Notes under the pieces: model-generated
What the model was told of the DNA's origin: nothing
Database searches by the model: none
What the model saw: the letters and a program-made list of their open reading frames with translations, nothing else
Shown here: one piece after another, positions 1-33,706 of the stretch
Numbering within the stretch: position 1 is the stretch's first letter
How the letters are laid out: each line of letters starts with the position of its first letter
Assembly: GCA_028867285.1 (NCBI GenBank)
Contig: JAGWGP010000003.1
Coordinates: 1 to 33,706 of the forward strand
From: Microcaldota archaeon
GTDB taxonomy: Archaea; Micrarchaeota; Micrarchaeia; Micrarchaeales; Micrarchaeaceae
Reading direction: 5' to 3'
DNA length: 33,706 nt
Position numbers and translations under genes: made by a program

Positions 1-65
1 AGATTCAGCCCGTCGGATGTCCTGAACTCGACAAGCCTGCCCTCAGGGAAATCCAAGCGCGGCAT
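1..65 (-). CDS. Partial gene running off the left edge, possible alpha/beta hydrolase N-terminus
   Basis: Read leftward from an ATG at 65-63, 21 codons stay open to the window edge and begin MPRLDFPEGRLVEFRTSDG. The pattern VEFRTSDG followed by a hydrophobic residue resembles the first strand of serine aminopeptidase-type alpha/beta hydrolases, but 21 residues are too few to assign a family. The AT-rich box at 95-106 lies about 35 bases upstream and would give a short leader. The same box can serve the rightward gene at 128. The catalytic part would lie outside the window. Confidence 0.5.
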   Translation of the reverse strand, partial: MPRLDFPEGRLVEFRTSDGLN

Positions 66-94
66 AAACCCAACAGGTTACACATCTCTGGGAA

Positions 95-106
95 GTTATA
101 TATATT
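95..106. promoter_or_regulatory. Bidirectional TATA box
   Basis: The sequence GTTATATATATT is AT-rich in otherwise GC-rich DNA and nearly symmetric. Its centre is about 27 bases upstream of the rightward ATG at 128, which fits a leaderless start, and about 35 bases upstream of the leftward ATG at 65. Confidence 0.6.
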
Positions 107-127
107 TCCTGCCGCCCAGTAGTGCCG

Positions 128-856
128 ATGTCCGGAGAGGAGACCAAGGCAACGGGGCACACTACAAGGCAGGCGCTCGCAAGGGCAGCGCACGTCTTCA
201 ACTTCAGGGCGGACGTAAGGAAGCTCAGGAGGCTTGAGGAGGAGAGGGTAGCCCTCATTGAGCAGTTGAGGGGCGGCACGGCGATGGTGGAGCGGGACCC
301 TGGCGCGCTGAAGAGGCTAACCTACCTCTTCAGGAAGGAGGACGCCATGAAGTGGTACCACAAGGCGATGGGCATCTCTGGCGACAAGTACGGCATAGCC
401 AACAGGTACATCAGGGAGATAAAGCAGGTAAGCGAGGAGGGAAAGCTCGGCCAGGCGCCCAACAGGACATTCGACAGGAGGGAGGCCGCGATAGACGAGA
501 TACTGAACGACATGGTGCGATACGTGGACAAGGCGAACAGGGAGTTCCACATATACTCAAAGCTCTTCGCGAAGGCGATGAGGATAAACGCGATCAAGTC
601 CAAGATACAGATGTCAATAGTGGGGGGCGTCTGGGTCGGATTGAGCCCGGTGGTGGCGACGGGAATAGCAGTCAGGATGGACCCCGCGGATTTCGCGAAC
701 ACGGATATCGGCATGCTCATCGGTTTCTCGGTTGGAGGGGCTCTGAGCGCGATAGGGTTATCAGCGGGCCTCTACTCGGCAAGGATCAGGAAGTTCGAGG
801 CTGCGGACAGGGAGCGGACGCAGAAGGATTCAGCCGGAGGAGACGGCGGCGCTTAG
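128..856 (+). CDS. Unknown membrane protein with helical N-terminal domain
   Basis: I do not recognise this 242-residue protein. Residues 1-160 are highly charged and predicted helical, with no signal peptide. Two hydrophobic segments follow at about 162-182 and 194-216, joined by a short acidic loop. A basic, then Gly/Asp-rich tail ends the protein. The likely topology is a cytosolic N-terminal helical domain anchored by a C-terminal hairpin. I chose the ATG at 128 over the GTG at 122 because it lies about 27 bases from the TATA box at 95-106. The 3' end overlaps the convergent DUF763 gene by 27 bases. No function is inferred. Confidence 0.75.
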   Translation: MSGEETKATGHTTRQALARAAHVFNFRADVRKLRRLEEERVALIEQLRGGTAMVERDPGALKRLTYLFRKEDAMKWYHKAMGISGDKYGIANRYIREIKQVSEEGKLGQAPNRTFDRREAAIDEILNDMVRYVDKANREFHIYSKLFAKAMRINAIKSKIQMSIVGGVWVGLSPVVATGIAVRMDPADFANTDIGMLIGFSVGGALSAIGLSAGLYSARIRKFEAADRERTQKDSAGGDGGA

Positions 857-1885
857 CCGCTTCAGCGCAAGGTACTTGTCCTTTCCCTCGAGCCTCGCTT
901 GGTCTATTATCTGCTGCATCGATTCAACGACGTTGTCGTAGGTCTTCCTAGGGACGGGGAAGGGTATGCCGTCCTTCCCGCCAAGGTTGTAGGCGTACAT
1001 GACCGGGTCCCTGTAGGCAAGCTCCCTGTCGTAGATAAGAGATGCCACGAGTGCGAGCGACCTCACCGTGGCCCGGCCCATCCCCTTGACGAGCAGCAGC
1101 TCCCTGAAGTCCCGGGGGTCGAGCTCCGTCGCCCTCCGTATCGTGTCGATGGCACGCCTGCTCATGTCTATCCTAGGCACTATCTCGTGCCTTGATGGAT
1201 AAAGCGACTTGGATGCGACGCGCTCGTATTCCGAGAGCGCCTCCTTCATCCCCTCCCTCGCCCAGGAGTTCCTGGCGTATGTGAGGTCCATGCTGTTTAG
1301 CTTAAGCTTGGTCTGTATCCCCGTGTGGGGCTCGCTCGCGACGTCGTTGGCGTTGACGTTGTCGCTGAACCACTGGAACCTGATCGCGTTGCTGCTCTGC
1401 GGATGCATCGCCTGCTGGACCACTGCCCACTTCCTGTTCCTGGTGAAGATGAACGCGTGGTGGTAGATACCGATATCGTCGTAAACGAGTGCGGAGTCCA
1501 CCTTGGCCGCGAGCCTGCTCAGCTCCCTGAACCTCCCCTCCTCGGAGGAGACGTTGAGAAGCTCGGCGCCGGCGCCTATCTGCTCCGGGGTCTTCAGCCC
1601 CTCCTTGCCCTTCCCGCCTGCGATGAATATATCGGTGCTGCCGGCGAGCGCCTCCTTCAGCGCCCCCACCGTGACAGTGGTTGTGCCGCTGCTGTGCCAA
1701 TCGTAGCCGATCGTGCAGGCGAGCGCCTGGAACCAGTCCTTGTCGCTCAGGCGGCGCACCAGCTCGTCGGGCCCAAACTCGTCTATGATGACGTCCGATA
1801 TCGCCCTGCTCAGCCTCACCATTCTCCCGAATAGCCACTTCGGCGCGTGGCCGCCGTGAAGGGGAAGGACGGTCGCAGAGTGCAT
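830..1885 (-). CDS. DUF763 family protein
   Basis: The N-terminus reads ATVLPLHGGHAPKWLFGRM, which is the hallmark opening of DUF763 (LPLHGG-AP-WLF-RM), a family of unknown biochemical role found in archaea and some bacteria. Near residues 263-286 a helix-hairpin-helix-like stretch (VKGMGRATVRSLAL) suggests nucleic-acid contact; this is inference. The length of 351 residues fits the family. I prefer the ATG at 1885 to the TTG at 1900 because the family motif begins right after it. In addition, an AT-rich TATA-like box at about 1904-1914 lies about 25 bases upstream. The gene is divergent from the 83-residue gene at 1976 and converges on the membrane protein gene at 128. Confidence 0.88.
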   Translation of the reverse strand: MHSATVLPLHGGHAPKWLFGRMVRLSRAISDVIIDEFGPDELVRRLSDKDWFQALACTIGYDWHSSGTTTVTVGALKEALAGSTDIFIAGGKGKEGLKTPEQIGAGAELLNVSSEEGRFRELSRLAAKVDSALVYDDIGIYHHAFIFTRNRKWAVVQQAMHPQSSNAIRFQWFSDNVNANDVASEPHTGIQTKLKLNSMDLTYARNSWAREGMKEALSEYERVASKSLYPSRHEIVPRIDMSRRAIDTIRRATELDPRDFRELLLVKGMGRATVRSLALVASLIYDRELAYRDPVMYAYNLGGKDGIPFPVPRKTYDNVVESMQQIIDQARLEGKDKYLALKRLSAAVSSG

Positions 1886-1945
1886 GATCCTGATGGTCAA
1901 CGAAAATAAATATGCCAGGCGTGGAAAAGCGTATATCGCAGTAAC

Positions 1946-1954
1946 GCATATATT
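1946..1954 (+). promoter_or_regulatory. TATA box for the small gene at 1976
   Basis: GCATATATT is centred 26 bases before the ATG at 1976, so the message is probably leaderless. Confidence 0.6.
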
Positions 1955-1975
1955 CCTTCAGGCCAGAGCAATAGC

Positions 1976-2227
1976 ATGGGCAGAGGAAAGGGCAAGACCG
2001 TGGGCCTGTCGGCGCTTGACCACGCGGCAGGGGAGCTGCAGTGGCTATCCGAGCATCCGAAGGAGGCCAAGGGCACGTCGATGAGGCAGGTGAGGAAGGA
2101 CATCGCCACGCTCACCAGGGGCGCGGCCCAGCAGGTATCGGGCATGTCCAAGGGCATAGCCCTGAGGGGAGGCAAGATGGTGGACCCCATGGGCCTCGGC
2201 AGCTCAGTTATAGACGAGATAGTCTAG
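1976..2227 (+). CDS. Small unknown basic protein
   Basis: This 83-residue protein begins MGRGKGKTVGL and contains several Lys/Arg residues in the first half and Gly/Met-rich stretches in the second (GMSKGIALRGGKMVDPMGLG). It has no membrane segment, no cysteines and no family I recognise. The start is supported by a TATA box 26 bases upstream. The codon use (AGG, AAG, GGC) matches its neighbours, which argues for a real gene. Its TAG stop shares the tetranucleotide CTAG (2224-2227) with the TAG stop of the convergent HAD gene. It may be lineage-specific. Confidence 0.65.
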   Translation: MGRGKGKTVGLSALDHAAGELQWLSEHPKEAKGTSMRQVRKDIATLTRGAAQQVSGMSKGIALRGGKMVDPMGLGSSVIDEIV

Positions 2228-2871
2228 CCGCGCAGTACCTTCCCGATCTCGTATATGTTGCTCAGCTTGTGGTCTATCCACGGCTCGGCGTAGCCTCCCT
2301 CCCCGCCCACGAGGACGGTTGTCATCCCAAGCTGCTTGGCTGGGAGCAGGAACTCCTTCTTGTCGTCGACGAACATGGTGCTCTGCGGGTCGTAGCCCGT
2401 GGCGGCGCCCGCGCGCAGGAAGGCACGGATGTCCGGCTTGGCGGCGAAGCCCATCTCCCTCGCGCCGATCACCTTCTCGAACCTGCCGCTGACGCCGAGC
2501 GTGGAGACGACCTTCCACGCATACTCCGAGTAGTTGTTGGTGAGTATCGACATCCGAGCATCGGTCGAGCCGAGGACAGACCTAAGCTTGGGGTCGGCGG
2601 CCACGCCGTTCCTCAGGAGGTCCACGCTCATGCAGGTGCCCCTCACGAACTCGTCGTAGGTTATGCCGTACTCTCTCTCGAAGAGGTAGGCCGAGTAGTC
2701 CACGCCGTACTTGCCGAACAGCCTGTTGCGCAGCGGCATCACCTCATCGGTAGGTATGCCGAGACGGGCCGAGGTGTACACCAGGAAGGCGGCCATCAGC
2801 GCCTGCCGGAGCTGGGCGTTGAGCCTGTACAGGGTCTCATCATTGTCGAACAGTATGTTTTTGACGGTCAT
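2224..2871 (-). CDS. HAD-superfamily hydrolase, pyrimidine 5'-nucleotidase-like
   Basis: This 215-residue protein shows the four HAD motifs: FDNDETLY with nucleophile D9 and D11, TNN at 111-113, K145 in AAKPD, and the acidic pair FVDD at 168-170. A helical cap lies between motifs I and II (about 20-95), as in the Sdt1/PhoE-like nucleotidase group whose motif I is FD-DxTLY. It probably dephosphorylates a small phosphometabolite such as a nucleoside monophosphate; the substrate cannot be read from sequence. A GGTGAT Shine-Dalgarno sits just upstream of the ATG, so the transcript has a leader. The region before it (2905-3113) looks like a separate structured RNA or a long structured leader. Confidence 0.82.
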   Translation of the reverse strand: MTVKNILFDNDETLYRLNAQLRQALMAAFLVYTSARLGIPTDEVMPLRNRLFGKYGVDYSAYLFEREYGITYDEFVRGTCMSVDLLRNGVAADPKLRSVLGSTDARMSILTNNYSEYAWKVVSTLGVSGRFEKVIGAREMGFAAKPDIRAFLRAGAATGYDPQSTMFVDDKKEFLLPAKQLGMTTVLVGGEGGYAEPWIDHKLSNIYEIGKVLRG

Positions 2872-2904
2872 AGGTAATCACCATTGCTCTCTCCAGGCCT
2901 TGGG

Positions 2905-3113
2905 AAAAAACAAACGCAGGAAGGGACCGAGCGACAGCTCAGTCATCCGATGCAAACCCCGGATGCGCCTGGCCCATGGGCATCGGGCATCAGACGGATC
3001 CTGAGACGTGATACCTATGGCGGCCCGAGGAGAAACCGGAGCGCATGCCGTCGGCTGGGAAAAGCCGTGCCTTAGCCGTTGCGCGTGCGCCAGTCATGTT
3101 CCAGACCTCATAA
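2905..3113 (-). ncRNA. Candidate structured non-coding RNA (or structured leader of the HAD gene)
   Basis: No convincing protein is encoded here. Read leftward, a TATA-like TTTTATAC (3144-3137) predicts a transcript start near 3113. Downstream there is a hairpin CGGCT/AGCCG with a 6-base loop (3067-3052). A long-range 7-bp pairing joins CCGATGC (2986-2980) to GCATCGG (2953-2947). A 7-bp hairpin ACTGAGC/GCTCGGT with a TGTC loop follows (2943-2926). The run TTTGTTTTTT ends near 2905, a plausible archaeal terminator. I looked for RNase P, SRP and 5S signatures and did not find them. The identity is unknown. It could also be a 5' leader of the HAD gene, which starts 34 bases beyond the T-run. Confidence 0.45.
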
Positions 3114-3136
3114 GTAATGGGTTAGTGGGGAAGGAC

Positions 3137-3144
3137 GTATAAAA
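3137..3144 (-). promoter_or_regulatory. TATA box for the candidate RNA
   Basis: TTTTATAC read leftward is centred about 27 bases before the predicted RNA start near 3113. It is the only clear AT-rich box between the permease gene and the HAD gene. Confidence 0.45.
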
Positions 3145-3179
3145 GCGTTGTGTGCGAAAACCGCATTGCGCGCCGGAAG

Positions 3180-4505
3180 CTACAGAGTCCTCAGCGCGTC
3201 TATGGGCTCCAGCTTCGACGCGCGCCACGCGGGATAGACGCCGGCGACCACGCTCACGAGCATCGCCACAGCTATCGCCTCGATTATCGTGGAGAGCGGG
3301 AACACGGGGCTGAAGGAGATGGAGCTCGATGAGGAGCTGCTCCCGCCCCCGAAGCCACCGCCGCTACCGCCCCCGCCGCCGAACTGCGCGTTGCCACCTC
3401 CGCCCCGCCCGCCGCCTCCGCCAGAGGTGGTTGCTGCGCCGGAACCTGCGCCGCCGGAGCCGTTGGACCCTGCGCTTAGGACTGTGGAGAGGCCGTAGGC
3501 CCCGCCCGCGCCGACGGCTATGCCGGCTATCCCGCCAATGAGCCCGATCAGCAGCGCCTGTATCAGGAATATCATGAGTATGTGCCTGTTCTTGAAGCCC
3601 ACCGACTTGAGTATGCCGATCTCATGGGTCCTCTCATAGACGGCGATGAGCATTATGTTCATTATCCCGATGGCAGCGACTACAAGGGAGACCCCCGCTA
3701 TGACGGCGAACAGGAGGGTTATCGAGCCGAGTATCGATGATGTGGTCTGTATCAGCGCGGCAGTGGTGGTGATCCTTGCGCTGTTGCCGTAGATGTTGGA
3801 TATCAGCGCGGCGGTGGAGTTGACCGTGGTGGTGTTGGAGGCAAGGACCAGCATCATGTTGAAGGATGACTTGTGGAGCAGCAGCTCGGCCGCAGACAGG
3901 GACATCATTACGCCGGTGTCTATGGGGATTATGAAGCCGCCATGGGCCTGCAGGATACCGGCGATCGGGATGCCGATGGATGTGCTGCCCTTCCCCTCGA
4001 GCTTCAGGGTCGCGGTCTGTCCGACTATCACCGACTGCGCGCCTGAGCCGGAGGCGGGAAACGCTACGGTGTGGCCGACCACCGCGATCGGCGCTATGGT
4101 GTCCTGGTATATAGTTCCCTGGTACATGCTCACGTTGCCGCCAAGGAGCTGCTTCAGCCCCTGCGTGGTGGTGCCTATCAGCGTCACTGAGGAGTTCTGG
4201 CCGCCCGAGGACAGGCTTCCGCTGCCGGTCAGCAGGGGCGTCACGCTGGCCACGTTGGGAAGGCCGGAGACCCTGGCGGAGTCTGCGACCGTGAATCCCA
4301 CGGGACCCACAGAGGAGACTATTATCGAGGTGGGGCCAAGTGAATTAAGGGAGGCGCTTATGCTCTGGCTCAACCCAGCGGTGACCGATGTCAGCCCTAT
4401 TATCGCGGCCACGCCTATCATCACCATGACAACGGTGAGGGCGGTCCTTACCTTCTTCTCGCTCAGGTCCCTGTAGCTCAGCCAGAAGATGTCTTGTATC
4501 TCCAT
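3180..4505 (-). CDS. ABC transporter permease, MacB/FtsX type
   Basis: This 441-residue protein has the MacB/FtsX layout: TM1 at about 21-43, a large extracytoplasmic domain (44-255), and three C-terminal helices at about 258-290, 306-342 and 404-425. The coupling segment ERTHEIGILKSVGFKN lies at 291-306 and the end is YPAWRASKLEPIDALRTL, both typical of the family. Between TM3 and TM4 there is a Gly/Ser-rich stretch (about 344-396) that the family does not normally have. It is the last gene of a three-gene operon after the ATPase and the anchored secreted protein. Such modules move lipids, peptides or lipoproteins or do mechanical work; the substrate is unknown. Confidence 0.9.
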   Translation of the reverse strand: MEIQDIFWLSYRDLSEKKVRTALTVVMVMIGVAAIIGLTSVTAGLSQSISASLNSLGPTSIIVSSVGPVGFTVADSARVSGLPNVASVTPLLTGSGSLSSGGQNSSVTLIGTTTQGLKQLLGGNVSMYQGTIYQDTIAPIAVVGHTVAFPASGSGAQSVIVGQTATLKLEGKGSTSIGIPIAGILQAHGGFIIPIDTGVMMSLSAAELLLHKSSFNMMLVLASNTTTVNSTAALISNIYGNSARITTTAALIQTTSSILGSITLLFAVIAGVSLVVAAIGIMNIMLIAVYERTHEIGILKSVGFKNRHILMIFLIQALLIGLIGGIAGIAVGAGGAYGLSTVLSAGSNGSGGAGSGAATTSGGGGGRGGGGNAQFGGGGGSGGGFGGGSSSSSSSISFSPVFPLSTIIEAIAVAMLVSVVAGVYPAWRASKLEPIDALRTL

Positions 4506-4514
4506 CCCTAATCC

Positions 4515-5768
4515 TCACTTCTTGTGCTGGCGCGTCTTCTTCTTCTCCCTGTAGAGGAGGAAGCCGAGCACCATTATGATCACAACAAGGAGGAGCAAGA
4601 TTATGCCAGAGCCCCCAGTCGAGTGCCTTGCGTACGTGGACGCGCCTATCGCGTTGGCGCTTGCGAAGCCCGTGCCCAACGTTACGGGCACGTCTATCAC
4701 GGTGCTCAGGTTCTGCCTCAGGCTGTTGAGGTAGTTGACCCTCACGGGTATCACGTACGCGCCCGCCTTGGTCCCTGCCCCGGAGGTCAGGGTCAGCGTT
4801 ACCGGAGTCTGGCTGTCTGTGGCCATGTCGCCGACGAACACGGTGTTGGAGCCGTAGGCTGAGAATCCGCTTGGCGGCAACGGGGTGGCAGTGACCGCGG
4901 ATGCGCCCGCAGTGCCCACGTCAGTCAGCACGAACGATATCGAGAATATGCCGCCAGGCGTGGGCGTGGTCGGCGAGAGCGTGGTGCTGGAGGGCGTTAT
5001 GTTTATTATCCCTGTCGAGAGCACGGTCGGATTGTAGGATATCTGCTCGGGCACTATCCCGTTGTAGAGGTTTATGGTCATGTTGATCGGAAACGACTGG
5101 GTCGCGTTCTTGAAGACGAAGACGCTCTGGGTCAGGTTGAGAGATCCCATCGGCCCTATGGCGCCGACGCCCACCGGCTGTATCCCGAGGAAGGTGCCGT
5201 CCGAGCTTGGCATCGCGGACTTGATGGATATGTAGTTGAGCGTGGTGTTGCCGGCGTTCGACAGCATGAGCGTCACGTTCTGTATCTTGCCGGATGTCAG
5301 CACGCCGGGGAGTATGCCGACCTTGAGCGCGCTTGGGCAGGTCTCGGTGCCGAAGCTTATGTTCCTGACCTCGCTGTCGCTGTAGAGCTGGTCGAAGTCG
5401 TAGTTTATGCTTACCCCGGTAGAGATGAGCGAGGATGCGTTGAGGCTCACGAATATTGGAAGTATGATGGTCCTGGAGCTGTTGGCGCTGACGTTTATTG
5501 TGCCGCTGGTCGTGCCGTTGCCGAACGAGTATATGTTCTTGGAGTTTATCCCGAGAAGTACGCCCTGCATCTGCGCAGAGCCCGGCGGCGATGTCACGGT
5601 TATCGGCAGCTGGTTCACCTGGCCCTTGCAAAGTGTGAGCACGTTGGTGCTGAGCTGGAAGTTCGGAGGGTTGGGTATCGGTGTGGGGCCGCTGGTTCCC
5701 GCAAACGCGAGCAACGGGGCCAGTGTTGCCGTCAGCAACGCCATCAACAACATTGTGTTCGAGTTCAT
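4515..5768 (-). CDS. Secreted membrane-anchored protein of an ABC export module (CARDB/COG1361-like)
   Basis: This 417-residue protein has a signal peptide (residues 1 to about 23, MNSNTMLLMALLTATLAPLL). Its beta-rich extracytoplasmic region contains repeated NxS/NxT sites and Ig/CARDB-like strands. A C-terminal membrane helix (GSGIILLLLVVIIMVLGFLL) is followed by a Lys/Arg-rich cytosolic tail. The ATG at 5768 overlaps the ATPase stop as ATGA, which fixes the start; longer frames lack a signal peptide at the end. In archaea, proteins of this type often sit between MacB-like ATPase and permease genes and are thought to act as the extracellular partner. The permease follows after 9 bases. Confidence 0.78.
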   Translation of the reverse strand: MNSNTMLLMALLTATLAPLLAFAGTSGPTPIPNPPNFQLSTNVLTLCKGQVNQLPITVTSPPGSAQMQGVLLGINSKNIYSFGNGTTSGTINVSANSSRTIILPIFVSLNASSLISTGVSINYDFDQLYSDSEVRNISFGTETCPSALKVGILPGVLTSGKIQNVTLMLSNAGNTTLNYISIKSAMPSSDGTFLGIQPVGVGAIGPMGSLNLTQSVFVFKNATQSFPINMTINLYNGIVPEQISYNPTVLSTGIINITPSSTTLSPTTPTPGGIFSISFVLTDVGTAGASAVTATPLPPSGFSAYGSNTVFVGDMATDSQTPVTLTLTSGAGTKAGAYVIPVRVNYLNSLRQNLSTVIDVPVTLGTGFASANAIGASTYARHSTGGSGIILLLLVVIIMVLGFLLYREKKKTRQHKK

Positions 5769-6457
5769 CTCATTACCTGGTTCTTGAATATCCTGCCGTC
5801 CCTTATGTGTATGACGCGGTCGCAAGACCTTGTGAGCTCGGGGTTGTGCGTGACCATCACGACCGTCACCCTCCGCTTCCTGCTTATCTCCTTGAAGAGC
5901 CTCATCACGTCCTCGCCGGACTTCGTGTCGAGGTTGCCGGTGGGCTCGTCCGCGAGCACCAGCGCGGGGTTGTTGACCAGTGCGCGAGCGACCGCGACCC
6001 TCTGCTGCTGGCCGCCGCTAAGCTGGGTGGGCTTGACGTTCAGCTTCTCCCCAAGGCCAAGCTGCGATAGCATGCTGTCGGCCCGCTCCCTCCTCTCGGA
6101 TGCGGGTATGCGGTTGACCATCAGCGGCAGCTCCACGTTCATCTCGGCGGTGAGGCCGTTGACCAGGTTGTAGGCCTGGAATATGAAGCCGAGCTTCTGG
6201 TTCCTGAACTCGGCGAGCCTGTCGCCGTCCATCTTGGAGGTTGCCACGCCGTCTATGAAGAGCTCGCCGGAGGAGGGCTTGTCTATAGTGCCGAGTATGT
6301 TCATCAGCGTGGACTTTCCGCTTCCCGACGGCCCCACGATGGCGACGAACTCCCCCTTCTTGAGAGAGAAGGATATGTCGCTGAGGGCGTCCACCTCCAC
6401 GGACTCGGACCTGTAGACCTTGGAGATCCTGTTCACCCTCACCGAGTAATCGGCCAT
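5765..6457 (-). CDS. ABC transporter ATP-binding protein, LolD/MacB family
   Basis: This 230-residue nucleotide-binding subunit has Walker A GPSGSGKST (42-50), a Q-loop in FIFQAYNLV, signature LSGGQQQR, Walker B LVLADEPTGNLD and the switch histidine in MVTHNPEL. The GNLDTKSG text after Walker B is typical of the MacB/LolD/FtsE group. The start is the ATG at 6457, 26 bases from the TATA box ATTAAATA (6479-6486), rather than an in-frame start farther upstream. It is the first gene of the operon with the anchored protein and the permease. It is divergent from gltX, with the two promoters sharing about 125 bases. Confidence 0.93.
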   Translation of the reverse strand: MADYSVRVNRISKVYRSESVEVDALSDISFSLKKGEFVAIVGPSGSGKSTLMNILGTIDKPSSGELFIDGVATSKMDGDRLAEFRNQKLGFIFQAYNLVNGLTAEMNVELPLMVNRIPASERRERADSMLSQLGLGEKLNVKPTQLSGGQQQRVAVARALVNNPALVLADEPTGNLDTKSGEDVMRLFKEISRKRRVTVVMVTHNPELTRSCDRVIHIRDGRIFKNQVMR

Positions 6458-6478
6458 ATTGCTATAAGCAAAGCCACG

Positions 6479-6486
6479 ATTAAATA
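6479..6486 (-). promoter_or_regulatory. TATA box for the ABC operon
   Basis: Read leftward the box is TATTTAAT, 26 bases before the ATG at 6457, predicting a leaderless transcript. Confidence 0.6.
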
Positions 6487-6550
6487 CGTTCGCACTCGTT
6501 TGCGGCATCAGCAGGAGAGAGGGCAATCAGTTTTATAATCTCCGCAGTCA

Positions 6551-6562
6551 TTATATTATAAT
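6551..6562 (+). promoter_or_regulatory. TATA box for gltX
   Basis: TTATATTATAAT is centred about 27 bases before the ATG at 6583. This decides that ATG over the TTG at 6562, which lies inside the box. Confidence 0.65.
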
Positions 6563-6582
6563 TGGGACTCGGCGGTATCAAA

Positions 6583-8295
6583 ATGGCAACCGGATTGGAC
6601 GCAGTTATCAGGAAATATGCGGTCAAGAACGCGATCGACTACGGCAAGGCCAGCCCGGGCTCGGTCTTGGGAAGGGTGCTGGGCAGCCACCCCGAGGCTA
6701 AGGCAGACATGAAGGCGCTCAACTCGGCGATAGCGAGGACGATAGAGGAGGTCAATAAGCTGGACAGGGCGGCGCTGGAGGCCGAGTACTCGGAACATCA
6801 GGAGGAATTCGACAAGCTCGAGAAGAAGAAGGCCGACGAATCGGTGCCCAAGTTCGTGTTGGAGGGCGCGGTGAAGGGGGATTTCGCCACCAGGTACGCG
6901 CCCGCGCCCAACGGTTACATGCACCTCGGCCACGCTAAGGCGGCGCTGATGGCGAGCGAGTTCGCGCGCATCTACGACGGCAAGATATTCCTCTACTTCG
7001 ACGACACAAACCCTGAGAAGGACAGGCAGGAGTACGTGGACGCGATGAAGAGGGACCTCGCCTGGCTTGGGATCAAGTTCGACCACGAGTACTACGCAAG
7101 CGACAACGTGGAGAAGGTCTACGATGCGACGAGGGAACTGATCGCAAAGGGAAGGGCCTACGTCTGCGAATGCGAAGCGGAAGGGATGAGCAAGGACAGG
7201 TACGAGGGGAGGGAGTGCGAGCACAGGAGCAGGAGCGCGAAGGAGAACGAGGAGCTGTTCGCAAGGATGCTGAACCACAAGATAGAGGAGGGAGGGGCCA
7301 TAGTCAGGTTCAAGGGGGACATGGCGTCGCAGAACACCGCTATGAGGGACCCGACCATCCTCAGGATAAAGAACGACGCCCACTACAGGCAGGGCACGAA
7401 GTACAGCGTATGGCCCACCTACGACATAAACACGCCGATAATGGACTCGCTGCACGGTGTGACGGACGTGATAAGGAGCAAGGAGTTCGAGCTCAGGGAC
7501 GAGCTGGCGGCGGCGATACTCGACGCGATGGGAATGAGGAGGCCGAGGATACACTCCGAGTCGAGGCTAGTGATAAAGAACAACGTGACCCACAAGAGGG
7601 AGCTGAACAAGCTGATAGAGGAGAACATCCTCACGGGATGGGACGACCCTAGGCTGGTCACCATATCCGCGCTCAGGAGGAGGGGCATAAGGCCCGAGGC
7701 GATCAGGGAGTTCGTGCTGAGGTTCGGCATGAGCAAGACGGACAGCAAGGTTGGGATAGAGATGCTGCTTGCGGAGAACAGGAAGGTGGTGGATGCAACG
7801 GCAAGGAGGATCTACTACGTAGAGGACCCGGTCAGGCTCGATATCGATGGATTCGAGGGCAGGCTGGTGGAGCTCAAGCTGCACCCGACAGCCGACCTGG
7901 GAAGCAGGGATTACAGGGTGAACGGAACTGTCTATGTCAGCAAAAGGGACGCCGACGCCATGAAGGAGGGAATCCAGGTGAGGCTGAAGAACCTGGCCGA
8001 TGTCGAGATAACCGGCAGGGGCAAGGCAATCAGCGCCAAGCTCTCGCGCGGCGAACAGGGGGGAATTGTGCAGTGGGTGCCTGCCGATGACCATCTCGAG
8101 TGCACGATAATGGTGCCGGAGAACCCGCTCGATGACGAGGGCAAGCTCAGGAGCGACAGCATGAAGACAAGCAGCGGCTATGTTGAGGGCTATGCGAAGA
8201 CGCTCAAGAAGGGAGACGTAGTGCAGTTCGAGAGGTTCGGCTTCTGCGTGCTGGACAGCGAGAGGCCGATGCGGTTCATATTCATATCAAACTAG
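6583..8295 (+). CDS. gltX: Glutamyl-tRNA synthetase (archaeal type, probably non-discriminating)
   Basis: This 570-residue class I synthetase charges tRNA-Glu, and in most archaea also tRNA-Gln for later amidation. Residues 1-90 are the archaeal/eukaryotic helical N-terminal region. The HIGH motif is HLGH (114-117) after RYAPAPNGYM. A Cys/His cluster (C195, C197, C212, H214) matches the metal-binding insert of archaeal GluRS. GWDDPRLVTISALRRRGIRPEAIREF (352-377 region) is the family signature, and the C-terminal half is the beta-barrel anticodon-binding domain. The KMSKS loop is degenerate (NNVTHKREL, 333-341). It heads a plus-strand operon with the endonuclease IV and HD genes. Confidence 0.94.
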   Translation: MATGLDAVIRKYAVKNAIDYGKASPGSVLGRVLGSHPEAKADMKALNSAIARTIEEVNKLDRAALEAEYSEHQEEFDKLEKKKADESVPKFVLEGAVKGDFATRYAPAPNGYMHLGHAKAALMASEFARIYDGKIFLYFDDTNPEKDRQEYVDAMKRDLAWLGIKFDHEYYASDNVEKVYDATRELIAKGRAYVCECEAEGMSKDRYEGRECEHRSRSAKENEELFARMLNHKIEEGGAIVRFKGDMASQNTAMRDPTILRIKNDAHYRQGTKYSVWPTYDINTPIMDSLHGVTDVIRSKEFELRDELAAAILDAMGMRRPRIHSESRLVIKNNVTHKRELNKLIEENILTGWDDPRLVTISALRRRGIRPEAIREFVLRFGMSKTDSKVGIEMLLAENRKVVDATARRIYYVEDPVRLDIDGFEGRLVELKLHPTADLGSRDYRVNGTVYVSKRDADAMKEGIQVRLKNLADVEITGRGKAISAKLSRGEQGGIVQWVPADDHLECTIMVPENPLDDEGKLRSDSMKTSSGYVEGYAKTLKKGDVVQFERFGFCVLDSERPMRFIFISN

Positions 8296-8306
8296 TTGGG
8301 GAGAAG

Positions 8307-9140
8307 ATGAGGCCTCTTGTCGGGATGGCGGTTTCGTCCGCAGTCAGCATAGACATGTCAATAGACAGGGCAGAGCAGTTTGGATGCACCACGATGCAGA
8401 CCTTCGTGAGCAGCCCCATGATATGGAAGGTCAAGAGCCTTGGGGAGAGGGAGGCAAGGGCGTTCGCCGAGAAGGCGAGGGCGAAGGGGATAAGCCCGAC
8501 GGTGATACACATGCCCTATCTCGCGAACTTCGCCTCGCCCAACAAGGCGATATACGAGAGGTCAAAGGAGACGCTGCGGCTCAACATAGAGAGGTGCAAC
8601 CAGATAGGCGCCGACTACCTAGTGCTGCATCTTGGCAGCGACATGGGACAGGGAAAGGACCAGGGGATACAGAGGGTGGTCGATGCGGTATCGGAGTGCA
8701 TCGACAAGACTGAGGGCAAGCTCCTGCTTGAGAACCAGGCGGGGAGCGCCAACAGCGTGGGCTCGGACCTCAAGGACCTGCACACGATATACGAGGGGAT
8801 AGCGAGCAAGAGGGCGGGTTACTGCATAGACACGTGCCACGCGTTCGCGGCGGGGTATGACATAAGGAAGGGGGAGGTCATGGAACGGATGTCCGGGGAG
8901 ATAGACCTGGGCCAGGCCCATGTGATACACGTCAACGACTCCAAGTTCGACCTCGGCTCGGGCAGGGACAGGCACGCCAGGCTGGGCGAGGGATACATCG
9001 GCATAGATGGATTCAGGAGCTTCATAGGGTTCGGGGAGATGAGAAGGAAGGCGCTGATACTCGAGACCCCGACAGACAGGGAGAGCGACGAGCCGATAGC
9101 GGAGGTCAACAAGCTCAGGGAACTCGCATCCGGTAGATGA
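8307..9140 (+). CDS. nfo: Endonuclease IV (AP endonuclease)
   Basis: This 277-residue TIM-barrel enzyme cuts DNA 5' of abasic sites in base-excision repair. All nine metal ligands known from E. coli Nfo have counterparts at matching spacing: H68, H108, E142, D175, H178, H208, D221, H223 and E253. The diagnostic block HVNDSKFDLGSGRDRHARLG (208-227) is intact. The ATG follows a TTGGGGAGAAG purine-rich ribosome site, 11 bases after the gltX stop. The HD phosphohydrolase gene starts one base after its TGA stop, so the three genes are probably cotranscribed. Confidence 0.95.
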   Translation: MRPLVGMAVSSAVSIDMSIDRAEQFGCTTMQTFVSSPMIWKVKSLGEREARAFAEKARAKGISPTVIHMPYLANFASPNKAIYERSKETLRLNIERCNQIGADYLVLHLGSDMGQGKDQGIQRVVDAVSECIDKTEGKLLLENQAGSANSVGSDLKDLHTIYEGIASKRAGYCIDTCHAFAAGYDIRKGEVMERMSGEIDLGQAHVIHVNDSKFDLGSGRDRHARLGEGYIGIDGFRSFIGFGEMRRKALILETPTDRESDEPIAEVNKLRELASGR

Positions 9141-9141
9141 G

Positions 9142-9804
9142 ATGGACGCGATAGGGATAGTGGAGAACATCAACACCATCTACGACAGGTTCGAGATACC
9201 GCCGAACCTCAGGCTCCACATGTACAGGGTGGCCACGGTGGGCGAGATGATATGCGACAGCTGGAAGAACGGCGGCATGAGCATCGACAAGGAGGAGATA
9301 CTGGCCGCCTGCCTCACCCATGACCTCGGCAACATAGCGAAGATGGACATGGACGGGGACGGGTCGCTTAGCATGCTGGGAGGGGAGGCGGCGAACGTGG
9401 GCCACTGGAGGTCGGTGAGAAGGCGGATAATGGACAGGTATGGGAATACGCCGGAGGAGGCGACGCACAACATGGCAGTCGAGCTGGGAATAGACACGCG
9501 CATACTCTTCCTGATAGAAAACGGGGGAGGAGGACCGCTGCTGCTCACTGACAAGATAATAAAAACCGGGGACTGGTCGCTCAAGATACTTTCTTATGGC
9601 GACTGCAGGGTCACGCCGTTCGGCATAACAAGCGCAAGGGAGAGGATAGAGGACCTCCTGAACAGGTACGGGAGCGGACCCCTGGATTTCTTCAAGCAGG
9701 TGGACGAGGTTGAGGGGCAGATATTCGCAAACACGGGGATAGGGCCGCAGGACATCAACGACAGGTCGGCCGCGCATTACATAAAGAGGTACAGCGAGAG
9801 CTGA
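9142..9804 (+). CDS. HD-domain phosphohydrolase
   Basis: This 220-residue protein has the HD metal-dependent phosphohydrolase pattern: H26 in LRLHMYRVA, then the H60-D61 pair in CLTHDLGNIAKMD. Later aspartates such as D144 or D149 region (LLTDKIIKTGDW) may complete the site. HD proteins hydrolyse phosphomonoesters of nucleotides or related compounds; the substrate here is unknown. Its position directly after the endonuclease IV gene makes a nucleotide or repair-linked role possible, but this is inference. Its stop lies 5 bases from the stop of the convergent MFS gene, with no obvious hairpin between. Confidence 0.85.
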   Translation: MDAIGIVENINTIYDRFEIPPNLRLHMYRVATVGEMICDSWKNGGMSIDKEEILAACLTHDLGNIAKMDMDGDGSLSMLGGEAANVGHWRSVRRRIMDRYGNTPEEATHNMAVELGIDTRILFLIENGGGGPLLLTDKIIKTGDWSLKILSYGDCRVTPFGITSARERIEDLLNRYGSGPLDFFKQVDEVEGQIFANTGIGPQDINDRSAAHYIKRYSES

Positions 9805-9809
9805 CTCCC

Positions 9810-11222
9810 TTACATCGTCACGATCGCCTTGTTGGCGCGCTTTCCAAGCACCTCATATACGAAGACCGAGATCAGCACCACGATGACATATGTCGCGACT
9901 GCAAAGTAGAATGAGGACGAGAAGGCAAGCCTGGAGTTGAACTCCGCTATGAAAACTCCCGCAATGGGGGCTCCGATGCTGCTGCCGAATATCCTGAATA
10001 CGACGTTTGTGGATGTCGCGACTCCCATGTGCTTGCCCTCCACGCTCAGCACAAGGAGGTTCACGAGTGAGACGTTGAGCATCGCCATACCCGCCCCAGC
10101 TATTGCCGCGCCGGCGACAAGATACCAGTATGTTCCAGAGAATGCGGAGATGAGGAAGCCCACTATGGAGACGATGGCGCCGGAGAGTATGTACGGCTTG
10201 GCGCCGTACTTGTGCAGCGTCCTCCCGACCAGCGGCGCAACAATGATGTTCATTACTGCGAAGGGCACCAGGGCGAGGCCAGTATGGAAGATGTCGAGGC
10301 CGTAGCCGAGCGGCGCAGAAGACTCGAACTCATAGGCGTACGTCTGGTAGGCGAGGAAGAACCCCATTCCGACTATGAGGGCGATGACGTTCGCGCCGAG
10401 CACGTTCCTCTGCTTGAGCATGGTGAAGTTGAGCAGCGACTGGCCCAGCTTGCTCGACCTCCTCTCGGTGATGGCGAAGAGCGCGAAGAATATTACGGCG
10501 ATTACAAGGAAGCTTGCGATCGCGGGAGAGGTCCAGCCGAAGGCCGTGCCCTCAGAGAGCGCATAGACCGTCGCGCCAAGCCCGATGGCAAGGGCCATCG
10601 CGCCGAAGTAGTCTATCTTCGCCGCGGGCATTGAGAACCTCGATTCCTTTATGAACAGGAACACCAGGACAGTGAGCAATACCACGAACGGCAGGGCAGT
10701 GTGGTAGGTCGTCTGCCAGCCGAAGTTGTTGGATATGAATGCTCCGAGGGGAAGGCCTATTGCGCCGCCCAGGCCGAACATCGCGCTCAGGATCCCCTGC
10801 GCCTGCGGCACCTTCTCCCTTGGGAACTGCTCCCTCACAAGCGTCATCGCAAGCGGAAGTATGGTGAAGCCAACGCCTTGGACTATCCTTGAGAATATCA
10901 GGTATGCGAAATTGGGCGAGAAGCCGGTGGAGGCTACGGCAACCACGTATATCGGCATGACATATTTCAGGACTCTCTTCTTCCCGTAAACGTCGCCCAG
11001 TTTCCCCACTATGGGGCTGAGCGCCACGCCGCTCACGAGATACATGGACAGCACAAGGCTGACCTCTGCGGGATTCACGTTGAACTGCGACGCGATTGAT
11101 GGCAGGGAGGGGACAAGCATGGTCTCTATGTACATTACCGTGATGACGAAACCTGCGAATATCAGTAGCGAGCGTCTCGCATATCCCTTGTCGTAAGTCT
11201 CTTGCTTCTGGACTGGCGCCAT
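9810..11222 (-). CDS. MFS transporter, DHA2-like (14 TM)
   Basis: This 470-residue, strongly hydrophobic protein has about 14 membrane helices, a length and pattern typical of the drug:H+ antiporter-2 family. Motif A is visible after TM2 as GKLGDVYGKKRVLK, with a conserved D-R/K loop. A second signature-like stretch, FSRIVQGVGFTILPLAMTLVREQFP, follows TM4. It probably exports a drug-like or metabolic compound with proton exchange; the substrate cannot be read. A TATA box at 11261-11270 predicts a leader of about 17 bases with AGGTCTGAT before the ATG. It is a single-gene unit. Confidence 0.88.
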   Translation of the reverse strand: MAPVQKQETYDKGYARRSLLIFAGFVITVMYIETMLVPSLPSIASQFNVNPAEVSLVLSMYLVSGVALSPIVGKLGDVYGKKRVLKYVMPIYVVAVASTGFSPNFAYLIFSRIVQGVGFTILPLAMTLVREQFPREKVPQAQGILSAMFGLGGAIGLPLGAFISNNFGWQTTYHTALPFVVLLTVLVFLFIKESRFSMPAAKIDYFGAMALAIGLGATVYALSEGTAFGWTSPAIASFLVIAVIFFALFAITERRSSKLGQSLLNFTMLKQRNVLGANVIALIVGMGFFLAYQTYAYEFESSAPLGYGLDIFHTGLALVPFAVMNIIVAPLVGRTLHKYGAKPYILSGAIVSIVGFLISAFSGTYWYLVAGAAIAGAGMAMLNVSLVNLLVLSVEGKHMGVATSTNVVFRIFGSSIGAPIAGVFIAEFNSRLAFSSSFYFAVATYVIVVLISVFVYEVLGKRANKAIVTM

Positions 11223-11260
11223 AATCAGACCTTAGGAAAACTATGCTAATTGCGAGCGAA

Positions 11261-11270
11261 GATATTTATC
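11261..11270 (-). promoter_or_regulatory. TATA box for the MFS gene
   Basis: Read leftward GATAAATATC is centred about 44 bases before the ATG at 11222, so the transcript should carry a short leader, unlike most first genes here. Confidence 0.5.
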
Positions 11271-11278
11271 CTCTGCGC

Positions 11279-11797
11279 TCACTTCAGGCCGAACTCCTTC
11301 TTTATCTTGCCCACCTTGGGCCTTATCACGAACATGCAGTAGGGCTGGAGCGGGTTGTTCTTGTAGTAGTCCTTGTGGTAGTCCTCAGATTCGTAGAATG
11401 CGTCGAGCCTCTTGACCTCGGTGGCGACGGGCTTCTTGAAGTTCGGAGCGATCCGCTTGATGTAGTCGAGTATCACCTTCTTCTGCGCGTCGTCGCTGTA
11501 GAGGATTATCGAGCGGTACTGGGAGCCTATGTCGGCGCCCTGCTGGTTGACAGAGGTCGGGTCGTGCGATGTGAAGAATATCTCGAGCAGCTTCTCAAGT
11601 GGAGCCACCTTCGGGTCGTAGTCCACCCTCAGCACCTCTGCGTGGCCGGTCTCGCCGCTGCAGACATCCTCGTAAGTGGGGTTCTTGGTGTGACCGCCGG
11701 CGTAGCCCGGGGTGGTCTTCACGACGCCGTTGAACATCTTGAACACCGCCTCGGTGCACCAGAAGCATCCGCCGCCGAACACGATGCTGTCAGTCAT
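11279..11797 (-). CDS. msrA: Peptide methionine-S-sulfoxide reductase MsrA
   Basis: This 172-residue enzyme reduces the S epimer of methionine sulfoxide. The catalytic motif GCFWC is at residues 10-14 (C11 nucleophile), followed by [24 protein letters not shown], the family core. A resolving cysteine is present near the C-terminus in QPYCMFV. I chose the ATG at 11797 because it puts the catalytic motif at the usual distance and overlaps the end of msrB by 8 bases; GAGG lies 6 bases upstream. Together with msrB it forms a complete two-gene protein-repair unit. Confidence 0.95.
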
Positions 11798-12188
11798 TCG
11801 CCTCATCCTTAATCTTGTCACGAGGTACAAATCGCATGGATATGGAGTTGACGCAGTACCTTGTGTTCTTCTTGGTGAGCCTCTCGCCTATGAAGACGTG
11901 CCCAAGGTGAGCGCCGCAGTTGGCGCACTCTATCTCGGTCCTCTCGCCGTCGGGGTCGGGCAGCCTCTTCACCGCGCCGCTTATCTCGTCGTCGAAGCTC
12001 GGCCATCCGCAGTGCGCGTCGAACTTATCCTTTGAGTCGTACAGCTTTGCGCCGCAGCGCCTGCACACGTATATCCCGTCCCTTGAGAAGTGGTCGTACT
12101 CGCCGCTGAATGGCGCCTCGGTCCCCTTGTGGACTATGACCCTCTCCTCCTCGGGGGTGAGCTTGCTGTATTTTTTCTCTCCGGCCAC
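11790..12188 (-). CDS. msrB: Peptide methionine-R-sulfoxide reductase MsrB
   Basis: This 132-residue enzyme reduces the R epimer of methionine sulfoxide. Two CxxC pairs (C42/C45 and C88/C91) form the structural zinc site. The catalytic cysteine is C112 in [13 protein letters not shown], and C60 in HCGWPSF is a candidate resolving residue. The start is a GTG at 12188. An AT-rich TATA-like element centred near 12213 lies 26 bases upstream, indicating a leaderless transcript. It is first in the msrB-msrA unit, just downstream of the tRNA-Thr gene. Confidence 0.95.
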
Positions 12189-12235
12189 GTAGAGCCTTGA
12201 AGCCGCAAATTAATATTACTTTCCAGGATAAGGGA

Positions 12236-12307
12236 AGCCTCGAGAGGGAATTGAACCCTCGACCTCTTGTTTACAAGACAAGCGCTCTACCACTGAGCTA
12301 CCGAGGC
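12236..12307 (-). tRNA. tRNA-Thr (anticodon UGU)
   Basis: This is a complete cloverleaf of 72 bases. The acceptor stem pairs GCCTCGG with TCGAGGC (one G-U at the base). The D arm has GCTC/GAGC, the anticodon stem CTTGT/ACAAG has loop CTTGTAA and so anticodon TGT, and the T arm GAGGG/CCCTC has loop TTCAATT. The discriminator base is U73, which is common for archaeal tRNA-Thr. The CCA end is not encoded and no intron is seen. Confidence 0.95.
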
Positions 12308-12330
12308 ACATAGGAAGTTTATACATAATG

Positions 12331-12340
12331 GTATTTATCT
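12331..12340 (-). promoter_or_regulatory. Putative TATA box for tRNA-Thr
   Basis: Read leftward GATAAATACC is centred about 28 bases before the tRNA 5' end. It overlaps the last codons of the flippase gene. A second AT-rich box (GTATAAAC, about 12314-12321) lies nearer. Confidence 0.4.
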
Positions 12341-13933
12341 CTTGATGAAGATGCTGCTGTACCTCACGAAGGCGTCGGCCAGGGGGGCGAGTATCGAGAG
12401 CCTCTCCCCCGTCTTGCTTATGAAATCCAGGTTCTTCTTGGTGGCCCCGCCGAACAGCGCGATGAGCGCAGGATAGAGCAGGAGAGCGACAGCGAGGTTG
12501 ACAACGAGGGCAATCCTGCTCTGGTGTAGCGCGAACGATATCCCGTAGAGCACGGCCAGCAGGGCGATGGACGAGAGCGACACCATTATTATGCTGCGGT
12601 ACTTGTGCTGCAGCTTGAACTGGCTCTGCAGCGCCTTTATGTAGATAACGTCCAGCAGTATCGGGGTTATCACGAAGAGCGCGAGCAGCACGCCTATGCC
12701 CTTGAGCATCGGGGTGAGCACGATAAGCAGCGCCAGCTGTATGATGACCGCGGTGACCTGGTACAGCATGAACTTCTTGCTGTTGCCGAAGCCCAGTATC
12801 AGCGTGCCCGCATAGGTGCCTATCAGGCCGGCTGCCATCCCCGCTATCATTATGGAAAAGTACAATGGGGTCGTGGTGTAGGACGCCGAGAAGAGCAGAT
12901 GGGTGAGCGGCGTCGACACCGATATCGCGTAGGCCAGGACAGGGAACAGGATAAGCGCGGTGTAGTAGAGGCTGTTGTTGTATATGGCACCTATCTTCTT
13001 CGCCGTGTTCTGCTTCATCAGTGCCCTAGAGAAAGCGGGCAGCAGTATGAGTGCAATGTCAGTTATGGTGAGGTCCACGAACCTGGCGAGCTTGAACGCC
13101 GCGCCGTAGTTGCCCACCACAGCAGCGGCAACGAATATGCCAAGGAAGAGCACGCCGAAGTTGGTTGCGCCGTTCATGGCAACGTGGGATACCACCACAG
13201 GCGCTGAGAACGAGGCGAGCTTCTTAGAGTCCTCCTTGGTCGGCTTGGCAGGCCAGTAGCCGCCCTTGAATACTATGTACAGGATTCCGACTATACCTCC
13301 AGAGAGCATCCCCAGAAGGTAGCCAAGCACTGCTCCGAGTATGCCGTAGCCGAGGAGCACTAGCCCGACCGAGAGAACAAGGCTCGCGGCAGAGTATATG
13401 GTGTTGCTTATCGCGGCCTCCTTCACCAGACCTATGCTGATCAGCGCGGCCAGCGAGAGGTTGTACAGCACGTAGAAGAACTCTGCGGATGCGCCCAGCT
13501 GGAGGGCGAGGGTCAGGCCGGAGTTGTGGTATACGCTGCCAGCAAGGTATCCGCTGAGGAGGATTCCTGCAATGGAGAGCGCAAGGCCGGCGCCAAGCGA
13601 TATCATGTAGCCGCTACCCAGGAGCTTTCGGATCTTGTCCGAGGACTTTATCTCGGGCAGCATCTTCCTGAATGCGGTGCCCACCCCGAAGTTGCTGCTT
13701 ATGCCCAGCAGGGTGGAGAAGGCTATGACAATGGTGTAGATTCCAAAGTCAGACGGCTGGAGCAGCCTGGCTAGGGCGATGAGCATCAGCAGAGTGAGCA
13801 GAGAGGTGAGCACGTCACCGATGACGTATATGGCGCCCCTCTTCGCTGTGACTATGGCGAGCTCCTCGACCTCGGAGGATGTCCTCGCCTCCTCCATCTT
13901 CGCCTGGCTCTTTAAGGTCTTTGGTGCCGCCAT
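12335..13933 (-). CDS. Polysaccharide/oligosaccharide flippase (Wzx/MATE-like)
   Basis: This 532-residue protein has about 14 membrane helices after a charged cytosolic N-terminus (residues 1-30). The stretch LARLLQPSDFGIYTIVIAFSTLL is typical of the polysaccharide-transporter family (Wzx/RfbX), as is LPAFSRALMKQNT near the middle. It would move lipid-linked sugars across the membrane for N-glycosylation or surface glycans. The secreted proteins in this window are rich in NxS/T sites, which fits but does not prove the link. It starts 14 bases after the ferrochelatase gene and may be cotranscribed with the heme genes without sharing their role. Confidence 0.85.
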   Translation of the reverse strand: MAAPKTLKSQAKMEEARTSSEVEELAIVTAKRGAIYVIGDVLTSLLTLLMLIALARLLQPSDFGIYTIVIAFSTLLGISSNFGVGTAFRKMLPEIKSSDKIRKLLGSGYMISLGAGLALSIAGILLSGYLAGSVYHNSGLTLALQLGASAEFFYVLYNLSLAALISIGLVKEAAISNTIYSAASLVLSVGLVLLGYGILGAVLGYLLGMLSGGIVGILYIVFKGGYWPAKPTKEDSKKLASFSAPVVVSHVAMNGATNFGVLFLGIFVAAAVVGNYGAAFKLARFVDLTITDIALILLPAFSRALMKQNTAKKIGAIYNNSLYYTALILFPVLAYAISVSTPLTHLLFSASYTTTPLYFSIMIAGMAAGLIGTYAGTLILGFGNSKKFMLYQVTAVIIQLALLIVLTPMLKGIGVLLALFVITPILLDVIYIKALQSQFKLQHKYRSIIMVSLSSIALLAVLYGISFALHQSRIALVVNLAVALLLYPALIALFGGATKKNLDFISKTGERLSILAPLADAFVRYSSIFIKR

Positions 13934-13947
13934 ATTATCGTCCGTTA

Positions 13948-14865
13948 TTAGTTCCTCAACGCGTTCGATACCACGTCGGCGAGAGCCTCGGTGAGTTTGG
14001 ACGATAGGTTCAGCGACTCTGTCCTTATTAGGTTGACGCCCAATCGCGAAGCCAGCTCCCTGGCCTCTATGTCTATGTCGTAAAGTATCTCCAGGTTGTC
14101 TGAGACGAAGCCCACGGTGCAGACTACTATATTCCTGCTGCCGCCCTTGGCAAGCTCAGCTATCTTCTCGGTTATGTCGGGGCCCAGCCACTTCTCGCTG
14201 GCGTGGCCTGCGCTCTGGTAGCAGAAGGACCAATCAGCGAGCTCTGATGTGGCCGCGACCTTGTCGCAGGTCTCCATAAGCTCGAATGGGTAGGGGTCGC
14301 CGTCGGCCAGTATCCTCTCTGGAAGGCTGTGGGCCGTGAACAGCACATGCGCGTCGTTACCCACCGCATCGAGGGTCTCGGAGAGGTTGGAGGAGAGCGC
14401 GTTGATGAACTGGCCATTGGTGGACCAGCTGTTGACATACGTTGCCTCTATCGGCCTGCCGCTCTCGTTTAGCGCCTCCTCCACAAGCCTGTTGTAGTTC
14501 TGCGTGGTCATCGACGAGTTGTGCGGCGCGAGCGGCATGGCCACCATGTGCGTGTGCTTGGCCTCTATTATCTGGGACACTGCATCCTTTATCGAGGGCT
14601 TCCAGTGCTTGGTCCCCACATACACTTTGTACGAGCTGCCCTCCACGCGGTTCAGCCTTCGCTCCAGCTGCCTCGCCTGCATCTCGGTTATCTCCATCAG
14701 CGGGGAGCATCCGCCTATGCGCTCGTACCGCGCCTTCAGGTCTTCTATCTCTGCGTCCGTTGGCCTCTTGCCGTGGCGGATTGCTGTGTAGTATGGCTCG
14801 ACCTCATCCTCAGAGGCTGGGCTACCGTAGACCATGAGCAATATCGCCACGCTGCTTCCGTCCAT
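13948..14865 (-). CDS. hemH: Ferrochelatase, probably coproporphyrin type
   Basis: This 305-residue protein inserts iron into a porphyrin. The catalytic His is H179 in FTAHSLPERI and the partner Glu is E259 in GFVSDNLEILYDID. Residues 9-15 read LLMVYGSP-like, with Y13 where B. subtilis coproporphyrin ferrochelatase has its iron-contacting Tyr (MAYGTP); protoporphyrin enzymes such as E. coli HemH have NLGTP instead. This, with the HemQ gene two genes upstream, suggests coproporphyrin III is the substrate (CpfC activity). No 2Fe-2S cysteine cluster is evident. The start at 14865 lies 4 bases after the hemE stop; longer frames only add unlikely residues. Confidence 0.9.
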   Translation of the reverse strand: MDGSSVAILLMVYGSPASEDEVEPYYTAIRHGKRPTDAEIEDLKARYERIGGCSPLMEITEMQARQLERRLNRVEGSSYKVYVGTKHWKPSIKDAVSQIIEAKHTHMVAMPLAPHNSSMTTQNYNRLVEEALNESGRPIEATYVNSWSTNGQFINALSSNLSETLDAVGNDAHVLFTAHSLPERILADGDPYPFELMETCDKVAATSELADWSFCYQSAGHASEKWLGPDITEKIAELAKGGSRNIVVCTVGFVSDNLEILYDIDIEARELASRLGVNLIRTESLNLSSKLTEALADVVSNALRN

Positions 14866-14869
14866 GAAA

Positions 14870-15892
14870 TCATCTCGTGCTCTGGTGGACCGTGTCCACG
14901 AGCCACTTGACCTTCTCGAGCTCGGTGCCTGGGAGTATGCCGTGGCCCAGGTTGAATATGTGGCCACCTCTTGCGCCAGCCTGCTCGATTATCTTTAATG
15001 AGGAACTCCTTATTGTTGCTTTTGTTCCTAGAAGGATCCCGGGATCCAGGTTGCCCTGTATCGGGGTCGTCTGCCCGATTCTCGAACGCGCCTCATCGAG
15101 ACCGATCCTCCAGTCGACGCTGACCACATCGCTGCCCGCGCTCTTGACCAGCTCGAGGAAGGACGAGGTCCCTGTAGTGAAGTGTATGGTGGGAGAGCTG
15201 CCCTTTATGCCTGCAAATATCTTCTTGGTGTAGGGGAGCACGAAATCCTGGTAATCGGAGGGGCCGAGGCAGCCCACCCAGCTGTCGAAGAGCTGCACAG
15301 CGTCCGCGCCGCTGCGTATCTGCTCCTTAAGGTAGGCGATCGTCATCTCAGTAAGCTTCTTCATGAGCAGCTCCCATCCCTTGGGGTCGTTGTACATCAT
15401 CGACTTGGTCTTAGTGAAGTTCTTGTTGTAGCTGCCCTCTATCATGTAGCTCGCCATGGTGAAAGGCGCGCCAGCAAGGCCGATAATGGGGACGCTTGAC
15501 CTCTTCTTAGTTATCCGCACAGTGTCCATCACGAAGTCCATGTCGCTCTTTGGATCGATCGACTTGAGCCTCTTCACATCCCCGATATTCTTTATCGCCT
15601 TCCTTATCACGGGCCCGATGCTGTCTTTAAGCTCAAAGCCGACTCCCATCGCCTCAAGGGGCAGCATTATGTCGGAGAAGCATATCGCAGCGTCGACGCC
15701 GAGCATATCGACAGGCAGCAGGGTCACCTCGGACGCGAGCTCGGGGTCCTTGCAGATGGTGACCAGGCTCTTCTTCTGCCTTATCTTCCTGTAGTCCGGG
15801 AGGCACCTGCCAGCCTGCCTCATCAGCCATATCGGCGTCATAGGGGTCTTCTCTCCCCTGCATGCCCTGATGAATAGGTCGTTCTTCGGCAT
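14870..15892 (-). CDS. hemE: Uroporphyrinogen III decarboxylase
   Basis: This 340-residue TIM-barrel enzyme converts uroporphyrinogen III to coproporphyrinogen III. The N-terminal signature PIWLMRQAGRCLPDYRK (21-38 region) matches the family LMRQAGRYLPEYR and holds the substrate-binding arginines. FSDIMLPLEAMG holds the catalytic Asp, and GHIFNLGHGILPGTE is the C-terminal signature. The start is the ATG at 15892 (one codon after a TTG). It lies between hemQ and hemH with gaps of 21 and 4 bases. A true HemE, and not an AhbAB siroheme decarboxylase, points to the classical branch for heme. Confidence 0.95.
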   Translation of the reverse strand: MPKNDLFIRACRGEKTPMTPIWLMRQAGRCLPDYRKIRQKKSLVTICKDPELASEVTLLPVDMLGVDAAICFSDIMLPLEAMGVGFELKDSIGPVIRKAIKNIGDVKRLKSIDPKSDMDFVMDTVRITKKRSSVPIIGLAGAPFTMASYMIEGSYNKNFTKTKSMMYNDPKGWELLMKKLTEMTIAYLKEQIRSGADAVQLFDSWVGCLGPSDYQDFVLPYTKKIFAGIKGSSPTIHFTTGTSSFLELVKSAGSDVVSVDWRIGLDEARSRIGQTTPIQGNLDPGILLGTKATIRSSSLKIIEQAGARGGHIFNLGHGILPGTELEKVKWLVDTVHQSTR

Positions 15893-15913
15893 CAACCATC
15901 AACGTCTAGATAT

Positions 15914-16579
15914 TCAGAATAAAGTGTCGAGTATCTCCTTCGGCTTTGCGTGCATCCCCAGGAATATCGGCCTCTCATTCATCGTGTACTCACGCACCCT
16001 CGCGCTCCTGAGCGCGACCACAGCCTCCTGGAAGAGCTGGAGGTACTCGGTCTCGTAAGACACCACGAACTCGTCCTCGAACAGCCCATAAGACCTTATC
16101 AGGTATTGCTTTATGCCGGGGAAGGTCTTGGCAATCTTCATGTGCTCTGCCATCATCGTGTCCCTGTCCGACTTCTCGAGCAGGTACCAGTGCGGCGTCT
16201 TCGAGAACGGATAGAATATCAGGTACTTGTTCCTCTCCTTCTTGCGCATCAGCTTGTCTATCACGTCGAGAGAGGAGTGCTGCGACTCCTTCACGAAGCC
16301 GAGGCAGGAGTACGATGGAGTAAGCGACCTTCCGAGAGTTGTGGTGAGGAGGTTCCTTATTCTGGCCTCAGTATCCTCCGGAGATGAACCCACTACCCAG
16401 AGAATCAGGTCAGCGGTGGCTGCGCCGATCGCGAGATACAGATGGGCAGGCGCCATGTCGTCCCTGTTGAGCCTGTTTATCAGCTCCTCCTTCGCGTATG
16501 CCTTGTCCTCCTTGCTGAGATTCCTCAGGCTAGGCTGAAGCTTGAACGTGACAAACTGTACGAATATCTCCTTGGGCAT
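15914..16579 (-). CDS. hemQ: HemQ-like coproheme decarboxylase (chlorite dismutase family)
   Basis: This 221-residue protein has the chlorite dismutase/HemQ fold signature in its second half: YLIFYPFSKTPHWYLL (119-134), then EHMKIAKTFPGI with the probable proximal heme ligand H146. After that come SYGLFEDEFVVSYETE and the C-terminal RPIFLGM. Y123 in YPF corresponds to the catalytic Tyr of HemQ (YPM/YPF). The Gln and Arg that define true chlorite dismutases are not evident, and the flanking hemE and hemH genes argue for coproheme decarboxylation, which uses peroxide or oxygen. The ATG is preceded by GAGGAT. Confidence 0.88.
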   Translation of the reverse strand: MPKEIFVQFVTFKLQPSLRNLSKEDKAYAKEELINRLNRDDMAPAHLYLAIGAATADLILWVVGSSPEDTEARIRNLLTTTLGRSLTPSYSCLGFVKESQHSSLDVIDKLMRKKERNKYLIFYPFSKTPHWYLLEKSDRDTMMAEHMKIAKTFPGIKQYLIRSYGLFEDEFVVSYETEYLQLFQEAVVALRSARVREYTMNERPIFLGMHAKPKEILDTLF

Positions 16580-16597
16580 GTGTATCCTCTGCGCTTT

Positions 16598-17014
16598 TCA
16601 CTTTGTGGGGAACACTCTAAGTAGTATCCCGCCGGGCATCTCCATTTCCTTGGCCAAACTTATGTTATGTATCCGCCATATGAGATCTGGCCCTCCCTGC
16701 ACCTCCATCGTTTTCATTCTGACACGCTTTACGTTTATTGGCGCTGGCACATATGGGGTAGCGCCTTCTTTGGCAAGGGACTCCGAAAGCTCTGCCCTCA
16801 ACTTAATCAGCTTTTTCTTCTGGGCATTGGTTGCATAAAAATCATAAGGGGCGATATTATCTTCTTTGGGGTCAATTCTTTTCCACTTGGGCCCTTTGGT
16901 GACTTCTAGGTCTAAAGAACGTATCCCTTTCATTATTCTGCCCAGCGCAGAGTCTACAGTTGCGCTTTCTAAGCTTATCAACTGAATCCTTGCTTTCTCA
17001 ACACCTGCCATCAT
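16598..17014 (-). CDS. Unknown protein in the heme cluster, faint similarity to ribosomal protein S10
   Basis: This protein has 138 residues from the first of two adjacent ATGs (17014, 17011); the GGTGAG site favours the second. The start AGVEKARIQLISLESATVDSA and a following GP, then VKRVRMKT and a WRIHN near residue 112, recall the KARI-L-S / GPI-LPTK-L / W-MRIHKR landmarks of S10. The spacing is altered by an insert of about 40 residues. I give this as a weak fold-level resemblance only. It has no Cys, signal peptide or membrane helix. A TATA box at 17043-17052 gives it its own promoter inside the heme cluster, so it may also drive hemQ-hemE-hemH. Confidence 0.7.
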   Translation of the reverse strand: MMAGVEKARIQLISLESATVDSALGRIMKGIRSLDLEVTKGPKWKRIDPKEDNIAPYDFYATNAQKKKLIKLRAELSESLAKEGATPYVPAPINVKRVRMKTMEVQGGPDLIWRIHNISLAKEMEMPGGILLRVFPTK

Positions 17015-17042
17015 CTCACCGGTTCACTAAAGCATTTCATCT

Positions 17043-17052
17043 TTTTATACCT
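17043..17052 (-). promoter_or_regulatory. Internal TATA box in the heme cluster
   Basis: Read leftward GTATAAAAAG is centred about 33 bases before the ATG pair at 17014/17011. It lies in the 39-base gap after hemCD and could drive the downstream genes independently of trpS-hemCD. Confidence 0.5.
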
Positions 17053-17053
17053 T

Positions 17054-18706
17054 CTATCTCAGTATCGCCTTGATTATCCCGTCAGTGGTGTGCTCCTCAG
17101 CAACCGAGTCGGGCTTCAGCCCAACATCGCTAGATGCTGCTGCGGTCTTGGGGCCTATGCAGACTATCTTGGGCCTGAACGTCGCGTTCCACTTTATCTC
17201 CTTTAGGCACCGAGACAGGTTCTTCGCTGCAGATGGGCTCGCTATCGTTATCACGTCAATCTTCCTTGAGAAGACATCGCTAAGTTCCGCCTTCTTTGGC
17301 TTTGTTGCTACAGTATCGTAGACAACAACCCTGTCGACAACAGCTCCCTTCTTCTTGAGCATCTCGTAAAGGCCGCTCTCCGCGATGTCGGACTGCGGAA
17401 GAAGTATCCTCTTTCCATTGACGTTGCCGACGCTCTTCGCTATCTCTTCTGATGTGTCGGCCTTGGGTATTGTTATCCCATCCATGCCGCCCTTCGCAAG
17501 TATCGATGCCGTTTCAGGCCCTATTGCAACGGTCTTGGCTTTGATCAGCTCGGTAATCCCCTCTTGTGCCAGCGCCTTTGCGGCGTTGGCGCTCGTGAAT
17601 ATGACGATATCGTAAGTTCCCAACTTCTTCATCGTCTTCTCGTCTATGCCCTTCATTCGAATAGCTATCATCGGCAGGAGTATCGGCACCGCGCCAAGTT
17701 CCTTCAGCTTGGAGGACAGCTGCTCTGACTGCTCCTTTGGCCTGGTTATCAGTATCAGCTTGCCCCTGAGCGAATCCGTGTTGTAGATAGTGCTCTCCCT
17801 TATCAGCTTGGCCCCGCCAGCGGCAAGCAGCTTCTCCGCAAGCTGGGCCCCCGCCGTGATGTTGTCCTTTGCATCGGAGGATATCTCTGCCTTGTACAGT
17901 TCGGTGCCGTCCTCGTTAGATATCATTCCGGTTATTTTTATCTTCCCTGCCTTGACCTCTGCGTATGCCCCGACTGGCATCCTGCACCCCACTCCGAACC
18001 TCCTGAGGAACTCCCTCTCCGCGTCTGTCGCAATCCTAGTGGACTTGTCCTCTATCTTCTTCAGCATCTCCGCGAGTTCCTTGTCGCCCTCGCGTATCTC
18101 GATGGCGAGGGCGCCCTGGCTAGGGGAGGGTATCATCATCGATGGCTCGATGAACTGGGTTATCCGATTCTTCATTCCAAGTCTCGCCACTCCTGCCGCT
18201 GCGATTATAATCGCGTCGTACTCGTTGTTGTCCAGTTTTTTCAATCTGGTGTCTACATTCCCCCTTAGATTTATTATCTGGAAGTCCTTCCTGTATGCGA
18301 GAAGTTGGCTTGTCCTCCTCGGACTGCTGGTGCCTATCCTCGCGTTCTTGGGCAGCCCGTCCAGCTTCGCCCCATTGCTCGATATCAGCACGTCCCTTGG
18401 GTCCTCGCGCTTTAGCACCGCGCCGATCGCAAGGCCGGGCATTATCTTTGGCGGCAAATCTTTGAGGCTGTGCACCGCCATGTCTATGTTCTTTGATATC
18501 AGCTCCTTCTCTATGTCCTTCGTGAAGACGCCGAGGCCGCCGATAATGCTCAGGGGAAGGTCCGACTTCTTGTCGCCCTCGGTCTTTATCACCCTTATCT
18601 CGATGTCCGCATCAGGAAACAGCTTCCTTATGGCGCCAACAGCCATCTCCGTCTGTATAAGGCTGAGCTTGCTGCCCCTTGTGCCGACAACGTACCTGCG
18701 GCCCAC
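17054..18706 (-). CDS. hemCD: Fused porphobilinogen deaminase and uroporphyrinogen III synthase (HemC-HemD)
   Basis: This 550-residue bifunctional protein makes uroporphyrinogen III from porphobilinogen. HemC (about 1-305) opens VGTRGSKLSLIQTE, has HSLKDLP with catalytic D83, GTSSPRRTSQL with the pyrrole-binding arginines, and C241 in FGVGCRMPVGAYAEV for the dipyrromethane cofactor. HemD (about 314-550) opens GKLILITRPKEQSEQLSSKLKELGA, holds VIFTSANAAKAL, VAIGPETASIL and TIASPSAAKNL, and ends with VCIGPKTAAA. The numbering of HemC matches E. coli within one residue at D84 and C242. It starts 12 bases after the trpS stop, so it is probably read from the trpS promoter. Confidence 0.95.
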   Translation of the reverse strand: MGRRYVVGTRGSKLSLIQTEMAVGAIRKLFPDADIEIRVIKTEGDKKSDLPLSIIGGLGVFTKDIEKELISKNIDMAVHSLKDLPPKIMPGLAIGAVLKREDPRDVLISSNGAKLDGLPKNARIGTSSPRRTSQLLAYRKDFQIINLRGNVDTRLKKLDNNEYDAIIIAAAGVARLGMKNRITQFIEPSMMIPSPSQGALAIEIREGDKELAEMLKKIEDKSTRIATDAEREFLRRFGVGCRMPVGAYAEVKAGKIKITGMISNEDGTELYKAEISSDAKDNITAGAQLAEKLLAAGGAKLIRESTIYNTDSLRGKLILITRPKEQSEQLSSKLKELGAVPILLPMIAIRMKGIDEKTMKKLGTYDIVIFTSANAAKALAQEGITELIKAKTVAIGPETASILAKGGMDGITIPKADTSEEIAKSVGNVNGKRILLPQSDIAESGLYEMLKKKGAVVDRVVVYDTVATKPKKAELSDVFSRKIDVITIASPSAAKNLSRCLKEIKWNATFRPKIVCIGPKTAAASSDVGLKPDSVAEEHTTDGIIKAILR

Positions 18707-18718
18707 TTAATCATCCAC

Positions 18719-19843
18719 TTAATCGCTGACTATGAACTTGTCGAGCTTCTCCCTTGCCCTCTCCTTCTTCCTCCTGTGCTCCTTGAGGAACTTGTTTATC
18801 GTGTCTGCTAGCGCCGCCTTGTGCTCCCCAGCAAGTAGGGTGCCGTTACGCTCGGCCTTGAATATCGCCTCGAGCTTCTTGTCGTTGGGCTCGAAGAAGT
18901 ACCTGTAGTACTGGCAGACCATGCACTTGTCGGGGTCGCCGCCGTACTTCTTCTGCAGCTCCGCGGTGGCCTGCTGGCCGGTGAGCGCCCTGAACACCTT
19001 CTTCTTCACCACCTCGGGCGGGTCGTCCAGGTATATCGTGTTGCCGCCCTCGCTCGACGACATCTTCGAGGTGCCGTCAAGGCCCGGCAGGAACTTGGTG
19101 TATATTATGGAGGGCTTGTAGTAGCCCAGCTTGCCGAGCACGTCCCTAGCCACGCGGAAGTGGACGTCCTGGTCGATCGCGAGCGGGATGAGGCAGGGCA
19201 CGTTGTGGCCCACCTCCACCGACTTCAGGAAGGCGGGCACCGCCTGCATCGCCGTGTAGAACAGGAGGCCGATGTTGGACTCGTTGGTGAAGCCGAAGGC
19301 GTCCTTCACCGTGGAGAAGGTTATGTGCTTGGCCACGCGCACCGCGTTCTTGTACATCGTGTTGGCGTAGTTGGTGTCGAAGAATATCTTCGTCTTGGCG
19401 GGCTTGAAGCCGAGCGCGATGATGTCGAGCACGTTGTCCATCGCCATCGAGTGGATCTCATCGAGGCTCATGTCGATGTCCTTCTTGGCGAGGTACTTCT
19501 CCTCGTCCGGTATCTGTATGTAGATCTCCACGCCGAACTTGTCCTGCAGCCACTTGGCGAGCATGAACGGCATCAGGTGGCCCAGGTGCATCCCCTTGGA
19601 CGTGCCCCTGCCGGTGTAGAGGTAGAAGGGATTCCCCTTCTCGTACTCGTTGAGTATCCAGTCGAGCTCCCTGTGGGCGAAGACTATGTTCCTCCTGAGG
19701 AGGAAGTGGAGGGGGCCGGTGTACTTCTCGAGCCTCTTGGTGAGCTCGGGGTCTATGGGCTTGAGGCCGTACTGCTTCGCGAACTGGTCGTAGTCTATCT
19801 TGCCCTCGACCTTGTAGGCGTCGACGTGGTAGCTCTCCGGCAT
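18719..19843 (-). CDS. trpS: Tryptophanyl-tRNA synthetase (archaeal/eukaryotic type)
   Basis: This 374-residue class I synthetase charges tRNA-Trp. The archaeal/eukaryotic HIGH region reads YTGRGTSKGMHLGHLMPF with HLGH at 86-89. IQIPDEEKYL (109-118) and AIDQDVHFRVARD (222-234) are family signatures, and KMSSS at 260-264 is intact. C-terminal CMVCQYYRYFFEPND also fits. The TATA box at 19871-19880 lies about 32 bases upstream of the ATG, leaving a very short leader. It is the first gene of the cluster that continues into hemCD and is divergent from the HMG-CoA synthase gene. Confidence 0.95.
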   Translation of the reverse strand: MPESYHVDAYKVEGKIDYDQFAKQYGLKPIDPELTKRLEKYTGPLHFLLRRNIVFAHRELDWILNEYEKGNPFYLYTGRGTSKGMHLGHLMPFMLAKWLQDKFGVEIYIQIPDEEKYLAKKDIDMSLDEIHSMAMDNVLDIIALGFKPAKTKIFFDTNYANTMYKNAVRVAKHITFSTVKDAFGFTNESNIGLLFYTAMQAVPAFLKSVEVGHNVPCLIPLAIDQDVHFRVARDVLGKLGYYKPSIIYTKFLPGLDGTSKMSSSEGGNTIYLDDPPEVVKKKVFRALTGQQATAELQKKYGGDPDKCMVCQYYRYFFEPNDKKLEAIFKAERNGTLLAGEHKAALADTINKFLKEHRRKKERAREKLDKFIVSD

Positions 19844-19870
19844 CGAATCCGTTATAGATGCGAATTAAGG

Positions 19871-19880
19871 CTTTTATTGG
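19871..19880 (-). promoter_or_regulatory. TATA box for trpS-hemCD
   Basis: Read leftward CCAATAAAAG, centred about 32 bases before the ATG at 19843. Confidence 0.5.
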
Positions 19881-19942
19881 TTTGCGACATCGCCTTCGGC
19901 GGAGCAAAAAATGGGTTCGGCAATTGACTAATCGGCGCACGA

Positions 19943-19955
19943 CATATATAAAAGG
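19943..19955 (+). promoter_or_regulatory. TATA box for the HMG-CoA synthase gene
   Basis: CATATATAAAAGG, centred about 35 bases before the ATG at 19983, predicts a leader of about 9 bases. It lies in the 139-base divergent gap shared with trpS. Confidence 0.6.
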
Positions 19956-19982
19956 CCCGTTCTCAAGAGGTTAGGCGATTAG

Positions 19983-21989
19983 ATGATGACATCCACACAC
20001 AAGGAGGATATCTCATCCATACCGGATGAATTAGGCAGGCATACGATGCCAATAGGCATAGACCGCATGGTGGTGACGAGCCCGAGCTACGCGATAACGG
20101 CGAAAAACCTTGGACTCGGCATAACCGCCAACAACATGAAGAAGATGGTAATCGAGGTACTTGACGAGAAGATAGGGGAGGCAGCAAGGAATCCGAGCGC
20201 GATGGAGGAGCTCTCGGAGATGAAGAAACAGATCTCTGGGCTCTACTCTCTGGAAGACGTAAGGAAGGCGGCGAAGGCGCTGCTCACCGGCAACCTGCTG
20301 ACGCTTGAGGAGCTCAGCACAAGGCTCGACACGATGGGCGGCCGCATAAGCATAAGGCGCGGCAAGGAGGACGAGCTGAGACCATCTGCTGACGAGATGG
20401 GGAGGAGGAGGGAGGTCGAGAGGCTCGAGGGATGGATAGACAAGATGGAGATCCCGGAGGGCAAGATAGTGCAGGGATTCGGCATAAAGGAGATAAGGTT
20501 GCCCGGATACTCGGAGAGCAACGTGACCTTCGTCGCAGACGCGATATACAGGTTCGTGAAGGACATAGGCAACAACGAACAGGAGTCCAAGCACTTCGTG
20601 GACCACATAAAGGCGATATTCTACTCCACCGAGAGCAACTCGGACAGGAGCAAGCCCGACGTCCAGATCGCGCTGCAGCTCGTCATGTCGAAGCTGCTCG
20701 CCGACGACGAGAGGAAGTACAGGCCATTCGTGGAGGCGCTGAAGAGGGTGAGGCCCACGCCAATAACCTACGCATGCGTGGGCGGGGTGATATCTCTGGA
20801 CTCATCGCTGGACAAGATAAAGGCGGTGATGTTCGACAAGAAGGAGGCCTCGTGCCTGGTCATAACCGGCGACACCGCGGTATACGACAGCAGGACGGCG
20901 GCGGGGGCGGAGGTCACCCAGGGCGCGGCGTCGACGCTGATGTACATAAAGAGGAACCCTAGGCTGGCGGAGATACACCAGATAGTGGAGGGGGCGGGCG
21001 GCTCGTTCAACGAGTCGTTCTTCGATTTCACCAAGTTCTTCAAGGCCACGCCGTTCGTGCACGGCAAGTTCTCAGAGTTCATATACATATTCGCGATAGC
21101 AAAGGCCTTCGGCAGGGCGGGGATGAAGGAGATACTGGGCCAGCTGTCTAAGGAGGAGCTGGACTTCTACCTGAGCCACCCGCCGTTCCCCAAGCAGCTA
21201 GTCTCGAGGGCGAGCTTCGACTTCGTGGAGTACATGAAGCTCTACGACAAGAAGGCGATGAAAGAGCTCGAGGACGCGGTGGGCAGGGAGCCGCTGCCGA
21301 GAGGGAACAGGAGCATCGTGCAGTACATAGACAAGAGGCTGTACCTGTTCAACAGGAAGCTGGCCAGGGGAGGGGTGATGTCAGAGGACGAGCAGCTCCA
21401 CTGCCTCCAGGAGGACAAGAACATAATCGACTACATGAAGTGGCTCGGCGAGGTGAGGAAGACACCGCAGTTCGCCAGGTTCGCCGAGCGACTGCTGATA
21501 GCGAGCGCCATAGAGCTGCCCTCGCGCATCGGGAACTCCTACTCGAGCTCGGTGTTCGTCTCGCTGGCGAGCCTGATGCAGAGCCACATGGATGCCGTGG
21601 ACAGGGCGGCGAGGGGCGGGGCGGAGGAGATGAAGAGGAGGCTCAAGGGGGTGGTGGCGGGATACGGCAGCGGCTCGCACAGCCAGCTGTTCAGCGCCGA
21701 CGTCGTTGCGGAGTGCAGGCCCGAGGACAACTGCCTAAGGATAGGGATAGACCTCAACAGGGTGGAGATAGGGCCGGAGGAGTACGTCAGGCTGCACGAG
21801 AACCTGCTGGAGGACGACTCCATGAGACTCATCAGCGTGGAGAACCTGATAGAGAAGGACACGGCCAAGCTGCTGAGGGGGGCGAGCATGCCCGAGGGGT
21901 TCAGGATATACAAGAGGAACCAGAACGGCAGCGGCGAGTACGCCTATGTCAAGGACGGCATAGCTGTGCCCCTTCCGATAAGGCACTAA
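19983..21989 (+). CDS. mvaS: Long, divergent HMG-CoA synthase
   Basis: This 668-residue thiolase-fold protein most resembles HMG-CoA synthase, which joins acetyl-CoA and acetoacetyl-CoA in the mevalonate pathway. The start MPIGIDRMVVTSPSYAI (22-38) matches the family opening. The catalytic triad is visible: E217 in YSTES, C265 in YACVGGV, and H399 in LSHPPFPK. VITGDTAVYDSR (293-304), RIGNSYSSSVFVSLASL (515-531) and YGSGS (561-565) are further landmarks. The usual length is about 350-400 (archaeal/bacterial) or 470-520 (eukaryotic). Here there is an added charged region at about 50-160, an expansion after H399, and a C-terminal extension. No thiolase or OB-fold partner gene adjoins. Confidence 0.83.
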   Translation: MMTSTHKEDISSIPDELGRHTMPIGIDRMVVTSPSYAITAKNLGLGITANNMKKMVIEVLDEKIGEAARNPSAMEELSEMKKQISGLYSLEDVRKAAKALLTGNLLTLEELSTRLDTMGGRISIRRGKEDELRPSADEMGRRREVERLEGWIDKMEIPEGKIVQGFGIKEIRLPGYSESNVTFVADAIYRFVKDIGNNEQESKHFVDHIKAIFYSTESNSDRSKPDVQIALQLVMSKLLADDERKYRPFVEALKRVRPTPITYACVGGVISLDSSLDKIKAVMFDKKEASCLVITGDTAVYDSRTAAGAEVTQGAASTLMYIKRNPRLAEIHQIVEGAGGSFNESFFDFTKFFKATPFVHGKFSEFIYIFAIAKAFGRAGMKEILGQLSKEELDFYLSHPPFPKQLVSRASFDFVEYMKLYDKKAMKELEDAVGREPLPRGNRSIVQYIDKRLYLFNRKLARGGVMSEDEQLHCLQEDKNIIDYMKWLGEVRKTPQFARFAERLLIASAIELPSRIGNSYSSSVFVSLASLMQSHMDAVDRAARGGAEEMKRRLKGVVAGYGSGSHSQLFSADVVAECRPEDNCLRIGIDLNRVEIGPEEYVRLHENLLEDDSMRLISVENLIEKDTAKLLRGASMPEGFRIYKRNQNGSGEYAYVKDGIAVPLPIRH

Positions 21990-22005
21990 GGAGGCCCATC
22001 GTTAG

Positions 22006-22019
22006 CTTTATATATAAGG
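22006..22019 (+). promoter_or_regulatory. TATA box for the genes at 22045 and 22263
   Basis: CTTTATATATAAGG, centred about 33 bases before the ATG at 22045. Confidence 0.55.
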
Positions 22020-22044
22020 AAACCCAAAATTCCATATAGATAAT

Positions 22045-22254
22045 ATGGGCACCGCAACCATGGACTTCGGTGAGGGGAGTGCTGCAGGATCTCACACCCA
22101 GAGGAGAGGCGGAAGGAAGCTGCCTGTGGGCCTGAGGAAGGGCTGCGGGGGCAATGCGGAGAACATCGACCTCCCGAAGAGCCAGAGAATCCTCGAGAGG
22201 GTCGAGTGGACCCAGAGGAAATTCCGCAATGAGAAGAAGCCGGGCAACAAGTAG
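22045..22254 (+). CDS. Small basic protein of unknown function
   Basis: This 69-residue protein is rich in Gly, Arg and Lys, with single cysteine C34 in RKGCGGNAENI. It has no membrane helix and no family I recognise. A second in-frame ATG lies at 22060. A clear TATA box upstream and the winged-helix gene following after 8 bases suggest a two-gene unit. The charged C-terminus (ILERVEWTQRKFRNEKKPG) could bind nucleic acid, but this is inference. Confidence 0.6.
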   Translation: MGTATMDFGEGSAAGSHTQRRGGRKLPVGLRKGCGGNAENIDLPKSQRILERVEWTQRKFRNEKKPGNK

Positions 22255-22262
22255 GTCTGATT

Positions 22263-23096
22263 ATGCAACAGGTTTCCAAGACGCAGGAGGCAGGGGCAAG
22301 CGCCAGCGTCAAGCAGAGGCTGAGGATGCTGAGGGCGATGTCGCACGAGGACATAGCCAAGGTCATAGCCAGGGACAGGGACGAGCGGGGGATGAGGCAG
22401 CCCAGCGATGCGGTGCTGCAGGCGAAGGTCTACAACCTCAAGAGGTCGATAAGGCCGAGGGACTTCAGGATACTCACCACCTCGAGCGACCCCGATGAGA
22501 TAATGGCGGCGCTGGGGATATCAAGGGGCCACGCGAACAACCTGAGGACCACCCTGGTGAGCTTCGGGCTGGCCGAGTCGTTCAGGACAGCGGCCCCGGA
22601 GGTCAAGGCGCCCAGAAAGTACATATGGAACGGGGAACCGGCGCACAGGACCAAGGAGGAGCTTGCGGAGACATTGGACAGAATCAGGGCAGCGATACTG
22701 AAGAACGGACCCACCACCTTGGAGGAGCTTGCCCAGGCCACCGGCTACCGCGTAGACACCGTCAGGAGATACACCAACAGCTACCTCAGGATCCTGGACG
22801 TGAAGAAATTCGACCTGGCGCGCGACATAGTGGGCAACAGGAGCGGCCGCTTCGGCATGCTGTTCAAGTCCGATCCCACCAAGGTGTATCTGATTGACGA
22901 CAGCGACCCGGGGAGCCTGGTGAGGTTCAAGAAATTCATCCTGGACAACTGCGTGTGCCAGGTGACCGACATCAGGGCGATGACCTCGCTGGGCCACCTG
23001 TTCGCGGGACTGAAGAACGTGATACCGGGAGCGGCGCAGGCGCTGGACGAGATAAAGCAGGAACTAAAGAGGCGCAACCGTGTGCTCAACGCTTAA
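22263..23096 (+). CDS. Putative winged-helix/HTH DNA-binding protein
   Basis: This 277-residue protein is soluble and basic. Two helix-turn-helix-like stretches are visible: EIMAALGISRGHANNLRTTL (79-98) and TTLEELAQATGYRVDTVRRY (151-170). Each is followed by short strands as in winged-helix domains. The C-terminal third (190-277) has no recognisable domain. I infer a transcriptional regulator or DNA-binding factor. It follows the 69-residue gene by 8 bases and is preceded by AGGTCTGAT, the same leader sequence found before the MFS gene. Confidence 0.6.
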   Translation: MQQVSKTQEAGASASVKQRLRMLRAMSHEDIAKVIARDRDERGMRQPSDAVLQAKVYNLKRSIRPRDFRILTTSSDPDEIMAALGISRGHANNLRTTLVSFGLAESFRTAAPEVKAPRKYIWNGEPAHRTKEELAETLDRIRAAILKNGPTTLEELAQATGYRVDTVRRYTNSYLRILDVKKFDLARDIVGNRSGRFGMLFKSDPTKVYLIDDSDPGSLVRFKKFILDNCVCQVTDIRAMTSLGHLFAGLKNVIPGAAQALDEIKQELKRRNRVLNA

Positions 23097-23127
23097 TTTA
23101 CTTTTTGTGCAAAGGTTAGTGATATAG

Positions 23128-23385
23128 ATGAAGAACTTTTTCTTCTGCAACAAGTGCCAGGTCATACTGACCCCCAAGGAGGAGGGCGGCAACGTCTACC
23201 TCGAGTGCAAGAACTGCGGGGACAAGAGGGAGTTCGTGGACTGGGTGGAGCACGTGTGCAGCAAGTGCGGGTTCAACAAGTCCACGATAGTCTTCCACGA
23301 GATGACCGGCGGGGACGAGGGCACCACCACCATGTACAGGTGCATAAGGTGCGGCACCAAGGAGAGGGAGGGCCACTTAGCATAG
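23128..23385 (+). CDS. Transcription factor S-like zinc-ribbon protein (TFIIS/RPB9 family)
   Basis: This 85-residue protein has two zinc ribbons: C7/C10 with C27/C30, and C44/C47 with C72/C75. The C-terminal ribbon holds D63-E64 in the hairpin between the cysteine pairs. That is the acidic pair TFIIS and archaeal TFS insert into the RNA polymerase active site to stimulate transcript cleavage. Archaeal TFS is usually about 100-110 residues. Here the linker between the ribbons is only about 13 residues, so reach into the active site is uncertain and an RPB9/RpoM-like structural role is possible. GTGAT lies 4 bases before the ATG. Confidence 0.82.
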   Translation: MKNFFFCNKCQVILTPKEEGGNVYLECKNCGDKREFVDWVEHVCSKCGFNKSTIVFHEMTGGDEGTTTMYRCIRCGTKEREGHLA

Positions 23386-23442
23386 GCCCGCTCGCAACAC
23401 CGGATAGCACGCCGGCGGGCCGCCCATAGGCAACGTTTTTAA
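23385..23442 (+). terminator. Possible terminator after the TFS-like gene
   Basis: A perfect 7-bp inverted repeat GGCCCGC (23385-23391) and GCGGGCC (23415-23421) is followed by GTTTTTAAG with five T at 23435-23439. The 23-base loop is long, so folding is uncertain. TTTTTAAG could instead be a TATA element. Confidence 0.3.
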
Positions 23443-23510
23443 GTGCCTGCGGGCAAGCCTAGGCAGTCACGCCCGATTAGAATGGATTGTATGCATTGCG
23501 GATACTGCCA

Positions 23511-23518
23511 TTTAAGTC
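23511..23518 (+). promoter_or_regulatory. TATA box for the secreted protein gene
   Basis: TTTAAGTC, centred about 24 bases before the ATG at 23538, consistent with a leaderless start. Confidence 0.45.
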
Positions 23519-23537
23519 TTGCTTCCTTAGTTAAACT

Positions 23538-25331
23538 ATGGAAAACCTGTTGCTGTTCGCCGGAGCTGCCATAATTGTGGTGCTGATTGGCGCCGTTTTA
23601 TATGCATTTACCAATGGGGGCGTGCCCACAGGCGTAAAAGGCAGTAACAGCGCAAACTCGCCGGTTTCTACCGCTTCTGCGCCTTCAAACACCTCTGCCA
23701 ACTCCGTTACTGCCATCCAGGACACCAAGTCTAGCAATTCGGCTGGGAACGCCTCAACAAACTCGACCATAGCTACAGCATTGGCCGCGTGTACAAAAGC
23801 GGGGATACCATCCCCGCAATGCCAGAGCTACTGCAAGAGCAATCCCCCAGCCTGCGGCCTAGGCAGCGGACCAGGGAGCACCTCGGCCAATGATAGCAAC
23901 CAGAGCCTTTACAGGAGGATTGATGTTGGTCAGTCCGCGACCATATCACAGTTTAAAATCGGGCTTGTGAACATAACTTACCCTGAGGGCGTGGCAACGG
24001 CCTTGCTCAATGTTAGCCAAGGGCCATACTCCCGCTCGGTCCAGATAGAGCAGAGGCAGTACGTTGGGTTCGGCGAAAACGGAACAGGCCCGTATATCGC
24101 GGTGTACCAGATCAATAGCACAGTCTCGCCAGGGTGGGTCACGCTTAACGTAGTATTTGCAGCTGTGGCAGGTTTCAGCGCAGTCGGTAATCAACAAATG
24201 AACACCACAAACAGCGCACAGGGTAGCAGCGTAGGAGGCAGCCAGGGCTTAGCGTACATGCTACCGACCTGCCAGAATCAAGCCTACCTCACCGCACCGG
24301 CAACCAATCTTTCATCGGTACTTAACATAACGCCACTAGGTAGCCTCAATCCGCAGGGTGGGCATCCGATCCCGTCGGATCATGGGGGATGGTCTATAGC
24401 AAATCCGCATGACGTCGCGGCAACCATATATGCCCCTGGAGATGTGCATGTGCTGCAGATAGTGGCACAAAACTCCACGATCAACGGCCAGAGTTTCCAG
24501 GATGATGCGATCTACTTTGCCCCATGCCAGCAGCTGGTATTCTACTATGGGCACGTCGCGCATCTTTCTGATGCATTGCAGCAGCAGGTCAACAATGCCA
24601 GCAAGTCGGCATACTGCCAGCACAGCGTGCAGCCGGCCGGCACATCAACAACCTGCACGTACTCTCTCAACTACGTGATTAGTGCAGGAAAAGTTCTTGG
24701 CAGCGCTGGAGGGCCCGGCACTTCGATTTTGGGCTTTGACTTCGGGGGATATGACTACCGCACAATAGCGCCAGCCTTCATAGACCCCACAAGGGAAATG
24801 AACGATTTTGGAAGGCCGGTAAATGTCATATTCCCTCTAGATTACTATTCCGCATCAATGCAGGGCGTGCTTTATCCGCTTGTCAAGGATACTCTGAAGG
24901 GATCGAATGGCTATCCCTCGGAATGGACAAACATGCAGGATCTTGCAGGCACCGTTCAAGGCAACTGGTATCTCAATGGAAGCTCTTCGACAGGCGAAGC
25001 AAACTGGTCACAGCAGATGTCGATAGTCCATTACTACGAGAATCCTTCAATCGGTGTGATTTCCGTTGGCGGAGTGCTTGCGCAGGCCAGCATGATCACA
25101 TTCAACCCAAGATCCGAGGGCTATGTAAACAGGGAGCCGTCGCAGGTAACCGCTGATGGGCATGTGTACTGCTATTATCAGGACAACTGGAATACATCTT
25201 ACGGCCTCTCTCCGCTGAGCGGCTACTTTGAGCTGCAGCTCATCAGCGCAAATGTCTTGAGAATCCAGTACCAGGATGGCTCGTGCCCGCAAGATCCCAC
25301 GTTCACCAACGCTACCGAATATATCAGGTAA
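23538..25331 (+). CDS. Secreted or anchored protein with M23-peptidase-like signature
   Basis: This 597-residue protein has an N-terminal membrane helix (about 5-24), a Ser/Thr/Asn-rich linker (36-80), a Cys-containing stretch (85-106), a beta-rich domain (125-215) and a large C-terminal domain. PLGSLNPQGGHPIPSDHGGW (266-285) and later YYGHVAHLS (336-344) recall the metal-site region and YGHL loop of M23/LytM-type proteins, but the complete zinc triad is not clear, so it may be non-enzymatic. It holds more than ten NxS/T sites. Its codons are more mixed and less GC-rich than those of its neighbours, which suggests rapid evolution or transfer. It is monocistronic with its own TATA box. Confidence 0.72.
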   Translation: MENLLLFAGAAIIVVLIGAVLYAFTNGGVPTGVKGSNSANSPVSTASAPSNTSANSVTAIQDTKSSNSAGNASTNSTIATALAACTKAGIPSPQCQSYCKSNPPACGLGSGPGSTSANDSNQSLYRRIDVGQSATISQFKIGLVNITYPEGVATALLNVSQGPYSRSVQIEQRQYVGFGENGTGPYIAVYQINSTVSPGWVTLNVVFAAVAGFSAVGNQQMNTTNSAQGSSVGGSQGLAYMLPTCQNQAYLTAPATNLSSVLNITPLGSLNPQGGHPIPSDHGGWSIANPHDVAATIYAPGDVHVLQIVAQNSTINGQSFQDDAIYFAPCQQLVFYYGHVAHLSDALQQQVNNASKSAYCQHSVQPAGTSTTCTYSLNYVISAGKVLGSAGGPGTSILGFDFGGYDYRTIAPAFIDPTREMNDFGRPVNVIFPLDYYSASMQGVLYPLVKDTLKGSNGYPSEWTNMQDLAGTVQGNWYLNGSSSTGEANWSQQMSIVHYYENPSIGVISVGGVLAQASMITFNPRSEGYVNREPSQVTADGHVYCYYQDNWNTSYGLSPLSGYFELQLISANVLRIQYQDGSCPQDPTFTNATEYIR

Positions 25332-25398
25332 TCCCATTTCGTCGGAAAGTTCTATAGTTTTCCATAACAGCGGGCAGCGGTCGTACTTGAAGCGCGTC

Positions 25399-25420
25399 GC
25401 CAGAGGCCGGAGTTGAACCC
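25399..25420 (-). other. tRNA 3'-end-like fragment
   Basis: Read leftward, GGGTTCAACTCCGGCCTCTG and two more bases look like the T-loop, 3' half of the T stem and 3' acceptor strand of a tRNA. The 5' half of the T stem does not pair and no cloverleaf precedes it. It could be an att-like remnant of integration at a tRNA gene, or chance. Confidence 0.3.
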
Positions 25421-25443
25421 TTTTAAAGATTCTCTTCCATTCA

Positions 25444-25464
25444 TTACTGACTAGTTGTCAGTAA
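25444..25464. promoter_or_regulatory. Perfect inverted repeat next to the ATP synthase TATA box, candidate operator
   Basis: TTACTGAC and GTCAGTAA are perfect 8-bp inverted arms around TAGTT. The repeat ends at the edge of the TATA-like CCTATAAC (25465-25472), where TFB/BRE contacts would fall. A dimeric regulator bound here would affect transcription of the whole operon. Confidence 0.5.
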
Positions 25465-25472
25465 CCTATAAC
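25465..25472 (+). promoter_or_regulatory. TATA box for the ATP synthase operon
   Basis: CCTATAAC, centred about 27 bases before the ATG at 25496. Confidence 0.5.
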
Positions 25473-25495
25473 TCCAGTGGATAGGAAGTGAGCGC

Positions 25496-25822
25496 ATGGA
25501 TGGAAGCTTCAAGCCGATAACGGAAGTACAAGAGGCGGAGAGCAGGGCGGCGAAGGCCGTGGAGAGGGCCACAAGGGAGAGGGAGCAGGCCATGATAGAG
25601 GCCAAGGCCCAGGCTGCCAAGCTCGTCCAGGATGCCGAGGAGAGGGCGAAGCAGAAGAGGGCGGACACTATCGCGAGGGCCGTGGAGCAGCTCGAGAAGG
25701 GGAAGAGGCAGGCGCTGGAGGCGGCGGTGTCGGAGGCGAGGGCCTACAAGACGAGGAGGCTCAACAAGGCGGACAGGGCGAGGGTGGTCAGGGAACTGGC
25801 AGACTTGATCTTAGGTGCTTGA
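25496..25822 (+). CDS. atpH: A-type ATP synthase subunit H
   Basis: This 108-residue protein is almost wholly a charged coiled coil, rich in Ala, Glu, Lys and Arg, as expected for the H (G-like) peripheral-stalk subunit that pairs with subunit E. Its place as first gene before subunit I is the standard archaeal order. The start is supported by the TATA box 27 bases upstream and by GGAAGTGAG just before. Its stop is 4 bases before the chosen start of atpI. Confidence 0.9.
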   Translation: MDGSFKPITEVQEAESRAAKAVERATREREQAMIEAKAQAAKLVQDAEERAKQKRADTIARAVEQLEKGKRQALEAAVSEARAYKTRRLNKADRARVVRELADLILGA

Positions 25823-25826
25823 GCTT

Positions 25827-27698
25827 ATGCTTCATACAGAACCGATGCAGAAGGTACGAATTCTTTCGCTTGAATCTAAAAGATATGCTCTCATAAAGGA
25901 GATGCAGAGGATGGGAACGCTGGACATAAGCAAGTCCACGCTCGAGATAGGGGACGACACGACCTCCGAGCTGCTGCCAAGGATATCCGACATGCTCGTC
26001 AAGTTCAACGCCGTATTATCCGTGCTGAAGGCACCCAAGGATGGGGCCCGCGAGCAGCTGAGGCACCTCGACGTTGAGGAGCTGCTGGAAAGGTGCGAGG
26101 GATTCGACGCGGCCAACGAGGCATTCACGCTGTCAAACCAGAGGAAGGGGCTGACCGACAGGCTGAAGAACATAGACGACACGCTCGCGATAGCCGAGAT
26201 GTTCGAGGGGACGGGAGTGGACTTCAGCAAGCTGCACAGCAACGTCCTTGACTTCAAGGCGGTTAAGCTGGAGAGGAAATATGCGGCCAGGTTCAGGGAG
26301 CTTATAGCAAAGGCAAAGGCCAGGCACCAGATGATAGAGAAGGAGCTGAGGGACAGGGAGTGGCTCTTCTTCATAGCATATTCAAGGGACAGGTCGAACG
26401 AGATAGACGCGGCGGTCAAGTCGGTCAAGCACATAGAGATAAACCTCGCCGGGGGCAAGCTCGACTCGACGCCGGCAGAGATGAGGAGGCGGCTCGACGC
26501 CGAGAAGGCGGAGATAAAGGGCGCCATGGCCGACATAGACGGGAAGATAGCGCAGGTGAGCGGGCACAACTACTTCGAGGTCGCGGCGCTGGCCGAGATG
26601 CTGGAGGTGGAGTACGAGAGGGCCAGCATAAGCTCAAGGTTCAAGAAGACCCAGAAGGTGTTCGTCCTGGACGGATGGATACCGAGGAAGAGGCTGCGCG
26701 AGCTGAGGGCGGCGGTGGCCAAGTGCACGGACAACATGTACCAGTTCGACGAGATAAAGACGAAGGAGCTGGCGCCGACCTACACGGAGAGGCCCAAGAT
26801 ACTGGGACCGTTCGGGTTCATACTCAACTTCTACTCGGTGCCGAGGAGCGACGAGATAGACCCTACATGGATATTCATCGTCTCTTTCGTGGTATTCTAC
26901 GGGATGATGGTCAGCGACGTGGGATACGGGCTGATATCGCTGGCTCTTGCGACCCTCATAGCCAGGAAGACCGATCCTGAGGGGCTGATGAACAACGTGG
27001 CCAGGATATGGCAGCTCTCCGCGATATCGATAATATTCTTCGGGATAATATCGAACCAGTACCTCGGGTTCTCCATAGCTGCGCTCAACTTCCTGAAGCT
27101 GTTCGACTGGACCAAGGACACGGTCAACATAATACTGATAACCGCCTTCATAGGCATAGCACAGGTCATACTCGGCCAGGCGTTCAGCTTCGTCAACAAG
27201 ATGAGGCACCACGAGACCAAGCTAGCTGTCAGCAAGATAACCTCCATAATAGCCATACTCTCTGGAGTGGTGGCGATAGGCGGGCTGCTGTTCCACGCCT
27301 TCGGGAGCGGGCTGTCCACCGCGGCTGCGATAATCAGCATAGCGACCTTCGTGGCGACAGGGGCGCTGAGCGGCATAGAGGCGAGCGAGCTCACCAACCT
27401 GATAACCCACCCGCTGAGCTACACCAGGATACTTGGCTTCGGGCTGGCGAGCGTGATCATAGCGTTCCTCATAGACAACGCCTTCACGCCGACGTTATCC
27501 CACGGGATACTGGTATTTATAGTTTTCTTGGTAATTTTCATCGTACTTCACATGCTGAACATGCTCCTCGGCATCTTCGAGGGCATAATACAGAGCATCA
27601 GGCTCAACTTCGTTGAGTTCTTCTCGAAGTTCTACACGGGCAACGGCATAAGGTTCAGGCCCTATTACTTCAGGAGGCGTTACACTAAGGACAATTAG
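25827..27698 (+). CDS. atpI: A-type ATP synthase subunit I (membrane stator, a-subunit)
   Basis: This 623-residue protein couples ion flow to rotation. The N-terminal half is cytosolic, beginning MQKVRILSLESKR with coiled coils around 80-115 and 170-260. The C-terminal half (from about 345) holds about seven to eight membrane helices, starting FIVSFVVFYGMMVSDVGYG. The helix LSYTRILGFGLASVIIAF carries the essential Arg of the half-channel. I prefer the ATG at 25827 to the overlapping GTG at 25815 or the ATG at 25845. The length fits the family. Confidence 0.93.
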   Translation: MLHTEPMQKVRILSLESKRYALIKEMQRMGTLDISKSTLEIGDDTTSELLPRISDMLVKFNAVLSVLKAPKDGAREQLRHLDVEELLERCEGFDAANEAFTLSNQRKGLTDRLKNIDDTLAIAEMFEGTGVDFSKLHSNVLDFKAVKLERKYAARFRELIAKAKARHQMIEKELRDREWLFFIAYSRDRSNEIDAAVKSVKHIEINLAGGKLDSTPAEMRRRLDAEKAEIKGAMADIDGKIAQVSGHNYFEVAALAEMLEVEYERASISSRFKKTQKVFVLDGWIPRKRLRELRAAVAKCTDNMYQFDEIKTKELAPTYTERPKILGPFGFILNFYSVPRSDEIDPTWIFIVSFVVFYGMMVSDVGYGLISLALATLIARKTDPEGLMNNVARIWQLSAISIIFFGIISNQYLGFSIAALNFLKLFDWTKDTVNIILITAFIGIAQVILGQAFSFVNKMRHHETKLAVSKITSIIAILSGVVAIGGLLFHAFGSGLSTAAAIISIATFVATGALSGIEASELTNLITHPLSYTRILGFGLASVIIAFLIDNAFTPTLSHGILVFIVFLVIFIVLHMLNMLLGIFEGIIQSIRLNFVEFFSKFYTGNGIRFRPYYFRRRYTKDN

Positions 27699-27710
27699 AA
27701 AGTGATACAA

Positions 27711-27947
27711 ATGGCAATAGGATTGGAGACTGCGATCGCAAGCATCGGGGCCGGTGTGGCAATACTCGGAGGGGCAGTGGGAACCGGAATAGCCCAGTCG
27801 GGCATCGGAAGCGCTGGCATAGGGCTCATAGCCGAGAAGCCAGAGCAGCTGGGAATGGCGCTGCTGTTCCTGGTGCTGCCGGAGACGCTGCTCATATTCG
27901 GCTTCGTCGTGGCAATACTGATAATGCTCAGCGCCGGAATCGTCTGA
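27711..27947 (+). CDS. atpK: A-type ATP synthase subunit K (c-ring, single hairpin)
   Basis: This 78-residue proteolipid has two membrane helices. The ion-binding carboxylate is E58 in LPETLLIFGF of the second helix, and Q29 in TGIAQSG of the first helix lines up with the Na+-ligand Gln of E. hirae NtpK. The second Gln often found after PET (PETQ or GTQ) is Leu here and the following Tyr is Phe, so ion choice is unclear. GTGAT lies 4 bases before the ATG at 27711, which decides this start. The single-hairpin form is the basic one, with no duplication. Confidence 0.95.
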   Translation: MAIGLETAIASIGAGVAILGGAVGTGIAQSGIGSAGIGLIAEKPEQLGMALLFLVLPETLLIFGFVVAILIMLSAGIV

Positions 27948-27958
27948 AGGGTAAGCAA

Positions 27959-28627
27959 ATGCCTTTGGAAGAGATCAAGCATGAGATAGAGCAGGACGCC
28001 AGGAAGGAGGCAAGGCGCATAGCCGAGGAGAGCAGGAAGGAGTGCGATCAGATAGCCTCCGAGGCGAGGGCCAGGGCCAGAGCGATAACCGACCAGAGCG
28101 AGGCGTCGATCAAGGCCGAGCTCGACCTGCTCAACAGGGAGTACGACTCGAGCACCGAGCTCGGGAGGAAGTCGGCCATACTCTCGGCGATGGAGGAGGC
28201 GCTGGAGGCGGAGATGCGCTCGATAAGGAAGGAGCTGGTCAGGAGGGCCAGGTCGAGCCCCGCCTACCCCACGATGTTCAAGGACGCTATGAGGGCCGCA
28301 AGGCAGATGTCGAGCGAGGGCAACTACGTGATACAGGTCGCGAAGAAGGATGTCCCGCTCCTTGGGAAGACAGACGGCAAGATAGAGACCAGGGAGATGG
28401 ACGGCGGGCTGATGATATACTCGCCGGACAGGAGCATGAGCATCGACGCCACGCTGGACAAGCTGATAGACTCGAGCGAGGAGAGGATAAGGGGCGTGAT
28501 AAACTCCCGCCTGTTCGCCCAGGTAAAGAGGGCCAAGAAGGCGGCCACCAAGCCGAGGAAAATCGCAGCGAAGAGGGCCAGCAAGCCAAGGCAGGCGAAG
28601 AAGACCGTGAAGGGAAGGAAGAAGTGA
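27959..28627 (+). CDS. atpE: A-type ATP synthase subunit E, with basic tail
   Basis: This 222-residue peripheral-stalk subunit has a long charged N-terminal helix (1-105) that pairs with subunit H, followed by the globular domain (about 106-182, with YVIQVAKKDVP and GGLMIYSPDRSMSIDATLD). The block DGGLMIYSPDRSMSIDATLD matches the family signature. Residues from about 186 on form a Lys/Arg/Ala-rich tail (VKRAKKAATKPRKIAAKRAS and more) of about 35 residues, which the usual 185-200-residue protein lacks. The gene follows atpK by 11 bases and precedes atpC by 4. Confidence 0.93.
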   Translation: MPLEEIKHEIEQDARKEARRIAEESRKECDQIASEARARARAITDQSEASIKAELDLLNREYDSSTELGRKSAILSAMEEALEAEMRSIRKELVRRARSSPAYPTMFKDAMRAARQMSSEGNYVIQVAKKDVPLLGKTDGKIETREMDGGLMIYSPDRSMSIDATLDKLIDSSEERIRGVINSRLFAQVKRAKKAATKPRKIAAKRASKPRQAKKTVKGRKK

Positions 28628-28631
28628 GCAC

Positions 28632-29702
28632 ATGACACTGGTAGGCTATGGCGCAGCGAGGCTCTACGGGTACTCCAACTCCAGGGTCAAGGCCATGGAG
28701 TCCAGGATGCTCACCAAGGATTTCCTCAGGGACCTGTACAAGACCGAGGACATAAAGGTCATACTCGCGAAGCTGCTGCAGACGGACTACAAGCCGTTCA
28801 TAGAGGAGTACGGCGACATAACCGAGAGGGAGGAGCTGCTCGACTTCGCGCTCAGGAGGAGCCTGGCCAAGACCGCGGAGAAGGCGATAGCGATAACCCC
28901 CAAGGAGCAGAGGAACATAATACTAAGGATAGTCAGCAAGTGGGACCTCTACAACATCAAGCTGGTGCTCAGCGCGAAGGCCCAGGGAAAGAGCTTCGAC
29001 AGCATATCGAAGTACATAGTGAGCAGCGAGAACGTCTCGGCGAGGGTGATAAAGGAGGCGATGGCCGAGGCGAACATCGAGTATGCGGTGGGTAAGCTGG
29101 TGCTCAGCACGCCCTACAGGCAGATACTCGACATAGCGCTCGACACCTACAGGAAGACGGGAAACGTCACGGCGGTCAACGCGGAGATAGACAAGGCCTT
29201 CTTCAGCATGCTGGGCGACGCGATCTACAAGCTGAGCAGGCTCAGCTACGAGTCGGCGATGGTGGTCAAGCTCGACATAGAGATGAGGAACGTAAGGACG
29301 CTGCTGAGGGCGAAGAAGTACAGCCTCAAGGGTGCGACGATAAGGGAGATACTCATACCAAACGGGATAACGACGGTGGACGCGCTGATGTCCAATTTCG
29401 ACGGCGCGAAGGACATGAGGGACCTGGTCAACGGGATAAAGAGCTTCGACCTCAAGGAGGCGCTCGCCGCATACGAATCGAACAAGTTCAGGCAGATGCT
29501 ACCCTTCGAGATAGCGATGAGGAACAGGATATTCGAGAAGGTGCTCTCGACGCTGAGGCACAGCGTCCTCTCGTTCGGGACGATTGTGGCCTACTTCTAC
29601 CTCAAGGAGATCGAGATATTCGCGCTCAGGGTTATAATCAAGGGCAAGATGTACGGGCTCACCGAGAACGAGATAAACGAGATGATAAGATGGGCAATGT
29701 AG
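28632..29702 (+). CDS. atpC: A-type ATP synthase subunit C (central stalk socket)
   Basis: This 356-residue, all-helical protein belongs to the V-ATPase d/AC39 family, which links the central stalk to the c-ring. It opens YGAARLYGYSNSRVKAMESRML, and has the repeated three-lobed helical pattern with RNIILRIVSKWDLYNIKLVL and a matching later unit AMVVKLDIEMRNVRTLLRAK. Those two WDxxNIK/ExRNxxTLLRAK-type segments are family hallmarks. GTGAG lies just before the ATG. The 3' end overlaps atpF by 13 bases. Confidence 0.94.
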   Translation: MTLVGYGAARLYGYSNSRVKAMESRMLTKDFLRDLYKTEDIKVILAKLLQTDYKPFIEEYGDITEREELLDFALRRSLAKTAEKAIAITPKEQRNIILRIVSKWDLYNIKLVLSAKAQGKSFDSISKYIVSSENVSARVIKEAMAEANIEYAVGKLVLSTPYRQILDIALDTYRKTGNVTAVNAEIDKAFFSMLGDAIYKLSRLSYESAMVVKLDIEMRNVRTLLRAKKYSLKGATIREILIPNGITTVDALMSNFDGAKDMRDLVNGIKSFDLKEALAAYESNKFRQMLPFEIAMRNRIFEKVLSTLRHSVLSFGTIVAYFYLKEIEIFALRVIIKGKMYGLTENEINEMIRWAM

Positions 29703-30034
29703 CAGCCAAGGAGTTCAGGATCGCCGTCATCGGGGACCCGATGCTCAGCATGGGCCTTGGCGTGAGCGGCATAAAGAGGATCTACAACGCGCAGACCACG
29801 GAGCAGGTGGAGGCCGCGGTGAGGGACATACTCGGCAAGAGCGAGGTGGGCATGGTGATAATGAACGAGGTCAACATGCGCATGGTCAGGGACAGGAAGC
29901 TCCTCTCCATAATGGACACCAGCATATCGCCCGTATTCATAGGCATACCATCATACAACCAGAAGGACCTGGAATCTGACACGCTTAGGAGGCTCATAAT
30001 CAGGGCCATTGGAATAGACATAGCAAAGAGATGA
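29690..30034 (+). CDS. atpF: A-type ATP synthase subunit F
   Basis: This 114-residue protein has the Rossmann-like fold of subunit [22 protein letters not shown] at the start (its G-D and glycine turns are conserved) and [11 protein letters not shown] in the middle. PVFIGIPSY and a C-terminal helix [12 protein letters not shown] follow. It binds the D subunit in the central rotor and modulates ATPase activity. The start overlaps the end of atpC. Its TGA is followed by TATC and the ATG of atpA. Confidence 0.94.
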
Positions 30035-30038
30035 TATC

Positions 30039-31790
30039 ATGGGAATAATAGTGAAGATTGCGGGACCCCTTGTCATAGCTGATGACATGAGAGGCAGCAA
30101 CATGTACGATGTTGTAAAGGTGGGGACGCTGGGGCTCATAGGGGAGGTAATACAGCTCAAGGAGACCACGGCGGTGATACAGGTCTACGAGGACACGAGC
30201 GGGATAAGGCCGGGAGAGCCGGTGGAGAGCTCGGGCCAGCCGCTGTCCGTGGAGCTGGGGCCGGGGATACTCACCAAGATATACGACGGGGTCCAGAGGC
30301 CGCTCGACGTGATAAGGCAGAAGAGCGGGGTCTACATAAGGAGGGGGATAAACGTCGCCTCGATAGACAGGGGCAAGAAGTGGAAGTTCATGCCGGAGAA
30401 GAGCATGAAGAAGGGGAGCCACGTGAGCGAGGGAACCATAATAGGGCACGTGGAGGAGACTCCGCTGATAAAGCACTTCATAATGGTGCCGCAGGGGATC
30501 AGCGGCAAGATAGAGACGATAAAGAGCGGGAGCTTCACTGTCGAGGACACGATAGCCACGGTTAGCACGGGCAAGAAGGTGGAGAAGCTCACCATGATGC
30601 AGAGGAGGCCGGTGAGGATGCCGGCGAGGTACAAGAGCAGGATACCGTCGGACTCGCCGCTGGTGACAGGGACAAGGGTGATCGACATGTTCTTCCCGGT
30701 GGCGAAGGGAGGCGCGGCTGCGATACCGGGGCCGTTCGGGTCCGGAAAGACAGTGACGCAGCACAGCCTGGCGAAGTACTCGGACAGCAAGATAGTGATA
30801 TACGTGGGATGCGGCGAGAGGGGCAACGAGATGACAGAGGTGCTCACAGAGTTCCCTGAGCTGAAGGACCCGCAGACCGGAAGGCCGCTTATGGAAAGGA
30901 CGATACTGATAGCCAACACGAGCAACATGCCGGTGGCAGCGAGGGAGGCCAGCATATACACCGGAATAACGATAGCGGAGTATTTCAGGGACATGGGATA
31001 CGACGTCGCGCTGATGGCGGACTCCACCTCGAGATGGGCGGAGGCGATGAGGGAGATATCGACCAGGCTGGAGGAGATGCCCGGAGAGGAGGGATACCCG
31101 GCATACCTGGCGAAGAGGCTAGCGGAGTTCTATGAGCGTGCAGGGAGGGTCAACGCGCTGAGCGGAAACGTGGGCTCGGTCACGCTGGTTGGTGCGGTCT
31201 CGCCGCCGGGAGGAGACATATCCGAGCCGGTGTCGCAGGGAACGCTCAGGGTGGTCAAGACCTTCTGGGCCCTGGACGCCTCGCTGGCGAACTCGAGGCA
31301 CTTCCCGTCGATAAACTGGCTCAGCAGCTACTCGCTGTACATACCCCAGCTTAGCAAGTGGTACCAGACCAACATGGGGGAGAACTTCGCGAAGCTCAGG
31401 GACGACGCGATGCAGATTCTCCAGAGGGAGGCGGAGCTGAAGGACATAGTTCAGCTCGTGGGAGCAGACGCGCTGCCTGACACCGAGAGGCTCACTCTGG
31501 AGATAGGAAGGATGGTGAGGGAGGACTTCCTGAGACAGAACGCGTTCGACGAGATAGACGCGTCGACCAGCCTCAAGAAGCAGGAGATGATGCTGGACGT
31601 GATACTTCACTTCAGGGACATGGCGGCGAGGGCGCTGGACGCGCAGGTCACAATAGACAAGATAGTGGCGGCGAAGGTCAGGGCCAGGATAGCGAGGATG
31701 AAGGAGCTGAAAGAGGAGGCGGCGAAGAAGGAGATAGACTCAATAAGGGGCGACACGGACAAGGAGTTCGCGGAGCTGACGAAGGGATAA
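30039..31790 (+). CDS. atpA: A-type ATP synthase catalytic subunit A
   Basis: This 583-residue catalytic subunit has the beta-barrel start ([16 protein letters not shown]), the A-type non-homologous insert (about 115-190) and the P-loop GPFGSGKT at 231-238. [13 protein letters not shown] carries the catalytic Glu, and [11 protein letters not shown] and [13 protein letters not shown] are further family signatures. No intein interrupts the P-loop, the usual archaeal insertion site. The spacing from the atpF stop is 4 bases (TATC). The length matches archaeal A subunits. Confidence 0.97.
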
Positions 31791-31799
31791 GGTGATCTC

Positions 31800-33188
31800 A
31801 TGAGCGTAATGAAATTCGAGAAGGAGTACAAGACGATAAAGAGCGTTGCTGGGCCGCTGCTGGTGGTGGAGAAGGTAAGGGACGCGGCCTACAACGAGGT
31901 AGTGAGGATAAACCTGCCGAACGGGGAGACCAAGCTGGGGCAGGTGCTGGAGAGCACCGACAAGTTTGCGGTGGTGCAGATATTCGGGCAGACCAGCGGG
32001 ATAAACATAAGCGACACATCGGTCAGCTTCCTGGGCGACACGTTCAGGATAGGGGTGTCGGAGGAGATGCTCGGCAGGGTGTTCGACGGGCAGGGAAGGC
32101 CGATAGACATAAAGGCGGCAATAACGGCGAAGGAGAAGAGGGACATCAACGGGGAGCCGCTCAATCCAGTATCAAGGGCGATGCCCAAGGACTTCATAGA
32201 GACAGGAATATCAACGATAGACGGGCTGATAACCCTGGTCAGGGGGCAGAAGCTCCCGATATTCTCGGGATCTGGACTCACCCACAACGACCTTGCTGCG
32301 CAGATAACCAGGCAGGCGAAGGTGAAGAACAGCACCGAGGATTTCGCGGTGGTGTTCGCCGGAATTGGGATAACCCACGACGACGCGGAGTTCTTCATAA
32401 GGGACTTCGAGAAGACCGGGGCGCTGAAGAGGACGGTGGCGTTCATCAACATGGCTGACGACCCGAGCATAGAGAGGATACTCACCCCGAGGCTCGCGCT
32501 CACGACAGCGGAGTACCTCGCGTACGAGAAGGACATGCACGTGCTGGTGATAATGACGGACATGACCAACTACTGCGAGGCGCTGAGGGAGCTGGCGAGC
32601 GCAAGGGAGGAGGTCCCTGGAAGGAGGGGATACCCGGGTTACATGTACACCGACCTGGCAAGCCTGTACGAGAGGGCGGGGATAGTGGTCGGGAAGAAGG
32701 GGAGCATAACCCAGCTCGACATACTGACCATGCCCAGCGACGACGTCACCCACCCGATACCCGACCTGACGGGCTACATAACGGAGGGGCAGATATACCT
32801 GAACAGGGAGCTGGCGAACAAGGCCATCTACCCATCGGTAGACCCGCTCGGTTCGCTCTCCAGGCTCATGAACAACGGGATAGGAAACGGCAAGACGAGG
32901 GAGGACCACAGGGGAGTCGCGGACCAGCTCTACGGATTCTACGCGAAGGCGAAGGAGGCGAAGAGCCTCAGCTCGATAGTGGGAATAGAGGCGCTGAGCG
33001 ACATAGAGAAGAAGTACCTCAAGTTCGGCGAGAACTTCGAGAAGAGGTTCATACAGCAGGGAAGGTACGAGGACAGGAGCATAGAGAGGACGCTCGAGAT
33101 CGGGTGGGAGCTGCTGTCGGAATTCGACCAGAACGACCTCACGAGGATAAAGACGGACTACATAGGCAAGTACTACAAGAAGAAGTGA
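31800..33188 (+). CDS. atpB: A-type ATP synthase subunit B (non-catalytic)
   Basis: This 462-residue protein is the regulatory nucleotide-binding subunit. It has [13 protein letters not shown], the modified P-loop region [17 protein letters not shown] (a B-type sequence lacking the catalytic GKT), [34 protein letters not shown] and [32 protein letters not shown]. All are near-invariant in the family. GGTGAT lies upstream of the ATG with 3 bases between. An in-frame ATG at 31809 is an alternative start. The TGA stop is followed by TATC and then the presumed atpD start. Confidence 0.97.
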
Positions 33189-33192
33189 TATC

Positions 33193-33706
33193 ACGGCAGC
33201 GGTAAGCCCAACAAGGATCAACCTCATCAACACGAGGAAGAGCGTGAAGATCGCCCAGAGAGGGTACTCCCTGCTCAAGAGGAAGAGGGAGGTCCTCGTG
33301 ATGGAGTTCCTCAAGCTGCTGAAGGAGTCCACGAACGACAGGAACTACCTCAACGAGATGCTACAGAGGAGCTACAAGAACCTCGCGGTGGCGTCCGCAT
33401 ACGCGGGAGACTTCGAGCTGGAGCAGGTGGCCAACTACGCAAGGGAGCCCAACCCGGTGGAGATCGCGCAGAAGAACATCATGGGGGTCAAGATACCTGA
33501 GATAGAGAGGAGCAAGGAGGAGAGGGGGATACTCGAGAGGGGCTACGGGCTGCTCTCCACAAGCACCGCGATAGACGACGTGGCTGAGTCGTTCAACGAT
33601 GTCCTCAACACGGTGGTGGACGTGGCGAAGAGGGAGCAGGGGATAAAGAGGCTCGTGATCGAGATAGACAAGGTAAAGAGGAGGGTAAACGCCTTGGAGT
33701 ACATAG
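33193..33706 (+). CDS. atpD: A-type ATP synthase subunit D, partial, with apparent ACG start
   Basis: This open frame reaches the window edge after 171 codons, from AAVSPTRINLINTRKSV to VKRRVNALEYI, the start and C-terminal helices of the central-shaft coiled-coil subunit D. No ATG, GTG or TTG lies in frame between the upstream TAG at 33163 and the conserved SPTR motif. The codon at 33193 is ACG. It sits where ATG sits in atpA: both are preceded by TGATATC (stop plus 4 bases), and GTGAT is upstream. The most likely explanation is a genuine ACG start or a T-to-C change or error. The stop is outside the window. Confidence 0.88.

Follow-up and report, generated by a model that had tools for sequence, protein, structure and literature searches.

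What kind of transcript, if any, is specified by the gap of 308 nt (2872-3179) that separates two minus-strand genes of a Microcaldota archaeon, one encoding an FtsX/MacB-type permease and the other a HAD hydrolase? The window, that is, the whole stretch of 33,706 nucleotides analysed here, is contig C33 of a 768-kb, 87%-complete assembly of 87 contigs, and the spacer is long given the compact genome. The upstream permease gene (3180-4505, minus strand) stands at the end of a conserved ABC-p436-FtsX operon, and its nearest named relatives are found in 'Candidatus Micrarchaeota' MAGs. The downstream gene (2224-2871, minus strand) encodes a 215-aa HAD-family hydrolase, for which the best model is pyrimidine 5'-nucleotidase, with a score (110.7 bits) below the cut-off (142.9). 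A sequence-only reading had interpreted the gap as the site of a stable structured RNA with its own promoter and a terminal T-run. We consider it moderately probable, judging from the arrangement of the signals described below, that the region instead comprises the promoter of the HAD phosphatase gene and its long 5' leader (~240 nt).

Signals in the gap

The gap contains one perfect YTTAWA box on the minus strand, TTTATA (3143-3138), which lies inside CTTTTATACG. Exact boxes of this type are rare: there are 20 in the window on both strands, and 14 of these are in the noncoding part, which as counted makes up 13.8% of the window. The box is thus beyond chance, in agreement with the earlier claim of a TATA box. 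Based on the spacing between TATA boxes and gene starts within the window, transcription would be expected to start about 25-30 nt downstream, at 3111-3116 on the minus strand. For example, a TATA-like box is found ~25-40 nt ahead of the start codon in the genes at 128, 1976 and 19983, a spacing that matches the expectation for leaderless or short-leader mRNAs. A bacterial-type promoter was also sought in the stretch, and none was found.

At the other end of the stretch is the U-tract TTTGTTTTTT (2914-2905, minus strand), a possible archaeal (aCPSF1-type) terminator. T-runs of at least six occur at only four places in the window on both strands, and 10-mers with at least eight T including a T6 run at two, this tract being among the places in both counts. 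The T-run is therefore also beyond chance, and this part of the earlier description holds. In archaea, a U-tract is a terminator element by itself, with aCPSF1 as its partner, and in Methanococcus maripaludis the efficiency of terminators that have a single U4-tract was intermediate (PMC8716108). Close to the 3' end of the stretch is a small hairpin, GACUGAGC/GCUCGGUC (2925-2944, minus strand), with one G-U pair and the loop UGUC. It was rejected as a bacterial-type terminator because its distance from the T-run, 10 nt, is too large, and a search of the stretch for a hairpin-plus-T terminator found none.

The sequence between these signals is noncoding, in agreement with the earlier claim. Codon usage in all six frames of the gap is far under that of real genes, and a Pfam search of the stretch gave no meaningful match, the best one (E = 0.016) falling below the cut-off. 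Promoter, noncoding stretch and T-run support a transcript that would start at about 3113 and could end at about 2905, and to this extent the earlier interpretation stands; the part that is not supported is the stable structured RNA.

Structure, known families and conservation

The noncoding stretch itself (2905-3115, minus strand, 211 nt) is a candidate leader or small RNA, the fold of which is within chance. It had been described as having several perfect hairpins and a long-range 7-bp pairing, but such stems occur as frequently in dinucleotide shuffles: there are 24 perfect Watson-Crick five-mer stems compared with 22.7 in the shuffles, 5 six-mer stems compared with 5.9, and 1 seven-mer stem compared with 1.4, a number that 68% of the shuffles match or exceed. 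The minimum free energy, -82.9 kcal/mol, is similarly unexceptional (z = -1.28 to -1.5); 24 of 200 shuffles are equally good, and the energy lies at about the 7.5th percentile among 160 other pieces of the window. The structure is thus not beyond chance. Note that z-scores have little power in this case, since recognised stable RNAs do not stand out either (-1.8 for this genome's RNase P RNA and -1.0 for SRP RNA from a genome of the same genus). The main value of this result is as a caution that, in a GC-rich genome, chance yields perfect stems and good folding energies.

At the gathering threshold, no Rfam family, riboswitches included, was matched in the stretch, which bears out the earlier statement that standard RNase P and SRP motifs are absent. 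When the search was relaxed to E values up to 10, only two snoRNA matches were obtained, sR40 (12 bits, gathering 50) and sn2343 (13 bits, gathering 60), both of which are at chance level. Three specific classes are ruled out. RNase P RNA (RF00373) has no covariance-model match in the stretch, and the genome's own copy is elsewhere (C5:7007-7239, 74 bits); a C/D-box sRNA would have a C/D and an internal D'/C' box set at the usual spacing, which is found on neither strand; and the sole minus-strand ACA is at position 17, ahead of any complete hairpin, as opposed to its place 3' of a hairpin in an H/ACA sRNA.

We then consider conservation. BLASTN of the stretch against the 84 other genomes of the family gave only short chance matches (~15-37 nt, E >= 0.026). 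A covariance model, built from the stretch itself as a single sequence with its MFE structure, found only itself in 85 family genomes and 48 loci, and no relative in 24 further named genomes; hence, there was nothing to count in a check for covariation. The positive control, which applies to the DNA search and not to the covariance-model search, was this genome's RNase P RNA, and it was detected in 68 of the 85 genomes. A search of a phage collection with the stretch gave no match.

The RNase P RNA of the same-genus genome G001 is 94% identical to that of this genome. The absence of the stretch from G001 says little, because that genome, at 73% completeness, contains neither of the flanking genes. 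More generally, the ABC-p436-permease operon is widely kept, whereas the gap and the HAD gene are not. Within the phylum, the best match to the HAD protein reaches 31% identity; the DNA upstream of that match is rich in AT and not evidently similar.

A separate observation concerns the RNase P RNA search: on the strand of the main RNase P RNA gene and 1.3-1.7 kb from it, two relatives contain a further, incomplete match to RNase P RNA (G008:C11:23933-24089 and G026:C3:32634-32807), and the match in G008 includes a 43-nt piece that is 100% identical to the RNase P RNA of the present genome.

Taken as a whole, the suggestion that the gap has the layout of a stable archaeal RNA is not supported: excess structure, a known family and homologs in the relatives searched are all lacking, and a terminal T-run is absent from the two recognised stable RNAs used for comparison, this genome's RNase P RNA and the SRP RNA of the same-genus genome.

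A probable leader of the HAD gene

The HAD gene has the same direction as the candidate transcript, and its start codon is 34 nt past the T-run, with 33 bases in between. It is preceded by a Shine-Dalgarno-like motif, GGTGAT (2877-2882, minus strand); operon-internal genes of the window, such as that at 31800, have such a motif too (aaggtgatctc directly before the ATG). In addition, a separate TATA box for the HAD gene is lacking, since no TATA-like site with at least 5/6 matches is closer to its start than ~240 nt. Because the gene is led by a Shine-Dalgarno-like motif and the nearest TATA box is that at 3143, we read the gap as a promoter and a leader of ~240 nt: the promoter is upstream, the gene is downstream on the same strand, and there is no nearer promoter. 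Leader of the HAD gene is the alternative under which the sequence-only reading was to be given up, and it fits better than a separate RNA gene. It is the most economical and most likely explanation. The sequence is also not detectably conserved, unlike RNase P RNA, as one would expect if it were a leader and not a core RNA.

Under this reading, transcription would start near 3113 and run through the noncoding stretch. A fraction of the transcripts may terminate at the single U-tract, leaving a leader RNA of ~200 nt, and the remainder would read through into the HAD gene, so that the U-tract would set the level of HAD by partial termination. Such termination, here and in the phylum, may be proposed by analogy. 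In the arrangement of a TATA box, a long untranslated stretch, a U-tract and a Shine-Dalgarno-led gene on the same strand, the region resembles those 5' leaders of archaeal mRNAs in which termination occurs at an internal U-tract; it differs from them in being known from sequence alone, in having no known ligand or aptamer and in lacking relatives by which to judge conservation.

Several points argue against a leader. Transcripts of the permease operon that read through could account for HAD expression, and the T-rich block 34-43 nt before its start could be a poor AT-rich promoter core. Moreover, no ortholog of the locus in which promoter, leader and HAD travel together was found among the genomes searched.

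A stronger version of the leader reading, that this is a lineage-specific DPANN regulatory leader in which conditional U-tract termination controls the nucleotidase-like HAD gene and releases a short RNA, is in our view improbable. Such a leader would possibly be sensitive to the level of UTP or to a pyrimidine ligand, although a link between pyrimidines and the U-tract is only speculation. If the region is transcribed as proposed, it would hint at control by termination within leaders in Micrarchaeota, a group for which literature searches found neither studies of leaderless transcription nor studies of noncoding RNA.

Other explanations

One possible but unlikely alternative is that the gap holds a separate small RNA gene, specific to the lineage, whose promoter and U-tract terminator are its own and whose product is, for example, a regulatory sRNA. 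Promoter, noncoding stretch and U-tract do form a self-contained unit of ~210 nt, and U-tracts can form the end of noncoding RNAs in archaea (PMC8716108). The stretch also resembles archaeal intergenic sRNAs, such as sRNA162 of Methanosarcina mazei (PMC3510493), in that it is noncoding, lies between genes and is preceded by a promoter, with the difference that it is known here only as sequence. On the other side, it has no excess structure and matches no known RNA family, and homologs are found in none of the 84 other family genomes and none of the 24 further named ones, compared with the much wider recovery of RNase P RNA by the same DNA search.

The gap may also be a non-functional spacer that separates two transcription units at a synteny break, in which the TATA box serves HAD and the T-run either ends the permease transcripts or is incidental. 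This is consistent with the conservation of the permease operon but not of its downstream side: in L101, the closest relative found for the permease (68% identity), a different gene follows after ~50 nt. However, a T-run located beyond a promoter would be an odd place for the terminator of the permease operon, and 308 nt is long for a spacer in a compact genome, and we consider this explanation rather improbable.

A chain of short ORFs runs through the leader (3111-2878, minus strand; 5, 35, 15 and 22 codons) with stop-start overlaps of the ATGA/TGATG type. It is probably due to chance, and codon usage is poor in those ORFs that were scored. Its first two members could in principle specify a small protein with a leaderless or short-leader mRNA, since the ATG of the 5-codon ORF at 3111 is ~30 nt past the TATA box and the ORF overlaps (ATGA) the 35-codon ORF (3097-2990) in the manner of coupled genes. 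The latter, the best small ORF tested, has a codon score of -0.395, which is under the 1st percentile (-0.27) of true 35-codon pieces (mean +0.65), and it has neither a meaningful Pfam match nor relatives, which makes a small protein very improbable.

Finally, the stretch shares with archaeal RNase P RNA (RF00373) and SRP RNA (RF01857) a similar length and a noncoding, intergenic character, and differs in that the RNase P RNA of this genome is on contig C5 and that the SRP covariance model has no match in the stretch at E values up to 10. A divergent housekeeping RNA might be suspected because the SRP model, which matches 24 of 25 relatives, finds nothing credible in this assembly (best 9.4 bits, E = 2.9, outside the stretch). 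In the same-genus genome, the SRP RNA adjoins a translation-factor-like gene near a contig end, and this gene is also absent from the 87%-complete assembly; the whole SRP locus is therefore probably unassembled. Substitution of the SRP RNA by the stretch is thus rejected, SRP RNA itself being very unlikely, and the chance that the stretch is any divergent housekeeping RNA is close to negligible.

In the course of this work, we noted that all SRP RNAs in this family of Micrarchaeota and in its order fall short of the Archaea_SRP gathering threshold of 96.5 bits, scoring at most 94, so that standard annotation will miss them. Two other observations concern the window. An ORF of 597 aa (23538-25331, plus strand) has an N-terminal transmembrane-like stretch, is rich in Ser, Asn and Thr, and gave no Pfam match; its codon score (-0.115) is far from those of the other genes in the window, its GC content is lower (52-55%), and it is perhaps a fast-evolving or acquired surface protein. 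Downstream of tRNA-Thr (12236-12307), two adjacent genes at 11279-12188 (minus strand) resemble, as judged by eye, the methionine sulfoxide reductases MsrB and MsrA.
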